DNA from: Longimicrobiales bacterium
GTDB lineage: Bacteria; Gemmatimonadota; Gemmatimonadetes; Longimicrobiales; Gaopeijiaceae
Length of the DNA: 64,000 bases
Direction: 5' to 3'
Assembly (NCBI GenBank): GCA_028278645.1
Contig: JANQDZ010000087.1
Span: 1 to 64,000, forward strand
Shown here: piece after piece, positions 1-64,000 of the stretch
Layout: each line of letters begins with the position of its first letter
Position numbering within the stretch: position 1 is the first letter of the stretch
Position numbers and translations under genes: made by a program
The notes under the pieces: generated by a model
What the model saw: only the letters and a program-made list of their open reading frames with translations
The model's database searches: none
What the model was told of the DNA's origin: nothing

Positions 1-1283
1 TTGTGGGCGAGGATGTACTGTCCCTCTGGCGCGACATCCGACAGGGCCGCGACCAGATCGTCAAAGGGGTAATTCACGCGGGTGGTGGCTCCCAGGGTGG
101 GCCCCAGCAGGGCCCGGAAAGCTGACACCACCAGCGTCACTCCTGCCGCGGAAATGGCCAGCCGCCTGAACCATTTCACGCGGGACCTCCCCAAATCCCC
201 TTCGGTCGCTCCCGAGAAGAAATAAATAGGCACGATGAAGAGGGCGGGGATCATCCATCGTTCCTTCACGTGCTCGATCCCCAGGGCCAGGACTCCCAAC
301 GTCAAACCGAAGGCCAAGGCCACCAGGTATCGTGAAGAGAGGCGGCCACCCAGGGTCTCTCCACGGGGGTGGGATCTCCGGAACAAACCCGGGAAAGCCC
401 CTGCCCATACCAGCCACAGGGGAGTGAGAAAGGAAACAACAGCCAGGCCGAGCACGCCCAAACCGACGAGGCGGTTGTTCCCAACCGCCGCTTCCACCTT
501 GGAGAGGGATCTGACGGCCACGTCCCAGTGGTCCGCCGCCCAGGCGAAGTGGGGTGCGGCCACCGCAACAGCGATCACGGTGGCTAGCAAGACACGTGGA
601 TCCAGGAGAAGGGACCTACCTTCCCGGAGGCTGAACAGCGCCAGGCCCAGAGCTCCGGCAAAGACTACGAAGTTGTACTTACTGAGCATCCCCAAGCCCA
701 ACAGGAATCCCAACGCCACATACCACCCTAGCCCTGGCCGGGGGCCGGCTTTCGTTTCCTCTGATTGAAGTCCGCGAACCACCGTGTACAGGAACGCCGA
801 ACTGACCGTCAGAACCATCACGGAGTGGGACAGGTCTCGCTGAGCTTCCCACACCAGCTGCGGTATGAGGAACCAGGAGAGGACCGCGAGGAACACCAAG
901 GTCGGGCGATCCGGCCAAATCCTTCGGGCTGTGAGCCAGAAGAAGAGATAGGCGAGAAACAGAAGCCCGTTCTTCACCAGGGCCAGGGCGAAGAGGTTTC
1001 GGCCCAACACGTCAAAGGCAAGATGCTGGAGCCAGGCATATAGGGGTGGTTGGCCGGAATAGCCCCACTGGAACCACTGGCCCACCACGATCTGCTCGGC
1101 CTCATCCAGGGTAAGGGTCGAGGAGATGAGCAAGCGGATCAGAAGGTGAGTAAAGAAGTAGAGGCCGAGGGCCATCGGCAAACGAACTCCAGGACTCGCT
1201 CCCGGCGTGTCCATTGAATCAGGAATTGACGTTGGAAGGCCGGGTTCGACGCTACTGGGAGTTTTATGGTCGGAGCTCAGCAT
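1..1283 (-). CDS. GT39/ArnT-like membrane glycosyltransferase (3' end outside window)
   Basis: The reverse strand is open from an ATG at 1283 to the window edge, giving at least 427 codons. After a Ser/Pro-rich N terminus come many hydrophobic helices. An early segment, LDEAEQIVVGQWFQWGYSGQ followed by PPLYAWL, matches the first periplasmic loop of family 39 glycosyltransferases, where the Asp-Glu pair is catalytic and the GY..PPL motif follows it. Such enzymes move sugars from lipid-phosphate donors onto lipid A, proteins or other glycans in the inner membrane. The acceptor is unknown. A sulfotransferase gene starts 130 bases away on the other strand, so both may modify the cell surface. A second in-frame ATG (about residue 24, MDTPGAS) could be the true start. 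The family call is strong; the C terminus is not visible. Confidence 0.82.
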   Translation of the reverse strand, partial: MLSSDHKTPSSVEPGLPTSIPDSMDTPGASPGVRLPMALGLYFFTHLLIRLLISSTLTLDEAEQIVVGQWFQWGYSGQPPLYAWLQHLAFDVLGRNLFALALVKNGLLFLAYLFFWLTARRIWPDRPTLVFLAVLSWFLIPQLVWEAQRDLSHSVMVLTVSSAFLYTVVRGLQSEETKAGPRPGLGWYVALGFLLGLGMLSKYNFVVFAGALGLALFSLREGRSLLLDPRVLLATVIAVAVAAPHFAWAADHWDVAVRSLSKVEAAVGNNRLVGLGVLGLAVVSFLTPLWLVWAGAFPGLFRRSHPRGETLGGRLSSRYLVALAFGLTLGVLALGIEHVKERWMIPALFIVPIYFFSGATEGDLGRSRVKWFRRLAISAAGVTLVVSAFRALLGPTLGATTRVNYPFDDLVAALSDVAPEGQYILAH

Positions 1284-1413
1284 CGTGAGAAAGTACTAGG
1301 GGGGGCTTGCCCGGAGGAAGCCACTTCTGGATTGTTCATCCCGGGCCGCAGCGGTACCGGGGGCCGTAGCCGGTGACGGTGGGCCCGCCTTTACTTAGAT
1401 CGAGAACTCAGAG

Positions 1414-2085
1414 ATGCTGCTTTCGCTGAAGTACAACTTCCTCTTCGTGCACATCGCCAAGACTGGTGGCACCAGCGTCCGGGAGGCCCTTCAGCCCCTG
1501 AGATGGCGGGATCCGTGGTACCTGGCCCAGGGAATTTGCCATCGGCTGAGCAAGCTCTCGAAAGATCGGATCGGGATGAAGTTCCCCCGTCATGCCAAAG
1601 CAATACTGGCGAAGGAGGCTCTGCCAAAGAAGTTCTTCGATGGCCTCTTCAAGTTCACATTTGTCCGAAATCCGTGGGACCTACAGGTCAGCTCTTTCCA
1701 CCATATCCGCCGTTCCTGGCCGCACCTCGTGGAGGGCCGTGAGGACTTCGGGGAGTTCCTGCGATGGAGGTTTGACCCGGATCGGCCCTTTGAGGCCCAC
1801 ATCGAGACCTCGAACCAACTGCAGACTGAGCATCTCGTGGACTTCCGCGGTGAACTGATCGTGGATTTCCTGGGCCGCTACGAGAACCTGCTGGCCGACT
1901 TCGAGACCGTCTGCGAACGGATCGGAGTCCGCACCCCGACTCTCCCGCATAAACGAAAAGCCACCGACCGGAAGAAGGACTATCGAAGCTACTATTCCGG
2001 CGAAACGGCTGAGTTGGTGGCCCAGCATTTTTCCAGGGACATCGACCTCCTCGGATACCGGTTTGATGGCCCGGCCCAGGGGTGA
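1414..2085 (+). CDS. Sulfotransferase family protein
   Basis: This 223-residue cytosolic protein carries the two PAPS-binding signatures of the Sulfotransfer_2 type. The 5'-phosphosulfate loop is FVHIAKTGGTSVREAL near residues 11-26, and the 3'-phosphate motif is FTFVRNPWDLQVSSF near residues 81-95. It should transfer sulfate from PAPS to a hydroxyl on a carbohydrate or other small acceptor. It has no signal peptide or membrane segment. It stands alone on its strand, divergent from the GT39 gene, and no sulfate-activation genes are nearby. A run of seven T at 2100-2106 follows the stop but I see no strong stem before it. The ribosome-binding site is weak. The family assignment is firm and the acceptor unknown. 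Confidence 0.85.
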   Translation: MLLSLKYNFLFVHIAKTGGTSVREALQPLRWRDPWYLAQGICHRLSKLSKDRIGMKFPRHAKAILAKEALPKKFFDGLFKFTFVRNPWDLQVSSFHHIRRSWPHLVEGREDFGEFLRWRFDPDRPFEAHIETSNQLQTEHLVDFRGELIVDFLGRYENLLADFETVCERIGVRTPTLPHKRKATDRKKDYRSYYSGETAELVAQHFSRDIDLLGYRFDGPAQG

Positions 2086-2109
2086 CGGGAGAGCGGCCCT
2101 TTTTTTGTA

Positions 2110-2138
2110 ACGAAATGATGACGAAATAGAAACGGGAT
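2110..2138. promoter_or_regulatory. Pho-box-like triple direct repeat upstream of pstS
   Basis: ACGAAAT occurs at 2110-2116 and 2121-2127, followed by the related ACGGGAT at 2132-2138. The spacing is exactly 11 bases each time: 7-base units separated by 4-base spacers. That is the geometry of PhoB/PhoP sites in other bacteria. The base sequence is not the E. coli consensus. The array lies about 100 bases upstream of the pstS start codon, so phosphate-dependent control is a reasonable inference. Confidence 0.5.
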
Positions 2139-2241
2139 CGCGACCCCCCCCACCTCGTCTTGCAAAGCCCTCTCCACTCCGTCACCATTCAGTTCTAGAA
2201 GACAAACGAGTGTTCTGGACCTCCAAAATTGAGGTGCAATC

Positions 2242-3135
2242 GTGAAGCTCCGAATCGTGTTGGCAGCGACGGTGGCCTTCTCTCTCTCCTGCGGTGGTGG
2301 TGCTGGAGACGCAGAGCGGGTCCTAATTCAAAACAAAGGCTCTGACACCCTGGTGAACGTGGCCCAGGCTTGGGCCGAGGCCTACAGCCTGGTTCACCCC
2401 ACCGTGGCGGTTGCCGTAACAGGCGGCGGATCCGGTACCGGGTTCAGCGCCCTCATCAACGGAACCGTTGACATCGCGAACGCTTCTCGGGCGATCCGGC
2501 AAAGCGAGATCGAGGCGGTCGAAGAAGGCCGCGGTCTCACTCCGTTGGAGTTTGTGGTCGGGTACGATGCGTTAGCCGTCTTCATCCACTCCGACAACCC
2601 CATGGACGCCTTCTCGTTTGCCCAACTGGCCAGCATCTACGCCGAGGGTGGCGCGATCGAAACCTGGTCCGATCTCGGGATTTCCGTTCCCGGCTGTCCC
2701 TCCGATGAGATCATCAGGGTGAGCCGGCAGAACAGCTCCGGGACCTATGCCTTCTTCCAGGAGACCGTTCTCGACGGCGCCCCGTACAAGCTGGGCTCCC
2801 GGGACATGCACGGGTCGAGTGAGGTTGTCGAGTTGGTGGAAAACACCCCCTGCGCCATCGGGTATTCTGGGCTGGCTTACGCCACCGATCACATAAAAAT
2901 GCCCTGCGTGGCGGTGGAAGAAGGTGGGGAATGTGTAGCGCCAAGTATGGAGACTGCGATCAATAGGAGCTATCCTATTGCTCGTCCCCTGCTCATGTAC
3001 ACGGCAGGGGAGCCGGAGGGCGCTACCGGGGAGTACCTGGACTGGATCCTGAGTGACGCCGGACAGTGCATCCTGGTGGAGGGAGGTTATGCCCCCGTCC
3101 GAGGAGATCTCGCCTGCGACATCGCAGACGGGTAA
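2242..3135 (+). CDS. pstS: PstS-family phosphate-binding lipoprotein
   Basis: This 297-residue protein has a lipoprotein signal (FSLSCGGG, Cys at residue 17) and the PstS-type periplasmic binding fold. Visible hallmarks are IQNKGSDTLVNVAQAWAEAY, the glycine-rich GGGSGTGFSALINGTVDIAN phosphate loop, and RVSRQNSSGTYAFFQE. It should capture phosphate in the periplasm and deliver it to the PstCA channel encoded downstream. The start is GTG with GAGGTG five bases before it. It is the first gene of a six-gene operon and is preceded by Pho-box-like repeats. The order pstS-phoU-pstC-pstA-pstB-pstB differs from the usual pstSCAB-phoU. Confidence 0.93.
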   Translation: MKLRIVLAATVAFSLSCGGGAGDAERVLIQNKGSDTLVNVAQAWAEAYSLVHPTVAVAVTGGGSGTGFSALINGTVDIANASRAIRQSEIEAVEEGRGLTPLEFVVGYDALAVFIHSDNPMDAFSFAQLASIYAEGGAIETWSDLGISVPGCPSDEIIRVSRQNSSGTYAFFQETVLDGAPYKLGSRDMHGSSEVVELVENTPCAIGYSGLAYATDHIKMPCVAVEEGGECVAPSMETAINRSYPIARPLLMYTAGEPEGATGEYLDWILSDAGQCILVEGGYAPVRGDLACDIADG

Positions 3136-3190
3136 GGATATCTGCGCTCCTCAACCCTCCGGCATCGTGTCTTCTGGAGGGGTGAGCGCT

Positions 3191-4282
3191 GTGACACACT
3201 ATGAAGAGCGCCTCGAGCGCGATCTGAACGAGATCCGCGCCAAGGTACAGGCTGTTGGGGATCTCATTGAAGAGCAGGTCAGAGACGCCGTCCAGGCCCT
3301 CCTGACCATGGATCCCGACCTAGCCAACCAGGTCATCCTCAAAGACCGCATCGTGAACCGGGAGACCCGGGAAATGGACGGTCTTTGCCACAGGTTCGTC
3401 GTGCGACACCTCCCCGTGGCCGGCCACCTGAGGTACGCTTCGGCCGTTCAACGGGTCTCCGTTGAGTTGGAGCGGGTGGGTGACTACGCCGTGACCATCT
3501 GCCGCCACAGCCTCCGATGCGAGACCCCTCCTCCGGAGAGAATCGCCAAGGACCTTGACCTTCTCGGTCAACAGGCGCGGTTCTCCCTGACGGAAGCACT
3601 TCGGGCTTTTTACGACCAGGACGAAGGCCGAGCGCGAAAAGCTCTGGGGCTCACGGCTCCCCTGGACACTACTCACGACAGCGCCTTCGAAGATCTGGTG
3701 GCGTTGGGTGAGGCGCAGAAGGAGCCGGTGAGGGATGTTTTCGCCTACCTGAGGTCCCTTTATGTGCTCCTTCGGGTATCGGATCAGGCGGAGAACATCG
3801 CCCACGATGCCCTGTTTTCCGCCACCGGGGAGACGAAGAACCCCAAAGTTTACCGGATCCTCTTCGTGGACAGGGCCAACGACTGCCGGAGTCAGCTAGC
3901 AGAGGCCTATTCCCGCCGGGCCTACGGGGAGTCGGCGCAGTTTACCAGCGCCGGATGGGATCCGGCCGACTCCCTCCGCCCGGAGTTGGAACCGTTCCTG
4001 GCAAACCACGGTCTGTCCGTGGAGGACACTCTGCCCAAAAAGGTCCCCGACCTCCTGGCCGAGCCGAAGCACTTTCATGTGGTCATCGGCCTGGATGCGA
4101 TGGCCCTGGATATGATCGGGGAACTCCCCTACAAGACCGTATTCCTGAACTGGGATCTTGGACCCTGCCCCTTCAGCGAGGAAGATCCAGACGCAGAGAA
4201 AACCTTCGAGACGATGTACCGAGTGATCGCAGGGCAGATGAGGGACTTGATGGAGGTTCTCCGGGGTCCCGATGCACCCTAA
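3191..4282 (+). CDS. phoU: PhoU fused to LMW-phosphatase/arsenate-reductase-like domain
   Basis: I choose the GTG at 3191 (363 residues) because GGAGG lies about eight bases upstream; the open frame continues further 5' but overlaps pstS. Residues 1-215 form two PhoU-type helical bundles (YEERLERDLNEIRAKVQAVG, LERVGDYAVTICRHS, VSDQAENIAHDALF). PhoU proteins couple the Pst transporter to the sensor kinase and limit uptake. Residues 220-363 resemble low-molecular-weight tyrosine phosphatase/ArsC enzymes, with ILFVDRANDCRSQLAEAYSR in place of the P-loop. The usual nucleophilic Cys is Asp227 (codon 3869-3871), while the later Cys and Arg of the loop remain. The domain may therefore bind phosphate or a phosphoprotein without catalysis. 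The gene overlaps pstC. Confidence 0.85.
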   Translation: MTHYEERLERDLNEIRAKVQAVGDLIEEQVRDAVQALLTMDPDLANQVILKDRIVNRETREMDGLCHRFVVRHLPVAGHLRYASAVQRVSVELERVGDYAVTICRHSLRCETPPPERIAKDLDLLGQQARFSLTEALRAFYDQDEGRARKALGLTAPLDTTHDSAFEDLVALGEAQKEPVRDVFAYLRSLYVLLRVSDQAENIAHDALFSATGETKNPKVYRILFVDRANDCRSQLAEAYSRRAYGESAQFTSAGWDPADSLRPELEPFLANHGLSVEDTLPKKVPDLLAEPKHFHVVIGLDAMALDMIGELPYKTVFLNWDLGPCPFSEEDPDAEKTFETMYRVIAGQMRDLMEVLRGPDAP

Positions 4283-5240
4283 CCCGGCTTCTCAGCTAGA
4301 CCCTCCCGCCACCCCGGCGGGGCCTACCGCAAGGGCCCGCCATGGGAGCCTTCATCGTCGAGACCTGGCCTGGTATCTGGACAAAGCCGTGGGGATTGTG
4401 GTCTTCGTCGGCGGGGTGTCGGCCATCATTTTCATCCTGGGCATCTTCGCGTTCATCACCAAGGAAGGAATGACCTTCATCTTCGGTGATATGAACCTGA
4501 AGGAGTTCTTCACCAGCCCGAACTGGAGACCCACGGATGCCGTGCCGGAATACGGCGCCCTGGCCCTGATTGTGGGAACGGCTTCCGTGACCGGACTGGC
4601 CATGTTGGTGTCAGTTCCTTTCTCCCTGGGTGCGGCCGTCTTCATTGGGGAATTCGCCACCGGGAAGGTTAGAGAGTCACTGAAGGTGCTGGTGGAGCTG
4701 CTGGCGGCCATTCCCTCGGTCGTCTGGGGGTTCATCGGGTTCATGATCATGAAGGAGCTGATCGAAGATGTGTTTGGGGTCCCGGTGGGGTTGGGGATCC
4801 TGAACGCCGGGATCATTCTGGGCCTCATGGCGGCTCCCATCATGACCACCATCGCCGAGGATGCCCTCAAAGCCGTCCCCGATACCTACCGGGAAGCGGC
4901 CGAAGCCATGGGGGCCACGCGGTGGCAAATAATCCTGAAAGTGGTTTTTCCCGCCGCCAAGAACGGGCTCCTGGGGGCAGTCCTGCTTGGAGTCGGTCGT
5001 GGGTTCGGGGAGACCATGGCTGTCCTCATGGCTAGCGGACACGCCATCCAGCTTCCGGGGAGCATTTTCGACTCGATTCGGGCCCTGACCGCCACAATCG
5101 CTGCGGAGCTGGGGGAAACGGCCGCCGGCTCCCCACACCACGGAGCCCTTTTTACGCTGGGAATCCTCCTGTTCGTCGTAACCTTCATCATCAACCTCTC
5201 CGCGGACCTCATCGTCCGGGGGATCCGGAAGAAGAATTAG
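4272..5240 (+). CDS. pstC: Phosphate ABC transporter permease PstC
   Basis: This 322-residue inner-membrane permease has the BPD_transp_1 fold. A cytoplasmic N-terminal tail of about 35 residues precedes the first helix (AVGIVVFVGGVSAIIFILGI). The EAA loop that docks with the ATPase is YREAAEAMGATRWQIILKVV, and the PstC-typical RGFGETMAVLMASGHA follows. The last helix ends near the C terminus. The start codon lies inside the phoU reading frame (11-base overlap), which suggests coupled translation. With PstA it forms the phosphate channel. The family is firm; the exact start is less so because no good Shine-Dalgarno lies at the usual distance. Confidence 0.93.
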   Translation: MHPNPASQLDPPATPAGPTARARHGSLHRRDLAWYLDKAVGIVVFVGGVSAIIFILGIFAFITKEGMTFIFGDMNLKEFFTSPNWRPTDAVPEYGALALIVGTASVTGLAMLVSVPFSLGAAVFIGEFATGKVRESLKVLVELLAAIPSVVWGFIGFMIMKELIEDVFGVPVGLGILNAGIILGLMAAPIMTTIAEDALKAVPDTYREAAEAMGATRWQIILKVVFPAAKNGLLGAVLLGVGRGFGETMAVLMASGHAIQLPGSIFDSIRALTATIAAELGETAAGSPHHGALFTLGILLFVVTFIINLSADLIVRGIRKKN

Positions 5241-5243
5241 GAG

Positions 5244-6113
5244 ATGTTCGAGGCCACCGCGCTGAACCGGCGAAACGAACGGGTCGAGTGGTTATGGAAA
5301 GTCCTCTTCCTGCTCATGACCCTGATCCTGGTGGTCCCGGTCATCATCATCCTTTCGGTCCTGGTTTATAAAGGCCACGGGGCTATTACGTGGGAGTTTA
5401 TGACGGAGATGGCCCGGTCGGGGGGACGGGAGGGAGGAATCTTCCCTGCGCTGGTGGGAACCATCTGGCTGGTTGGTGTCGCGCTTTTGGCCTCGGTCCC
5501 CCTGGGGGTGGCATCCGCCATCTACCTGAGCGAGTACGCCCCGGACAACTGGTTCACCCGGGTCATCAACCTGGCAATCATCAACCTGGCCGGTGTCCCG
5601 TCCATCGTCCACGCACTTTTCGGGGTTGGTGCTTTCGTCCTCTTCTTCAGGTTCGGGGCCAGCATCCTTGCGGCTTCTCTGACCCTAGCCATCATGACCC
5701 TACCGGTGGTCATCGTTGCCACCCGTGAGTCTCTCCAGGCCGTCCCTCGGGCCTTCCGGGAGGCGTGTTGGAACATGGGGGCCACTCGCTGGCAGACCAT
5801 CAGGCGGGTCGTGCTTCCCAACGCTGTAAGTGGAATCCTCACCGGGGTCATCCTGGAGGTTTCGAGAACAGCCGGGGAAACGGCGCCCATCATGTTCACG
5901 GGAGCCGCCATGTTCATACCGTTCCTTCCCCAGAGCGTGTTCGACCAGACGATGGCTCTGTCGTATCACCTGTTCATCATCTCCAACTCGATTCCAGGCG
6001 TTGCGGAAGAGACTAAATACGGAGTGGCGCTGGTCCTCATTACCCTGGTGCTGGCCATGAACGCCCTATCTATCGCGTTTCGGGTTTACCTACGGGGTAA
6101 GAAGAAGTGGTAA
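5244..6113 (+). CDS. pstA: Phosphate ABC transporter permease PstA
   Basis: This 289-residue inner-membrane partner of PstC begins three bases after the pstC stop. It has about six hydrophobic helices, the PstA signature GGIFPALVGTIWLVGVALLA, and an EAA loop, FREACWNMGATRWQTIRRVV, followed by SRTAGETAPIMFTGAA. The C terminus (RVYLRGKKKW) is typical of PstA. The reading frame overlaps the next ATPase gene by seven bases. Two different ATPase genes follow, so this PstC/PstA pair may contact two non-identical nucleotide-binding subunits. Confidence 0.93.
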   Translation: MFEATALNRRNERVEWLWKVLFLLMTLILVVPVIIILSVLVYKGHGAITWEFMTEMARSGGREGGIFPALVGTIWLVGVALLASVPLGVASAIYLSEYAPDNWFTRVINLAIINLAGVPSIVHALFGVGAFVLFFRFGASILAASLTLAIMTLPVVIVATRESLQAVPRAFREACWNMGATRWQTIRRVVLPNAVSGILTGVILEVSRTAGETAPIMFTGAAMFIPFLPQSVFDQTMALSYHLFIISNSIPGVAEETKYGVALVLITLVLAMNALSIAFRVYLRGKKKW

Positions 6114-6883
6114 ACCCGACGCCGGACCAAGCCATCAAGCTCGAGGTCGATAACCTCACCATCAGCTATGGAACCAATGCGATCCTAAGGGACGTGAGCT
6201 TCCAGGTTCGGGAGCGTGAGATTTTCGGGATCATCGGCCCCGCCAATAGTGGAAAAACCAGCTTTTTGCGAACCCTGAACCGCATGAACGAGTTCGTTCC
6301 AGGGATGCGCGTGGACGGGCAGATCCTGTTTGATGGGCAGGATGTAAGGAACTTCACGAACGTGTTCGCTTTGCGTCGTCGGGTTGGGGTAGTGTTCCCA
6401 CTTCCGGTAGGCCTTCCCATGACGGTGTACGACAACGTTGCCCTGGCTCCCCGATTGACCGGCGTCAAGAAAAAGGCCGATCTGGACGTGATCGTCGAGC
6501 GGTGCCTGACCCGAGCCGCTCTCTGGGACGAGGTGAAAGACCGCCTCCACGCCCTGGGCAGCCTCTTGAGCGGGGGGCAGCAACAACGCCTCACCATCGC
6601 CAGGGCTCTCTCCCAGGATCCGGAGCTCCTCCTCCTGGACGAGTTCTCCATCGCCGTGGATCCGGTCACCACCATGCGGATCGAGGACGTCCTCAAAGAG
6701 CTCCGGTCCGAGATGACCATCGTCATGGTCACCAACCTTGTTCAACAGGCTCGGCGCCTGGCCGAACGGACCGCCTTCTTCCTGAACGGCGAGTTGGTAG
6801 AGGTGGGGGAAACCGAAGAGTTCTTCACCGGAACCGTCCAAGATCCCCGGACGAGGGAATACGTGGAGGGGAAATTTGGATAA
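6107..6883 (+). CDS. PstB-like ATPase, degenerate Q- and H-loops (PstB1)
   Basis: This 258-residue ABC ATPase resembles PstB. It has an A-loop Tyr (TISYG), a Walker A GPANSGKTS, an intact signature LSGGQQQR and a Walker B LLLLDE. Two catalytic positions are altered. The Q-loop reads VGVVFPLPVG, with Pro98 where PstB has Gln, and the switch region reads IVMVTNLVQQ, with Asn210 where the family has His. Such changes normally cripple hydrolysis at the site built on this subunit's Walker A. Its signature, which serves the partner's site, is intact. The start is GTG at 6107, overlapping the pstA stop. The second ATPase is encoded immediately downstream with the opposite defect. Confidence 0.88.
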   Translation: MVNPTPDQAIKLEVDNLTISYGTNAILRDVSFQVREREIFGIIGPANSGKTSFLRTLNRMNEFVPGMRVDGQILFDGQDVRNFTNVFALRRRVGVVFPLPVGLPMTVYDNVALAPRLTGVKKKADLDVIVERCLTRAALWDEVKDRLHALGSLLSGGQQQRLTIARALSQDPELLLLDEFSIAVDPVTTMRIEDVLKELRSEMTIVMVTNLVQQARRLAERTAFFLNGELVEVGETEEFFTGTVQDPRTREYVEGKFG

Positions 6884-7661
6884 CCCCACCGATCGTCACC
6901 CACTTGCCATCGAAACCGAAGGGCTGAACCTCTGGTACGGGGACTTTCAGGCCCTCTTCGACGTGGACCTGGACATCAAACGGGGGATGATCACGTCCCT
7001 CATTGGGCCTTCCGGGTGCGGCAAGACCACTTTCCTCCGGGCCGTAAATCGTATTGTCGAACGGCTAGGGTATGTCCGAACCACTGGGAGCATCGAGGTC
7101 CTGGGTCAGAATATCTACGACCCGAAGGTGGACACGGTCCAACTCCGAAAAGAAGTGGGGATGGTGTTCCAGAGGCCGAACCCCCTTCCCCTCTCGATCC
7201 GGGACAATGTCCTATTCAGTCACCGGATTCATCGGGGCAAGGAGAAGGTCACCAAGGCTCAGGAAGGGGAAATCCTGGAGAAGGCCCTTCGTGAAGTCCT
7301 CCTTTGGGAAACCGTCCGCCATCGGCTGGATGACCGGGCTGTGAACCTCTCTCTGGAGGAGCAACAGAAACTCTGCATCGCCAGGTTGCTTCCGGTGAAG
7401 CCCGAAGTGATCCTGATGGACGAGCCTTGCTCCGCATTGGACCCGGCGGGCACCGAGGCCGTTGAGAACCTCATGTGGGAGCTGAGAGGAGACTACACCA
7501 TTCTCATCGTGACCCACAACATGGCCCAAGCCCGGAGAGCCAGTGAGGAGACGATCTTCATGCTCTTGGGGAAGGTCATCGAGCATCGGGCCACGGAGGA
7601 ATTGTTCCTCACACCAGAGAACAAGGAGACCGCAGACTACATCGAGGGGCGGTACGGGTAG
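6876..7661 (+). CDS. pstB: PstB-like ATPase, degenerate signature motif (PstB2)
   Basis: This 261-residue PstB-type ATPase has an intact A-loop Tyr, Walker A GPSGCGKTT, Q-loop VGMVFQRPNP, Walker B VILMDEP, D-loop SALDP and switch His (IVTHNMAQAR). Its signature motif is NLSLEEQQ (residues 157-164) instead of LSGGQQQ, so both glycines are lost. It starts at a TTG inside the preceding gene, with GGAGGGG about six bases upstream, an 8-base overlap. Paired with the upstream ATPase it would make one complete site (its Walker A/Q/H with the partner's LSGGQ) and one dead site. It closes the pst operon. Confidence 0.9.
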   Translation: MDNPTDRHPLAIETEGLNLWYGDFQALFDVDLDIKRGMITSLIGPSGCGKTTFLRAVNRIVERLGYVRTTGSIEVLGQNIYDPKVDTVQLRKEVGMVFQRPNPLPLSIRDNVLFSHRIHRGKEKVTKAQEGEILEKALREVLLWETVRHRLDDRAVNLSLEEQQKLCIARLLPVKPEVILMDEPCSALDPAGTEAVENLMWELRGDYTILIVTHNMAQARRASEETIFMLLGKVIEHRATEELFLTPENKETADYIEGRYG

Positions 7662-7858
7662 GGCGGTCACCGGCAAGCCAGTCTTCTAAGCTTAAAAATA
7701 TTTTTCTTGCAAATTTTTTGAGGTCGGCCTAATTTGGAATATCCTCAGGGTTGATAGGTCTAGGGCCTGCCCCCCTTGGGGAGATTTGCCTGGGAACGGT
7801 CCCCAGCCAGGAAGGTTGGTCGCCTTCCTTCACAGTTAATGGTGCCTCCACAGAGGAG

Positions 7859-7890
7859 AAGGCGTCAGCCCCGGAAAGGGCTGGCGCCTT
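7859..7890. repeat. Inverted repeat, possible transcription end of pst operon
   Basis: AAGGCGTCAGCCC (7859-7871) pairs with GGGCTGGCGCCTT (7878-7890) around a six-base loop, with one T-G wobble. The stem is strong, but neither strand has a clear T-run after it. It could end the pst transcript or be a transcribed hairpin of another kind. Confidence 0.4.
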
Positions 7891-7923
7891 GCGCATCAGG
7901 GGTGCCTGACGCCCAAACCACGG

Positions 7924-7958
7924 AAAAAAACCCGGGGGGCGGACCAGCCGCCCCCCGG
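7924..7958 (-). terminator. Rho-independent terminator of the susC-susD operon
   Basis: CCGGGGGGCGG (7932-7942) and CCGCCCCCCGG (7948-7958) form a perfect 11-base-pair stem with a five-base loop. Read on the minus strand it is followed by GTTTTTTT (from A7 at 7924-7930). It lies about 30 bases downstream of the susD stop, as expected for a terminator of the leftward pair. Confidence 0.85.
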
Positions 7959-7987
7959 AGGTATGGGAAAGTTGGCGCCCGATGGGA

Positions 7988-9373
7988 TCAGGTGCCGGCT
8001 TTCACGTTACACTGGGAGTGTTGGTAGTTCGGGTTGTTGCCTTCCTCGTCGAAGTCCAGCGGGAACACGATGTCGCTCCCGTGGTCCCCGCCCTTGTGGT
8101 ACGCACCACTTGGATAGAGGTCGGCTTGGTTCACGCCATAGTCCCGGACCAGACGCCGCATGTCACCCAGGCGATGGCCGGTGCCGTAGAGCCAGAACGC
8201 CTTCTCGTAGAAGAGCAGGTCCCGGCGGTCGGCAGCATTCCCCGGATCAACCAGAGGATCCAGCACTGCGTCGGTGTCCAGGTCTGCGCCAGGGAACATC
8301 CCCAGCATCAGGTTCAGCCAATCCGCCCGAAGGTCGTTCAGATACGTGACCATCCCTGCGCCGTCACCGGCAGCCAGGGCAGCCTCGGCCTGGATCAGGC
8401 GAGCCTCCACACCTGTGGCCATCGGCAGCGGGGCGTCGAAAGCGTAGTGCCTCTTCGACTTGTAGAGCTCGAAGTCCTCATCGAACCCGTTGGGCTGAGC
8501 CGGATCCCTATACCAAGGAACCCGGGGGTCCATGGCAGACCGGAACGGAAGCCCGGTCCCACCCTCGACATCAGACACGGAATACCGACCATTCCCCTGG
8601 AGGGAATAGAGGGCGTTCCGATCACCGTTCACGGAGTGGGGGACGTGATACACGTAGCTCGTGGGTACGCCAGCTACGGCAGCACCGGCAGCTGAGTATT
8701 CGCCCTTGCTGAGCAGGGCCCTACCCTTCCCCATGGCCGAGAGATTGGTGTTACCGGCCGCGTCAAACTTGCCGATGGCCATGTCCAAGGACTCGTTGAT
8801 GCTGATGGGGACGCCATAGGTGAAGGATCCGTCGGACTCCAGCTGCGAAAAGGGCAGCGGGCCGCAGTAGCCTTCGGCTAGCGTCAGGATGATATACCCC
8901 TCCAGGGCTTTCAGCTCCTGGAAGTACGGATGGGATGCACCTTCCCACCCTTCGACCCTCTCCGCTCCATCCCTCAGGGCGTGGCGGGCCTGGTGAAGGT
9001 TGATATAAGCACCGTCAGAGAGGTTCCCGTCATCGGGAGTGAACTGATTCCTCCGATCGGTGGCCGTCCGGGTGGCGAACGTCCCGGTGGAAAAGGTCTC
9101 ATCGGTGAAGACCGCCACCGAGGACAGATAGGCGTCGCCGCCACTTCCAGCGTACGCCGTCGTGAACTCGCCAATGGCACCAGCGTAGACCACGTCCATG
9201 AGATCCGGGTTGTCCAGAGTCACAGGCGTGACGTTCTCGCTGTCTACGACCTCGAGGAGCTTGTCGGTATCGCAGCCGGCAATCAGCAGAGCCGTTCCCA
9301 TGGCGCAGATCCCGAACACGTGCCTGAGGCGAAGACCACTACGAATCTTGATAGTCATTTTCATTCGCCTCAT
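7988..9373 (-). CDS. SusD/RagB-family outer-membrane lipoprotein
   Basis: This 461-residue protein has a lipoprotein signal (ALLIAGCDTDK) and then the SusD N-terminal pattern (LLEVVDSENVTPVTLDNPDL). The helical body includes GYIILTLAEGYCGPLPFS and a C-terminal LYGTGHRLGDMRRLVRDYG segment typical of the family. SusD proteins sit on the cell surface as a lid for a SusC channel and bind the nutrient. The first ATG overlaps the susC stop (TGATG); ATGs at 9364 and 9358 are alternatives, and 9364 has GAGG just upstream. No glycosidase gene is adjacent, so the substrate cannot be inferred; it may be a peptide or another non-sugar ligand. Confidence 0.9.
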   Translation of the reverse strand: MRRMKMTIKIRSGLRLRHVFGICAMGTALLIAGCDTDKLLEVVDSENVTPVTLDNPDLMDVVYAGAIGEFTTAYAGSGGDAYLSSVAVFTDETFSTGTFATRTATDRRNQFTPDDGNLSDGAYINLHQARHALRDGAERVEGWEGASHPYFQELKALEGYIILTLAEGYCGPLPFSQLESDGSFTYGVPISINESLDMAIGKFDAAGNTNLSAMGKGRALLSKGEYSAAGAAVAGVPTSYVYHVPHSVNGDRNALYSLQGNGRYSVSDVEGGTGLPFRSAMDPRVPWYRDPAQPNGFDEDFELYKSKRHYAFDAPLPMATGVEARLIQAEAALAAGDGAGMVTYLNDLRADWLNLMLGMFPGADLDTDAVLDPLVDPGNAADRRDLLFYEKAFWLYGTGHRLGDMRRLVRDYGVNQADLYPSGAYHKGGDHGSDIVFPLDFDEEGNNPNYQHSQCNVKAGT

Positions 9374-12300
9374 CAGAAGGAGTAGTCGAGCCGGATCATG
9401 AAGTACCGAACCGGCGGCTGCGTGTTGAACTCGCTCTGGCCGAAGTTGTCGTCCCCACCACCCTCGTTGGCCTCAGGATCGAGACCCGGGTAGTCGGTCC
9501 ACACGGCCAGGTTCCGGCCGGCCAATGTCAGCCGGAGACCGTCCAGGTTCGCCGCCCTGGAGGTGATGAAGGACGGCATGTCGAACGTGACGGACAGTTC
9601 CCTCCACTTGTAAAAGTCGGCGTCGTAGATGTACCCGGCGCCGGACCCCAGGAACCGGTCAGCGATGTAGGCAGCCTGCTTCTCGAGCGAGACTGTGGGA
9701 TCGCCAACGGCGTCACATCCCCGCGTGCTCCGGAAGCCACAGCGGAAGTTCTCTGTGAAGTCGATGCTCTTGTTCCCGCCTCGACCTTCGAAGAGAGTGG
9801 AGATGGAGATCCAGTCGAAGAGCCTGATATCGGCGAAGACCGTCCTGTTCCACTCGGGAAGAGCGACACCCATGAACTCGGCCTCGTCTCCCAGGGTGAC
9901 TTCATCGTTGGTCAGAAGGCCATTCTCATCGGCATCGTTCCAGGAAATCGGCCGCTGGAAAAACGATCCGGCAGAGTAACCTTCTTTATGCCGCTGCTGG
10001 CCGCGGTTGATGACGATGTCGTCCACGCCCTCACCCAACTCCAGCACTTTGTTGCTGAGCGTAGTGTTCGTGAACCCGATATGAATGTCGATGTCCTCAC
10101 GCTGAACGGCCGCAAAATTCACCGCAATCTCCGTCCCCGTGTTTTCAACCTTACCCAGGTTGTCGAACACATCGGTGGTCAGACCAAGGGACCCAGGAAG
10201 CTTCCGCTCAATCAGGGCGTCGCGGGATTCTTTCTTGAAGTACGTGAAGTCGATGCCGAGACGGTCCTGGAAGAGACCCAGGTCGAACCCCGCCTCGATC
10301 TCGGTGGATTTCTCAGGCTCCAGCTGCGTGTTCCCCAGTGCACTCAGGGCAACGCCGGGCTGATCACCATTCTCGGTTGCCACGGTGATGGGTGAATAAA
10401 GGGTCACCGCATCCCTCATGCTCGGGCGCAGGCCCGAGGTCCCGTAGGCGGACCGCAGCCGGAGGCCGCTCAGGAAGTCCATCTCCGGGAACCAGTCTTC
10501 TTCCCCGACTACCCAGGAAAGAGAGGCGGAGGGGTAGTACACAAACCCGAAGTCGTTACCGAAAGCGGAGTTGTCGTCACCCCGGATTCCACCAGCGAGG
10601 AAGACCTTGTCCCGCCAGGCCAGCTCTTGGCGTACATAGCCGCCGACGGTGATGATCTCAAAGTAGTCCTCGTCTACGGTGAAGAGAGCCGAGGTGGTGG
10701 AGCAGGAGGACGTTCCCAGAACCAGTGAGGATCCGTAGCAGCGGGTGGCCTCAACCAGCTCTTTGGTGTACTGGGTGCCCACCGTGGTGGTCGAATACAG
10801 GTCCGGAGTCAGCTCGAAGGTCGCGACACCGGACAGTACCGCCGAGTAGAGGAAGCCGTTCTCCCGCTCAGAGTTCCGGAACCCATTGGCCCAGGACTCG
10901 GCGATGGGCAGGTCGCCCGGCTGAATCGTGGTATGGGCGAAACGGTCCGTGAGGTCGATACCACCGTTGGCTGCCAAGGCCAGCCAGTTGAACGGCCGGT
11001 AGGTGAGGTTGGAGCTCAGGGTCAACCGGTCGATTTCGTCGTAGACGACGTTCTTTTGGATCTCGTACAGGTTAAATCCGAAGCCATAGTTGTTGTCGTT
11101 GGCCACGCCCTCGGGGAACTCGCCCTCCGTGGGGGGCACGTAGTAGCCCTCTCCCAACACCATGTTCAGCACCGGGCTGAAAAGGTTGTTGTCGTTCGGA
11201 TTCAGCCGAACATCCGAGTCGGTGTAACCGAAGGAAATCGAGAGGTCCACGTCCTCGGCGAGGGCCGCGTCCAGGTTCGCGCGAAGGTTGAGTTTGTCCA
11301 GTTTGTTCGTGCTGATCACGCCCTCTTCCTGCTCGAGCTGCCCGGAAACGAAGTACCGAACCTGCTCCGTCCCGCCACGGACGCTTGCGCCATAGCGATT
11401 TCGGAACCCGTTCTGATACATGGTCGTCCGGCCGTCCTTCGCGGTATTAAAGGCCAGGGTCCCGTCCTGGGTGCAGCTACCAGCTGCCGCCAGCCGGTTG
11501 TAGCAGTAGCTGTATCCGTCCGTGTTGAAGTTTCCGCTCGAGGTAAAGAGCGGCTGGGACGCGTCGTCGATCTGATAGGTGAGGTAGTTCATGCGGTAGG
11601 GGGACTCGTCGGAGATCGTCCCGGATTCCGCAAAGAAGGTCCAGTCCGTGGCGCCCGGCCGGCCCCTCTTGGTGGTGATCAGAATGACCCCGTTTGCCGC
11701 AGCCGTCCCGTACAAAGCCGAAGCAGCTGGGCCTTTCACAACCTCAACGCTCTCGATGTCGTTGGGGTTGATGTCATTCAACCGGGAGACGTTTGAACCG
11801 CCCGTGTTCAGGTTCCCGCCGATGTCGGAGCTGATTTGCACACCGTCCAGGTAAATCAGCGGAGAGTTGTCCAGGGAGATGCTGTTGGCTCCGCGGATCC
11901 GGATACGGTCCGAGGTCCCGGTGGTACCAGACATCTCACCCACAACCAACCCCTCGGTACGACCGGAGAGGATCGCAGCAACGTCAGGGATTGGAGCGGG
12001 GTTCAAGGCTTCCACATTGACCTGAGCCGATTTGGAGCCAAGCTCCCGAGCCCGCTGCTGGCGACCGGTGGGAGAGCTCACTACCAAGGCCTCCAACGCG
12101 ATTGCCGTCGGGCTGAGGTTGAAGTCCAGGACGGCGCTCTCACCGGCCGACACCGTGATCGTTTGGGTTTGCTGGGCGAAACCCAGGAGGACGGCGCGGA
12201 TCTCCTGGGTGCCTACCGGGACCCGGTTGATCAAGTACCGCCCCTGGTCGTTGGTGAGTACACCGATGTTGGTGCCCACAACAACCATCTGGGCTTCCGA

Positions 12301-12435
12301 TAGCGGCTGACCTGACGCCGCGTCCACGACCTGTCCCGTGACGGTCCCTGTTTGCTGGGCCGCCAAGCTGGTAAAGCTCAGCCCCACGCAAAGAGCGATC
12401 GCCCCGGGAAGGAGGATCCTACGAGGGAAGTTCAT
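9373..12435 (-). CDS. SusC/RagA-family TonB-linked outer-membrane transporter
   Basis: I choose the ATG at 12435 (1020 residues), which has AGGAGG upstream and begins the signal peptide MNFPRRILLPGAIALCVGLS. An in-frame ATG at 12471 would put extra residues before the signal. Domains in order: a carboxypeptidase-regulatory-like Ig domain (GTVTGQVVDAASGQPLSEAQ, residues 25-110), the TonB plug (LIYLDGVQI, then IESVEVVKGPAASALYG and GVILITTKRG), and a 22-strand barrel ending VRYFMIRLDYSF. It should import a ligand captured by the SusD lipoprotein, powered by TonB-ExbBD. The two genes overlap by one base. Confidence 0.93.
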   Translation of the reverse strand: MNFPRRILLPGAIALCVGLSFTSLAAQQTGTVTGQVVDAASGQPLSEAQMVVVGTNIGVLTNDQGRYLINRVPVGTQEIRAVLLGFAQQTQTITVSAGESAVLDFNLSPTAIALEALVVSSPTGRQQRARELGSKSAQVNVEALNPAPIPDVAAILSGRTEGLVVGEMSGTTGTSDRIRIRGANSISLDNSPLIYLDGVQISSDIGGNLNTGGSNVSRLNDINPNDIESVEVVKGPAASALYGTAAANGVILITTKRGRPGATDWTFFAESGTISDESPYRMNYLTYQIDDASQPLFTSSGNFNTDGYSYCYNRLAAAGSCTQDGTLAFNTAKDGRTTMYQNGFRNRYGASVRGGTEQVRYFVSGQLEQEEGVISTNKLDKLNLRANLDAALAEDVDLSISFGYTDSDVRLNPNDNNLFSPVLNMVLGEGYYVPPTEGEFPEGVANDNNYGFGFNLYEIQKNVVYDEIDRLTLSSNLTYRPFNWLALAANGGIDLTDRFAHTTIQPGDLPIAESWANGFRNSERENGFLYSAVLSGVATFELTPDLYSTTTVGTQYTKELVEATRCYGSSLVLGTSSCSTTSALFTVDEDYFEIITVGGYVRQELAWRDKVFLAGGIRGDDNSAFGNDFGFVYYPSASLSWVVGEEDWFPEMDFLSGLRLRSAYGTSGLRPSMRDAVTLYSPITVATENGDQPGVALSALGNTQLEPEKSTEIEAGFDLGLFQDRLGIDFTYFKKESRDALIERKLPGSLGLTTDVFDNLGKVENTGTEIAVNFAAVQREDIDIHIGFTNTTLSNKVLELGEGVDDIVINRGQQRHKEGYSAGSFFQRPISWNDADENGLLTNDEVTLGDEAEFMGVALPEWNRTVFADIRLFDWISISTLFEGRGGNKSIDFTENFRCGFRSTRGCDAVGDPTVSLEKQAAYIADRFLGSGAGYIYDADFYKWRELSVTFDMPSFITSRAANLDGLRLTLAGRNLAVWTDYPGLDPEANEGGGDDNFGQSEFNTQPPVRYFMIRLDYSF

Positions 12436-12874
12436 GATGCCTCCTTTGGGAATTGAGAAACAACAAGACACCAGGGAATAAATGGTCTAGGGCCCGGTCA
12501 GAGCCCCTACTTTGGGCGTGCCGATTCCCTGGATGGTTACTTATTTTCTTGTCTGTGACCTGAAACCGGTCAGATTTCAGGGTGTCAGGTAATCTGCGAG
12601 CTTGAACCCGACTCCGCAACAAGAAAACACGGGTCTCGTAGATAGGGTTGGTCGAGAGAGATTTGAGACTTCTCAAAAGGGCTCCCGCGAATCCGCGAGG
12701 GACTTTATTGGGGGACTTCCTGATTTGGACGGAGTTATCCGGGAACGCATGAACCAATCTTGAAACTTTTCGAACTTACAGTCGTTCAAAATTGAAAAAT
12801 TGGCAAGAGTTTCGTAAAAACCTATTGTCCGAAAGATCGTGGCCGTGGAGGCTGATCGAACCAGGAGGTGAACC
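12436..12874. other. Divergent promoter region between susC and a plug lipoprotein
   Basis: This stretch of about 440 bases is AT-richer than its surroundings and holds no credible gene. It should contain the leftward susC promoter and the rightward promoter of the small lipoprotein gene. The only clear structure is an inverted repeat at 12559-12581. I could not identify convincing -35/-10 boxes. Confidence 0.5.
12559..12581. repeat. Inverted repeat, possible operator upstream of susC
   Basis: CCTGAAA (12559-12565) and TTTCAGG (12575-12581) form a perfect 7-base dyad with a nine-base spacer. It lies about 125 bases upstream of the susC start in the divergent region. It could be a regulator site or a leader hairpin; no regulator gene is adjacent. 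Confidence 0.35.
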
Positions 12875-13327
12875 GTGGCAAATCAACGATCCCTATTCCC
12901 GAAACCCATTAGGAGAGTTCGGCGGCTCGGATACCGTCCATTTGTTGTCTGCGCGGTCCTGGTCGGGCTCGCAGGATGCGGGGGAACAGCCAGTGATTCG
13001 GGCGCGGGGAGGGAATCAGCGGGTGGTGACCGGAACCTAATTACCCGGGCCGACCTGGAGGGCATGGACGACCTTAACGCCTATGAAGCCATCCGCCGTC
13101 TGAAACCTATATGGCTCAGGTACCGCGGGCAGTCATCCCTCACGGCGGCCGGACGTGAGAGCCTTCGGGTCTACTTGAACAGGACGGCTTTTGGGAACGC
13201 CGAGGCCCTATCAACCCTCATGGTACGGGACATCCGGGAGATGCGGTTTCTCGATGCCCGACAAGCCACGCTCCGGTTCGGGACGGATCACACCGCAGGG
13301 GCCATCGTTGTGATAACGGGAGGGTGA
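12875..13327 (+). CDS. Small lipoprotein with plug-like domain
   Basis: This 150-residue protein starts at a GTG preceded by AGGAGGTGA. It has a long N terminus, a hydrophobic stretch and a lipobox (VLVGLAGCGG). The body includes ADLEGMDDLNAYEAIRRLKP, then a strand-rich end, ATLRFGTDHTAGAIVVITGG. This end resembles the closing strands of TonB-receptor plug domains (AxxxYGxxxxGGVIxITT). No barrel follows. It is probably periplasmic or membrane anchored. The role is unknown; it may interact with TonB-dependent transporters. It is encoded divergently from susC and has a convergent relative next door. Confidence 0.7.
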   Translation: MANQRSLFPKPIRRVRRLGYRPFVVCAVLVGLAGCGGTASDSGAGRESAGGDRNLITRADLEGMDDLNAYEAIRRLKPIWLRYRGQSSLTAAGRESLRVYLNRTAFGNAEALSTLMVRDIREMRFLDARQATLRFGTDHTAGAIVVITGG

Positions 13328-13353
13328 TAGGCCGCCGGTCTTTCCGGGCAGGG

Positions 13354-13809
13354 TCAGTGGGCAGTGGTCTTCACGATGATCACACCATTCCCACCCGTAC
13401 TTCCGAACCGAAGAACGGCCTCTCTACCGGACAGGATCTGGATGAATTCCACGCTCTTCGCAGGGATATTCTCCAGCGCCTCCGGCCCGTCGCTAACCAG
13501 GGCGCCATCGATTACCACCCGCACGTCACCTTGCAAGGCGATGCTGTCTCTCCCTCGGTGGGTAATCCGAACCGGACTCCCTTCCCGTTGCCGTTGAATC
13601 AATAGGTGGGTGGTTCCCCTTTCCACGACTTCCAGGGCCGTACGGACTCTCATCTCTTCAATTCGGTCCCGGAAGATCACCGTACCACCCGGCTCCAGGC
13701 CGTCGGGGCGAGGACCGGCTTTCGCAGTGGCACAACTCTCGAGCCCCATGGCAAGGACGGGGAGTAGCAGAAGGATCGCGGGCCGTCGGCCATTTCTTTT
13801 GGGGCGCAT
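13354..13809 (-). CDS. Small lipoprotein with plug-like domain
   Basis: This 151-residue protein has a signal with a putative lipobox (MGLESCATA, Cys at about residue 26). Its last third, EFIQILSGREAVLRFGSTGG followed by NGVIIVKTT, again looks like the end of a TonB plug domain without a barrel. It faces the previous plug-like lipoprotein tail to tail, 26 bases apart, and the two share the ATLRFG/AVLRFG pattern. They may be diverged paralogues. The reading frame is clean and the lipoprotein features are convincing, but the function is unknown. Confidence 0.65.
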   Translation of the reverse strand: MRPKRNGRRPAILLLLPVLAMGLESCATAKAGPRPDGLEPGGTVIFRDRIEEMRVRTALEVVERGTTHLLIQRQREGSPVRITHRGRDSIALQGDVRVVIDGALVSDGPEALENIPAKSVEFIQILSGREAVLRFGSTGGNGVIIVKTTAH

Positions 13810-13973
13810 AAAACCTCACAGCTTCTTTGGGAGATGCCTCATCTATTCAAGGGTACGCAGAAGTGGACCTGAAGATTACTATACTCTCCCCTCGACCGGA
13901 TCCCAAGGAACTCCCGGCGGACAAGCTCATTGAAGGCCAGGAGGACACGCTCAAGCCTGTGGGAGAAGTCCGA

Positions 13974-15920
13974 TCAACGCCTCAATAGAGTCCGATAGCT
14001 CCCGGCGTGGTGGACGGCGAATCCGGCGAAGGAAGGGTAAAAGCCAAATTCCTCAGCTGTGGCCCTCATGACTTCTTCCAGCATCTCCGGGCTCTGGCCG
14101 GCGAAGCTGAGCTTCTCCCCTGGTACCTCTACGGTTCGGGTCGTCGACCACCATCTGACCCCCTCCGGACCGAGGCGCTTTTCTTCCATCCAGGATTCAA
14201 TCGCCTCCCGGAAGGCCGACGGTGAGCCCGTATCCCGGATCAGGATGACCTGGATGGAGTCTCGAGCCGGGGCCGCCAATACGACTGGAGTAGCGGTTGG
14301 GGCGGAGGGAATCCCAACCTCGGGTTCCCCGCCGAACTCGAAGAGGACCTCGTCGGGGAGGGGACCGGTCTCGAGGCCGATGAGCACCGGTTTCCCCTGC
14401 CGAGAAGCGTACTGGAGCTCCCCGGTTCCGTGCCGAACCGTTCCGTCTGCCCCGTGGGCTACAGTCCGATAATCCATGATGGCGACCTCGTCCACGAGGT
14501 CGATCACGTGTTCACTGAGGACTTTGGTTTCCCCATTGAAGGTCGCCGTGACCTGCTGGTGCCTGTCGTCAGAGACGACGTCGTACCAGAACGGGATGTC
14601 GGCCCCGAAGACAAGCCCCGATTCGTGGGCGCTCTGCACGGACGCTTCGATCAGATTGAGGAAGTGACCCAGAAGGGCCTCTCGGCCAGGGCCGTGAAAG
14701 GCCGGGAGCAGGTATGGCTCGATGTCATATCGGACCCCGAAGAAGCGCTCCGTCGGGAGAACCGCCGAGTTGTACTCAGCCACATGGCCGATGGTACTCA
14801 GGACACCGGTGTGGTATTCGGGCAAGGCATACCGCGGGTACCCGTCCAGGGCGAAAACCCGGATGCCCTTGGCGTTTAAACCCGAAACCAGAGGCCGCAT
14901 GGTCTCAACGTCGATGGCCAGTTCCCCCAGGAGGCCGCCCCGACCCTGGTCTCCTGGGAGCTGAAGGAAAACCCTGTTGAAGCCTTCCTCCTCGAGAAAC
15001 TCGAGAAGCGGAGGGATCAGGTCCGGATTCTCCAGAAACTCCCCGGTATCCCAAAACCAGGTGGCCTTTTGTCGGGAAACCGGGGCGGCGGCAGCCCGGA
15101 TTGGTGGCGGCAGCTCAGGAAGTCCGCCAGTTTCTATAGAGAACCCCATGGGCCCCAGTTCCACCTTCGAGATGCCTTCATCCCCTGCCTCGAACACCAC
15201 CAGAGCCAAGGCATCGCGGCGAACCTCCACCGGGAACCGATCCATAGGGATGATTGCCTGTTGCCACCCTGGTTCCAGGCGGCCAGATGGAAGGAAAGAA
15301 GCAACCTCTCCAATCACCACTGCGTCCTCCCGTGCCTCCCAGGAAGGGTCGGCAACCTTTAGCAGAATCCGCTCCCCACCCTCCCCACCCCGAACCCAGA
15401 AGCTGAGCGTCGTGAAGGCACGGGTATCGAGGTAGCTTCGCGCCTCCTTCGGGAGTTCCGCGTCGTAGGTCTGGATCCAGAGCCCTGAGAACCCTCCGGA
15501 CTGCTGTGTAAACTCCATTTCGAGGGCTCGCCGCCCGTCGGAGCCCCGACGAACGTAGGCTCGTGCCAAAGACGGCGATCTCTGGAAGGTGCCGAAAAAA
15601 CCTCCCAAGCCCGTCCGGTTCGCCTGAGAGAAGTCGGCTACAATGAGGGTGTTGCCGGAAAACGCCGGTGTGTGGCCGACAGGAACCGTCGAGGCCTGGA
15701 CCGCAGGGACCTCTGAGATCCGCCTCACTTCCAACCGAGGACCCTCGGGAAGGTCCACCGTCGCGAGGCGGCCGAATCGGACGCCTTCTGGGCCCTGGAT
15801 GCCCCAATCAAGCCCTGAGACAGCCGTGGTCAGAGCCGGCCGGACCTGGTCCTGGCCATGGGACGGACGGACTACGGAAGACGCTGCAAGCAGCGCCAGA
15901 ACCAGCGTCCTTCGAGTCAC
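13974..15920 (-). CDS. Secreted protein with N-terminal beta domain and TIM-barrel-like domain
   Basis: I choose the GTG at 15920 (648 residues). It gives a signal peptide, TRRTLVLALLAASSVVRPSHG, and overlaps the preceding stop in a GTGA, implying coupled translation. The open frame extends further 5', but only inside the upstream gene. Residues 60-270 look like a beta-sandwich, possibly ligand binding (LEMEFTQQSGGFSGLWIQTY). Residues 290-530 look like a TIM barrel (RVFLQLPGDQGRGG, KGIRVFALDGYPRY, FFGVRYDIEPYLLP, VDEVAIMDYRT), with an acidic DIEP strand end as in glycoside hydrolases. I do not recognise the exact family. A secreted or periplasmic glycosidase-like role is an inference. Confidence 0.7.
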   Translation of the reverse strand: MTRRTLVLALLAASSVVRPSHGQDQVRPALTTAVSGLDWGIQGPEGVRFGRLATVDLPEGPRLEVRRISEVPAVQASTVPVGHTPAFSGNTLIVADFSQANRTGLGGFFGTFQRSPSLARAYVRRGSDGRRALEMEFTQQSGGFSGLWIQTYDAELPKEARSYLDTRAFTTLSFWVRGGEGGERILLKVADPSWEAREDAVVIGEVASFLPSGRLEPGWQQAIIPMDRFPVEVRRDALALVVFEAGDEGISKVELGPMGFSIETGGLPELPPPIRAAAAPVSRQKATWFWDTGEFLENPDLIPPLLEFLEEEGFNRVFLQLPGDQGRGGLLGELAIDVETMRPLVSGLNAKGIRVFALDGYPRYALPEYHTGVLSTIGHVAEYNSAVLPTERFFGVRYDIEPYLLPAFHGPGREALLGHFLNLIEASVQSAHESGLVFGADIPFWYDVVSDDRHQQVTATFNGETKVLSEHVIDLVDEVAIMDYRTVAHGADGTVRHGTGELQYASRQGKPVLIGLETGPLPDEVLFEFGGEPEVGIPSAPTATPVVLAAPARDSIQVILIRDTGSPSAFREAIESWMEEKRLGPEGVRWWSTTRTVEVPGEKLSFAGQSPEMLEEVMRATAEEFGFYPSFAGFAVHHAGSYRTLLRR

Positions 15921-17464
15921 CGCCGACTCTGGATCATTTCCGAAGCAGCTTCGGTCACGGCTTTGACATCGAACGATCCCCCGTATACGAACTCGGAACC
16001 CTCGCTCGTCCCATAGAATACCATGGGCGGGAACCGGGCGGAGAGAGACGTCTCCGGGGACTCGGGGGTCCAGGCAAGAATCCCCTCCATGAAGCGGCCC
16101 AGGTCGATCAGCCCGAACATCAGGAGTTCGTCGGGACAATAGTCGAGATGGTCCCGAAGCCCATCCGGCAAAGTGCCGGGTTCGCGGGAAATGAGGGTCC
16201 CGAGGGCTTCCATCCCCGCATCCTCCCCGCCCGAAGCGACCATCGTGAAGACCTCTTCTTCTCCCCAACCGTAGTAAACCTCCATCCGCTCCAAGGGGAA
16301 AGGTGTTTCCTCGTCTTCCGGGACCTGGAAGTCCTGCACCAGCACATCGACCTCAACTCCCTCGATCTCGCCGACATGCTGACGGTACTCGAAGGTCACT
16401 CCCGGGACCTCCAACTCGAGCCCGCCCATCTGGTCCCGAACCAGCTCTTTGTACTCCGAGACTTCCATATCAGGGAGAGAGTAGACGCCCTCCATCTCCA
16501 TCCCGTTCTCCGTGAACTCCATGCTCATGACACCCTCAATCTCGCGACCCGCCAGGCTGAACATGACTTCGGGATCGATCCCTTTCATGAGCCCGGACAT
16601 GGCTTCGAAGAAAGGCTGAAGGAGCTCCTTACTTGCGCCCAAGTTGTGATTCATCCAGAAAACCATGGGTCGATCCAGGTCGACGCGGCCGAGTCCGAAG
16701 GGCACCTCCGGCTCCTGGTCGGATACCAATGTGCCCCACTGTGTCCCCCTCTTCAGGCCCCACCTGGCGGTCCAGTCCAAACGGCCCGCATCAAGATTGA
16801 AAGAAACCCCCAGGGCTTCGGACTGCTCCAGAATTCCGAACATCAGATCGGATTGGGCTTCCATCAGGTCCCCGAAGGACGCCGGATCGAAGCCCGGCGT
16901 CGGGGTGCCCGGGACTGCTTCAAGCCCAGCTCCCATGTTCTCCTGGAGAGAATCTCGGGCGGCCTGGATTTCGTCGGCATAGGCCACCTGGAGGCCTTCC
17001 AAGTCCGCATGGATTTCCAGGTCCCCAGAGAACCCCTGGAAAATCGAGTTACCTCCCAACTCTGGGAGATCTCCCTTTACCAAGAGGACGTAGTCGTCCT
17101 GAAAAGCCGTCGTGAAACCGCTCTGGCTCTCCCCCAAAAGGGCCTCAAAGGCCTCCCTGTCGTTGAGAGGGAGGAGCAGTGCGGGGCTTTCCGTATTCTC
17201 GAGGTCCTCCACCCAGGCCAGATACCAGGGTCTTTCGGTATCGAGCCCCTCTGAGGAGAGCACTCCGAGAAAAGCCAACATGCTGGTAACCGGCGGGGCC
17301 CCCATTTCGCCGAGCTTCCGGTCCAGATCACTCGGGTTGGCGATCTGGACCACCGCCAGGCTCTTTGCTGGGAGAAGGTCGGCTGGGGGTCCACCCCCAA
17401 AGCCGAGATAATCCGAACATCCTATGAGGTTAAAAAGGAGGGCAGCGGTCAGGATCCTCTTCAT
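15917..17464 (-). CDS. Lipoprotein of unknown function (DUF3352-like)
   Basis: This protein of about 515 residues starts at the ATG at 17464, with AAGGAG seven bases upstream. Its lipoprotein signal is KRILTAALLFNLIGCSDYLG. The body is acidic, with recurrent strand-helix units, and begins PADLLPAKSLAVVQIANPSD, which recalls DUF3352-type surface proteins that open with a P..(V)..xxV....P pattern. I cannot confirm this without a profile search. The stop overlaps the start of the secreted TIM-barrel-like gene, so the two products are probably made together and may work on the same substrate outside the inner membrane. Confidence 0.7.
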   Translation of the reverse strand: MKRILTAALLFNLIGCSDYLGFGGGPPADLLPAKSLAVVQIANPSDLDRKLGEMGAPPVTSMLAFLGVLSSEGLDTERPWYLAWVEDLENTESPALLLPLNDREAFEALLGESQSGFTTAFQDDYVLLVKGDLPELGGNSIFQGFSGDLEIHADLEGLQVAYADEIQAARDSLQENMGAGLEAVPGTPTPGFDPASFGDLMEAQSDLMFGILEQSEALGVSFNLDAGRLDWTARWGLKRGTQWGTLVSDQEPEVPFGLGRVDLDRPMVFWMNHNLGASKELLQPFFEAMSGLMKGIDPEVMFSLAGREIEGVMSMEFTENGMEMEGVYSLPDMEVSEYKELVRDQMGGLELEVPGVTFEYRQHVGEIEGVEVDVLVQDFQVPEDEETPFPLERMEVYYGWGEEEVFTMVASGGEDAGMEALGTLISREPGTLPDGLRDHLDYCPDELLMFGLIDLGRFMEGILAWTPESPETSLSARFPPMVFYGTSEGSEFVYGGSFDVKAVTEAASEMIQSRR

Positions 17465-17550
17465 CTCTCGCTCCTTCCGGTTCCGTCCAAGCTCAGATGG
17501 TGAAGACGCCAGCATGGATAGGAGGCCATTATCACGATGAATACGAGGGC

Positions 17551-20502
17551 CTACCCTCGGTTCTTCTCCAGGAAAGGCACACCCTTCGTCCACCAATCGG
17601 GCGCCGGCTCATCCTTCAGAAAGTGGTTAAAAAACTCGAAGAACCGAACCGTAAGATCCTTACGGTTCGCCAAGCCACGTAGGCCATGACCCTCACCGGG
17701 ATAAGCCAGGAGGACGGCTCTTTTTCCATTAAACCGTAGAGCGTTGTAAAAGCCAAGCCCATTTTGGAACGCCACGGTTGGATCCGCGGTCCCGTGCATG
17801 ATCAGGAATGGAGCCTCGGCATCCGGAGCATGGGAGATGGCAGACTCGAACAGATAGAGTTCCGGATCCTCCCAAGGGTTAGTGGCTTGCCGGCCCTGAC
17901 CGTGGATGTAGTAGTTGTGGCCATTGTTGCCGCTTCCGCCGTCGATCTCGTACGTCCAGCCCCAGTTCTGATTGAAGTCCGCGTGGAGATGGGTGACGCC
18001 GGCGCCCATACCGACAGCAGCGAACATCTTCGAACGGACACCAACAAAAGCTGCCCCCTGGCCGCCATAGCTGTGCCCCGTGACCCCGATCCTTTCGGGA
18101 TCCGCGTACCCCATCTCAATCACCTTTTCAACCGCCGCTTCGATGCTCTCCAGCATGTCCGAGTGGGACGTCCGAGTACGGAAATGGATGTCGGGGAGCA
18201 TGGTGAGAGTCCCTTCGCTGACAGCCTGTATCGGCGATGAGCCCATTCCGCCGAGGTAGGACGGGGAAGAGTACCGGTGCAGGTTCTGGGAGTTTTTCTC
18301 GTAGAAAGTCACGAGCATGGGCCGTTTCTCGCCCTGCTGGTAATCATCCGGAATCCCAAGAATCCCCTGTAACCGCATGCCGTCCTTGTTCTCGTAGTCG
18401 AACAGGACCCGGTGTCCCCAGAGGAACTCCGCTTGTTGGGGGTTCGCGTCCGTGATCTTCTCGGAAGAGCTGAAGTCCGGCCCCGACACCCTGAGATCCG
18501 GATACTCCACGAAGGTCTGGCGGGAGAAAAGGTACCGGTCGGAGTTCTTGGCCTTAGTAGGGGTGCTGAACCTGGCGTCCTCAAAAACAATCTCGTCCAG
18601 CTCGCCCTCGGACAGCTCGAAGAACCCCGACTTCTTGGTCCATTGGCCGTAGGCCGTAAGTGTCAAAGGCTCCGAGAGATCGATTTTCCTCGGGCCGGAT
18701 CCTCCCCGCCCGGCAGGTGGATCCTCGGGATCGAGGTCAACATACCTGAACCGGATCTCCTGGTCGTCACCGTGGCCGTTGGTGAGATTCCAGGCGTCGG
18801 AGCCGTCTAGTGGCAACACCCAGAGGTCGTACCGGGTTCGTGCGACGACTGAGCTGCCGTCGGCCGTGAAGCCGCTGATCCCGTAGGTCGGCCTTGGCCC
18901 GAAATGGTCGTCCTCCACGTTCACGAAGCTCGGGGCGGTGTTGCCACCCAAGGTTCGAAAAGTGCCTGCGTCCAGGTCATAGGCCTGGATCAGCTCGTCC
19001 TTCCAGACAAGGAAAAACTGCCCGTCTGCGGAGAACCCGAGCAGGCCCCGTGTGGGCTGATTGGACAGCATAAGGGTCCGTTCGCCCGTCCGAGTGTCCA
19101 CACGATAGATGTCCGCGGCGGAAGGATTCACGTCGTGGATGTAACCCGTAGGGTCTCTGCCCACCGCCCAGCGTCCTTCGGGGGCGACGTCCAGATCCCG
19201 CATGGTCTCGTCCGCCAAACCGACGTATTCGCCAGATCCGATCTCGAAAGCCTGCCGGTAGGTGAGGTTTCGGTCGGAATTCGCCCGCCGCATCTGGAGG
19301 GATTGGATGCGTTCGTCCACCGTGTTCCAGACATCGACGTTCGCGACCTCGTCGGTATCCTCCTCTCGGGCTTCGGGCTCCTCCACCTGTTTCTTGGACC
19401 CGAAGAACACCCTGGTGTCGTCAGCACTCCACGTAACGGACGCACGATCGCTCACGACCCAACCTTCCGGGAAGCCCTCTTGGGCGGTGGGATCAAGGAT
19501 CACCTTCGATGCCGTCGCACCTTGGTCCACCGCGGCGCGAACATCAGGGAACACCACCAGCTCGTTCTCACGCTCCCGCTTCCCCTCCGCCGTCGATCCC
19601 TTCAACACGGCCAAGGCCGACCCGGCGTCGTTCCATGTTAGGCGGGCGTACCGCTTCGCATCGTTATCCAGGACGTGCATCCGACCGCTCTCGAGTTCGA
19701 GGAGGGAGAGGCCGTTCGCGTCCTGACCAGCCGCGTCCACCGTAAAGGCCAGGAGGTCACCGTCCCTGTTGAAGGAGAAGTCAGAGACGCTGCCCAGGAG
19801 AAGGTCGTGCCCGGTGCCGAGATCGTGAACCACCACGTCCACGCCCCGTGGTGCCTCGCCGGTGTCACTGCCGCCTCCACCTCCCTGCCCTCCACTTCCG
19901 CCCCGCCCCCCGCCACCCCCGGCGTTCCCGCCGGAGCGTCGTCGCAGAACCAGGTGGCTGGAACGCTTTGAGAATTCAAGGGACTGGACGTTTACCCAGG
20001 ACCTGACATCCCCGGTTTCCAGATTCCGGAGCTCCACCCGGCGCCGCTCCTCTTCTTCGTCCTCGTCCCCCCCTTCTTCGGAGTCCTCCGTTTCCTCCTC
20101 ATCGGTCTCTCCTTCCCCCCCTCCGGCCTGTCGCCCGCCGGGCCGGTTCCTTGGGTCGACCTGATAGGCAATCCACCGGGAATCCTCCGAGAAGGTGCCG
20201 GCGCTACCGCCAAGGACTTCCAAATCCTCCTGGGTTTCCAGGTTGAGGACGTGGAGCACCGGGTTCGAATCTTCCTGCTTGGTGTTGGTCTGTCGCAGTA
20301 CGAACGTCACCCAGGTCCCGTCACCAGATATGGCCGAGTTGCTGATGCTGCGCCAACGGGAGTAGTCATCGACGGTCAGCGCTTTCTTGGCTGACTCTTC
20401 CTGGACCGATTGGCCTTGGGCAGATCCGCCGAACGTCAAGACGCCGAGGAGGATCAGAAGCAAGGAGTGTCGCATGGCGGAATTTCTGGCCAGGTGGTTC
20501 AC
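17551..20502 (-). CDS. S9-family serine peptidase (prolyl oligopeptidase type)
   Basis: This 983-residue secreted peptidase has a signal peptide (LLLILLGVLTFGGSAQG). The GTG at 20502 has GAGGAG upstream, and an ATG at 20475 is the alternative. Residues 45-640 form the beta-propeller gate. The alpha/beta-hydrolase domain at the C terminus carries the nucleophile motif GVTGHSYGGQGA, a DPTVAF segment for the catalytic Asp and GEGHGL for the His. It should cleave peptides in the periplasm. The propeller carries two low-complexity inserts, an acidic Glu/Asp run (about residues 125-155) and a Gly-rich run (about 190-215). Both are probably flexible surface loops. The gene lies 27 bases upstream of the flavoprotein stop on the same strand. 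Confidence 0.9.
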   Translation of the reverse strand: MNHLARNSAMRHSLLLILLGVLTFGGSAQGQSVQEESAKKALTVDDYSRWRSISNSAISGDGTWVTFVLRQTNTKQEDSNPVLHVLNLETQEDLEVLGGSAGTFSEDSRWIAYQVDPRNRPGGRQAGGGEGETDEEETEDSEEGGDEDEEEERRRVELRNLETGDVRSWVNVQSLEFSKRSSHLVLRRRSGGNAGGGGGRGGSGGQGGGGGSDTGEAPRGVDVVVHDLGTGHDLLLGSVSDFSFNRDGDLLAFTVDAAGQDANGLSLLELESGRMHVLDNDAKRYARLTWNDAGSALAVLKGSTAEGKRERENELVVFPDVRAAVDQGATASKVILDPTAQEGFPEGWVVSDRASVTWSADDTRVFFGSKKQVEEPEAREEDTDEVANVDVWNTVDERIQSLQMRRANSDRNLTYRQAFEIGSGEYVGLADETMRDLDVAPEGRWAVGRDPTGYIHDVNPSAADIYRVDTRTGERTLMLSNQPTRGLLGFSADGQFFLVWKDELIQAYDLDAGTFRTLGGNTAPSFVNVEDDHFGPRPTYGISGFTADGSSVVARTRYDLWVLPLDGSDAWNLTNGHGDDQEIRFRYVDLDPEDPPAGRGGSGPRKIDLSEPLTLTAYGQWTKKSGFFELSEGELDEIVFEDARFSTPTKAKNSDRYLFSRQTFVEYPDLRVSGPDFSSSEKITDANPQQAEFLWGHRVLFDYENKDGMRLQGILGIPDDYQQGEKRPMLVTFYEKNSQNLHRYSSPSYLGGMGSSPIQAVSEGTLTMLPDIHFRTRTSHSDMLESIEAAVEKVIEMGYADPERIGVTGHSYGGQGAAFVGVRSKMFAAVGMGAGVTHLHADFNQNWGWTYEIDGGSGNNGHNYYIHGQGRQATNPWEDPELYLFESAISHAPDAEAPFLIMHGTADPTVAFQNGLGFYNALRFNGKRAVLLAYPGEGHGLRGLANRKDLTVRFFEFFNHFLKDEPAPDWWTKGVPFLEKNRG

Positions 20503-20529
20503 GGGCTGTCTCCTCTCCGGTTGGGAGTT

Positions 20530-22989
20530 TCAGACCTTGATACGTTTCATGGCAGGGTCATACATCGGCTTCAAAGACACTTCAGCCGGGTAAAGCTCCC
20601 CGGCGATATCAACTTCCCAGGTGCCAGCCTGCAGATACGCTTCGTCAACCGGTTCGCCAGCCTGGATCATGGAAAGACCCACCGCCCCTCCAAGCGTGAA
20701 TCCGTAGGAAGCCGCCCGGATGTCCCCCACCGGAACCCCGTTTCTGAGCACGATTTCGGCGTGGTACATCAACGGCTCGGGATCTTTCACCAGAACTTGA
20801 ACCAGGCGCTTGGTCATAGGGCCGGATCCCCGCTGGGCCAAGACGGCATCCCGTCCGATGAAACCACCGGGTTTTTCCAGGTCGGCGAAGAAATCCAGGC
20901 CCACCTCCAAAAGGGTGTCCGTATTGTCCATATCGTGGCCATAGTCCCGGTAAGCTTTCTCCATCCTGAGGCTGGCCAAGGCTTTCAGCCCGGCGTGCCG
21001 AAGTCCAAACCGGGGGCCGACCTCGACGATGCGATCGTAGACGTGGGTGGCTTGTTCCGTGGGGACGTGAAGCTCATAGCCCAACTCCCCCAGGTAGGTG
21101 ATGCGAATACAAAGCACCGGAGCGTACCCGATGTCGATCTCCTTCGCGGTCCGGAAGGGAAAGGCCTCGTTGGAGAGATCGGCCGATGTAAGGGCTTGAA
21201 GGAGGTCCCGGGACCGCGGGCCTTGGATGTTGATCTGGGCTAGGCCAGAGGTCACATCCGTCACGGATGCGTCGGATCCTTCAGGGATATTCCTCCTGAG
21301 CCAGGTTTCCGCGTGGCGATGGGCGGTGTCGCTTGCGACGATGTAGAACCGGTCGTCGGAAAGCTTGGTTACGGTCAGATCCGCTTCCAGCTTCCCGAGC
21401 TCGTTCAACCACTGGGTGTAGACGATCCGGCCGCAGGCCCCGTCAACGTCGTTTGCCGAGACGTAGTTCAGGATCCGGCCTGCATCCCTTCCCTGCACCA
21501 GGTACTTCGCCATGAAGGACATGTCCATGAGGATGACGCCCTCGCGGGTCGCCTCATGCTCAGCCTGCCAATAGGGAAACCAGTTCATCCGTCCCCATGA
21601 AAGCCTGTCGACCTTCGGCTCCTCACCCTCCGGGGCAAACCAGTCGGCGCCCTCCCAACCGCTCACGTCCCGGAAGTATGCCCCTTCGGCGGCGAGCCGG
21701 TCGTGGAGAGGGGACCTCTTCGCACCGCGGGCTGTTTGAAGGGCCCGTGTTGGGTAATGGGCCTGGTAGACCATGCCCAACGACTCGACGGTCCGCTCCC
21801 GGCGGTACTGGGGCATGTTCTGAAAACGGTGGAGCCGGTCGATGTTCATGCCGGTGACGTCGGCGTCGGGATGACCGTTGATGATCCACTCGGCCATGAT
21901 CCGCCCCAGGCCTCCACCGGTCAGGATCCCGATGGAGTTTAAGCCGGCCGCTACGAAGAAGTTTTGTAGCTCCGGAGCTTCCCCCACAACCGGGCTCAGA
22001 TCGGCGGTGAAACTCTCGGGACCGCAGAAGAACTTCCGAATCCCCGTCTCCAGGGACACCGGAACCCGGCTCATGGCTTTTTCAACGTAGGGCCCCATGC
22101 GGTCCCAATCGGGCTCAATCTCCCCGAAAGAGAAGTCCTCCGGTACCCGGTCCACCATCCAGGGAGCGCACACCGGCTCGAAGAGACCGATCATCAACCC
22201 ACCCACTTCATCCCTGTAGTAGGCATGGCAGGAAGGATCTTCGAACACCGGCATATTCGGAGGGAGGTCATGGATGGTCTCGGTAATGAGGTAGTAATGC
22301 TCGGCAGCCTGCAGGGGAATGTTCACCCCGGCCAACTCCCCGAACTGCCGGGCCCACATACCTGCACAGTTCACGACAAACTCGGTTTCGATGTCACCCT
22401 GAAGCGTTCGGATACCGGTGACCCGGCCATCCTTTTTGAGAACGCCGGTAGCCGGTACGTCCTCGAGGACCGTAGCTCCCTGCATGCGGGCGCCCTTGGC
22501 CAATGCCATGGTGACGTCGACGGGATTCACAACACCGTCCTCCTTCACGAAGAACCCCGCCCGCAAGTCGCCGACATCCGCGATGGGGAAGAGTTCTTTC
22601 ACCTCGGAAGGTCCGAGTTCGTGGACATCGATACCGTGGAACCGGTTGAAGGCCGCCACGCGCCGATACTCCTCCAGTCGGTCGCCATCCGCGGCCGCCT
22701 CGATAAACCCGATGGGCTTCAGGCCGGTAGCCTGGCCGGTCTCCGCCTCCAACCGCCCAAACAGGTCCCGGGTATACTTCCGCATCTCGGTGGAGGTCTC
22801 AGAGAGGGATCCGAACGTGACCATTAGCCCGGCCGCATGCCAGGTAGTCCCGCTCGTGAGCTTGTCCCGTTCGAGGAGGACCACGTCCCTCCAACCCATG
22901 TGGGCGAGGTGGTATGCAACCGAACACCCGATGATGCCTCCCCCCACGACAACCACCTGAGCCCGTTCGGGCACAGCTCCTCCGGACAT
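20530..22989 (-). CDS. FAD-dependent dimethylglycine/sarcosine dehydrogenase-like protein
   Basis: The ATG at 22989 (819 residues) has AGGAGG eight bases upstream and is preferred over the ORF start at 23034. The N-terminal half is a DAO-type FAD domain: VVVVGGGIIGCSVAYHLAHM is the dinucleotide fold, and SGTTWHAAGLM is the segment where dimethylglycine/sarcosine dehydrogenases bind FAD. The C-terminal half is a GcvT/aminomethyltransferase fold (GLAQINIQGPRSRDLLQ, ITYLGELGYELHVP, ALASLRMEKAYRDYGHDM) that accepts the one-carbon unit onto tetrahydrofolate. The expected reaction is oxidative N-demethylation. Dimethylglycine versus sarcosine versus another amine cannot be decided. An MFS gene lies just upstream in the same direction and may supply substrate. 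Confidence 0.88.
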   Translation of the reverse strand: MSGGAVPERAQVVVVGGGIIGCSVAYHLAHMGWRDVVLLERDKLTSGTTWHAAGLMVTFGSLSETSTEMRKYTRDLFGRLEAETGQATGLKPIGFIEAAADGDRLEEYRRVAAFNRFHGIDVHELGPSEVKELFPIADVGDLRAGFFVKEDGVVNPVDVTMALAKGARMQGATVLEDVPATGVLKKDGRVTGIRTLQGDIETEFVVNCAGMWARQFGELAGVNIPLQAAEHYYLITETIHDLPPNMPVFEDPSCHAYYRDEVGGLMIGLFEPVCAPWMVDRVPEDFSFGEIEPDWDRMGPYVEKAMSRVPVSLETGIRKFFCGPESFTADLSPVVGEAPELQNFFVAAGLNSIGILTGGGLGRIMAEWIINGHPDADVTGMNIDRLHRFQNMPQYRRERTVESLGMVYQAHYPTRALQTARGAKRSPLHDRLAAEGAYFRDVSGWEGADWFAPEGEEPKVDRLSWGRMNWFPYWQAEHEATREGVILMDMSFMAKYLVQGRDAGRILNYVSANDVDGACGRIVYTQWLNELGKLEADLTVTKLSDDRFYIVASDTAHRHAETWLRRNIPEGSDASVTDVTSGLAQINIQGPRSRDLLQALTSADLSNEAFPFRTAKEIDIGYAPVLCIRITYLGELGYELHVPTEQATHVYDRIVEVGPRFGLRHAGLKALASLRMEKAYRDYGHDMDNTDTLLEVGLDFFADLEKPGGFIGRDAVLAQRGSGPMTKRLVQVLVKDPEPLMYHAEIVLRNGVPVGDIRAASYGFTLGGAVGLSMIQAGEPVDEAYLQAGTWEVDIAGELYPAEVSLKPMYDPAMKRIKV

Positions 22990-23095
22990 CGGCCTGGCCT
23001 CCTGTAAGTGCAGGACCCCCCGAATGCCACCCAAACCAGCAATGGGAGTAGATCCGGCGGGTTTCGCAATCCCCGGGAGAGATCTTTGTTGCGCG

Positions 23096-24322
23096 TCAGG
23101 TTCCGGCCCGCTCGCCCCGCCTCAACAGGAAAGGGAGAGAAATAAAAACCACCAGACAAAGCCCGGACGCCCCATAAAACACTGCGGGGATCCCCCCTGC
23201 CGCGAACACTCCGGCCATGATGACCGGACCAAGGGCCTGCCCCGTGCGGATCACCATCCCGTTCACCCCCATGAAGATCGCTCGGTGTTCGTCCGGCGCT
23301 TCTCCGGCCAAGAGGGTGAGAACCACCGCATAGTTCCACGCCTGGCCGACCCCAAAAACACCCACGGCCAAAGCCACCCACCAATAACCCGGCGCGATGG
23401 GAATAAAAAGGAAGGACAGGGAGAAGAGGACAAACGCCATGGGGAGAAGTCGGTCTGGGGAAACGAAACGACTGAGGACACCCAACCGGGAGGCCACGAG
23501 GGCGGTGGTGAGGGATCCAAGCGTCATGACCAGTCCGATGGACGGTGGCGAGGATCCGAACCGGGCGGACAGATGAAGGGGAATGAAGGTCATGTACGCC
23601 CCATAGAGAACCACAAAAGACAAAAAGGTCGCGGCATAGAGGCCAATGACCCTCGGAGTCCTCATCCCAGCCCAAGCGTCGCCGAGATAGGTCAAGAAGC
23701 TCGCTTCGGCCTTCGTGGGGCCCAATTCCAGCACGAACAGAACCGACGCACCCACCACCAGACCCACGATGGGGAGCGCAAACGGCACATACCATCCGAG
23801 GAGAGCCAGCGCGCCTCCGATGGTCGGTAAGACGGCAGAACTGACGCTCAACACGGAGGCTTTGTAGCCCATGGCCTCGGTCCGGCGAGCACCCTGATAC
23901 AGGTCCCCGACCAGCGTCGCCGTCAAGAAGCCCAACGAAGCTCCACCGACGCCCTGGAGGAAGCGGAGAACGAGGAGGAGTTGAAAATCCCGAACCAGGG
24001 AGCAGGCGCTGCCGGCAAGGGCAAAAAGGACCAGGGCAGGAACCAGGACCTGTTTTCTACCGAGGCGATCCGCCAGCACCCCATAGACTGGCGTCAGGGC
24101 AATCCCCGGAAGGGCGTAGAGTGTAATGAGCAAGCCCACTTGCTCGGGGGAGATGCCGAGGGCGTCCACTACGGCAGGGAAAACCGGCGTAAGGGAAGAC
24201 ACCCCCATGACCACGATGAAGCTGATGCTGAAGATTACATGGAGGTTCCGGTCCAGGAGGAGGTGGCGACCCCCCGGAGGTGTAGCTGATCCTTTTTGGT
24301 TTTGGGTTGGCCGGGTCGGCAT
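23096..24322 (-). CDS. MFS transporter
   Basis: This protein of 408 residues from the ATG at 24322 (a TTG at 24343 is the other in-frame option) has twelve hydrophobic segments. Motif A between helices 2 and 3 reads GVLADRLGRKQVLVPA, the major facilitator hallmark. A second match lies after helix 8 (SRLGVLSRFVSPDRLL). It resembles drug:H+ antiporter-like MFS members, but the substrate cannot be told. The stop is about 106 bases from the flavoprotein start on the same strand, so the pair could be co-transcribed. The start faces PadR gene 1 across about 230 bases. Confidence 0.88.
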   Translation of the reverse strand: MPTRPTQNQKGSATPPGGRHLLLDRNLHVIFSISFIVVMGVSSLTPVFPAVVDALGISPEQVGLLITLYALPGIALTPVYGVLADRLGRKQVLVPALVLFALAGSACSLVRDFQLLLVLRFLQGVGGASLGFLTATLVGDLYQGARRTEAMGYKASVLSVSSAVLPTIGGALALLGWYVPFALPIVGLVVGASVLFVLELGPTKAEASFLTYLGDAWAGMRTPRVIGLYAATFLSFVVLYGAYMTFIPLHLSARFGSSPPSIGLVMTLGSLTTALVASRLGVLSRFVSPDRLLPMAFVLFSLSFLFIPIAPGYWWVALAVGVFGVGQAWNYAVVLTLLAGEAPDEHRAIFMGVNGMVIRTGQALGPVIMAGVFAAGGIPAVFYGASGLCLVVFISLPFLLRRGERAGT

Positions 24323-24549
24323 CAACTCATCCCTTTCGTCCAAACCTCCGCCGCGTCCCCGAAGGGCGGCGGCTTCTGGCGTCCGCCCTCCGACCTAGGC
24401 CCACGAGGGACCAGCCAATGTCGGGGAAGCCCTTCAAGGATACTCAGAAGCGAGAAAGATGAAAGGCGGAAGCCAGCCTTTTCAAACCCTTTCCCTTTTC
24501 GTAGTATCAAAAGTATACACCGAGACACCCCAACCCACGCGAAGAGAAT

Positions 24550-24879
24550 ATGACCAGGCTCGGCCAACTCGAGTTCCTTGTGCTCCTTTCCGTGCTCCGT
24601 CAGGACGAAGAGCCGTACGCCAGTCGCGTGCGCCAGGACCTTCAAGAGAACGCGGGACGAACGCTCACCCGGGGCGCTCTTTACCGGACCCTCGATCGCC
24701 TTACCGAAAAGGGGTACCTCTCCTGGGAGCTGGAGCCCAGTCAGGTCCCGGAGCGGGGCGGCCACCCCATGCGACGCCTTTTTCTCACAGAGAACGGGAG
24801 GGAGGCGGTGCGGGAGACCCGGGATGTGCTCGACGTTTTCCTGGAAGGGGCCACGCCTCTATTGGACGATCTGGGATGA
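24550..24879 (+). CDS. PadR-family transcriptional regulator (ADOP pair 1)
   Basis: This 109-residue winged-helix protein has the PadR pattern: LGQLEFLVLLSVLRQDEEPY, then TRGALYRTLDRLTEKGYL and RRLFLTENGREAV. Its stop overlaps the ATG of the downstream permease (ATGA), so the two are translated together. PadR proteins are usually ligand-responsive repressors of their own operon. The region before the start holds AGTATCAAA and AGTATACAC in direct repetition (24503-24520), including the GTATAC palindrome, which may be the promoter or operator. It differs from the palindromes upstream of the second PadR gene. Confidence 0.88.
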   Translation: MTRLGQLEFLVLLSVLRQDEEPYASRVRQDLQENAGRTLTRGALYRTLDRLTEKGYLSWELEPSQVPERGGHPMRRLFLTENGREAVRETRDVLDVFLEGATPLLDDLG

Positions 24880-27566
24880 GGGGCGAGGTGCCGTACACTC
24901 CCCCACGACTCGCCGTGGCCCTCCTGAAGTGGGCCTTTGCGAAGGATCCGGCCCTTCCCGCCATCCTCGGCGATCTCCACGAGGACTTCGTTCACCGGAG
25001 CTACCGCCATGGGGCCCCCACAGCCCGGAGATGGTTCTGGCGTGAGGCGGTGGGGCTCTCCGCAGGACGTTGGATCTACTTTACTCGACGGACCCGAGAA
25101 CGGTTCCCTGACAGAAGAAAGAACATGAACGCTTCCGCACGATTCCAATCCTTCCTTCAGGATGCATCCTACGCCCTCCGGTCCATCCGTCGGTCCCCAG
25201 GGTTCTCTCTTTTCACAGCCCTCGTAGTCGCTTTGGGCGTGGGGGCAGCCACCGCCGTCTTCAGTGTGGTGAAGCCTCTCATTCTGGCGCCTCTCCCCTT
25301 CCAGGAGCCCCAAGAGCTGGTCTGGATCGCCAATGTCCCAAGTGCCGGCGGGACGTCCCTGTCGGGGGTTACGTCCCGCTCCAGCAACCTCCGGGATTTC
25401 CGAGAGCGGGCCACGTCCTTCGACGGGCTCACAGGCTACAACGCTTTTTTTGACCAAGACGCGTTTATCCTCTCGGGGGACGGCGAACCGGAGCGCTTGG
25501 TGGGAGCCGGCGTGGCAGACGACTTTCTGGACGTGTTGGGTGTCCAGCCCCTACACGGCCGGGATTTCACGGAAGAGGAAGGGCTGTGGGGCGGCCCACC
25601 AGTCATCATCCTGACCCACGGCTTCTGGAGGAGTCACTACGACGCCGATCCTGGCATTGTCGGCCAGACCCTCACCATCGACGATCGGGCCCGTGAGGTC
25701 GTAGGTGTCCTCCCGCCGGAGTTCGGATTTGCCTCGTTCTTCACGCCGGGGCAGCAGGTCGACTTCCTGCTCCCTTTCCCTATCAGCGACGAGACCGACC
25801 GAAGCGGCAACACCCTGGTCATGATCGGGCGTTTGAAGCCGGACGCCTCGCCGGAGCGGGCCCAGGCCGAGCTGGATGCCATCATCGCCGGTCTGCAGGA
25901 AGAGCAACCAGACCGGTGGGGTTTGGCGGCCCGAATCACGCCGCTTCAGGAAAAGCTCGCCGGACCCTTCAAACCGGCATTTCTATTGCTGGCCGCAGCC
26001 GCCGGGACTCTGCTCCTGATCGTATGTGTGAACGTGTCCAACCTGCTGTTGGCCCGGGCACCGGGCCGAGCCCGGGAGGTGGCCGTTCGGAAAGCTTTCG
26101 GCGCCTCCCGGACGCGGCTGGCCCGGCAGTTGGTCATGGAAATGACCGGCGTGGCCCTTGTGGGGGCGCTACTGGGCGGGGGAGTCGCCTGGGGAGTCAT
26201 CCGGTTGGTGGCCAACACCACGGCTGTGAAAGTGCCGCTGCTGGACCAAGTGGGGATGGACCTTTCGGCCTTCTTGTTCGGTACGCTCACCGCCCTCCTG
26301 ACCGGGTTCCTGGTGAGCATCATCCCTGCTCTTCACGTCGGTGAAGGAACCGAGGCGGCGGTATTGCGGTCCGAGAGCCGGGGGAGCACCGGGGGCCGGG
26401 GGGGCCGGCGGCTGAGAGAAGGATTGGTTGTGGCCGAGGTCGCATTGGCTTGTGTGCTCCTGGTCATGGGCGGACTTCTCGCCCGAAGTTTCCGAGCCGT
26501 CCTCGACGTCAACCTGGGCTTCACCCCGGGGAACACGGTGGCATGGCAGGTCCGACCCACGCTCGACTTCGAGAACAGGCAGGAACTCGGCATGTTCATC
26601 CTCGGAGCGGTGGACCGCATCGAACAGATCCCCGGCATCGACGCGGTGGGCCTCATCGACGCCCTACCCTTGGGCCGGAACCGGAGTTGGGGTTTCCGAG
26701 TGGTGGGCCAACCCGATCGGGACGATCTTCCCTCCCTGTTCCCCCACCTCGTGAGCCCCGGGTACCTGGAGGCCATGCAGATCCACCTCATCGAAGGGAG
26801 GCAACTCACCCGAGACGACCAGGGGGAGGCCCCTCCCGTGGTCCTGATGAACGAGTCGGGGGCCCGCCGGGTCTTCCAGGGGGAAGCCCCCCTAGGTGGA
26901 CGCCTTCTTCTCTGGGATGGCAGGGAGTACGAGGTGGTGGGCATCGTGGAGGACGTGAAGCACCTCTCGCCAGAGATCGACTCCGGGATCCAGGTGTACT
27001 TCCCCTACCTCCAGATGCCCAACGCCAGTAGCCTGGACATGGTCGTCCGATCCCGTCTACCAACGGACCAAGCGGTGGCGGTAGTCTCCGAAGCCCTGAG
27101 GGAGCTGGATCCGGGCATGCCAACGAGAGAGTTTTTCACCCTCGACGCCAAGGTCGACCAGTCCGTCTCGGCCCGGAGGTTTACGCTCTGGATCCTCTCG
27201 GGTTATGGCGCTGCCGCCCTCCTGTTGGCGGCCCTGGGGATCTACGGTGTCCTGGCTCAATCCGTGGCAGAGCGGGCCCCGGAAATCGGGATCCGGCGGG
27301 CCCTCGGCGCCTCATCCTCGGATGTCGTTGGAAGCGTCATGGGGAGGACCCTTCTCCTCGCCGGCTTTGGCGTACTTTCCGGCGGGTTGGCATCCCTCTG
27401 GGCCGGGACGCTCCTGGCCAGCCTTTTGTTTGGCGTGGGGGCCACAGATCCGCTCACCTACGTCGGGATGGGTGGGATCCTTCTTGCCGTGGCGGCCCTA
27501 GCCGGTTTCATTCCCGCCGTAAGGGCAGTTCGGGTCCGGGGCGCCAGCGCCCTTCAATCCGGGTAA
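24876..27566 (+). CDS. ADOP-type ABC permease with prefix-2 domain
   Basis: This 896-residue protein has a start that overlaps the PadR stop. Residues 1-85 form the small prefix domain with GDLHEDFVHRSY and a following WFWREAVG helix, the second of the two prefix types seen in this class. Then come a helix at about residues 110-130 (SLFTALVVALGVGAATAVFS), a MacB-type periplasmic core domain, an FtsX domain of three helices, and a second copy of core plus FtsX. The C terminus is typical, FIPAVRAVRVRGASALQSG. Proteins of this duplicated orphan permease class lack a cognate ATPase gene, as here. They are thought to couple to MacB-like mechanotransmission or peptide/antibiotic export; the ligand is unknown. 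Confidence 0.88.
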   Translation: MRGEVPYTPPRLAVALLKWAFAKDPALPAILGDLHEDFVHRSYRHGAPTARRWFWREAVGLSAGRWIYFTRRTRERFPDRRKNMNASARFQSFLQDASYALRSIRRSPGFSLFTALVVALGVGAATAVFSVVKPLILAPLPFQEPQELVWIANVPSAGGTSLSGVTSRSSNLRDFRERATSFDGLTGYNAFFDQDAFILSGDGEPERLVGAGVADDFLDVLGVQPLHGRDFTEEEGLWGGPPVIILTHGFWRSHYDADPGIVGQTLTIDDRAREVVGVLPPEFGFASFFTPGQQVDFLLPFPISDETDRSGNTLVMIGRLKPDASPERAQAELDAIIAGLQEEQPDRWGLAARITPLQEKLAGPFKPAFLLLAAAAGTLLLIVCVNVSNLLLARAPGRAREVAVRKAFGASRTRLARQLVMEMTGVALVGALLGGGVAWGVIRLVANTTAVKVPLLDQVGMDLSAFLFGTLTALLTGFLVSIIPALHVGEGTEAAVLRSESRGSTGGRGGRRLREGLVVAEVALACVLLVMGGLLARSFRAVLDVNLGFTPGNTVAWQVRPTLDFENRQELGMFILGAVDRIEQIPGIDAVGLIDALPLGRNRSWGFRVVGQPDRDDLPSLFPHLVSPGYLEAMQIHLIEGRQLTRDDQGEAPPVVLMNESGARRVFQGEAPLGGRLLLWDGREYEVVGIVEDVKHLSPEIDSGIQVYFPYLQMPNASSLDMVVRSRLPTDQAVAVVSEALRELDPGMPTREFFTLDAKVDQSVSARRFTLWILSGYGAAALLLAALGIYGVLAQSVAERAPEIGIRRALGASSSDVVGSVMGRTLLLAGFGVLSGGLASLWAGTLLASLLFGVGATDPLTYVGMGGILLAVAALAGFIPAVRAVRVRGASALQSG

Positions 27567-27576
27567 GGAGGCGTTT

Positions 27577-28044
27577 ATGGAGCCCACAGCATTTTCCCGC
27601 GTGGAAGCTCTGTTGAAGTCCTCCGGCGTACCATTCGAGGTTCTGCACCATGAACCGGTTTATACGAGCGAGGAGGCGGCTCGGGTCAGGGGTGTCGAAC
27701 TCTCCAGCGGAGCGAAGGCGTTGGTCTGCAAGGCCGATGATGAGTTCTTGATTTTTGTCGTTCCCGCCGACCGCCGGTTGGACAGCAAGGCGGTGCGCCG
27801 CAGCTGTGGCTTCCGACGCCTCCGCTTCGCGAAGAAAGAAGAGGTACTGGAGCTGACCGGCCTCGCACCAGGGTCCATTCCGCCGTTCGGAAGTCTATTC
27901 GGGCTGAAGACGCTGTGCGATGAACGGCTCGAGGAGAATGAGAGGATCAACTTCAACGCCGGAGACCACACGATCTCGGTCAGCATGCTCTATCCCGACT
28001 ATCTGCAGGTCGAAAACCCGGGTTTGGGGATTTGGGCGGAGTGA
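27577..28044 (+). CDS. YbaK/EbsC-family aminoacyl-tRNA deacylase-like protein
   Basis: This 155-residue protein fits the YbaK/ProX editing domain: LKSSGVPFEVLHHEPVYTSE, then GAKALVCKADDEFLIFVVPA with the conserved Lys, and the glycine-proline loop GSIPPFGSLFG. These proteins remove wrongly attached amino acids from tRNA, for instance Ala or Cys from tRNA-Pro. It follows the ADOP gene by ten bases and precedes pyruvate kinase. The specificity cannot be read from sequence alone. The family assignment is firm. Confidence 0.88.
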   Translation: MEPTAFSRVEALLKSSGVPFEVLHHEPVYTSEEAARVRGVELSSGAKALVCKADDEFLIFVVPADRRLDSKAVRRSCGFRRLRFAKKEEVLELTGLAPGSIPPFGSLFGLKTLCDERLEENERINFNAGDHTISVSMLYPDYLQVENPGLGIWAE

Positions 28045-28139
28045 CCCCATTCGTGACGGCGGTGGGGTAGAAAGCGCCAGCGAGCCCTGGTTAACTTCCG
28101 AGCTGGAATCCCGAATACCACTCAACCGGTTGTATCCAA

Positions 28140-29558
28140 ATGCCCCGGACGAAGATCGTCTGCACGCTAGGTCCAGCCTCCTCCCATCGTCACCTCCTTG
28201 AATCCATGATCCGGGCTGGGATGAACGTGGCCAGGATCAACCTGTCCCACGGGGAGCCTGAGGCACATCGCCAGCGAATTGAGGAGGTAAGGAAAGCCGC
28301 CGAGGCTGTGGGTCGTCCGGTGCCCGTTTTGATGGACCTCCCAGGGCCAAAAATCCGAGTAGGTCACCTGGACGAGCCCATTCTGCTCACCCCTGGACAA
28401 ACCGTCCGTCTTGCACCGGAGGGAGGGCACTCCCAAGGGGAAATCCCTACGACCTATCGCTTCCTGGCGCAGGATCTGCGGGAGGGAGACCGCGTCCTCC
28501 TCGACGACGGTGTGTTGGAGATGGTCTGCATTCGGGCCGATGGCGACCGGGCGGAAATGGAAGTGACCCACGGTGGCCTTCTCCGATCGCAGAAGGGGAT
28601 CAACCTCCCAGGGGTGAAGGTCCGTGAGGGGTCTCTCACCCCGAGAGACCTCAAGAACCTGGAATTCGCCCTCGAGATGGAGGCGGAGTTCATCGGACTC
28701 TCCTTCGTACGGGGCGCCCAGGACGTTACGGACCTGAAATCCCGGATCTCAGGCCGCGCCAGGGTCGTGTCCAAGATCGAGAAAGCCGAGGCGTTGGAGG
28801 CAATCCACGAAATCTTGGAGGTCACCGATGCCGTAATGGTGGCCAGGGGGGACCTGGGGGTGGAGCTTCCGTTCGAAGAGGTACCCCTGGCACAGAAGCG
28901 CATCATCCAGCTGGCAAACCGGTACGGCAGGGGAGTCATCACCGCCACCCAGATGTTGGAGTCCATGATCGAAGGCTCCCGCCCCACTCGGGCGGAGGCA
29001 TCGGACGTGGCCAACGCCATCCTGGACGGCACGGGCGCCGTTATGCTGTCCGGGGAGACCGCTGTGGGGAATCACCCGCTCAAATCCGTGGAGGCGCTGG
29101 TCCGCATAGCGAGAGAAATCGACGATAGCGGAGCTTTGGCTGACGGGCCCCGCTATCTACCGATCGAGGACCTGCCTGAGAAGAGCGGTGCATCCTTGAA
29201 AGAACACGCAGTGGCTTCGGCCTCGGTGGAGGCCGTACGGACTCTGCGAGCTTCGGCGATCATCGCCCTCACCCGGAGCGGCTTCACGGCCCAGCTCCTG
29301 GCCAGCTACAGACCGACGGTGCCCATTATCGCGGTATGCACCGAAGCCCTGGTGTACCGTCAACTCTGGGGGGTTTGGGGCGTTCAGCCGTTCCTCGCCG
29401 ACTCAGACGAGGTCACCTATGACCAGCTTCTCAAGGTGGCCCGGAACGCCACCATCAGTACTGGCGTCGGAGAGCCGGGGGAGTCGGTGGTTGTGACCGC
29501 CGGATCCCCCTTCCACACCGCAGGCTCGACGAACACCATGCGGGTGGAGCGACTCTGA
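28140..29558 (+). CDS. pyk: Pyruvate kinase
   Basis: This 472-residue enzyme catalyses phosphoenolpyruvate plus ADP to pyruvate plus ATP, the last step of glycolysis. Visible landmarks are TKIVCTLGPASSHRHLLESM, NVARINLSHGE, LMDLPGPKIRVG, the catalytic segment VVSKIEKAEALEAI, MVARGDLGVELP and the MLESMIEGSRPTRAEASDVA motif, then GAVMLSGETAVG. The B domain and the C-terminal effector domain are both present. The length is normal. The Shine-Dalgarno is weak. It stands after YbaK with about a 95-base gap and may have its own promoter. Confidence 0.95.
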   Translation: MPRTKIVCTLGPASSHRHLLESMIRAGMNVARINLSHGEPEAHRQRIEEVRKAAEAVGRPVPVLMDLPGPKIRVGHLDEPILLTPGQTVRLAPEGGHSQGEIPTTYRFLAQDLREGDRVLLDDGVLEMVCIRADGDRAEMEVTHGGLLRSQKGINLPGVKVREGSLTPRDLKNLEFALEMEAEFIGLSFVRGAQDVTDLKSRISGRARVVSKIEKAEALEAIHEILEVTDAVMVARGDLGVELPFEEVPLAQKRIIQLANRYGRGVITATQMLESMIEGSRPTRAEASDVANAILDGTGAVMLSGETAVGNHPLKSVEALVRIAREIDDSGALADGPRYLPIEDLPEKSGASLKEHAVASASVEAVRTLRASAIIALTRSGFTAQLLASYRPTVPIIAVCTEALVYRQLWGVWGVQPFLADSDEVTYDQLLKVARNATISTGVGEPGESVVVTAGSPFHTAGSTNTMRVERL

Positions 29559-29582
29559 CCCTCCAGGGAAAAGAAGCCGATA

Positions 29583-32240
29583 TCATCCATCCCTCATGAT
29601 CGATCCGGGATCCATTCGCCCCACCTTCAGTGAAGGGACGAAACTGGCCACAACGGAGAAAAGAGCGAGAGTCGCAACCAGGAACACGAGGGTCGTGGGG
29701 TCAGATGGCTTAATGCCATAGATGAGGCTGACCATCAGGCGCCCAACCGGCAACGTCAGAAACGCCCCAAGAACCAATCCCGTAGCAGTAAGGAAGACAC
29801 CGTTTGCTCCAGTGGCCCAGATGGCTTGAACCGGAGTTGCTCCAAGGGCCATCCGAAGCCCCATTTCCGGGCTCCTTTCCAGAGCCTCTTGGGCCACGAT
29901 CCCGTACAGTCCGATGCCGGCCAGGAGGAGAGCGAACCCTGCTACGAGCACAAGGAACAAGGCCTCGAACCGCTCCGTGGCAAAGGCCTCATCCATTACT
30001 CCCGTCAGCGACGCAACGCGGGCAATGGGAAGGTCAGGTGCCACCTCACTGAACGCCCGGGTGACTTGGGCTGCAAACTCCGGATGTTGCCTAGTCGCTT
30101 TTACAATCCAACTCGGAGAGAACCAGACGTGGATCTGCTGGAGGAACGCATCACTTGCCTGGGCTGAAGCGAGGTACAGTGTGGGGGTTTCCCAGATGGG
30201 CGTTGCAGCATCCCCCCACCCAGCCTGTTGCAGGACATTCCCCACCACCCCCACAATCTCGACGCCTTCTCCCCCACCGAACCCCATGTTCACCGGGGTG
30301 CCTAGAGCGGCCCTGCCCTCGAAGTGCTCATCGACGAAAGCCTGGTTCGCTACACCCACCAACGAGGCGTTCGCACCATCTCCCTCCTCAAACACCCGAC
30401 CTCTCAGGACCGGGATCCCCAAGGTCTCAAAGAACCCTGGGGTCACATAAACCGCGTTGGTAAGCCGGTTGGTCTGTTCATCATCCCCCGGCAGGCGGAA
30501 GGGAAGGTTGAGAGGCCGCTGATAGGGGAGAGTCAGGGCAGCCGAGGCCGATTCTACTCCTGGAAGCCCTCGAACGTTTGTTAGGGTCTCGGAGAAGAGG
30601 CGTTGGACCTCTTCCCCTTCCGCGTACCGCGCATCGTCCAGGGAGAACTGGACCGTCAGAACGCCGCTTGGTTCGAAACCCGGATTCATACCTCCAAGAT
30701 ACCCGTAGCTCCGGACCAGAAGCCCCGCGGCAAAAAGAAGTGCGGTTACCACCGCCACCTCACAGACCAACAGGGTTTTTCGGAGCAGGTGTCCACCCTT
30801 CCCCACCAAACCCCTTGATCCCGACACCAGGATTCGATGGAGGCCAGACCTGCGCACTTGTAGGACCGGAACCACACCAAAAAGTATTGTGGCAAGGGTT
30901 GAAAGCCCGAAGGCCGCCCCCAGCACTCTTCCGTCCACACGCACATCCTGCCAGGTGCCGAGGTGAGTATGGACCAGAGATTCCAATCCCTCCACGGCGA
31001 TCAGGCAAACACCCAAACCAGCCAACCCTCCCAGGGCACCCAAGACTACATTCTCCGCGACCATTTGGCGGACCAGGGCCCGAGTTCCGCTACCCAGAGC
31101 CTGACGGGTGGCCATTTCGGCGCGCCTCGAAACAGACCGAGCGATTTGGAGGCTGGCGAGATTGGCACACCCCACCACCAGCATCAAGCCAATGGCCCCG
31201 AGAAGAACCAGAAGTGGCATTCGGACGCCGGCAGTCTGAACGTCTGACAGAGGGACGAGTCCGAACCTCCGATCCTGGACTCCCCCGGGGTCGGAGGCAG
31301 GCAGGCGGACAGAAGCTAACCGGCCATCCGCCTCCTCCATCGACATCCCCGTGGGCACACGAATGAGAATCGCATAGTTCGTTCCCCCGCCCTCTCCCTG
31401 TGTGGACGGCCTGAGGGGCGTCCACACGTCGGCGTCAGCTGGAGAACGGTACGTAGCCGGCATGATTCCCACTACCGTATGTGCTTCACCTTTCAGGCGG
31501 ATCGTGGTCCCGAGGATGTCCGGGTCGGCGCTAAATGTGCCGGTCCAGAGGTCATGGCTCAGAATGGCCACGGGGGGCCCTCCTGGGACATCCTCGTCCA
31601 CACCAAACTCCCTACCCATCTGAGGCGGTACCCCCAGGGTACGAAAGTACCCTGCCCCGACCCGTTGCTGGCCAATGAATATGGCGGCAGCGCCGGTGGA
31701 AAGATTCACCCCTCGCACCCACCCCGAATAGACCGCCATCTCCACGGGTTGACCCTCGTCCCTCAACAACTCCCAGGTTCTGCCGTCTACCGATGTGTTC
31801 CCCGGACTTTTTCCGGATGCTGGATCGTAGAGGACCGCGTGGGCGAGCTTGTCTGGATCCGGATAGGGTAGAGGGCGCCAAAGAACGGCGTCCACAATGC
31901 TGAAGACGGCGGTTCCGAAGCCGATACACAGGGCGAGGGTAAGAAGGAAGGTGCCTGCGAAAAGAGGACCCCGCACCAAACCCCTGAGCGCAAACCGGAA
32001 ATTTCGGACAACCTCATCGACCCAAGCCAACCCCCGAGCTTCCCGTGACTTGGACTGGACTCTCTCCCGGCTTCCGAAACGGAGCTTCGCCTCCCGGAGC
32101 GCCCGCTTTGGATCCATTCCCCCCCGGATCAAGTCCTCGGCCAGGCATCGAATATGGAAGGCCATTTCCTCTTCCAGCTCCCGTCTGAAACGGGAGCCGC
32201 GAAAGAGGACAACCACCCAGGCCCGGATCCGTCTGAACAC
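29583..32240 (-). CDS. ADOP-type ABC permease with prefix-1 domain
   Basis: This 885-residue protein starts at a GTG just after the PadR stop. Residues 1-75 form prefix domain 1 (RFRRELEEEMAFHIRCLAED, then REAKLRFGSRERVQ). A transmembrane helix, a MacB-like periplasmic core, an FtsX three-helix block, a second periplasmic core and a closing FtsX block follow, with the C terminus SLKVGRMDPGSIMRDG. It shares the overall layout of the first ADOP gene here but carries the other prefix type. It has no ATPase partner nearby. It is likely controlled by the PadR encoded upstream. Confidence 0.88.
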   Translation of the reverse strand: MFRRIRAWVVVLFRGSRFRRELEEEMAFHIRCLAEDLIRGGMDPKRALREAKLRFGSRERVQSKSREARGLAWVDEVVRNFRFALRGLVRGPLFAGTFLLTLALCIGFGTAVFSIVDAVLWRPLPYPDPDKLAHAVLYDPASGKSPGNTSVDGRTWELLRDEGQPVEMAVYSGWVRGVNLSTGAAAIFIGQQRVGAGYFRTLGVPPQMGREFGVDEDVPGGPPVAILSHDLWTGTFSADPDILGTTIRLKGEAHTVVGIMPATYRSPADADVWTPLRPSTQGEGGGTNYAILIRVPTGMSMEEADGRLASVRLPASDPGGVQDRRFGLVPLSDVQTAGVRMPLLVLLGAIGLMLVVGCANLASLQIARSVSRRAEMATRQALGSGTRALVRQMVAENVVLGALGGLAGLGVCLIAVEGLESLVHTHLGTWQDVRVDGRVLGAAFGLSTLATILFGVVPVLQVRRSGLHRILVSGSRGLVGKGGHLLRKTLLVCEVAVVTALLFAAGLLVRSYGYLGGMNPGFEPSGVLTVQFSLDDARYAEGEEVQRLFSETLTNVRGLPGVESASAALTLPYQRPLNLPFRLPGDDEQTNRLTNAVYVTPGFFETLGIPVLRGRVFEEGDGANASLVGVANQAFVDEHFEGRAALGTPVNMGFGGGEGVEIVGVVGNVLQQAGWGDAATPIWETPTLYLASAQASDAFLQQIHVWFSPSWIVKATRQHPEFAAQVTRAFSEVAPDLPIARVASLTGVMDEAFATERFEALFLVLVAGFALLLAGIGLYGIVAQEALERSPEMGLRMALGATPVQAIWATGANGVFLTATGLVLGAFLTLPVGRLMVSLIYGIKPSDPTTLVFLVATLALFSVVASFVPSLKVGRMDPGSIMRDG

Positions 32241-32243
32241 CGT

Positions 32244-32585
32244 TTACGCCCCAACCGGATCGGCATTCAGGACATTGGATACCGCCTCCACCATCCGAAT
32301 CCACCGAGAAGACTCGCCAACCAGGCTCCGTTCACCAGCGGACGTCAGCGTGTAGAACTTGGCCCGACGGTTATTGTCCGAAGTTCCCCACTCCGACTCG
32401 ATGAGGCCTCGGGCCTCCAGCCGGTTCAGGGCCGGATACAAAGATCCCTGCTCGAGGGAAAGCAAACCCTTGGACGTGTCCTGAATCCGGAGGAGGACTC
32501 CGTACCCGTGGGTAGCACCCAGGGAAAGTCCTTTCAGGATCAACATGTCCAGGGTACCAGGCAGTAACTCTTTGGTCATCAACAT
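32244..32585 (-). CDS. PadR-family transcriptional regulator (ADOP pair 2)
   Basis: This 113-residue PadR protein begins ELLPGTLDMLILKGLSLGAT, then has GSLYPALNRLEARGLIESEW and RRAKFYTLTSAGERSL. Its stop is three bases before the permease start, so the pair forms an operon. The start at 32585 is preferred; an ATG at 32579 gives nearly the same protein. Two matching palindromes (32600-32616 and 32633-32651) lie just upstream, the expected place for an autoregulatory operator. The regulator and permease may form an inducible efflux unit. Confidence 0.9.
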   Translation of the reverse strand: MLMTKELLPGTLDMLILKGLSLGATHGYGVLLRIQDTSKGLLSLEQGSLYPALNRLEARGLIESEWGTSDNNRRAKFYTLTSAGERSLVGESSRWIRMVEAVSNVLNADPVGA

Positions 32586-32599
32586 TGGGATCGCCGTTC

Positions 32600-32616
32600 T
32601 CCTAGGTTAACTAGGA
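32600..32616. promoter_or_regulatory. Palindrome 1, PadR operator candidate
   Basis: TCCTAG, a five-base spacer GTTAA and CTAGGA form a perfect dyad. A second copy with the same half-sites lies 34 bases away centre to centre (about three helical turns). The pair sits between the PadR start and the upstream promoter space. Confidence 0.7.
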
Positions 32617-32632
32617 ATACGGTAATCACACT

Positions 32633-32651
32633 CTCCTAGTTTCGCTAGGAG
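32633..32651. promoter_or_regulatory. Palindrome 2, PadR operator candidate
   Basis: CTCCTAG and CTAGGAG flank a five-base spacer TTTCG, giving a seven-base dyad. The core half-sites are the same as in palindrome 1. Two sites at fixed spacing suit a dimeric repressor that binds cooperatively. Confidence 0.7.
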
Positions 32652-33105
32652 GAAGGACTTCCGACGCGTTTGGCTAATCGTCGGCGGGAGATGCCTGCCC
32701 GGAACCGATTACTCGCCGAAGAGCATCCGCCTCCTCCATCCGCCATCGCGGCACGATTCAGGTAGAGTCACGTCCGGGCCGGACCGTGTTCGAGGTAGCC
32801 TTACCACAAGGGATGGAGCGAGATCGAGTTCAACGTCCCTCCCGGGACTCGTCCTCCACCGCAAAATCCCGCATAGGGACGGAAACATCCGCCAGCGCCC
32901 CGTTGTCCTGATCCTCGGACACTGGTGACACCGATCTGGGACGACCGTTCCGGGGATTCTTGAAAAACTGCGGCCCGTCCACAGGCATACCGCTTGCAGT
33001 ATATTCCCAGATTGTTCGACGCCAGGTTTTGCATGAGGGGGAAATGAGGAAGCACAAAGAGAACCGGCTGAAATCCTCTCACCCACGAAAAGGAACCCCG
33101 TCACA

Positions 33106-33597
33106 ATGAAGCTGATTTCCACGTATGTATCCCCCGGCCTCCCAGTAGTACTCGTCTGCGCATTGGTACTGTCTTCCGTGACGGCCTGTGCAACCACCCA
33201 ACTGACCGAAGGTGACCCATCCGATCGGACCGAGACCGTTGATATTGGCTACGGAACGGTTGACAAGGACAGTTATGCCGGGTCGGCCTCAAATGTTCAA
33301 ACGCAGGACCCAAATGCTTCCCGTCCCCGTACCCTCGCCGAAATGCTCAGCCGGGTACCTGGGGTCATGGTTCACTCGACTTCAGACCAGAGCCTGACAG
33401 TGAGGATCCGTGGGAATAGCTCGCTCCAAAGCGGGAACTCACCCCTCTACGTTCTCGATGGAATGGTGATCCAAGGGTTAAGTGCCATTCACCCGGACCA
33501 GATTGAATCGATCACCGTCTTGAAGGATGCTGAAGCGACGGCTGTCTATGGGAGCCGCGGCTCTAACGGCGTGATCCTCTTCAGAACAAAACGGTGA
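33106..33597 (+). CDS. Lipoprotein with stand-alone TonB-receptor plug domain
   Basis: This 163-residue protein has a lipoprotein signal (LVCALVLSSVTACATTQ). It contains a nearly complete plug domain: LAEMLSRVPGVMVHSTSDQS, TVRIRGNSSLQSGNSPLYVL, DGMVIQGLSAIHPDQIESIT, VLKDAEATAVYGSRGSNGVI, then LFRTKR. It stops just where a TonB-dependent receptor would begin its barrel. The plug is usually internal to a receptor, so a lipidated plug alone is odd. It could regulate or cap a receptor such as SusC, or be a surface adhesin-like fold. No receptor gene is adjacent. This is the best example of three plug-like lipoproteins in the window. Confidence 0.85.
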   Translation: MKLISTYVSPGLPVVLVCALVLSSVTACATTQLTEGDPSDRTETVDIGYGTVDKDSYAGSASNVQTQDPNASRPRTLAEMLSRVPGVMVHSTSDQSLTVRIRGNSSLQSGNSPLYVLDGMVIQGLSAIHPDQIESITVLKDAEATAVYGSRGSNGVILFRTKR

Positions 33598-33632
33598 TCT
33601 AGAGAGGGTTTCAAACGTAGAGGATCCACTTC

Positions 33633-34187
33633 TCAGGTCGAACCTGCCTCGCTCTCGGGCACCTCCGTCGGAGCAGACACCCCTACCTGCGCCCAGGCCG
33701 AGGAGTACTCAGCGATTGCTGCAGGGGCCCGTTCGGCAAGCGAGTCCATCAGGTCGACAAAGTCAGAATTCACAATCCGTTTTATGGCTGGCCAACCACT
33801 GGTAAAGCCAGGAAGACCCATGGTAAGTGTCATCTGATGTAACCAACCGTCCCAAACGTCGGCCTCCAAAAAGCCAGCGCGATTCTGGATGAACGCTTGC
33901 TCGAATACGCGGGCCACCTGCATCAGTGCTATCCGGCCCGCGGATTGTTCCGCCGGGTCTAACTTCCCCATCGTTCCATAGACGATGTGATGGTAGAGTC
34001 GCGCTCCATGTGGGCTATCGGCTGGAAAGGATAGGACGTCGTTAAAGGCGGTCAGCAGGTCTTGGTGGGCCGCAGTGCGGATGGATTGCGTGTTTTGGCG
34101 GACCTGCACGGATAGGTAAATCAGAGACAGAATGACGCCGGTGGCGGCAACGAGCTCTGCAACTGCCTGAATGGCCTCCCAGTTCAT
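33633..34187 (-). CDS. Hypothetical protein with N-terminal membrane anchor
   Basis: This 184-residue protein opens with a membrane-spanning segment (VAELVAATGVILSLIYLSVQ) and then VRQNTQSIRTAAHQ, a pattern seen in many uncharacterised marine and soil proteins. The rest is helical and soluble-looking. The ATG at 34187 is the start. I do not recognise a defined family and no function is proposed. It is the first of three small leftward-facing membrane genes. Confidence 0.7.
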   Translation of the reverse strand: MNWEAIQAVAELVAATGVILSLIYLSVQVRQNTQSIRTAAHQDLLTAFNDVLSFPADSPHGARLYHHIVYGTMGKLDPAEQSAGRIALMQVARVFEQAFIQNRAGFLEADVWDGWLHQMTLTMGLPGFTSGWPAIKRIVNSDFVDLMDSLAERAPAAIAEYSSAWAQVGVSAPTEVPESEAGST

Positions 34188-34266
34188 TTCCCCTCCGTAC
34201 CCGCACGCTTATTCTGAGGGGAGCCGCCTGAGCCCCCGCCGAGCCATCCCACATGCGGAAGAAGAG

Positions 34267-34764
34267 TCAAGACTCCCCCGCCGGGCGCGGTGCGGGTGGT
34301 CCAAAGACCGCTCTCCACATGATCGAGGGCACACAGATGTGTGTAGTTCCCACCAACAGCCCGACCGAGCCGAGAGAAAAACCCAGCACATAGCCCAAAG
34401 CAGGTTTCGGGGACTGAAAGGCCCAGATCGTGCCGACAAGCCAGAGGGTGGCGAGGACACAAGCAAACCGTCCCGGCAACCCACGCTTGGGCAGGGGCCC
34501 GGTTCCTCTCACGTGCCGGATCCCCAGGTTGTAGATCAGGTCGAAGGGATGGACCGGGAAAAGGGCCCCGGCCAGGGCGACGCCCGTCAGCGCCCAAAGC
34601 AGTGGGATCGAAACCAGTGCGGTACCGATGATCGCAAGCGATGCACAGAGGGCCATCGCTAGGCGGAGCCAGGAACCGACCTCAGCGAGGATGCCTTCGT
34701 CGACGGAGTCAAAGCCTTGCACGTCCAGGCGATGAAGGTGGCGACGATCCAGTGGTGCCTTCAT
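34267..34764 (-). CDS. DUF4395 membrane protein
   Basis: This 165-residue protein has about four hydrophobic helices (AMALCASLAIIGTALVSIPL, LWALTGVALAGALFPVHPF, LATLWLVGTIWAFQS, YVLGFSLGSVGLLVGTTH) and a conserved end, THICVPSIMWRAVFG. The layout agrees with DUF4395, a family of small membrane proteins often found near thiol/sulfur or rhodanese-type genes. Function is unknown. The methanethiol oxidase nearby makes a sulfur link imaginable but unproven. Confidence 0.65.
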   Translation of the reverse strand: MKAPLDRRHLHRLDVQGFDSVDEGILAEVGSWLRLAMALCASLAIIGTALVSIPLLWALTGVALAGALFPVHPFDLIYNLGIRHVRGTGPLPKRGLPGRFACVLATLWLVGTIWAFQSPKPALGYVLGFSLGSVGLLVGTTHICVPSIMWRAVFGPPAPRPAGES

Positions 34765-34811
34765 GGGTGGGTCTCCTCAATAGGTTCGAGGCTATCCGAA
34801 AGAAACGCCAA

Positions 34812-35549
34812 CTAAAGGAAAGGCGTGGCAAGCGCAGTCGCAATCAAGGCCAGGGCCCAAATGAGGTCCAGATTGATCCAAGCCCGCCTCAGGAGCCGGA
34901 GGCCGAGTTTCTCGTATACAACTACGGCCAACAGCCCAGCCACCAGCAGATAACCGGCAGTGTGGACGACGGTAGCCAACAAGCCCCATACCTGCTCCTG
35001 AGGGAGGCCGGCGCCCAATGCAGTGTGAGCCCCGTGCGATGCTGCACTTGCAGGCTCGGCGGCCATAGGGTCCACCGCCCCATCCATTCCCAAGCGATGA
35101 TCCAGGGTGCTCCCCTCCCCCACCGAGGGAGCCAGATGGTCCGATCCCTGGAGGACGAACGGGAGAACCATAAGTCCCGCACCGTGAGCGGAGGCCATGA
35201 GAAAAGACCATACCGTAAGTTGCCCCGCTCCAACCCTCATCCCGCCGTACCTCGGGTGCCGGTTACTCACCAACTTCCAAACACCAAAAACCAGTAACGC
35301 GCCGGCCACCACCCACTTGAGGACCGAGAGGGAAAGCACCAGCCCCACCAGCGCAGCCAACCCGATCGCAACGACGATAGCCAATCCATGCCCCAGGGCC
35401 AGAGGCGGGAGAGCTCGCCAAACCGCTCCCCGACTTTTCTCCTGCATCCCAAGGCCCACGGCAAACAGCCAGCCCATGGCCGGATTGATCCCATGGATCG
35501 CCCCGAGAATCAGGAGCGCTCCAAGAGGCCAGATCAGATCTGAATCCAT
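34812..35549 (-). CDS. Polytopic membrane protein, NicO/RcnA-like
   Basis: This 245-residue protein has about six transmembrane helices. The first holds a conserved-looking GAIHGINPAMGWLFAVGLGM, which recalls His/Asp-bearing helices of metal efflux and related permeases (HupE/NicO/RcnA superfamily). Another His-rich patch is FLMASAHGAGLMVLPF. A His-rich loop separates helices 4 and 5. Metal or small-ion transport is plausible but not shown. It lies 22 bases from the methanethiol oxidase stop on the same strand, so the two may be co-transcribed, which would suit copper or another metal needed by that enzyme. Confidence 0.6.
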   Translation of the reverse strand: MDSDLIWPLGALLILGAIHGINPAMGWLFAVGLGMQEKSRGAVWRALPPLALGHGLAIVVAIGLAALVGLVLSLSVLKWVVAGALLVFGVWKLVSNRHPRYGGMRVGAGQLTVWSFLMASAHGAGLMVLPFVLQGSDHLAPSVGEGSTLDHRLGMDGAVDPMAAEPASAASHGAHTALGAGLPQEQVWGLLATVVHTAGYLLVAGLLAVVVYEKLGLRLLRRAWINLDLIWALALIATALATPFL

Positions 35550-35571
35550 TGGGGGTCTCGGACGCTGACCT

Positions 35572-36981
35572 TCAAGAGAAGCAGAAAGCGTCCGAGGAAG
35601 CGTCGCCCCCCTGGAGACGAACCTGGTGTGGCCTCATGCCCTCTTCCGACTGGAAGAAGAACCCTGGGTCCACCTCCATCCTCCCGTCTTCGGCGACATC
35701 CAACTTAGTCATCCAGCCATCAATACCATCGGGATAAAACTGGGCGTCCCATGGCGAGTAGAGGCTGTTGGTGACGTAAACGCGCTTCCCGTCCCTGCTG
35801 ACCTCAACCATCTGTGGTCCCCCGTTCCTTGGGACGTCCGGAGTTCCTGGGTGAGGGGTCCGGCGTACAATCCCACCCAAGTGAGCACTGCTGGTGAGAA
35901 CCGGGTTGAAGGGATCGGTCACGTCGTACTGCCGAAGCTCACCGGTTCCCCAGCAAGAAACGTAAAGCAGCCTATCATCCAAAGAGAGGTTGATGTCGGT
36001 GACGAGTGGCGGTACGGCCCCGAACCCCTGCAACAACGGGGGGAGCGTTTCCGGCGCTGCCGGCTCAGCAGGGATATCGATCACTTTCCTGATCTTCCAC
36101 TGGCCCTCGCCGTTGTCACCCTCCAGATGCCAGAGCCACACCGAAGCCGAGAGGTCTTCGAGGGAGAGGACCACGCCCACGAAGCCGTAGGCCTTTCTGG
36201 GATCCCGAGCTGGCCGGACCTCCAACGCCATCTGGTATTGGGGGCCGAGCTCCAGCCTCTGAACATGCTCACGTTTACGGAGGTCCCAGACGTGGATGGC
36301 GTTCCCGTATTTTCCCGCAAGCAACAGTTCCGGGTCCACCCCGTTGGTAACCATGTTCGGCGTGCCCCATTCCGAACTGACGATGGTGTCGTGACCGAGG
36401 TGCCATCCGAAGTCGTAGGACATGTACTGGGGGCCGTGGTCTTTTTCCCAGGCGCCTTTGATCTCGAAGGTTTCGTGATCGAGCCAGAGGATTCCACCGG
36501 GGCCCTCACCCTCGCTATCTCCGAGGGCGCTGAGATAGATCCCGTCTGGCCCACAATGGACCGTGTGGGGAGCCGTGTAACCGGTCTTTTCCGTCACCTC
36601 CGCCCCTTCGATCACTTTTACGATTTTGGGATTCCGCGGGTCCGGCTTCGTGTCCACGATGTTGATGTTGGAGGTGTGGATGCCGGGGATCAGGAGGTAC
36701 CGGCGCTCCACATGTGCGTGGGGTGCCCACGGGCATAGGTGGGAACTGCAGGCGTTCCACCCGAAGTGGTGGAGCTCATCCCCGACCTGGGGCATGTCTA
36801 CCTGCCCCACGAGTTTCGCGTAAGTGTCAGAGTCCGGATTGACGTCCACCACACCTAGGGCATCTGGTCTCCCCTTCCCTGTGGGATTGAGCAAGGCCAC
36901 ATAGGCCAACTCCTCCGGAGGAGCTTCGCTCGCCAACTGGGGCGACGGATAGAACGTAGGATCAGGTTTCCACTTTGGCAT
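35572..36981 (-). CDS. mtoX: Methanethiol oxidase / selenium-binding protein (SBP56)
   Basis: This 469-residue protein matches the SELENBP1/MtoX family along its length. The conserved segment ELHHFGWNACSSHLCPWAPH, DGIYLSALGD, GGILWLDHETFEIKGAWE and YMSYDFGWHLGHD are all recognisable family motifs. In bacteria the enzyme oxidises methanethiol to formaldehyde, H2S and H2O2 and needs copper. I see no signal peptide in this copy, whereas bacterial MtoX enzymes are often exported, so localisation is uncertain. The membrane protein gene 22 bases downstream could assist metal supply. Confidence 0.9.
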   Translation of the reverse strand: MPKWKPDPTFYPSPQLASEAPPEELAYVALLNPTGKGRPDALGVVDVNPDSDTYAKLVGQVDMPQVGDELHHFGWNACSSHLCPWAPHAHVERRYLLIPGIHTSNINIVDTKPDPRNPKIVKVIEGAEVTEKTGYTAPHTVHCGPDGIYLSALGDSEGEGPGGILWLDHETFEIKGAWEKDHGPQYMSYDFGWHLGHDTIVSSEWGTPNMVTNGVDPELLLAGKYGNAIHVWDLRKREHVQRLELGPQYQMALEVRPARDPRKAYGFVGVVLSLEDLSASVWLWHLEGDNGEGQWKIRKVIDIPAEPAAPETLPPLLQGFGAVPPLVTDINLSLDDRLLYVSCWGTGELRQYDVTDPFNPVLTSSAHLGGIVRRTPHPGTPDVPRNGGPQMVEVSRDGKRVYVTNSLYSPWDAQFYPDGIDGWMTKLDVAEDGRMEVDPGFFFQSEEGMRPHQVRLQGGDASSDAFCFS

Positions 36982-37532
36982 CTCGGAGTCCTCCCGTGTT
37001 CACCCGGGCTTCCCCAAAACGGGCTTGTTCCCGCTCTCATCTGCCATGGAACGGGCTTTCCCGGTACATTCGTTAGGCAGTCAGGGTTCTGAATGAGGAG
37101 GCCCCACGACAGGGCGCTCAGGAGACCCATACTCACTGGCTGGCCTATGAAAAAACGCCGAAGGCCGACTGACCGAAGTGGAACCGACCGATCCGTCGCC
37201 CAAACAAATCAGAAAGAACCGTCCCCCATCCGAGAAAAACCTCGCCGGTCGGGAAACTGTCGCGGGAACTGGAGTCTACTGTGGAGTGGTTATCGGCGAG
37301 TTTAGCACCGCGAAAACAGTTTTTCAAGGAAAAATTTATGATTGTGAAGCGTTTCCTGATAACTCAAAGCAGTCTGACCCTTCCCCGAGAGTCTCACCAC
37401 GCTTCCAGAGGAACCGGGAACAAGCGCCCCTTCCCTTCCGACGGGTAGTGACTCTTTTCATGGGGTTGGTCTTCCCGAAGTACACCAACCAAAAGAGCGG
37501 ACTTGGACTTTGGCCGTATCCTGAGGCCTGCA

Positions 37533-37559
37533 TGGGTTTCTCGCACACTGGGGTGTTGT
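37533..37559 (+). repeat. Upstream repeat copy A (ECF sigma gene)
   Basis: This 27-base block starts TGGGTTT and ends TGTTGT. It matches copy B at 20 of 27 positions, 68 bases away. The ends are conserved while the middle varies, as expected for a promoter or binding site with a fixed spacer. Confidence 0.4.
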
Positions 37560-37600
37560 TATTCGTAGGGCCGCCTGGGACTCGCATCCCAAAGTCGGCG

Positions 37601-37627
37601 TGGGTTTTTTCCAATCTCGCGTGTTGT
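37601..37627 (+). repeat. Upstream repeat copy B (ECF sigma gene)
   Basis: This is the second 27-base block, ending about 40 bases before the sigma-factor start codon at 37666. See copy A for the comparison. The position suits an autoregulated promoter. Confidence 0.4.
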
Positions 37628-37665
37628 ACTCAGGAGAAGCGGATCTAATCCCAACTGGGGGAGCC

Positions 37666-38184
37666 GTGAACGAAGAAGACCTCCTCAATGCCTACTACGA
37701 GCTGGTTGAGCCGCTTTACGAATATGTGTCTCGACGATGTGAGGGTGACCGAGATTTGGCGGAGGACATCACGCAGGAGGTCTGGATCCGGGCCACGAAA
37801 AGATGGCGCGAGTGCGGGGCACCTGAGGATCCACTTCCATGGCTGAAGGCTGTCGCCAAGAATCTCCTTTCCAATCATCGCCGTCGGATCAAGCCCTTTT
37901 CTTTGGACAACCCGCCTAGCGGCGTCGTTCTTCCGAGTTCTGGGGAGGAGCTCGGCGCAGCGGTGGCCACAATGGGATCCTCCGTCTTCCGAGCGCTCTC
38001 AAAGCTACGACCCGGTCAGGCACAGATCCTAAAGGCCTTTCACCTAGAAGGGTCGAAGGTCGCAGAAATCGCGTCTGACCTCGATCTATCGGAACGGGCA
38101 GTTGAAGGCCGTCTTCGGCGAGCCCGCCTGAAGCTAAGGAAACACCTGGACTCAATCCGGGCTGAGAGGGGGAAAAGGACATGA
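37666..38184 (+). CDS. ECF-type RNA polymerase sigma factor
   Basis: This 172-residue protein starts at a GTG after GGGGGAG; earlier in-frame codons lack a binding site. Region 2 reads AEDITQEVWIRATKRW with preceding LYEYVSRRCEGDRD, and region 4 reads LKAFHLEGSKVAEIASDLDL followed by SERAVEGRLRRARLKLRKHL. The two are separated by a short linker, as in ECF sigma factors. It should direct RNA polymerase to a small regulon. Its stop overlaps the ATG of a membrane-anchored coiled-coil gene, so that product may hold or tune it. It is one of three ECF sigma genes in this window. Confidence 0.9.
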   Translation: MNEEDLLNAYYELVEPLYEYVSRRCEGDRDLAEDITQEVWIRATKRWRECGAPEDPLPWLKAVAKNLLSNHRRRIKPFSLDNPPSGVVLPSSGEELGAAVATMGSSVFRALSKLRPGQAQILKAFHLEGSKVAEIASDLDLSERAVEGRLRRARLKLRKHLDSIRAERGKRT

Positions 38185-39188
38185 ACAACGCCCACCAACC
38201 TCGTCCTGAGTTCGTTCGCCACTTGGCCTGGCAGGTCAAGACGACCATCCGACGCGAAAACCGGTTCTCCCAGCGACCCGGTAGACGAAGGGCATGGGAG
38301 AAACTGCGCGTCTCCGCTCTGGTTCTGATCTCAATCCTTGTTGGCGTTGGTGGCGTGTTGGCAAAAGAAGAGATCCAAGAGGTTCAAGCTCAGGAGGTGC
38401 TCCTGGCGCGGATCAGAACCGAACTGAAAACAGCAGAGGCCCAACTCGAGCTTGGACGATCCCGTTTACAGGAGATCGAGCGCGAGTTGGCTGAACAGGG
38501 TCAGCAGGGTCGCCACGAAGCCCTGATCGCCGCTGTGCTGAGTGTTGGGGAGATAGAGACGACGGTCCTCAAACTCCGCCTGGACGAGGAGGAGATCCAA
38601 AAAACCGGAAAGGAGCCCAACGACGAGGTCTCTGCTCCAATTGTTGAAAGACGGGACTTCGTGACCGAGCGCCTTCACCTGGACGCGGCCCTCGCGGAGG
38701 AAAGATTGTCAGGGTGGAAGCGGAGCACGAAAGAGCTAGAGGATCTCGTCCGTAGCTTGCACTCCACCTCCGAGGAGAAGGAAAGCCTCGGAGCCGCTCT
38801 GGGAGAAGCCAGGAACCGCCTGCAGGAAACGCGGACCAATGTCGGAGAGGCCGAGAGAGCGTTGCGGGTCATCAGGGTCAAGCTGCTGCGCCGGCAGAAC
38901 TATCTCGCCGGTGAAATCTCCGCAAGTGAGGTGAAAACCCAGGTGCGACTCGAGGAGCTTGACGCAGAACTCCTCTTCCGAGAGTTACTCCATCGGATCG
39001 CCCACGAACGCCTGTGGGAACTCCAAGGGAGTGCTACTCAAGCCCGGGCCGCAGAAATTCGCCGGGCGCGGTCAGAGGCAATTCGGCGAGCGCAGTTAGA
39101 GGCTTTGACTCAGGATCTACTTCTCGGCCTCACCCAGGTCGAGATCGAAATGGGCCGGAGTGCCGCCCAGGGGGGCGGCGGATCCTGA
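38181..39188 (+). CDS. Single-pass membrane protein with long coiled coil, sigma-partner candidate
   Basis: This 335-residue protein is co-translated with the sigma factor (ATGA overlap, AAAAGGA upstream). A basic cytoplasmic tail of about 42 residues precedes one transmembrane helix (LRVSALVLISILVGVGGVLA, residues 43-62). Almost all of the rest is heptad-like, rich in Glu, Arg, Gln and Leu, so it should form a long periplasmic coiled coil. It has no zinc-finger anti-sigma motif. The position after a sigma gene suggests an anti-sigma or sensor role through the cytoplasmic tail. This is an inference from position. Confidence 0.7.
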   Translation: MNNAHQPRPEFVRHLAWQVKTTIRRENRFSQRPGRRRAWEKLRVSALVLISILVGVGGVLAKEEIQEVQAQEVLLARIRTELKTAEAQLELGRSRLQEIERELAEQGQQGRHEALIAAVLSVGEIETTVLKLRLDEEEIQKTGKEPNDEVSAPIVERRDFVTERLHLDAALAEERLSGWKRSTKELEDLVRSLHSTSEEKESLGAALGEARNRLQETRTNVGEAERALRVIRVKLLRRQNYLAGEISASEVKTQVRLEELDAELLFRELLHRIAHERLWELQGSATQARAAEIRRARSEAIRRAQLEALTQDLLLGLTQVEIEMGRSAAQGGGGS

Positions 39189-39274
39189 CCGGATAGGGAG
39201 GAACAACCTTAGTCCGCGCAGTTGAAGAGCCCGAGTCGCCCTCAGGGAGACCCTGCCAGCACTTCCTGGGCCTT

Positions 39275-39288
39275 CCTGTCCCAAGAAC
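39275..39288 (+). repeat. 14-base direct repeat, copy 1
   Basis: CCTGTCCCAAGAAC is repeated exactly at 39598-39611, 323 bases away. Similarity extends loosely a further 15 bases downstream of each copy (CCC-GGA-TCAC). Confidence 0.4.
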
Positions 39289-39597
39289 AACGCCCGGGAC
39301 TCACCAATCAACGAAGGAAGAGTGGCCGTTCCTCGGTCGATGGGCAGGAGTGGCTCGTGGGGTCCAGTAGAACCCGTCCCACGGCCGCTGGCCGAGGGGG
39401 GCCATCTCTTTTCCTCACGGATCCCCTGACGAGAGCATCCTCCCTGGCCCGGCACTCAGCCCGGGTCCAAGGACCAAGAAGAGGTTCGAAACCCTCTTTC
39501 GCGCAACGGTCCCGCTGCCCCCTGCATCAGATGGTAAAAGAGGCCGGGTTCCTCCCAACGACATTCGCATGCCCCCTCGTGGAGCCCACCCAGGATC

Positions 39598-39611
39598 CCT
39601 GTCCCAAGAAC
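39598..39611 (+). repeat. 14-base direct repeat, copy 2
   Basis: This copy ends 59 bases before the start codon of the second ECF sigma gene, so it could be a promoter or regulator site. Copy 1 lies 323 bases upstream. Confidence 0.4.
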
Positions 39612-39670
39612 GGTCTCCCAGGATCACTAAACAGTAAAAGGTCCAACGAACCGGGAGCAGCCTATTTGAG

Positions 39671-40189
39671 ATGGATCGGTCCCAGTTGGAGCGAGAGCTA
39701 GAAAGGCACTACGCCGATGTGTGGACCTGGGCTCTAAGCTGTTGCAGGTGGGACCCGACCTCGGCTGAAGACGTCCTCCAGGAGGCTTTTTCTAGGATTC
39801 TCGGGGGGCAGGCCCGGCATGATGGGAAATCGGCTTTCCGGACCTGGCTTTTTGGTGTCGTACGGATCGTGGCCCTGGAGTATCGACGGTCCTGGAAGCG
39901 AAATGAGATCACCACTTCGTCGGATGGCGGCAACCCGGGCGCTGGGGTCTCCGATTCACCGAATCCGGATCAAGAAACGGAACGCGCAGAGCTCTCCCAA
40001 CGGGTCCAGGACGCGCTGGCTATCCTCCCTCGCCGCCAACGGGAGGTATTAGAGCTCGTGTTCTTTCGAGACCATTCACTGGCTGAAGCAGCAAAGATCA
40101 TGGGAATTCGGGAAGGAACCGTCAGCACGCACTACAAGCGCGGGAAGAGACGCCTGAAGCGAGAGCTCTCGGATGTCTGGTCGGGATAA
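39671..40189 (+). CDS. ECF-type RNA polymerase sigma factor
   Basis: This 172-residue sigma factor has region 2 motifs (WALSCCRWDPTSAEDVLQEA, then FRTWLFGVVRIVALEYRRSW) and region 4 motifs (LAILPRRQREVLELVFFRDH, then LAEAAKIMGIREGTVSTHYK and RGKRRLKREL). It heads a four-gene cassette with overlapping ends: a membrane protein, a Spy/CpxP-like protein and a propeller lipoprotein. The gene set suggests an envelope-stress regulon, by analogy with RpoE/CpxP systems. The Shine-Dalgarno is weak. Confidence 0.92.
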   Translation: MDRSQLERELERHYADVWTWALSCCRWDPTSAEDVLQEAFSRILGGQARHDGKSAFRTWLFGVVRIVALEYRRSWKRNEITTSSDGGNPGAGVSDSPNPDQETERAELSQRVQDALAILPRRQREVLELVFFRDHSLAEAAKIMGIREGTVSTHYKRGKRRLKRELSDVWSG

Positions 40190-40658
40190 GGAGATAAAAA
40201 GGGCTGAGACGCCTATGGATGAGAAACTGAAAGAGGCCCACAGGATCATTCGGAGCCGGTGGACGGAGAGGGCTCCACCGCTCGCCGAGCTCCTGGAAAC
40301 GGCGAGGGCAAGCGGTCCTGATGTTGGCGAACCCGTGCGGCTGGTTCGGGTTCCTTTTCGAACGAAGCTCCGCGCGGGTACGTGGAAGTGGGCCACCGCC
40401 ACCGCACTGGCAGTCCCAGTTGTGTTGACCGTGGTCCTGTTGGCCCGAAGGCCTGGGGAAGCTGAGAGGTTCGAGTCTCTCCTCGCCGAAGCGCAGGCCG
40501 AGACGAGGTTGGGATACTGGGAAGGCCCAACCGAGTTTCTCCTGGAGATCCCAGGGAACAGACTGAGCAGTTACGTCCCCACGATTACCTGGGCGGCGAC
40601 CTGGCTTGAGACCGGACCGGACTTAGAGGACCTGACAAGGAACGGGAGTGAACCATGA
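40173..40658 (+). CDS. Membrane anti-sigma factor candidate
   Basis: This 161-residue protein overlaps the sigma gene by 17 bases (an ATG at 40215 is the alternative start). It has a cytoplasmic part of about 75 residues, one transmembrane helix (KWATATALAVPVVLTVVLLA), and a short periplasmic tail. There is no zinc-binding HxxxCxxC motif. Size, topology and position suit an anti-sigma factor, but the sequence does not show a known anti-sigma domain. Confidence 0.65.
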   Translation: MSGRDKEIKRAETPMDEKLKEAHRIIRSRWTERAPPLAELLETARASGPDVGEPVRLVRVPFRTKLRAGTWKWATATALAVPVVLTVVLLARRPGEAERFESLLAEAQAETRLGYWEGPTEFLLEIPGNRLSSYVPTITWAATWLETGPDLEDLTRNGSEP

Positions 40659-41206
40659 GGACAATCATCATCTTGGCCGCACTATTCGGCCTCGTTTTTC
40701 CCCTCGGGGCTCAGGAACTCCAGTGGGAGGAATTGGAGAAGTCCACCCTGATTTCCAAGCGGCTGTTCCCACCCGATTTGATCCTTGAATGCCAGAGGGA
40801 GATTAACCTTCAGCCCCTACAGCGAACCCAGATTCTGGATGCCTTTCGGGAGCTTCAATCCGGTGAGACCGCCGACCTCCAGGTAAGACTTCTGGAAACC
40901 ACCGTTGGACTCGACTCACTGCTCACCAAGGCGTTGGTTGACCAGACCGAGGCGTTGACGCAAATCGACCGGATCCTGGAAGCCGAGCGGTTGTTGAAAA
41001 GGCTTCATCTGAAGGCGTTGATCGAAATCAAGAACGTGCTCAACCACGAGCAACAGCAGTTCCTGACCAACGTACAAGAGGCCAGGAAACTGGTCGTGGA
41101 AGTAGCCGCCTCGGGAGAACTCAAGACGGGCGAAGATCCAAACTCGGGTTGGTTCTACGTCTACCCAGCTCGAGCCCGACGCCCAGCTTGCGGTGGATCG
41201 GGATGA
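40655..41206 (+). CDS. Spy/CpxP-like periplasmic protein
   Basis: This 183-residue exported protein (signal RTIIILAALFGLVFPLGAQ) is mostly helical. PPDLILECQREINLQPLQRT followed by QILDAFRELQ and, later, LKALIEIKNVLNHEQQQFLT resemble the LTxxQ-type repeats of Spy/CpxP proteins, which sense or buffer misfolded proteins and metals in the periplasm. It is co-translated (ATGA) after the anti-sigma candidate and before the propeller lipoprotein. It may pass an envelope signal to the sigma factor. The call rests on pattern and context, so it is moderate. Confidence 0.65.
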   Translation: MRTIIILAALFGLVFPLGAQELQWEELEKSTLISKRLFPPDLILECQREINLQPLQRTQILDAFRELQSGETADLQVRLLETTVGLDSLLTKALVDQTEALTQIDRILEAERLLKRLHLKALIEIKNVLNHEQQQFLTNVQEARKLVVEVAASGELKTGEDPNSGWFYVYPARARRPACGGSG

Positions 41207-42525
41207 CCTCGGCGACGTATTCCCTTAGCCTCGCCCTCCTTCCTCTCCTTCTTGCGTGCGGGGCGGCAGGTGAGGGTGGCTCGGTTCAGGATACCGGCAC
41301 TCGGGTCCTGGACGTCACCGTGGAAAAGCTCTTTTCCGTGGGAGGTGCCGAAGCACAGGAGGAATGGGAGCTGTTCTCCGGAAAGATCGAGGTCGCGATC
41401 GACGGAGAGGGTCGCCTTTACGTTCTCGACAAGATCCACGACCGGGTCACGGCTTTCACCCGGTCCGGTGAGGCCTCAACTGTTTTAGGAAGACCCGGCC
41501 AAGGGCCAGGTGAATTCCGAATGCCCATGGGGATCCGAGCCATCGGGCTGGATGCGGTCTCCATCTACGACCCAGGACGAAGCGCCTTCCTCCACTACTC
41601 CTACAACGGGGATCTCCTAGGGGACATCCGTTTTGAAGGGATGCCCACCCTCGGGCGAGCCGTCCCTCATCCCGACGGATTCCTCGCACCGGGGCGGTTC
41701 TTTGCTCGGGGAGAGACTGCATCTGGAGGGGATGGGGAATCCGTAAACTTGGCGAGTGAAAGCGAGCGTGCCATTAGAGAAGTCCACCGTGCCTGGCGTC
41801 CGTCCTCGACCATGATCTCCGTCGGGTCAGGAGGCGGGGCGTCTCTTTCAGAGGCCCCTGACGCCTTCCAGCCACCATTGCTCATGGCTGGGTTACCGGA
41901 TGGCACTATCCTCTTAGTGGATTCCGTGACTTACCGGATTCACCGGCTCAGCCAAGGAGGCGAGGAACTTGGTGTGATTACCCGACCGATTCGTCCGTTG
42001 GAGGTAGATGAGGATCTCCGACGAAAGGTGCGACAACGCCTCTTGGCTGCTGCCAGGGAGGGAGAAAAAGTGACTCGAATCGGGGATGCGACGACGCGTA
42101 GGTCCGCACCTTCCGACGAAGAGCTTGAACAGGCCGAAGCTGCGATTCGCTCCATGGCCTTCCCTCGACAGATCCCGGTAATCGAGAACCTGGGGGTAGA
42201 CGGTGATGGGCGGATCTGGGTGGGGCGGACGAGTGATCCGCCTGGTGGGATAGGTCCGATAGACCTCCTGGAGCCAGATGGGTCATACCTCGGAACCATC
42301 ACAGGAGGTTCAATGGCTTTTCCCTCGACCTTCGGGCCGGATGGACTGATAGCCTGTGTCGAGGAGGATCAGGTTGATGTGCCGGTGGCTACGGTCTTCC
42401 GAATCACGGGCCTTCCGGACGTCCAGTCTGGTATCCCTTCCCCACAACGCAATCTTCCCTCCGGTGGCCGACTGGGGTCGGATCTCGCCGGGGATGCCGT
42501 GAGGAAAAACCCTACAATTCCATAA
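41203..42525 (+). CDS. Beta-propeller lipoprotein (NHL-like, six-bladed)
   Basis: This 440-residue protein begins at the ATG at 41203, overlapping the Spy-like stop. Its signal, TYSLSLALLPLLLACGAAGE, has a lipobox Cys at about residue 19. Repeated segments, VAIDGEGRLYVLDKIHDRVT and LGVDGDGRIWVGRTSD, with GRPGQGPGEFRMPMGIR, are the NHL-like blades of 6-bladed propellers. It is probably a surface or periplasmic binding platform. It closes the ECF cassette and may be a target or partner of that response. Confidence 0.8.
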   Translation: MTSATYSLSLALLPLLLACGAAGEGGSVQDTGTRVLDVTVEKLFSVGGAEAQEEWELFSGKIEVAIDGEGRLYVLDKIHDRVTAFTRSGEASTVLGRPGQGPGEFRMPMGIRAIGLDAVSIYDPGRSAFLHYSYNGDLLGDIRFEGMPTLGRAVPHPDGFLAPGRFFARGETASGGDGESVNLASESERAIREVHRAWRPSSTMISVGSGGGASLSEAPDAFQPPLLMAGLPDGTILLVDSVTYRIHRLSQGGEELGVITRPIRPLEVDEDLRRKVRQRLLAAAREGEKVTRIGDATTRRSAPSDEELEQAEAAIRSMAFPRQIPVIENLGVDGDGRIWVGRTSDPPGGIGPIDLLEPDGSYLGTITGGSMAFPSTFGPDGLIACVEEDQVDVPVATVFRITGLPDVQSGIPSPQRNLPSGGRLGSDLAGDAVRKNPTIP

Positions 42526-42682
42526 GGGCTGATCATAGAATCGACAGTCCACACAGGGTCTGGGTGGAATCTTGAACGGTCAATCTCAGACACGAACCGT
42601 CCTGGTCCCCTGCGGCCTGTTCCCCCCGATCTCTGATCCGGGGCGACTCACGTACTGGGGTATTTTTCGGGTTGACCTGAGG

Positions 42683-42700
42683 GCTGCCGAGAGGGGCAGC
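42683..42700. repeat. Short inverted repeat between convergent genes
   Basis: GCTGCC and GGCAGC flank a six-base loop. It lies between the propeller lipoprotein and the small membrane protein. Neither strand has a T-run, so terminator function is uncertain. Confidence 0.3.
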
Positions 42701-42766
42701 GACAGATGAGCCTAATGCGGAAGTCGAGGTATTCGGAAGAATAGTCCGTGATGGTTTTGGGTCAGC

Positions 42767-43099
42767 CTACTCGACCAAGACGGCTAACCCAGCCATGAAA
42801 ACAATGGAAAGGACCAAAGCTGCGCCAAACTTCACCATCACCCTCAGCCGGGCGATGTTGTTGATCCAGCAGTAGAGATATTTCACGAAGAGAGCGATTA
42901 GCAGACTGGTGATCGTAATCAGCACCGTTGTATCCACTATCGTCTTCGGCCCCATCCCAGAATTCTGCATCACCGACATCACCACAAGAACAATGAGCAG
43001 TAGGACCCAGAGTACTTTGAACGCCATATCCCCCGCAGCCCGTTCAACAGCCTCTGACCGTTCGTCGTACCGCCCGAAGAACTCATCTATGAACTTCAT
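42767..43099 (-). CDS. Small membrane protein (DUF2178-like)
   Basis: This 110-residue protein has three hydrophobic helices (FKVLWVLLLIVLVVMSVMQ, TTVLITITSLLIALFVKYLY, FGAALVLSIVFMAGLAVLVE). It follows an XRE regulator gene by 12 bases on the same strand. This pairing of a short helix-turn-helix regulator with a membrane protein of this size is common and unexplained. A role in regulation of the pair or in stress sensing is possible. Confidence 0.7.
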   Translation of the reverse strand: MKFIDEFFGRYDERSEAVERAAGDMAFKVLWVLLLIVLVVMSVMQNSGMGPKTIVDTTVLITITSLLIALFVKYLYCWINNIARLRVMVKFGAALVLSIVFMAGLAVLVE

Positions 43100-43111
43100 C
43101 CTGGTTCTCCT

Positions 43112-43312
43112 CTAGTCCGCGTCCACCAGCAGGAACAGATCGTTCACATCCATGTCCAGACACCGCGCGATTGTAAGGGCCAATTTCACGGACGGGCTGT
43201 AGGATCGGTTTTCGATGGCTGAGATTGTTTGGCGAGACACCCCCGCCATTTGGGCAAGCTCATCCTGAGTAACCCTGCGTTCGGCTCGCGCGACACGAAG
43301 CCGGGTTTCCAT
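43112..43312 (-). CDS. XRE-family helix-turn-helix regulator
   Basis: This 66-residue DNA-binding protein is the short YozG-like type: RLRVARAERRVTQDELAQMA, then GVSRQTISAIENRSYSPSVK and LALTIARCLDMDVNDLF. It is probably a repressor of its own pair, with the small membrane protein gene just downstream. The helix-turn-helix is complete. It starts 23 bases after the M16-like gene stop on the same strand. Confidence 0.92.
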   Translation of the reverse strand: METRLRVARAERRVTQDELAQMAGVSRQTISAIENRSYSPSVKLALTIARCLDMDVNDLFLLVDAD

Positions 43313-43335
43313 TTCGTAGGGGCCAATCGCGCGCG

Positions 43336-44838
43336 TCAGTGTCTCAGGTCCTGTCCAGAGGAGGAGGTCGGTAGAACATGAACTTCTCCGTCTCCAAAAG
43401 CTCGGGCAAGGTCCGCGAGTGTTCGGCCTCCGAACTGGTGGGCCACCCGTTCGATGCTTTCTTGGTTCGGTTCATCGTCCCCCGCGCCGTAGCGTAGTGC
43501 GCCGTGGTCTCCAACGATGAGAATCACCAACTCCTCTGGCCGCAGGTACCTCCGCGCCGCGAGAAAAACGTCGTCTACTGTGACGCCTTCATACCGCTCG
43601 TCCCAACCCTCGTAGAATCCGAGCGGCAGACCGTCCGCTTCCAGGTTCGCGAAAGCCCTCACTGTGGAGCTTGGCCCTGAGAAGATTGAACGCAGGAGTT
43701 GTTTCCGGGACCTCTTCGCGAGGGCCAGCTCCGCTGGCGTGATAGGCTCTGTGCGGATCTTGAGGATTTCCCGGAGGATTAACTGGCTAGCAAAAACGAC
43801 AGTGGAGTTCTTGGTTTGGCACTTCGCCACAAAGATCCCGGGGAAAAAATCGCCTCCGAGAAAATAAGCACCGACCGAATAGGCCAATCCGTACTCACCT
43901 CGCACAACACGTGGGATTCGGGAGCTGAGGAATCCCGCCCCCAGAACCTGTCCAAGGATCTCTACTGCCGGATAATCCGGGTTGTCACTTGTGATCCCCA
44001 GATGACCAATCCGGATCATGCCCTGGCTTGGAGCAGTCTGCGGCTCTAACACATACACCCCAGGAGAAGGGCCGCCGAAAACTCCGAAAGGAGCAGGTGC
44101 AGCCTTCACCCCCATCCCCCACTTGCCGAAGGTGGACTCGAGGGTTCTTAGCATCCCTTCACGTTCGAATGCGCCGTAGACCACCAGGACCGCATTGGAG
44201 GCCACCCAAAAGCCTGTGTGCCACGTGATCACATCTTCCCTCGTGATTCCCAGAAGGTCCCTCCCTCCGCGACCGACGGTCGGTCGGCTCCCAACCCCAT
44301 ATACCAGTTGGTCGAAGGTGAAATTGGCCAACAGCCCAGGACGTGCTTTCGAGTTAGAGGCAGCCTCAATAGCCTCGTCTTTCGCATACCGAAAAGACTC
44401 CTCTGGGAACCCAGGGTCCGAAATCAAATCAAACCAGAGATCGAGACCTCTTTCCGCAAACCGTACAGGCAAAGACAGGGATCGGCTTGAGACCGACCCA
44501 GCCAGAACGGCCATCTCTCGGTCGACCTCTGTTCTCGATCTGGACCGGGACCCACCCTCTCGGATTAGCGTCTCGGTCAGAGCGGCCACCCCTACCTTCC
44601 CTTCAGGTTCCAGGTAAGGGTTTGATGGGAACAGAAGTTCGGCATTGAACCACGGGGCTTGATGATCCTCGGCAATGTACACGACTAGTCCGTTCGAGAG
44701 TTCCGCGCGAAACTCGGACGGATTCGGCGGGGTGAACTCATCCTGTCCCACGAGAGGTGATACCAAGACAGTCGCTTGGACCAGGCATACTGAGAACAAC
44801 TGACCTACGAATATGAGGCCTTTGGGGGATCGGCTCAT
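43336..44838 (-). CDS. M16 peptidase-like subunit without zinc motif
   Basis: This protein of 500 residues from the ATG at 44838 (GGAGG nine bases upstream) has a signal peptide (LIFVGQLFSVCLVQATVLV). The M16 fold is recognisable (ELSNGLVVYIAEDHQAPWFN, then GVAALTETLIREGG, GFWVASNAVLVVYGAF), but the zinc-binding HxxEH is replaced (ALTETLI). It should be the non-catalytic partner of the adjacent M16 peptidase, as in heterodimeric processing peptidases. The upstream gene's stop is five bases before its start. Confidence 0.88.
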   Translation of the reverse strand: MSRSPKGLIFVGQLFSVCLVQATVLVSPLVGQDEFTPPNPSEFRAELSNGLVVYIAEDHQAPWFNAELLFPSNPYLEPEGKVGVAALTETLIREGGSRSRSRTEVDREMAVLAGSVSSRSLSLPVRFAERGLDLWFDLISDPGFPEESFRYAKDEAIEAASNSKARPGLLANFTFDQLVYGVGSRPTVGRGGRDLLGITREDVITWHTGFWVASNAVLVVYGAFEREGMLRTLESTFGKWGMGVKAAPAPFGVFGGPSPGVYVLEPQTAPSQGMIRIGHLGITSDNPDYPAVEILGQVLGAGFLSSRIPRVVRGEYGLAYSVGAYFLGGDFFPGIFVAKCQTKNSTVVFASQLILREILKIRTEPITPAELALAKRSRKQLLRSIFSGPSSTVRAFANLEADGLPLGFYEGWDERYEGVTVDDVFLAARRYLRPEELVILIVGDHGALRYGAGDDEPNQESIERVAHQFGGRTLADLARAFGDGEVHVLPTSSSGQDLRH

Positions 44839-44842
44839 CGCC

Positions 44843-46396
44843 TTAACCCTCCCGCTCAAGGATGCTGACCAGGCTGTTGTCTTTGGAGAGATACATTCTA
44901 GCGACTCTCATCAGATCATCCTCGGTCACAGACAAAATCCGGCGCTGTAGCTCGTCCAGGTACTCCCACTCGTGTATCGTCTCGATTTCGGCGAGCGGAC
45001 TGGCCAGCCCGGACCCGCGATAGGCCTTGATGACACTGGCCTCCATCTGGTTCTTGACAGCCAAAAGCAGTTCCGGATCGACCGGCTCAGTCTTCGCTCT
45101 TTCGATGAACGCCCAAAGGGTTTCCTCAACCTCTGCGGGGCTAGCGACGGTGACTCTTTCTTCTTCTCTCAGGTCCGCCCGAATCGTGAATGAACCGTCA
45201 TACATCAGGTTGGACAGATTGGCTGAGATTCGATCCACCTTCCGGCTCTCTTGCACCAGGGTCCGGTGGAGATCACCCGGGGGAAGCATGAAAAGGACAC
45301 TCAGGACCGTGAGGGGCGCGATATCTCTATGCCAGATTGGCGGAGTGTGAAAACGGAGTTGAACGGTGGGGATGCCCGGAGCGCTGCCCACAAGACGTTT
45401 CTCGACCCTTGGCATGGAGAAGTCCGGACCGTGGAGGTCCTTGTAGTATTTTAGAGTGGGTTCTCTCGTGGGAATCCTGGGTGACGGCCCTTTGGACGGG
45501 ATTTTCCCGAAGTATTTCCTCGCTAACGCAAAACCCTCCTCCGCTTCGAGGCCACCCACCAAAACGACCGTTGCATTCTCCGGTCGGTAGTACAGTTCGC
45601 GGTACTCTTCCATGTCCTGGCGCGTGATCTCCCGAAGGTCGGAACTCCAGCCCGAGACCGGCCACTGATACGGACTAGCTGCATAGAATGCTGCCTCTAC
45701 TTGTTCGTTGAAGAGCACCCGTGCACGATTCTCCCCCATCCTTCTTTCCTCGAGGACGACCTCCCGTTCAGAGTAGAACCCGCGGAGGATTGCGTTCTCC
45801 ATTCGGTCAGCTTCGATTTCCAGGAATAGTCCTACCGATTCCTTGGGCAAAGTCACATAGAACTGAGTTTTTTCCTTTCCGGTCATCGCATTTGCGCCGC
45901 TTCCTCCTGCAGCCTTGTAGGCATCCAGAATGGCATTCTCATCGATGACCGTCTCTCGCTGTTCTTCGAGGAGACGGTCGAACTCCAACCTCAAGTTCGA
46001 CACGTCCTGCTGATCCGGCCCATCCGATACACCTTCATCCTGAATCATGGCCCAGAGGCGATCCAGCTCACCTTGGATCTCCAGATCTCGATCTAACATC
46101 CCCGGCTTCACCCCTCTGGTCTGCGTACCCTTGAACATCATGTGTTCAAGGAAATGGGAGATTCCCGTAATCCCGGGCCGCTCGTTCACCGATCCAACCC
46201 GATATGCGATGATGCACCGGACTCGATCCATCTCCGGGTTCTCGGCTATAAGGACGGTGAGGCCGTTCTCAAGAGTTTCTTCATGCACCCGTCCTTCCAC
46301 GGTCCACTCTTGGGAAGAGGACGCCGAAGGCCAAGCCAGAATGGTGAGGAAAAAGAAAGAAAGAGGAAGGAATACCGGCTTCTTGAACGAGGTCAT
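44843..46396 (-). CDS. M16 zinc peptidase (catalytic subunit)
   Basis: This protein of 517 residues from the ATG at 46396 (GGAGG five bases upstream) has a signal peptide (VFLPLSFFFLTILAWPSASS). The inverted zinc motif HFLEHMMFKGT is present, with the distal Glu in REVVLEERRMGENRA. An insert of about 50 residues separates them (residues 105-160), longer than in typical bacterial M16B proteins. It should cleave peptides in the periplasm together with the inactive subunit. It is divergent from PadR gene 3 and shares a promoter region with a dyad. Confidence 0.93.
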   Translation of the reverse strand: MTSFKKPVFLPLSFFFLTILAWPSASSSQEWTVEGRVHEETLENGLTVLIAENPEMDRVRCIIAYRVGSVNERPGITGISHFLEHMMFKGTQTRGVKPGMLDRDLEIQGELDRLWAMIQDEGVSDGPDQQDVSNLRLEFDRLLEEQRETVIDENAILDAYKAAGGSGANAMTGKEKTQFYVTLPKESVGLFLEIEADRMENAILRGFYSEREVVLEERRMGENRARVLFNEQVEAAFYAASPYQWPVSGWSSDLREITRQDMEEYRELYYRPENATVVLVGGLEAEEGFALARKYFGKIPSKGPSPRIPTREPTLKYYKDLHGPDFSMPRVEKRLVGSAPGIPTVQLRFHTPPIWHRDIAPLTVLSVLFMLPPGDLHRTLVQESRKVDRISANLSNLMYDGSFTIRADLREEERVTVASPAEVEETLWAFIERAKTEPVDPELLLAVKNQMEASVIKAYRGSGLASPLAEIETIHEWEYLDELQRRILSVTEDDLMRVARMYLSKDNSLVSILEREG

Positions 46397-46443
46397 AGGA
46401 TCCTCCAAAGGGTTCAGTTGAGACGAAAGTCACCTCGGAGAAT

Positions 46444-46482
46444 CGTAAAGTTTTATTTACGTTATGTCAACTATTCTTTACG
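46444..46482. promoter_or_regulatory. Dyad plus extra half-site in the M16/PadR divergent promoter
   Basis: CGTAAA (46444-46449) and TTTACG (46456-46461) flank a six-base spacer. A further TTTACG lies at 46477-46482, 21 bases (two helical turns) from the second half-site. The array lies in the 270-base divergent region between the M16 pair and PadR gene 3, so one protein could control both. Confidence 0.55.
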
Positions 46483-46670
46483 TTCGCCAATGCTGTTTTC
46501 CTTGAATCTTTCCGCTTCGATTGGTCGTTCCGGTTCGTCACGATAAGCCTCCTTGGACTCCGCTTGGGGAGGGCATCCGATCTCTAACCTTGCCCTAAGC
46601 ATCTGAGGCTATAAGATTGGACCTGTGGCCTCACTTACTTAGGCCAATAGCCCTTGCGGAGATTGAAGAA

Positions 46671-47006
46671 ATGGGTAACTCGCTTCAGGTCCTTCCGGGA
46701 ACGGTCGCCCTCCTTGCTTTGGGCGCAATAGCCCGTGGAGGGCCTTTGCATGGTTTCCAGATCCTCCGGTGGATCCGCGACCGTTCGGACGGGGAATTCA
46801 TGCTTGAGGAAGGAGCTCTCTATCCAGCACTTCACCGGATGGAGAAAAAAGGCTGGCTTGTCGCCAACTGGGCGGTCTCAGACAAGGGGCGCCGGGCGAA
46901 ATTCTACAGGATAACCGCGAAGGGACAGCGGGCTTTGAAGCGAGAATCCGACGGATGGGCCCGTTACGTACGAGCGGTGGAGCGTGTAGTGGCCGAGGAG
47001 GGTTGA
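46671..47006 (+). CDS. PadR-family transcriptional regulator (ADOP pair 3)
   Basis: This protein of 111 residues starts at the ATG at 46671 with GGAG nine bases upstream. The open frame extends 5' but without a binding site. VLPGTVALLALGAIARGGPL, then GALYPALHRMEKKGWLVANW and RRAKFYRITAKGQRAL are PadR hallmarks. The stop is three bases before the ADOP start. It probably represses the permease and itself; the upstream dyad may be its operator. Confidence 0.9.
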   Translation: MGNSLQVLPGTVALLALGAIARGGPLHGFQILRWIRDRSDGEFMLEEGALYPALHRMEKKGWLVANWAVSDKGRRAKFYRITAKGQRALKRESDGWARYVRAVERVVAEEG

Positions 47007-47008
47007 TT

Positions 47009-49615
47009 ATGGACCTCCGGCGAGAGGAAAGGACTTCCGAAATCGAACAGGAGATACGTCATCACCTCCAGGAATGCGCCGAACACCTCGCCGAAAGGGG
47101 AATGGACCCTAAAGATGCAAAGGCGGAAGCCGCACGGCGGTTTGGAGACGTGGAGGCGGTACGCAGAGAGCTCGACCAGATAAGGCGCAAGGGTCGCCTC
47201 CGTAGGATTTTGAGAATGGCCTTTGGCTCGGTCTGGTCGGATCTCCGGTTCACTGGCCGCTCTTATCGACGCCGGCCGGGTTTTGTTATCGCCGTGACGT
47301 TGACCTTGGCTTTGGGCATCGGTGCTGCAACATCCATCTTCTCTGTACTTGACGCAGTGCTCTTTCGCCCCCTCGCGTACAAGGACCTGGATCGCTGGGT
47401 AGAGGTTTATTCAGGGACTCCGGATCGGTCTCGCCTCAGTCATGACCGAGTGCACTTCCAGGGTTGGGAAGAGGCGGGAGCTTCCTTTTTAGATGCTTGG
47501 GTCGGCTTCAGGTGGCAATCGCTTGTGAGGATCGACGGCCCGCAGCCAGAGTCCCTTCGCGTGACAGGCGTTACCCCGGGAACTATAGGCCGCCTCGGGA
47601 TTCCCCTACTCATGGGCCGGGGCTTTCTACCCACCGATGGACGCCCAGGCGGAACGGAGGTTGTGATCGTCACCCGTCCGTATTGGGAGAGGATGGGAAG
47701 CGACCCGGGAATAGTCGGACAAACCATCCACCTGGAAACCGGCCTCGCCACAGTTGTCGGCGTTTTGCGGGGCGACGTGAAATTCCCCGACTATGGCAGC
47801 CCGGCCGAGCTCTGGATGCCTATTAGGGAGGACTTCACGGTCGGTGGGCGGGAGCTGCGGTCGGTCCAGGGAGTATGGGCTCGGCTCTCGCCAGGTGTGA
47901 CCATCGAGCAGGCGCAGGCCAGAGCCGATTGGGCCTCTTCTCTTCTCCAGGCCGAAACGCCTGTTCGGTCGGGGTGGTCCATCGTGCTCCGCCCCGTCGG
48001 ACGACACCGGACTTCGGGCGCTCTGCGTCAGGCCCTGTGGGTGTTGGCCGCAACGGTGGGCCTGCTCCTTCTGATTGCGGCCATCAACGCTGTCAATCTC
48101 ATTCTGGTGCGCACAACCACACGGATCAGAGAGTTCTCGGTACGAAGGTCACTAGGCTGCTCACGGACCCGGCTAACTCGCCAGCTCCTGGTGGAGGGCA
48201 CGGTGCTCGGGTTGGGCGGAGCCATCGGGGCTGTGGGTTTGGCGCGGCTCGGAGTTCAGAACATAGGCCCGATCCTGCCCAGTAGCCTGATTTGGTCCAG
48301 CCCACACCTGATTCAAGTGGAAGGCCGGACACTAGCGTTTTCCTTCGCCATGGCCCTTCTGGTGGGCGCTGTCCTCGGGTTGGTGCCGTCCTTAGCTGGG
48401 TCACGGATGAAGGTGTTGAACTCAGATAGGAACGAAGGGGAGACTCCCCGCCAGCGCCGAGTGAGGAGAGTACTCGTTGTTGGTCAAATAGCAATCTCCC
48501 TGACCCTCCTTGCCACCGGAGGCCTTCTCGCCCGAAGCGTCACAAACCTGCTCGCTGTCGACTCGGGGTACGACGTCGGCCGGGTCGCCACAATGGAGTT
48601 CCACCTTCCAGCCAGCAGGTACCCCTCACCTCCCGAGCGGCTTGACTTCGTTCGACGGATCGAGACACGCTTGGAAGCTCTGCCAGGCGTGGCCGGGGTC
48701 GCCATCAGCAACGGATCCGGTTTCATGGCCAGCGAGGTTCTCCAGACGGAGGGAGGGTATACCCCGGAGGTTCAGCCTAGACTGATCCCGCACACCTCAG
48801 TAGGCCCGGATTTCATCGAGACCTTGGGGCTGGAACTCTTGGTCGGCCGGGGTTTCGATCGAACCGAGCTCGCCCAGGCATCGGATGTCGCGATCGTGGA
48901 TCAAGACCTGGCCAACTTCCTTTGGGCTGATGCGGCACCCGTCGGCCGGCGCTTCCGCGCCGGTGACGGGCGGTGGCTTGAGGTCGTGGGCGTGGTCAGA
49001 GAGCTGCGAATGATGGGTCGCGACCAGAGCGACGGACCCTACCAGATTCTCCTGCCCATCTCTGAGAAAGACCCGGATCCCTCTTTCGACTTGAAAATTC
49101 GCACGACCTCCGATCCCTCACTCGTCCTCCCCGAACTACGAGCACAGGTCACGGAGCTCGATCCTTGGTTGTCGATCCATCTACGCACGGCCGCGTCGGC
49201 GCTTGCGGAGTGGGAGGCCGAGCCACGGTTTCTGCTCCTCCTGACGACGCTCCTCGCTACGACGGCCGTGGCTCTGGCCACGGTGGGGCTCTATGGCATA
49301 CTTGCCTACACCGTGCGCACGAGGGAAAAGGAACTTGGAGTGCGGATCGCACTCGGCGCTGATCGTGCTGGCGTTATGGGGTTGGTTTTTCGGGACGGGT
49401 TGACCATGACCACGGTAGGGATCGCCGCTGGCCTGGGAGGAGCTCTACTGGCGTCGAGGCTTGTGGAGAGCCTGCTTTTCGAAGTCGGACCCCGCGATCC
49501 CGTTGCCCTCGGCAGTAGCGTGGTGCTCTTCCTGGCCATCGCTTCAGCAGCGTCGTCCATCCCGGCGTTTCGGGCGACGGCCATTCCTCCTGCGAGTACC
49601 CTGCGCCGCGACTGA
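47009..49615 (+). CDS. ADOP-type ABC permease with prefix-1 domain
   Basis: This protein of 868 residues starts at the ATG at 47009 with GGAGG upstream. Residues 1-75 are the prefix domain (SEIEQEIRHHLQECAEHLAE, then AEAARRFGDVEAVRREL). A first helix (GFVIAVTLTLALGIGAATSI), a MacB-like periplasmic core, an FtsX block, a second core and a final FtsX block follow, ending IPAFRATAIPPASTLRRD. It resembles the second ADOP more than the first by prefix type. No ATPase is encoded in the window except the pst ones, as usual for this class. Confidence 0.9.
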   Translation: MDLRREERTSEIEQEIRHHLQECAEHLAERGMDPKDAKAEAARRFGDVEAVRRELDQIRRKGRLRRILRMAFGSVWSDLRFTGRSYRRRPGFVIAVTLTLALGIGAATSIFSVLDAVLFRPLAYKDLDRWVEVYSGTPDRSRLSHDRVHFQGWEEAGASFLDAWVGFRWQSLVRIDGPQPESLRVTGVTPGTIGRLGIPLLMGRGFLPTDGRPGGTEVVIVTRPYWERMGSDPGIVGQTIHLETGLATVVGVLRGDVKFPDYGSPAELWMPIREDFTVGGRELRSVQGVWARLSPGVTIEQAQARADWASSLLQAETPVRSGWSIVLRPVGRHRTSGALRQALWVLAATVGLLLLIAAINAVNLILVRTTTRIREFSVRRSLGCSRTRLTRQLLVEGTVLGLGGAIGAVGLARLGVQNIGPILPSSLIWSSPHLIQVEGRTLAFSFAMALLVGAVLGLVPSLAGSRMKVLNSDRNEGETPRQRRVRRVLVVGQIAISLTLLATGGLLARSVTNLLAVDSGYDVGRVATMEFHLPASRYPSPPERLDFVRRIETRLEALPGVAGVAISNGSGFMASEVLQTEGGYTPEVQPRLIPHTSVGPDFIETLGLELLVGRGFDRTELAQASDVAIVDQDLANFLWADAAPVGRRFRAGDGRWLEVVGVVRELRMMGRDQSDGPYQILLPISEKDPDPSFDLKIRTTSDPSLVLPELRAQVTELDPWLSIHLRTAASALAEWEAEPRFLLLLTTLLATTAVALATVGLYGILAYTVRTREKELGVRIALGADRAGVMGLVFRDGLTMTTVGIAAGLGGALLASRLVESLLFEVGPRDPVALGSSVVLFLAIASAASSIPAFRATAIPPASTLRRD

Positions 49616-50086
49616 TGCGGGCACCTCAAGCCCGTTTAGGCCGTTTGGCAGCGGAAGCACTCTCAAGAGGGTGTCTCGGAACGGCCCTCCGTGTTCGGGG
49701 CTCCGAACCGCCGTTGCGCTGGGTCCCACCAGAATAGTCTGGTTGTGTGAAGTCCAAGGGGCTTCCCGCACGGCAGGACCGGACCCCGTGCCATTCTCCT
49801 GTTGCGGGCTGTCCTCCTCTCGAAGGTTCGGCGTCCCTGCCCCCCCGGGCATCAGCTGACCCTGACGCAGGCACCGCCCGCACGTGCCTTCCTGAAAATC
49901 GGCCGCCCCGGAAAGCCGGAACTTTCCGGGGCTACCCTAATGACGCTCGTTCGGCGGAGAACGTGTAAAACGGATAATCTCTGTGGGAGCCAACGAATGC
50001 GGAGGTCGGCGCAAGGCCTAATGGAGGGCCCGGCTATCAGGGAGTTTCCCAGGTGGTCGGATCCCGGACCGCTGCCTGCATCTTCG
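49616..50086. other. Noncoding region between ADOP 3 and anti-sigma gene
   Basis: This is 471 bases between convergent genes with no credible coding sequence. It holds a strong hairpin at 49906-49931. Overlapping open frames here have no family resemblance. Confidence 0.5.
49906..49931. repeat. Perfect 10-base-pair hairpin in convergent region
   Basis: CCCCGGAAAG (49906-49915) pairs with CTTTCCGGGG (49922-49931) around CCGGAA. The stem is perfect and GC-rich. No T-run follows on the plus strand; on the minus strand ATTTTC comes about ten bases later. It may mark transcription end for either neighbour. Confidence 0.45.
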
Positions 50087-50461
50087 TCAGTTTGGCCGTA
50101 CCACCCTCGGCTCAAAAGCTATGGCAAGAAGAGAGGCAGCGACCACGAGAAGGGCGAGCGGAAGGGGGTGGGGATTGGTTTCCCCACTCTGTCCCACTCC
50201 CCAGACCACGATGGGGATTGCGGTGGCTGCGGCCAGGAATAGTGTGGCCAGTATCTCCCAGGGGCCCCGCCTCCGCCTTTCCTCATCCAAGCGGGTAAGG
50301 GTCTCCTGGACCACTCGTTCAGGGGTTTCAATCTCTGGATTCAGGGCCTCTTGGACCTGCGCAACCAACTCCAGACGAGCTGCGCACTCCGGGCAAGTTT
50401 CTGAATGCTTTCTGGCAACCGGGTTGCCGGCCAACAGATCTTCGATGTCCGGGCAGGTCAT
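50087..50461 (-). CDS. Anti-sigma factor with zinc finger (zf-HC2-like)
   Basis: This 124-residue protein begins TCPDIEDLLAGN and has HSETCPECAARLE, the HxxxCxxC zinc-binding motif of ECF-type anti-sigma factors. One or two transmembrane helices follow (LATLFLAAATAIPIVVWGVG, LALLVVAASLLAIAF). It overlaps the sigma gene by four bases (ATGA). It should hold the upstream-encoded sigma factor at the membrane until a signal releases it. Confidence 0.9.
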   Translation of the reverse strand: MTCPDIEDLLAGNPVARKHSETCPECAARLELVAQVQEALNPEIETPERVVQETLTRLDEERRRRGPWEILATLFLAAATAIPIVVWGVGQSGETNPHPLPLALLVVAASLLAIAFEPRVVRPN

Positions 50462-50985
50462 TCTATTCTCCTAATCTCCTGCGCTATTCGGGCCAGTCCT
50501 TTGCTGATCAGGGACCTGACCGACACTTCCGATACTCCCATGATCTGGGCAATCTCCGACGTCGACAGGCCCTCCCCGTGCCTGAGTGTCACCGCTTCCC
50601 TTTGCCTTTTGGGGAGGTTGGAGATTGCGTCTCTGACCAGCTGGCGGCGATCTTGCTCCTCGAGTGTTTGCAAAGGGTTTGGCGGCGGATCCCGGCCTTC
50701 CCGGCGGAAAAGGTCTAGGACCGCGGTCCGGCGCTTCCGTCTCCGTAGACGGCTGAGGCAGTGATTTCGTGTAAGAGCCGCTAGCCAACCAAGAACCGAT
50801 CCCGTCCCCCTGAAAGACCGGCGTTTTCGGAATGCCAGCGCCCAAGCCTCCTGCGCCATGTCCTCTGCGTCATCAGGGCCATCAGCGTACCTGGAAGCCA
50901 TATCTGATACCATCGGACCGTACCGACGGACTAATGCCTCCCACTCCTCCTTCTCCCCGGAACGGAAGCGTTCCAGGTCAACCAC
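50458..50985 (-). CDS. ECF-type RNA polymerase sigma factor
   Basis: This protein of 175 residues starts at the GTG at 50985, with GGAAGAG six bases upstream; a TTG at 51012 is the other option. Both overlap the upstream membrane gene, the GTG by only eight bases. Region 2 reads ADGPDDAEDMAQEAWALAFR, and region 4 reads ISNLPKRQREAVTLRHGEGL, then STSEIAQIMGVSEVSVRSLI. It forms a three-gene leftward operon with the membrane protein before it and the zinc anti-sigma after it. The targets are unknown. Confidence 0.9.
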   Translation of the reverse strand: MVDLERFRSGEKEEWEALVRRYGPMVSDMASRYADGPDDAEDMAQEAWALAFRKRRSFRGTGSVLGWLAALTRNHCLSRLRRRKRRTAVLDLFRREGRDPPPNPLQTLEEQDRRQLVRDAISNLPKRQREAVTLRHGEGLSTSEIAQIMGVSEVSVRSLISKGLARIAQEIRRIE

Positions 50986-51736
50986 GGTTTCTCTTCCAGG
51001 CAAGCGGTCCAAGGACTACGAGGAGCCCCAGGGGGACCACAAGCACCAACCAGCTCCTTACCACCCCGGAACCCACCGGATTGGCACGGAGGGAGGAGAG
51101 CACCAAACGATCAGCGGCAAAAACAGAGAATGCAAACCCTAGGCCCACCGCCCACCGAACCCTATGCCGCGCCCCGTGGGCCAGGTTTTCAGTGAGAATC
51201 CCGACGGAAAACCCCAGGCATGAGAGTACGACGGCGAGCACCCCCATGATACGAGGGTCCTGGAGTTGTTTCTCAAAGAAACTCGGAGAAGAATTCAAAA
51301 CACTCGTCGATCCAAAGACCGGGGACTCTGAGGGGTTCTCGGTGACGAAGTCACGGAGGGCTATCAAAGTGGACGGGGTCTCAGGGCCAAACGGGAACCG
51401 GTCGGCAACGGTGGATGGAGCTGTTTGAGCGAATTCGGCCAGCGGGGCAATGTAGGCCAGCCCGACATACGCCACTGATCCGTACGCCAATGCCGAGGCG
51501 ACAAAGGTCATAACCTGACCAGTGGTCTGAATTGAGGAGGATACCCCTATGCCTCCGGCGAAAGCGGAGAGGACCAAGAGCACAGAGACCGTCGCTACGG
51601 CGGCATAGAGGATTGCCACCGTTACAGAAGACAACGCCCACATTGTCAGCAGCCAGAGTACACCAGCTCCAAAAACCCAAGGTAGGGAAGCCAATAGAAA
51701 CCGCCGTGGGACTTGGAAATTCTCACCTCGGCCCAT
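50978..51736 (-). CDS. Hypothetical polytopic membrane protein of the sigma operon
   Basis: This 252-residue protein has six or seven hydrophobic segments, for instance FLLASLPWVFGAGVLWLLTM and SVTVAILYAAVATVSVLLVL. A hydrophilic loop of about 60 residues lies in the middle (residues 115-170). It starts at an ATG with AGGAGG upstream and leads the operon with the ECF sigma and anti-sigma genes. I do not recognise the family. It could supply the membrane signal for that cassette. Confidence 0.7.
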   Translation of the reverse strand: MGRGENFQVPRRFLLASLPWVFGAGVLWLLTMWALSSVTVAILYAAVATVSVLLVLSAFAGGIGVSSSIQTTGQVMTFVASALAYGSVAYVGLAYIAPLAEFAQTAPSTVADRFPFGPETPSTLIALRDFVTENPSESPVFGSTSVLNSSPSFFEKQLQDPRIMGVLAVVLSCLGFSVGILTENLAHGARHRVRWAVGLGFAFSVFAADRLVLSSLRANPVGSGVVRSWLVLVVPLGLLVVLGPLAWKRNRG

Positions 51737-51926
51737 TCCGTCCTCCTATGAAGTTGTACCCCTCAACAAGAGGGCAAGGCCGGGGAGACTCTGCAAGAGC
51801 TTGACGGAGAAAAGGTCAGTTTTTACACGAAAGGGAACCTCCTTGCGTCTTTCTTGTCGAGTGTCGGTTCAGGACGCGGCTCCACCGCGTCAAACCTGAG
51901 GATCGATCCCAGGTCGGAAGGGGACG

Positions 51927-52496
51927 ATGAGGAACGAAAAACGGGATTCCAGGCCGATGGTAGCACGACCGCGGATCGATCCGATCACGGTGGGACTCAT
52001 CGCCCTCTGTATTCCGATGGGTTGGATAGGATACCAGAAACATCTCCGGGCGATCCAACCGCTCTTGGTGAATGAGGATCTCAGTCGGGTAATGATGGTG
52101 GACGCAGAGGGGAACACCAGCTCATTGGCAACAGGTGCCCCCACGGTGCTCCTGGTCTTCGATTCGAAATGCGCGCCGTGCCGTCGAGCGGCTCCCCGCT
52201 GGCGACAATGGCTCCAAAGCCGGCCCCAAGTAAACGTCTTCGCCGTCTCGAGAGAGCCTCCCGAGGTGGCCCAAAGTTTTGGGAGGGACTTCGACCTTGA
52301 TGTCCCGGTGAGGCATATCCCTTGGAGGCGAGCAAATCGATCCGCAGCCCTATACTCCCAGGGAGTACCATCGGTGGTCCTGCTCACGCCAGACGGAGAG
52401 GTCTCCGCTCAGGCCTGGGGTGGATCGGACGGGTCCATCCTTGAGTCGGCACACCTGTCGTCCCAATCCCAACGCCCCTTCTCACGGAGGCAATGA
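51927..52496 (+). CDS. Membrane-anchored thioredoxin-like protein
   Basis: This 189-residue protein has one N-terminal membrane helix (ITVGLIALCIPMGWIGYQKH) and a periplasmic thioredoxin fold with the active-site pair in FDSKCAPCRRAAPRW. The cis-proline loop is GVPSVVLL. It resembles TlpA/MauD-type thiol oxidoreductases. Its stop overlaps the start of a six-Cys secreted peptide gene, so that peptide may be its substrate. That pairing recalls redox partners of small Cys-rich proteins such as methylamine dehydrogenase light chains or modified peptides. Confidence 0.85.
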   Translation: MRNEKRDSRPMVARPRIDPITVGLIALCIPMGWIGYQKHLRAIQPLLVNEDLSRVMMVDAEGNTSSLATGAPTVLLVFDSKCAPCRRAAPRWRQWLQSRPQVNVFAVSREPPEVAQSFGRDFDLDVPVRHIPWRRANRSAALYSQGVPSVVLLTPDGEVSAQAWGGSDGSILESAHLSSQSQRPFSRRQ

Positions 52497-52702
52497 TGCT
52501 CAAATTCATCAGGACCACGGCCGGACTCTTCGCGTTGGTGGTTACCCTCACCGCCGCGGTGCCTGAGGATACACCCATCTTCGGCTTGTTTGATTGCTGC
52601 GTTGGTGAGGTATGCGAACCAAAAGGGTGCCTTTTCCGTTCGGACTGTCTGGAAGACCGCGACTGCATTGATCCCACCGGAGCCTCCAAGGGGCTTCGGT
52701 GA
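52493..52702 (+). CDS. Small Cys-rich exported peptide
   Basis: This 69-residue product has a signal sequence (LKFIRTTAGLFALVVTLTAA) and a mature part with six cysteines in 24 residues (DCC, VC, GC, DC, DC). The gene is translationally coupled to the thioredoxin-like gene (ATGA), with GGAGG upstream. It could be a disulfide-rich secreted peptide matured by that protein. It matches no family I know. Being short and Cys-rich it is easily missed. Confidence 0.7.
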   Translation: MMLKFIRTTAGLFALVVTLTAAVPEDTPIFGLFDCCVGEVCEPKGCLFRSDCLEDRDCIDPTGASKGLR

Positions 52703-52725
52703 GGGTTCGGTCGGGGACCGCGTAA

Positions 52726-52884
52726 GCCGGAGAACATTCAAAAATCGTGAGCGAGCGACTCGGGCATTCGTCTGTACTGCTCACCCTCGATACCTATAGC
52801 CATGTGTTGCGAGACATGCAGCGGCAGGCCGCCGAAAAGCTGGATCGCCTACTGTCTGGACTGGACTCCCGACCTCATCCTTAA
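52726..52884 (+). pseudogene. 3' remnant of a tyrosine recombinase/integrase
   Basis: This frame is open from 52726 (stop at 52723) to TAA at 52882. It encodes GEHSKIVSERLGHSSV, then TLDTYSHV, and ends AAEKLDRLL. This is the C-terminal box of phage-type integrases: the conserved LGHSS and the catalytic Tyr in LDTYSHV. The N-terminal domains and most catalytic residues are missing. It ends at the stop codon of the STAND gene on the other strand (three-base overlap at 52882-52884). It marks an old insertion edge. Confidence 0.85.
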
Positions 52885-55800
52885 TCGACCGTCCTCACCC
52901 TATCCCGAATCCCCTTGATCTGTTCAACCATGGCCGTCAATCCGTGGCTGGATGCCAAGTCGAGGGCCTCTTCGGCAAGGCCCAAAGCTCGTTGCGGTTG
53001 ATGGAGCCCCTCGGCTATAAGCACAGCCTGGTTTGCCAGGCTGATGGCGAGACCTCTTGGGTTCCCTAGCTCGCGGTATAGCCTCTCCTCCTCCTCATGG
53101 AGTGCCAGTGCTTCCCTTTCATCCCCCCGGACCTGGAGGATCCATGCCAGATTCCCGAGTGCCGTCGCCATTCCAGCCTTGTTACCGAGCTCCCGACATC
53201 TGCGTTCAGTCTCCAAATGGAGCTCCATTGCGGCATCCAGGTCACCTCTGATCTGCATGATCACGGCCTGGTTCCCAAGTGAAACCACGAGGCCGCCTTT
53301 GTCTTCAAGCTCTCGGCAAATCCTCTCATTCTCCTTGAGCAGCGTCATGGCTCCGTCGAGGTCGCCCTGGTGTTGGAGGATCACGGCCTGTTCGCCGAGG
53401 GCCCACTTCAACCCGGCCTTGTCTCCCAGCCCGCGGCAGATCCGCTCCTGCTCTTTCCGCAGAGCCATTGCCCCATCAAGATCGCCCCGAAGCTTAAGGA
53501 TTGGCGCTTGAGTCCCAAGACACGCAGATAGGCCGGCCTTGTCTCCGAGTTCTCGGCAGATCCTCTCCGCTTCCCGATGCAGCGCCATCGCCCCATCCAA
53601 GTCCCCCAGCTCCTGGAGGATCATCCCTTGGTTACCGAGGGTAGCCTGGAGTCCGGACTTGTTTCCCATCTCCCGGAAAATCCGCTCCTGTTCACGGTGC
53701 AGCGCCATCGCACCCTCAAGATTGCCTTGAAGTTTGAGGACTACGGCTAGACCGTTGAGGGCTCTTGCTAATCCGCTACTATCCCCGGTCTCCTGGCAGA
53801 TCCGCCCCGCTTCCTGGTGCAGTGCCATTGCCTCATCCAGGTCCCCCCGCATCTGGAGGACCTGGGCCTGACCCCCGATAGCGGCTGCCAGCTTCGAGAA
53901 CTCCCCCGTTTCTCGAAAGTGCTCCGCAAGATGCTCACGGAGGGTGAGCGCAGGACCGGGATGCCCGGTGTCGAAGAGGAGCTTGGCCAGGATCCAGAGA
54001 AACGAGGGGTCCTCTGATGGGCGGGCGATAACCGAGCCGTAGGCATCCACCAACCGCAACGGAGATTTTTCTTCGATCCGGGCCCAGTAGCTCTTCACTT
54101 CGAGGGGGTTCGCCTCCCAGAGAGCCCCGAGAAACGGCAGGTCTGCCAACAAATCGTGTAACCGTTGCCACTCTCCCGCTTGGCCCAGCTGCCAGGGGAG
54201 TTCGTCAATCTGTCGAGGACCCAGCTCCCGACCCTCGAAATAATCGGCGATACGTAAGTGGGCAGCCCCCCGGGTGTCCTCATCAACGAGATACAGCTCC
54301 TCTACGGCCTGGCGCAGGTAATCATGGCTGAAACCGATCAAGCCCGACCGATTCACGAGAGCCTGGTCTGCCGCCAGGAATAGCGGTGACCAATGGGCAC
54401 GCGGCAGCGGTTCTCCCAGCGTACCCAGCATATCAAGCAACTCCGCTTCCGAAAGGCCTCGTCGCGCACCCCACAACAGGGACGTGGCCTCGCGCACCAA
54501 TCCAGGGTGGTCCCGCTCGTAGTCCTGCTCGTATCGCTGGAGAATTCTCCGGTAGAGGGCCACAACGGTCTTCGCCGACAGGTACTCGGCGATCTTTTTG
54601 CCAAGGGTGAAGTGGTCTCCGTAGAGCCGCAACTCTTCGAGTAGGATCCTCAGAAACAGTGGGTTCTCGGTCTGGGGCTCCCCGACGATCTGATCAACGT
54701 GCTCGGTAGCCAGCGATTTGGTGTACTGAGAAAGGTATTCCTCAATAAGACACTGTCGTTCACGGGGCGTCAGAGGTTCCACCTTCATCGTCGTCCACCG
54801 ACGCCTGGCCAGGTCTTCCAAAGGGCGACCGGGGAGGGTCGACAGAATCAACCGTATGTTGGCCGGAATCTGAGGGGGCAACCACACGAGATCGGGAGCC
54901 TGGTCACGATCCTCCAGTTGATTCAGGCCGTCCAGCACCAACACCATACGCCCTCTGGCCGCAGCCAAATGGAGTCCGAGGGCGAATGCTTGACGTAGCT
55001 CGTCTGGCTGATCGGGGATTTCAAGGTCCAGGCGGAAATGACGCTTGAGCTCGCCCAGGATACGTCGAAGCATCCCAATCCAATCGGCACTTTGACGTGA
55101 GGCACCGACGAAGTGAAGCAACACGTGTTCCCTGGGATGTTGTTCTCGATATCCGTTCGCCCAATTCGCGAGCAGGGCCGATTTCCCCGATCCGGACTCG
55201 CCGAGAACGACCAATGGATCTGAGTCCCCTCGGGCGTGTTGATTGAGGCGATCGGAATAGTCCCCGCGACCGATGTAGACACCGCGGCGGCTGGCAGCGA
55301 AGGCTTCGTGCTCGGCGGATTCTCGATCCAACGGATGAAGAGGCAGGTCCTCTGGAAACAGGCGATCTATCACGCCCATCAGATCCGCCAAGACCAGTCG
55401 ACCCAGGTGTTGGGGGTCCTGATAGTCCTCTCGGACCGGGAATCCGCTGGCCCGGATTCGCTTCTTCAGGGCTACTAGCTTCCGCTTCCGTTCTTCGCAT
55501 CGGTTGTATGCCTCTTCCCACCCAAGCCGTTCGACCTCCTCCTTCCATGGCGCCTCGCTGAAGTCCCGCCGTTCTTCAGAGGGAAGGGAGTCGATGTAAT
55601 CCGGGCTACGGAAGTAGAAAAAGGAATGGTCCGCCATCCCTGGATCGTTGAGAGCCCCATGGAGGATTTCCAACTCGGTCACCGAACGCTCCTTGTGTTC
55701 GGCAAGCCAAGGCTCTCTCTCTGCGAGGTCCCGAGGCACCTCGTCGGGGACCCAACCATAGCGTTCACCGAGGAGTCCGATGAAATACGGCCGGCATCTC

Positions 55801-56510
55801 TGGATCTCCTCGAGGCAAATTGGAAGGACCTTCCCCTCGGCCTTCTGTTCATCCGTGATGCCCCAACGAAGGTCCACATCTGCCCAGGACACTCCACGTC
55901 TTTCGCAGACTCGCCGGAGTTCTATGAAGGTTCTCTTTAGAAGCTCATCCCTCTCGGCACCCATGTCACGAAAGGTGGAGGAGATGAAGACTCGGATTTT
56001 TCGAGGACGATCCGGTGTGTTGGGATGCTCCGGCCTCTCTTCCTCCGTAACCGGTTCAGAAACCTTCGCTACCGGGTGCTCATTCAGGTGAGTGTCGGTT
56101 CTAGCTACTTCCAGAGCCTCAGAGAAGCTCTCCATCGCGCTGGCCTGCTGAGCCTGAAGCTGACTCTCCACCTCAACTTCCGCGGCAAACGATGGATCGA
56201 ACGCGTCGAGGGCCTGGGTTTCCCTGGAAAATACCCAGTCCAGGCGGGTGAATCCGTCTCCCACTGCGGAAAGCTCAAATGCGTGGCCACCGAAGGAGAG
56301 GCGGGTGGGGCGCCGAAACTCCTCAATCGTTGGCGTCCAGCCGGACTGGAAGACCATGCGAGCCCCCTTCTCCCACCGGGGCTCCACTGCATCCAGTGCG
56401 TCATCTCCCCACCACCAATGCACCCAGAATGACTCAGAGGTGATGAAGTCCCAAACGGCTTCCGGGGGAAAGGGAAAGTTTGCCGAGTGGGTGATTTCCC
56501 TGGTGCTCAC
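52881..56510 (-). CDS. SRPBCC-DUF4062-STAND NTPase with TPR array
   Basis: This 1209-residue protein starts at a GTG with AGGAG seven bases upstream. Residues 1-130 look like an SRPBCC/AHSA1 domain (FPFPPEAVWDFITSESFW, then LDWVFSRE). Residues 170-270 are DUF4062 (KIRVFISSTFRDMGAERDEL, LPICLEEIQRCRPYFIGLLG, ERYGWVP). Residues 430-780 form a STAND NTPase: Walker A VVLGESGSGKSALL and Walker B RMVLVLDGLNQLED. From about residue 865 eight TPR-like units of 40 residues follow; the 120-base units are very alike at DNA level. STAND proteins are switches that detect a ligand through their C-terminal repeats. Fusion to a lipid/ligand-binding SRPBCC domain is unusual. It is divergent from a related operon. 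Confidence 0.88.
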   Translation of the reverse strand: MSTREITHSANFPFPPEAVWDFITSESFWVHWWWGDDALDAVEPRWEKGARMVFQSGWTPTIEEFRRPTRLSFGGHAFELSAVGDGFTRLDWVFSRETQALDAFDPSFAAEVEVESQLQAQQASAMESFSEALEVARTDTHLNEHPVAKVSEPVTEEERPEHPNTPDRPRKIRVFISSTFRDMGAERDELLKRTFIELRRVCERRGVSWADVDLRWGITDEQKAEGKVLPICLEEIQRCRPYFIGLLGERYGWVPDEVPRDLAEREPWLAEHKERSVTELEILHGALNDPGMADHSFFYFRSPDYIDSLPSEERRDFSEAPWKEEVERLGWEEAYNRCEERKRKLVALKKRIRASGFPVREDYQDPQHLGRLVLADLMGVIDRLFPEDLPLHPLDRESAEHEAFAASRRGVYIGRGDYSDRLNQHARGDSDPLVVLGESGSGKSALLANWANGYREQHPREHVLLHFVGASRQSADWIGMLRRILGELKRHFRLDLEIPDQPDELRQAFALGLHLAAARGRMVLVLDGLNQLEDRDQAPDLVWLPPQIPANIRLILSTLPGRPLEDLARRRWTTMKVEPLTPRERQCLIEEYLSQYTKSLATEHVDQIVGEPQTENPLFLRILLEELRLYGDHFTLGKKIAEYLSAKTVVALYRRILQRYEQDYERDHPGLVREATSLLWGARRGLSEAELLDMLGTLGEPLPRAHWSPLFLAADQALVNRSGLIGFSHDYLRQAVEELYLVDEDTRGAAHLRIADYFEGRELGPRQIDELPWQLGQAGEWQRLHDLLADLPFLGALWEANPLEVKSYWARIEEKSPLRLVDAYGSVIARPSEDPSFLWILAKLLFDTGHPGPALTLREHLAEHFRETGEFSKLAAAIGGQAQVLQMRGDLDEAMALHQEAGRICQETGDSSGLARALNGLAVVLKLQGNLEGAMALHREQERIFREMGNKSGLQATLGNQGMILQELGDLDGAMALHREAERICRELGDKAGLSACLGTQAPILKLRGDLDGAMALRKEQERICRGLGDKAGLKWALGEQAVILQHQGDLDGAMTLLKENERICRELEDKGGLVVSLGNQAVIMQIRGDLDAAMELHLETERRCRELGNKAGMATALGNLAWILQVRGDEREALALHEEEERLYRELGNPRGLAISLANQAVLIAEGLHQPQRALGLAEEALDLASSHGLTAMVEQIKGIRDRVRTVD
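53040..53900 (-). repeat. Tandem 120-base repeats encoding the TPR array
   Basis: At least six consecutive units of exactly 40 codons encode near-identical peptides of the type GDLDGAMALHREAERICREL. The conservation at DNA level points to recent unit expansion or gene conversion, and the array could change length by recombination. Confidence 0.75.
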
Positions 56511-56699
56511 CTTCTGACTCCTGAATACCGGGGTTGGAAGCGTGGTCCGAGTTGAGAGCCTGATTGTACATCGGATGGCTCAGAAGGAACACAGAGCTAT
56601 GTGGCGAATGGGAGTTCACACCCTTGCCCCGGCGGATTCCCGCCCGCTACTCTGTGAGCCGTTCGGGCGCGCCTTTCCCCGCGATCCCCGGAGTTATTT

Positions 56700-56715
56700 G
56701 CGTGTCCCCACACGC
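56700..56715. repeat. Hairpin 1 in STAND divergent region
   Basis: GCGTGT and ACACGC flank four C. This compact six-base-pair stem lies about 185 bases before the first gene of the rightward operon. Confidence 0.4.
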
Positions 56716-56738
56716 CGGATGTTTCGTTCCGTGGGTTC

Positions 56739-56758
56739 TCGCCGATCTGTGTCGGCGA
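56739..56758. repeat. Hairpin 2 in STAND divergent region
   Basis: TCGCCGA and TCGGCGA flank a six-base loop (TCTGTG). It lies 24 bases after hairpin 1. The pair could be an operator or part of a leader RNA. Confidence 0.4.
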
Positions 56759-56897
56759 AGCCTTGAGGTCACGCCCTTCCGTCTCTCCGGTACCCCGATT
56801 CCCCACCCAATGACCTCAAATCAGGTCTTCGCGGTCTTGAGTTCCCTCATGGCTCCGGCTCACGGACGCCAGCCCCCCTTTTGATTGGAGCGGCATC

Positions 56898-57194
56898 ATG
56901 TGGAACCCCTTCAAGAAGAGCGCCTCTGCCCCGGCGGAGTATAAACGCTACACCGGCACCGGTGTCTGCGATGTCTGTAACGCAAACCTCATCCCCGGGG
57001 AAGCCTTCCTGGTTCCGACGAAGATCTTCTGGGACTCCAAGAAGTACAAAGCCTATGTCTCGAATAGCCCCCAAGCGAAGATCATGTTGGAGATGGCCGG
57101 GGTGACGGTGGACCAACACATCGCCATGCAAAAACAGATCGACCAGACCGAGAACTCGGCGGTGTGCCCGGACTGCGTCCATCTGTTCCAATAA
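56898..57194 (+). CDS. Small zinc-ribbon protein
   Basis: This 98-residue protein begins MWNPFKK, the same seven residues that start the next gene's product. CDVC near residue 25 and CPDC near residue 91 form a two-pair zinc site. The rest is helical. It has no signal peptide. Together with the next two genes it forms a rightward operon that ends in the WD40 STAND gene (gaps of 106, 24 and 44 bases). The function is unknown; it may be a small adaptor of the cluster. Confidence 0.75.
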   Translation: MWNPFKKSASAPAEYKRYTGTGVCDVCNANLIPGEAFLVPTKIFWDSKKYKAYVSNSPQAKIMLEMAGVTVDQHIAMQKQIDQTENSAVCPDCVHLFQ

Positions 57195-57300
57195 CAACGG
57201 TTGGCCAACCTTCGGGTGGGGGACGGAACGCCTTCTTGTTTCGGGATTGGGCGGGGAGGAAGAGAGATCCCCTCAGCAGGATTAGGAGGTGCCTGGAAAC

Positions 57301-58029
57301 ATGTGGAATCCATTCAAGAAAAAAAAGGAAAGGCTGGATTCGGAAGCCCCCACACCGAGTCCAGGCCGTACGGAAACCGTCCTTTATGCCTTCGTGGCCC
57401 AGGGGCCTGCGGGGTTCCCGGGATCGGTTGTCAGCCTGACCTCCGACGAAGAACTGAAGGACCGAATTCGAAAGGAAGCAAATGGACCTGGCCTGGACGT
57501 TGTTATCGTCCCGGCGGAAGATTGGAAGGCTCCGACTATTCAATCGCTGAACCAACAGGGATTGGGGTCGGTCTTCCCCGTCGTCATGGACCGGGCTACG
57601 GCCTACATGGCCAAAGTGGGGCTCCCGCGCAAAGACCCTCAGGAACTGATCCGCACCGGGGCCGTCATGCCTCATCCCATGACCGGGTTGGTCTTCTTCG
57701 TCTATCGGGTCGAAAGGCCCATGGAGTTAAAGGAGCAGGATTCCCCCAACGTGGAAGAATGGGGTGAAAGCGGCCCGGAGAACCAGTGCCAGTTCTGTGG
57801 CAAAGAGATCCACGAAGGATCCGGTACCGGCATGATGAGCGTACCGGTTTCAGTGGATGAGGACCCTTTCGAGGCCATGCAAAAGGCAGCCGCGGAGATG
57901 TTGGCGGTCAGGAAGGTCTGTCCCTCTTGTGCCGCAGTTTTTTGCCTCGAATGCGGCAGGGTGGAGGGAGAAAAACACGGGAAAGACCTTCCCTATTGTC
58001 CTGAGTGTAGCCAGCTGGTGCCTTCTTAA
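57301..58029 (+). CDS. Protein with novel repeated domain and zinc fingers
   Basis: This 242-residue protein starts at the ATG at 57301, which matches the MWNPFKK start of the preceding gene. AGGAGG lies eleven bases upstream. Residues 27-140 hold a domain (VLYAFVAQGPAGFPGSVVSL, then VVIVPAEDWKAPTIQSLNQQ) that occurs twice more in the next gene. Residues 158-240 hold a zinc module: CQFCGKE, a spacer with VDEDPFEAMQKAAAEML, CPSCAAVFCLECG and CPEC. I do not recognise the domain. Its cytosolic character and zinc sites suggest a partner or substrate-recognition role. Confidence 0.75.
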   Translation: MWNPFKKKKERLDSEAPTPSPGRTETVLYAFVAQGPAGFPGSVVSLTSDEELKDRIRKEANGPGLDVVIVPAEDWKAPTIQSLNQQGLGSVFPVVMDRATAYMAKVGLPRKDPQELIRTGAVMPHPMTGLVFFVYRVERPMELKEQDSPNVEEWGESGPENQCQFCGKEIHEGSGTGMMSVPVSVDEDPFEAMQKAAAEMLAVRKVCPSCAAVFCLECGRVEGEKHGKDLPYCPECSQLVPS

Positions 58030-58053
58030 CTGCTCTAATGGGTATAGGCCATT

Positions 58054-59826
58054 ATGCACAACCCCTGTGGGAAATGCGGAGTTAATAGCGGGAAGTTGAT
58101 CACCGCCCACTGTTCCCACTGTGGGCACACACGGTGGGTGGGCATCGGAGCCGGGCTCTTTGCCGCCGTCCTTTCATTACTGATGGGAGTCGGCGCTTTG
58201 GCCTCGATCGGCGGGGTCCAACCGAGTGATCGGGCCACCGTAATTATCCTCGGGGGTCTCTTCACATTCGTGGGCTCGGGCGCCTTACTGTTCTCCGTTT
58301 CGTCGATCCGAGCCTCGCGGAAATGGAGACGAGCGGTGAAGAGCCGTCCGGCTGGCGAGACGGAGGACCCCCGCCCCATACCGGCCAGTACGAAGACAGG
58401 GAAAGTCCTTTGGGGGTTTGAGGTTTCAGACCGCAGGACCCCCGCGATGATCGAGTCGGACGATGAGGTGAGGAAGGAGCTCCAAGACCGGTTCGTGGGC
58501 GAAGGGTACGAAGTGGCTTTCTTCCGCTCTGGGGAATGGCCCGGATCTCAAGTCGAAATAAAATCGGTAGAAGATGTAGTTTTGGCGTACGAGGCGGTTC
58601 TTCCGTTCATCCAGGCCCACATGAAGGGGGCGGGCCTACAGATGAAGGAAGGGGTAGAGCCAATTCATAAGGGTTTTAATCCGAACTCTTTCTCCGTGTT
58701 TTATCTCTTCCAGGTCGAGCCACTGGCCGAACCCGAGGAGGCCCGGCGCGATCCGCTTCCAGCACCCAGTCCCGAACCCCGACCCACTGAGCCAGCCCTT
58801 TGGGCCTACATGGCCAAAGGTCCGGTTGTCATGGCTGGGAGCCATTCGGACGAGGATTTGAAAGAGAAGACGCGCAAGGAGTTCGCTGTGGAGGGACTGA
58901 CCCCCGTTTTCTTCCCTCCAGAGGACTGGGACGCCCCCTCGATTCCGTCGATGGAGACCCTGACCTCGAAGTTTCCACAAATCGTGGAACGCGTTCAGGC
59001 CCACATGGCGAGTTCGGGACTCCCTCCAATCGAACAGAAAAAGCTGGTTGGGACGGCTGAGGTGAGAACCAACCCGGCTACCGGCACCTTGATCTTCATC
59101 TTCAGAGTTCAGCAACCTGTCAAAGCCGAGGAGGAGGGTCCCAAAGGCGAACCCGCCACCGCTCGTGACTTTGAACGAACCACTGAGCCAGACTCACCCG
59201 GTGAGTGCCAGTTCTGCGGGAAGACCCTGAGCAGCGGTTCTGATCCAACATCGGTGAGCACGCCGGTGCCCGGGGTGGAGGCCGTGAGTATCTCGGTGTC
59301 GGATGACGAAGACCCGTTTGAAGCCATGCAGAAGGCGGCCGAGCGGATGCTGTCCAGCAGGCTCGTGTGCGGTACCTGCGGTGCCGTGTTTTGTATGGAA
59401 TGTGGCGGCGAAGAGGGGCAGCCGGCCGGTGCAGAAGAAGCAACCTGTCCGACCTGTTCCCAGGCGAAACCGGCGGATCCGGCCCAGGAGCTGCTGGCTC
59501 TGAGTGAAAAAGTCAGAGCCTTATCGGAAGAGTTCCCGAGAGCCGGAGGGGCGGTAGGGGCTGGCGCGGACAGGGCTGAGAAGCAGATCCCGTGGATCTG
59601 CCGAGAGCTGGGGGCTGCTTCAGAGGCCCTCGTGTCGGGCCGTGATCCCAAGGGAAACCCCATCACCAGAGGACAGATTTCGGGAGGGCTCGAGCAGTTG
59701 GTCGCGTATGTTCGAAACCCGGACTACGGCACGGTGATGGAGATGGTCTATCCGGGGATCGATGCTCCGCTACAAGCCTGCATGGATCAACTGGAATCCA
59801 TCGTTGCGGGTATCGAGGCAGCCTAA
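58054..59826 (+). CDS. Membrane zinc-ribbon protein with two copies of the novel domain
   Basis: This 590-residue protein has, in order: a zinc ribbon (CGKC...CSHC, residues 5-23), two transmembrane helices (about residues 28-85), novel domain copy 1 (118-225, starting VLWGFEVSDRR), copy 2 (248-355, starting ALWAYMAKGPVVMAGS, with PPEDWDAPSIPSMETL), the zinc module (380-455: CQFCGKT, DEDPFEAMQKAAERML, CGTCGAVFCMECG, CPTC) and a helical tail (460-590). Copy 2 and the zinc module match those of the preceding gene closely. The membrane helices could place the module at the inner membrane next to the STAND protein. Function unknown. Confidence 0.78.
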   Translation: MHNPCGKCGVNSGKLITAHCSHCGHTRWVGIGAGLFAAVLSLLMGVGALASIGGVQPSDRATVIILGGLFTFVGSGALLFSVSSIRASRKWRRAVKSRPAGETEDPRPIPASTKTGKVLWGFEVSDRRTPAMIESDDEVRKELQDRFVGEGYEVAFFRSGEWPGSQVEIKSVEDVVLAYEAVLPFIQAHMKGAGLQMKEGVEPIHKGFNPNSFSVFYLFQVEPLAEPEEARRDPLPAPSPEPRPTEPALWAYMAKGPVVMAGSHSDEDLKEKTRKEFAVEGLTPVFFPPEDWDAPSIPSMETLTSKFPQIVERVQAHMASSGLPPIEQKKLVGTAEVRTNPATGTLIFIFRVQQPVKAEEEGPKGEPATARDFERTTEPDSPGECQFCGKTLSSGSDPTSVSTPVPGVEAVSISVSDDEDPFEAMQKAAERMLSSRLVCGTCGAVFCMECGGEEGQPAGAEEATCPTCSQAKPADPAQELLALSEKVRALSEEFPRAGGAVGAGADRAEKQIPWICRELGAASEALVSGRDPKGNPITRGQISGGLEQLVAYVRNPDYGTVMEMVYPGIDAPLQACMDQLESIVAGIEAA

Positions 59827-59870
59827 CCGACAGTGCATGCCGACCCTGACCGGGGGAGTTTGGCCCCTAA

Positions 59871-62800
59871 ATGATCGTGCAGACCCGAACCTTCCGCGTG
59901 TTCGTCAGTTCGACCTTCAGCGATCTACGGGCCGAAAGGGACGCTTTGCAGGATCGGGTGTTCCCCCGCTTGAGGGCCCTATGTACCGAGAGGGGTGCCC
60001 AATTTCAGGCCATCGACCTTCGGTGGGGCATCAGCGAAGAAGCCTCCCTCGACCAGCAGACCATGAATATCTGCCTGGGGGAGATCCAGCGCTGCCAGAA
60101 CAGGTCTCCCCGCCCCAACTTCCTGGTCCTCCTCGGCGATCGGTACGGGTGGCGGCCACCCCCGCCACAGATACCCGCCAAGACTTTCGAGTCGATCCTC
60201 GACCGGACGGTTACGGATGACAAAACCCTACTCCAGACCTGGTATTCTCGGGACGATAACGCCGTACCACCCGAATATTGCCTGAGGCCCCGGGAAAAGG
60301 GGGAGGTGGGTGGGGAACCTGAGTCGTGGGGACACATCGAGGGTCGCCTTCAGTCAATCCTGGCCGCCGCAGTGGGTCGTCTTGGGCTGGATTCCCAGGA
60401 ATCCCTCCCCTTTGTGGCATCCGCCACCCATCAGGAGGTCGCCTCAGGTGCTCTGAGCGTCGAAGACGCCCATGAGCATGTCTGTTGTTTCTTCCGGTCC
60501 ATTCAAGGGCTTCCCCCCGATCGACGAGCCGCAGAGTACCTGGACCTCTTCGAGGACGGGAGCCACGATTCCGGCGCCCAAGACAGCCTCAAACGACTCA
60601 AGGATGAACTCCGCTCTCGGCTGCCGAACAACGTCTTTGAGTACGCGGCGGAGTGGCACGGCGAGGGTGTGACCCAAGATCACATCGAGCCATTGTGCCG
60701 GGACGTGTATGAGCAACTTTCACGGCTCATAATCGAAGAGACCCAAGGGTCGGAGGATCGGGACACCCTGCAGTTTGAGATCGACAGCCATGAAGCGTTT
60801 GGGAGGGAGCACACCCGGTTCTTTGTCGGTCGAAACGATCCTCTCCGACTGATCTCCGAATACCTAAAGGGGGCCGGACGGCATCCGATGTTGGTCGTGG
60901 GAGCGTCCGGGTCGGGGAAGACGTCTTTGATGGCCGAAGCGGCCAGAAGGGCCGAACGGGACCATACTGGCGCGGAGGTGGTAAAGCGGTTTCTCGGATC
61001 GACGCCAGATTCGTCTGTGACCCAGAAGCTCCTGGAGGGCCTCTGCCGTCAAATCGACCGCAAGTTGGCAGGGGAGGAGTCGTCGATTCCCGCCGACTCC
61101 AGAGATCTGTTCGAAGCCTTTGAGAAACGGTTGACCTTTGCTACGCAGGAAAGACCGATCATCCTCTTCATCGACGCACTGGATCAACTCACCGATAACA
61201 AGGATGGGCGGGGTTTTTCGTGGATTCGCGCCAATCTCCCCGCCCATGTTTACCTGGTCATCTCAACGATCCCTGGCAGGCCCCAGGAGATTCTGGGACC
61301 CAGGCTGCCGGAGAAGAATGTAATCCACCTAGCACCGATGCCCGGCACGGATGCGAAAGTGCTGTTGGACCAGTGGCTGAAAAGCGCCCGGCGTACCCTT
61401 CGCGACGACCAGCGCCGGGACCTCCTGGTGCGTTTCCAGAATTGCCCTTCACCTCTTTTTCTTCGCTTGGCCTTCGAGGAGGCCAGGCGGTGGAGGTCCT
61501 ACCCAGAAGCTGTTCCGGAATCGAGACTCCTGCCTGACCACCAAGAGAACGTTGAAGGAGTCCTTCGTCGCCTTTTCGGCCGGCTTTCATCCGAGGCTCA
61601 TCATGGAGAAATCCTCGTCTCCCGAACCCTGGCGTATCTGGCTGCGGGGAAGAACGGCCTTTCCGAGGAGGAGCTGCTGGACGTTTTGGCCGGGGACGTG
61701 GAGGTGTTGACGTGGTTTCTCCGGAGCACCTACCACACGCCTGATTACCTACTTCGACACGCTGAGGGGTACCTGGGTTCGGACCCGAAAGCCCTGGTCG
61801 GATTCCCATCCAATTCGTCGATTGACAGAGAACTCGCTCAAGCGTGGCTAGAGAGGGTCCGCAGAGATCCCGACAAAACCCGTCTGAACGGGTTCCTCTC
61901 CACGCTCCTTACCAACGGGGTTCGGTTGCCACTTCCGGTGGTGCTGTGGTCGAGGCTCTTCTTCGATCTGGAGCCCTACCTTTCCCCTCGTTCAGCCGAC
62001 GGAGCGGTCACCTATCGGTTCTTCCATCGGCAGGTCCAAGAGGTGGTTACCGAGGATTATCTCGATGAGGTCCGAAAGGAATCGATCCACCGGACGTTGG
62101 CCGACTATTTCAAAAGCCAGGCCCTGGAGATCACTCATGAGGATGGGGTGTCTCCGAACCGTCGAAAGTTATCGGAGCTACCATATCAAGAAGCCTGCAG
62201 CGGATCCTGGGATGACCTCTCTTCCACCATGCGGCACCTCCCTTTTCTCCAAACCAAGCTGAAGGCATCAGGTCCCCAACCCCTGATCGACGATTTCGAG
62301 GAAGCCTTTCGCTTGGGGTATCCCGGACGGACCCTACCGTGGATCCAGAAGGCGTTGATGCTGTCCGCGAACGTTCTGGCTGAAGATCCTCTCCAACTGT
62401 CCGGTCACCTGGTCGGCCGGTTGATGGCCCGACCCGAAGAAGAGATCCAATCCCTGTTGGGCCAAGCCAGGGCGTGGAAGGAAATTGAATGGCTCTGCCC
62501 TCTCACACCCAACCTATCGGACCTTGATGAACCACTCCTCAGAACCATGGATGGCCATGGTCAGGCGGTCACGGCGGTAGCCAGCCACCCAGATGGACAC
62601 CGAGTCCTTTCCGCTTCTTCCGACCAGACAATCCGTTTCTGGGATCTCCACACCGGTGAACAGCTAGCCCTTTCCCAGGTCTCCCCAACCCGGACCACGG
62701 CTCTGGCCTTCCTCCCGAGCGGAAGGGAGTTCGTCGCCGGGTCGGAAGACGGCTCCCTGACCCTTTGGGACATAGAAACAATGCGGGAATCGCGGAGGTT

Positions 62801-64000
62801 CGAGGGTCACGAGGAGGCCGTTCAGTCCATCGCGGTCCTGCCGGATCAAACGCGATTCATATCAGGGTCCTCCGACGGGACCCTGGGGCTCTGGGACGTC
62901 GTTGCCGGGTCCCCCGTGCGGACTTTCAGAGGCCATGTCGGCGGAGTAAACGCGGTTGCGGTTTTTTCGGGTGGAACGCGAGCCATCTCGGCCTCGACCG
63001 ACGGTACGCTCAGGGTCTGGGATCTGGAAGCGGGGAGCACCGTTCGGGTCCTCGAGGGACACACCGGCGCCGTCAACGCAATCGTGATCTACCCGGATGG
63101 TCATCACGCCCTGACCGGCCAGCTGAATCGTGGCAAACACGTCTCCCGCAACCTCAGGCTATGGGATCTAAAGACGGGAGAGGAAGTCAGCAATCTCCCA
63201 TGCCGTACCTGGGATGTGAACGCCCTTGGCCTCACGGAAGATGGAAATGAGGCATTGGCGGGGCTCTCTGACAGTACCATCAAGATACTGGATCTAGAGA
63301 AAGGGAAGATCCTACGGTCGCTGGAAGGGCACGGGGCGGAAGTAAAGAGTCTGGCAATTGGCCCCGGTCAAAACCGGGTGGTTTCCGGATCATCCGATGG
63401 AACGCTGAAGGTGTGGAACCTGGACCACCTCCCGACATCCCCTCTTGTCAGCCCAGATCTTTCTCTTCCGGAGGACCAGAGGAGGATTCAGGAGAGGAGG
63501 TACCTGAACAGTCCCGTTGGCAAGGGAACGCACGCCCTCTCCACAGCTGCTGTTTCCATCTTCCCGAACCGAAGACGGGCGGCTTCCGTAACCCACGTGG
63601 GTACCGCAGGACCCGAAGGCGAAAACGGAGTCAGCCGTCTCGCGGTATGGGATCTCGCAACCGGCATGAGAGTCAGTTCACTGGAGTTGGGACTTGGCCT
63701 GATCAACTCGCTCGAAATCTTCCCAGACGGAGAACGAGCGGTCGTGTCTTCAGGGGGGAACAGGTTCCAAATGTTGAACCTCCGGTCGGGGGAGTGTTCG
63801 GAGGGACCGGCAGGCCATTCCGGGCCCCTTACTCACCTGACCCTCTTTGGAGCCGGCCGATACGCGGCCTCGGCATCCGACGACGGCACTGTCCGGATCT
63901 GGCACTTCGATCCCAGAATCCCGTCCGGGATCCTTGAGAACCATATCGTCCTCGAAGGGCATAGGGCGAAGGTGAACCACGTATCGGTCTTCCCCGATGG
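59871..64000 (+). CDS. DUF4062-STAND NTPase with WD40 repeats (3' end outside window)
   Basis: This frame is open from the ATG at 59871 to the window edge, giving 1376 codons with no stop. Residues 4-110 are DUF4062 (TFRVFVSSTFSDLRAERDAL, then NICLGEIQRCQN, GDRYGWRPPP). Near residue 340 is Walker A VVGASGSGKTSLM, and about 90 residues on is Walker B PIILFIDALDQLTD. From about residue 890 WD40 repeats follow (AVASHPDGHRVLSASSDQTI, LWDVVAGSPVRTFRGHVGGV, and more), at least eight. It is a paralogue of the divergent TPR NTPase with a different sensor end. It closes the visible operon with the novel-domain genes. Such STAND proteins often detect foreign or stress ligands; the effector here is not evident, unless DUF4062 serves. 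Confidence 0.9.
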   Translation, partial: MIVQTRTFRVFVSSTFSDLRAERDALQDRVFPRLRALCTERGAQFQAIDLRWGISEEASLDQQTMNICLGEIQRCQNRSPRPNFLVLLGDRYGWRPPPPQIPAKTFESILDRTVTDDKTLLQTWYSRDDNAVPPEYCLRPREKGEVGGEPESWGHIEGRLQSILAAAVGRLGLDSQESLPFVASATHQEVASGALSVEDAHEHVCCFFRSIQGLPPDRRAAEYLDLFEDGSHDSGAQDSLKRLKDELRSRLPNNVFEYAAEWHGEGVTQDHIEPLCRDVYEQLSRLIIEETQGSEDRDTLQFEIDSHEAFGREHTRFFVGRNDPLRLISEYLKGAGRHPMLVVGASGSGKTSLMAEAARRAERDHTGAEVVKRFLGSTPDSSVTQKLLEGLCRQIDRKLAGEESSIPADSRDLFEAFEKRLTFATQERPIILFIDALDQLTDNKDGRGFSWIRANLPAHVYLVISTIPGRPQEILGPRLPEKNVIHLAPMPGTDAKVLLDQWLKSARRTLRDDQRRDLLVRFQNCPSPLFLRLAFEEARRWRSYPEAVPESRLLPDHQENVEGVLRRLFGRLSSEAHHGEILVSRTLAYLAAGKNGLSEEELLDVLAGDVEVLTWFLRSTYHTPDYLLRHAEGYLGSDPKALVGFPSNSSIDRELAQAWLERVRRDPDKTRLNGFLSTLLTNGVRLPLPVVLWSRLFFDLEPYLSPRSADGAVTYRFFHRQVQEVVTEDYLDEVRKESIHRTLADYFKSQALEITHEDGVSPNRRKLSELPYQEACSGSWDDLSSTMRHLPFLQTKLKASGPQPLIDDFEEAFRLGYPGRTLPWIQKALMLSANVLAEDPLQLSGHLVGRLMARPEEEIQSLLGQARAWKEIEWLCPLTPNLSDLDEPLLRTMDGHGQAVTAVASHPDGHRVLSASSDQTIRFWDLHTGEQLALSQVSPTRTTALAFLPSGREFVAGSEDGSLTLWDIETMRESRRFEGHEEAVQSIAVLPDQTRFISGSSDGTLGLWDVVAGSPVRTFRGHVGGVNAVAVFSGGTRAISASTDGTLRVWDLEAGSTVRVLEGHTGAVNAIVIYPDGHHALTGQLNRGKHVSRNLRLWDLKTGEEVSNLPCRTWDVNALGLTEDGNEALAGLSDSTIKILDLEKGKILRSLEGHGAEVKSLAIGPGQNRVVSGSSDGTLKVWNLDHLPTSPLVSPDLSLPEDQRRIQERRYLNSPVGKGTHALSTAAVSIFPNRRRAASVTHVGTAGPEGENGVSRLAVWDLATGMRVSSLELGLGLINSLEIFPDGERAVVSSGGNRFQMLNLRSGECSEGPAGHSGPLTHLTLFGAGRYAASASDDGTVRIWHFDPRIPSGILENHIVLEGHRAKVNHVSVFPD

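Follow-up and report, generated by a model that had tools for sequence, protein, structure and literature searches.

There is as yet no settled account of how the Pst transporter signals phosphate to the cell; one model holds that PhoU and PhoR sense the conformational state of PstSCAB (PMC5775613). In E. coli, two mutants of the transporter ATPase PstB, Q160K in the signature and E179Q in Walker B, have opposite effects on Pho signaling; the former is predicted to be locked open, which gives phosphate sufficiency, and the latter to be locked closed, which gives starvation, and physical PstB-PhoU-PhoR interactions in this organism are cited in the same work (PMC5775613). Three clades of PhoU-like regulators, linked to Pst, Pit and NptA, are described in a survey from 2026 (PMC13170248). 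The ATP sites of ABC transporters are each formed by the Walker motifs of one subunit and the signature of the other, and in the transporter Pdr5 the signature of NBD2 is LNVEQ (PMC7756269). Degenerate ATP sites also occur in the importers RbsA and NupO (PMC11466899). Finally, E. faecalis possesses two Pst ATPases, PstB1 and PstB2, whose functions are non-equivalent (PMC12096839).

Here, we describe a pst operon from a Longimicrobiales bacterium that encodes a PhoU protein fused to an ArsC/LMW phosphatase-like domain, together with two dissimilar PstB proteins. The window, meaning the whole stretch of DNA that was analysed, comprises 64,000 nucleotides, and the features of the operon are collected in Table 1. 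The original prediction, made from the DNA letters, described PhoU followed by an LMW phosphatase/ArsC-like domain and encoded between pstS and pstC. Pfam, NCBIfam and Foldseek agree with this architecture, the position of the gene and its residues Asp227, Cys232 and Arg233 are all correct for the window protein, and the placement between pstS and pstC is conserved in relatives.

Table 1. Features of the pst operon and of the fusion protein in the window.
Feature	Coordinates	Strand	Basis or remark
pstS, phosphate-binding protein	2242..3135	+	TIGR02136 211.1 bits, cut-off 206.6
phoU-LMWPc fusion gene	3191..4282	+	363 aa; GTG start at 3191, stop ends at 4282
PhoU part, residues 1-214	3191..3832	+	two PhoU repeats; PF01895, Foldseek
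ERVGD, residues 94-98, metal-type ExxxD motif of repeat 1	3470..3484	+	
LRVSDQ, residues 194-199, degenerate second ExxxD motif	3770..3787	+	
ArsC/LMW-PTP-like domain, about residues 222-353	3854..4249	+	PF01451, PDB profile, Foldseek
Former phosphate loop DRANDCRS, residues 227-234	3869..3892	+	Asp227 at the position of the catalytic Cys
pstC permease	4272..5240	+	TIGR02138 269.8 bits, above cut-off
pstA permease	5244..6113	+	TIGR00974 263.1 bits, above cut-off
pstB1 ATPase	6107..6883	+	TIGR00972 295.3 bits, below cut-off 343.2
pstB2 ATPase	6876..7661	+	TIGR00972 318.4 bits, below cut-off 343.2

The fusion ORF matches PhoU in two stretches (Pfam PF01895, 2.2e-27) and LMWPc in its C-terminal part (PF01451, 5.2e-8, above the Pfam cut-off), and NCBIfam and Pfam together read it as PhoU followed by LMWPc/arsenate reductase. 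Its score against the NCBIfam PhoU model TIGR02135 is 119.1 bits, below the curated cut-off of 130.25. Profile matches of the C-terminal domain in the PDB are the arsenate reductases 3t38 (2e-9) and 2l17 (7e-9). An AlphaFold model of the full-length fusion, built with 60 relatives, has a mean pLDDT of 92.7 and a pTM of 0.79; in Foldseek, its N-terminal part aligns with the PhoU structure 4q25 from P. aeruginosa at a target TM of 0.94, and its C-terminal part with the arsenate reductase and LMW phosphatase structures 8p5n, 1jf8 and 1ljl, with target TM values to ArsC structures of about 0.77-0.84.

A search of genome contigs with the single protein returned no relatives, and an alignment-based search returned 173, of which 80 were kept; these belong to at least four phyla (Gemmatimonadota, Acidobacteriota, Planctomycetota and Pseudomonadota). 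Whole-genome searches supplied further fusions, and removal of sequences more than 90% identical left 102 full-length, non-redundant fusions. Single fusion records are labelled Myxococcota, Bacteroidota and Rhodothermota, and no full-length fusion was found in plasmid records. Full-length fusions are well separated from plain PhoU (the weakest fusion at about 1e-99, the best plain PhoU at about 1e-41), and the sole match between the two score ranges (G127) is truncated at the end of its contig. A series of truncated fusion forms was absent from these searches.

Within the operon, the start of pstC overlaps the end of the fusion gene by 11 bases, and the order pstS-fusion-pstC-pstA-pstB1-pstB2 is kept across phyla in nearly all relatives with enough flanking sequence. 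In the window, pstS is immediately preceded by a sulfotransferase-family ORF (PF03567, 1414-2085), to which the loci of the relatives gave no match with the threshold that was applied. On the minus strand, a gene for a TonB receptor of SusC/RagA type (9373-12471) is convergent with the pst operon and is adjoined by an ORF of 461 amino acids without a Pfam match (7988-9373, also on the minus strand). Among the relatives, one fusion operon is immediately preceded by an ORF matching phosphate-selective porin O/P (L103, 4194-6800), and just upstream of another lie genes for a histidine kinase with a PAS domain and a regulator of OmpR type, a candidate PhoR/PhoB pair (Thermoanaerobaculia, L055, 5065-6869). 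In a planctomycete (L087), a second PhoU/PstB/PstA-like set lies in opposite orientation just downstream of the fusion operon, at about 12500-16000. An apparent fusion without PstB in a tubeworm endosymbiont (L065) was set aside as a decayed or misassembled operon, since its pstA is truncated and its pstC is broken in frame.

The two parts of the fusion protein differ in their conservation, with mean pairwise identities of 47% for the PhoU part and about 38% for the C-terminal domain. When the PhoU part was inspected for two ExxxD metal-type motifs, the first proved to be kept, with E94, R95, G97 and D98 invariant in all 102 fusions, and the second proved to be degenerate, with Glu at position 194 in 46 and Asp at position 198 in 47 of them. 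Despite this degeneracy, R195 and N202 are invariant.

In the C-terminal domain of the window protein, the former phosphate loop reads ILFV-D227-R-A-N-D-C232-R233-S. Alignment across genomes places Asp at the position of the catalytic Cys in 88 of the 102 fusions, Gly in 13 and Ala in 1; Cys is found in none of them, and no relative that keeps it was encountered. The Asp-for-Cys replacement is therefore neither chance nor a sequencing error, and the original view that it marks a non-catalytic domain is upheld. Three other LMWPc proteins are encoded in the window's genome, each with an intact Cx5R loop, and thus the loss is confined to the fusion. Just 5 of the 102 fusions keep the Cx5R Arg, which is replaced by Ala, Leu, Val, Pro, Trp or another residue in the other 97. 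Cys232 and Arg233, which had been described as remaining in the loop, do so together in the window protein, its nearest relative and one further sequence (3/102); the observation holds for the window protein and fails for the family, where position 232 is Gly or another residue instead of Cys in 79 sequences, and we reject the two residues as a family-wide functional pair. In STYX-type pseudophosphatases the catalytic Cys is replaced, by Gly in some members, and the phosphate-binding Arg is kept; the rarity of the Arg sets the fusions apart from that pattern.

Most other positions of the loop (228, 229, 231, 232 and 233) are variable, and Asn230 (85/102) and Ser234 (86/102) are usually retained. 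Arg occupies position 232 in 9 of the 13 sequences with Gly227 versus 4 of the 88 with Asp227, a pairing that is present on at least two branches of the tree. As a candidate for the general-acid Asp-Pro motif of LMW-PTP/ArsC enzymes, a DP dipeptide is found at residues 332-333 of the window protein, and just 20 of the 102 fusions have DP within 30 residues of W321. The invariant residues of the domain are F225, A237, P313, W321 and L353, and the residues that are kept (Asn230, Ser234, Ala237, the SAG motif at 253-255, Pro313 and Trp321) are of structural type. As judged from these alignments, the C-terminal domain is a conserved non-catalytic module that has lost the canonical oxyanion pocket, and the absence of Cys from all 102 fusions leads us to reject a phosphatase or arsenate reductase function.

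The transporter encoded beside the fusion is itself unusual. In the window, PstB1 keeps the signature LSGGQ and has a D-loop reading SIAVD, with the Q-loop Gln replaced by Pro (VFPLP) and the H-loop His by Asn (VTN). PstB2 keeps Walker A and B, the Q-loop and the H-loop, with LSLEE in place of LSGGQ, and the Walker B Glu is present in both proteins. The complementary loss of motifs in two nucleotide-binding domains that characterizes degenerate-site ABC transporters was found in 63 of 63 aligned pairs: every PstB1 combines LSGGQ with VFPLP and with Asn in place of the H-loop His, and every PstB2 combines a degenerate LxLEx signature with VFQRP and VTH. A broader, simpler motif scan recovered the pair at about 77 of the 79 fusion loci whose downstream sequence was long enough. 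From the tandem genes and their complementary motifs we infer that PstB1 and PstB2 heterodimerize. Because an ATP site spans two subunits, such a heterodimer would contain one competent site, composed of the Walker motifs, Q-loop and H-loop of PstB2 and the LSGGQ of PstB1, and one degenerate site, composed of the Walker motifs of PstB1 and the LSLEE of PstB2. The tandem genes with their complementary motif loss are possibly more notable than the fusion.

The PstB2-type signature was tracked by a DNA pattern in genomes with and without the fusion. Within the order, it was detected in 45 of 46 fusion genomes versus 12 of 108 others, the single fusion genome that lacks it being explained by a contig end; in Planctomycetota, it was detected in 23 of 24 fusion genomes versus 14 of 368 others, and several of these 14 carry sequences such as LPLEFQQKL that probably belong to other proteins. 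The corresponding Fisher values of about 1e-26 overstate independence, since the genomes counted are related. The association is looser in the reverse direction. Operons of the form pstS-pstC-pstA-pstB1-pstB2, with no fusion gene, are present in genus g12 and G024 (loci L201-L206) as well as in G081 (L207), and an obligate partnership of fusion and asymmetric transporter was rejected in this direction. Transport hence does not depend on the fusion. No PhoU domain was detected by search in five g12 genomes that are 93-99% complete, and the occurrence of the transporter in this genus makes the fusion look like a regulator rather than a transport subunit; its place beside the transporter is an accessory one, which is what a regulator would be expected to have. 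How phosphate signaling works with the g12 operons is a question that these genomes raise. In the three genomes tested for other PhoU genes (G007, G026 and G016), the fusion was the only PhoU found. The window's genome has two others, one beside a Na/Pi cotransporter and one in a frame of 568 residues, and no Pst genes were found near either.

We propose that the fusion protein is probably a non-enzymatic PhoU regulator equipped with a docking or positioning domain and acting on a Pst importer with an asymmetric PstB1/PstB2 pair. By analogy with E. coli, the fusion would bind the PstB1-PstB2 pair, and its PhoU part, like known PhoU proteins, may contact the transporter ATPases and either report the state of transport or throttle uptake. 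The dead domain would tune this PhoU-ATPase contact as a protein-docking or positioning module, and might help to recognize the asymmetric PstB pair or a downstream partner. Such a module, and not a phosphatase, an arsenate reductase or a phosphate sensor, is the most likely identity of the domain; the case is one of elimination, since its conserved positions are mostly structural.

The leading alternative is that the domain senses phosphate or arsenate, its former phosphate loop binding an oxyanion and informing PhoU of how much phosphate the cell contains. The domain has the fold of enzymes that bind oxyanions, Asn230 and Ser234 are retained, and the recurrent GxxNxRxS loop of the Gly227 sequences could hold an anion, so that some members (the nine with both Gly227 and Arg232) might do so in a rearranged loop. 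In the family at large, however, the catalytic Cys is gone from every member and the Arg from nearly all, Asp brings a negative charge to the site, and the loop residues around it vary. These changes make a phosphate sensor unlikely and speak against the original suggestion that the loop survives as a site for phosphate-like oxyanions. The loss of the Arg also weighs on the idea that the domain recognizes a phosphorylated partner in the manner of STYX, such as a Pho-pathway protein phosphorylated on histidine or aspartate, since it is unlike what recognition of a phosphate group needs. Pseudophosphatases that modulate phospho-signaling are an established type (PMC2175518), and the Thermoanaerobaculia operon does have genes for a histidine kinase and a regulator of OmpR type nearby, but this pair was seen in just one of the few neighborhoods scanned, and we regard a phospho-partner as distinctly improbable.

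If the domain is instead a passive remnant that merely stabilizes or dimerizes PhoU and has no specific role, its structural-looking conserved residues and its faster evolution relative to the PhoU part would be accounted for. It is nevertheless kept in full-length members across several phyla, and the fusions stand apart from plain PhoU with no truncated series between them, which leaves this explanation with very little probability. Least credible of all is some other, unrecognized chemistry, catalytic or metal-binding, in which Asp227 takes part. That residue is found in 86% and Asn230 in 83% of members, but Asp gives way to Gly in 13 of the 102 fusions on several branches, and the invariant residues of the domain (F, A, P, W and L) include no polar set. 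The docking or positioning role remains the reading that we prefer. A bolder extension of it is that PstB1 and PstB2 pair obligately, with one of the two ATP sites dead, and that this heterodimer serves as a two-state reporter, the PhoU core and the pseudo-enzyme each reading a different PstB and phosphate being signaled via the degenerate site. We consider this extension speculative and rather unlikely; if true, it would be a new way for a Pst transporter to report phosphate.

The fixation across phyla of one signature-altered and one intact ATPase resembles what the PstSCAB-conformation model probes by mutation, and the split of motifs lets the roles of the two ATP sites be separated in one natural system. 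The dead enzyme domain on PhoU offers a loss that is open to testing. The analysis also corrects annotation, as simple matching would name these genes PhoU, phosphatase or arsenate reductase, and PstB, and it indicates that the arrangement of the phosphate pump in many little-studied bacteria differs from that of E. coli.

No paper on a PhoU-LMWPc fusion or an asymmetric PstB pair was found among open-licence papers, and term searches within the PhoU-like regulator survey gave no fusion (PMC13170248). Like classical PhoU (E. coli; P. aeruginosa 4q25), the fusion has two PhoU repeats, the same fold, a link to the pst operon and, invariantly, the first ExxxD motif. It differs from classical PhoU in its additional ArsC-like domain, in its degenerate second ExxxD motif and in gene position, the classical gene following pstB. 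With ArsC and LMW-PTP the additional domain shares the fold, the Asn, Ser and Ala of the loop region and the SAG motif, but never the catalytic Cys and rarely the Arg. STYX-type pseudophosphatases also combine a phosphatase fold with a replaced Cys; they belong to a different phosphatase family, and the fusion domain is without the loop Arg as well. The E. faecalis pair, a Firmicutes tandem, is likewise encoded by adjacent pstB genes within one pst operon (PMC12096839); both of its members keep all these motifs, whereas the two copies in the present operon lack different ones, so the two arrangements are different. TmrAB, ABCB2/B3, Pdr5 and RbsA/NupO (PMC7756269, PMC11466899) have one degenerate ATP site, and in them the loss is also complementary, one NBD lacking the signature and the other the remaining motifs; the LNVEQ of Pdr5 NBD2 resembles the LSLEE of PstB2. 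The degenerate-site transporters covered in these papers are mainly exporters or type II importers with fused NBDs, unlike the present system, which imports phosphate as a Pst transporter, has its NBDs encoded by separate genes and keeps the Walker B Glu in both. Thus, the parts of this system are already known, and their combination is a new variant within the Pst-PhoU systems.
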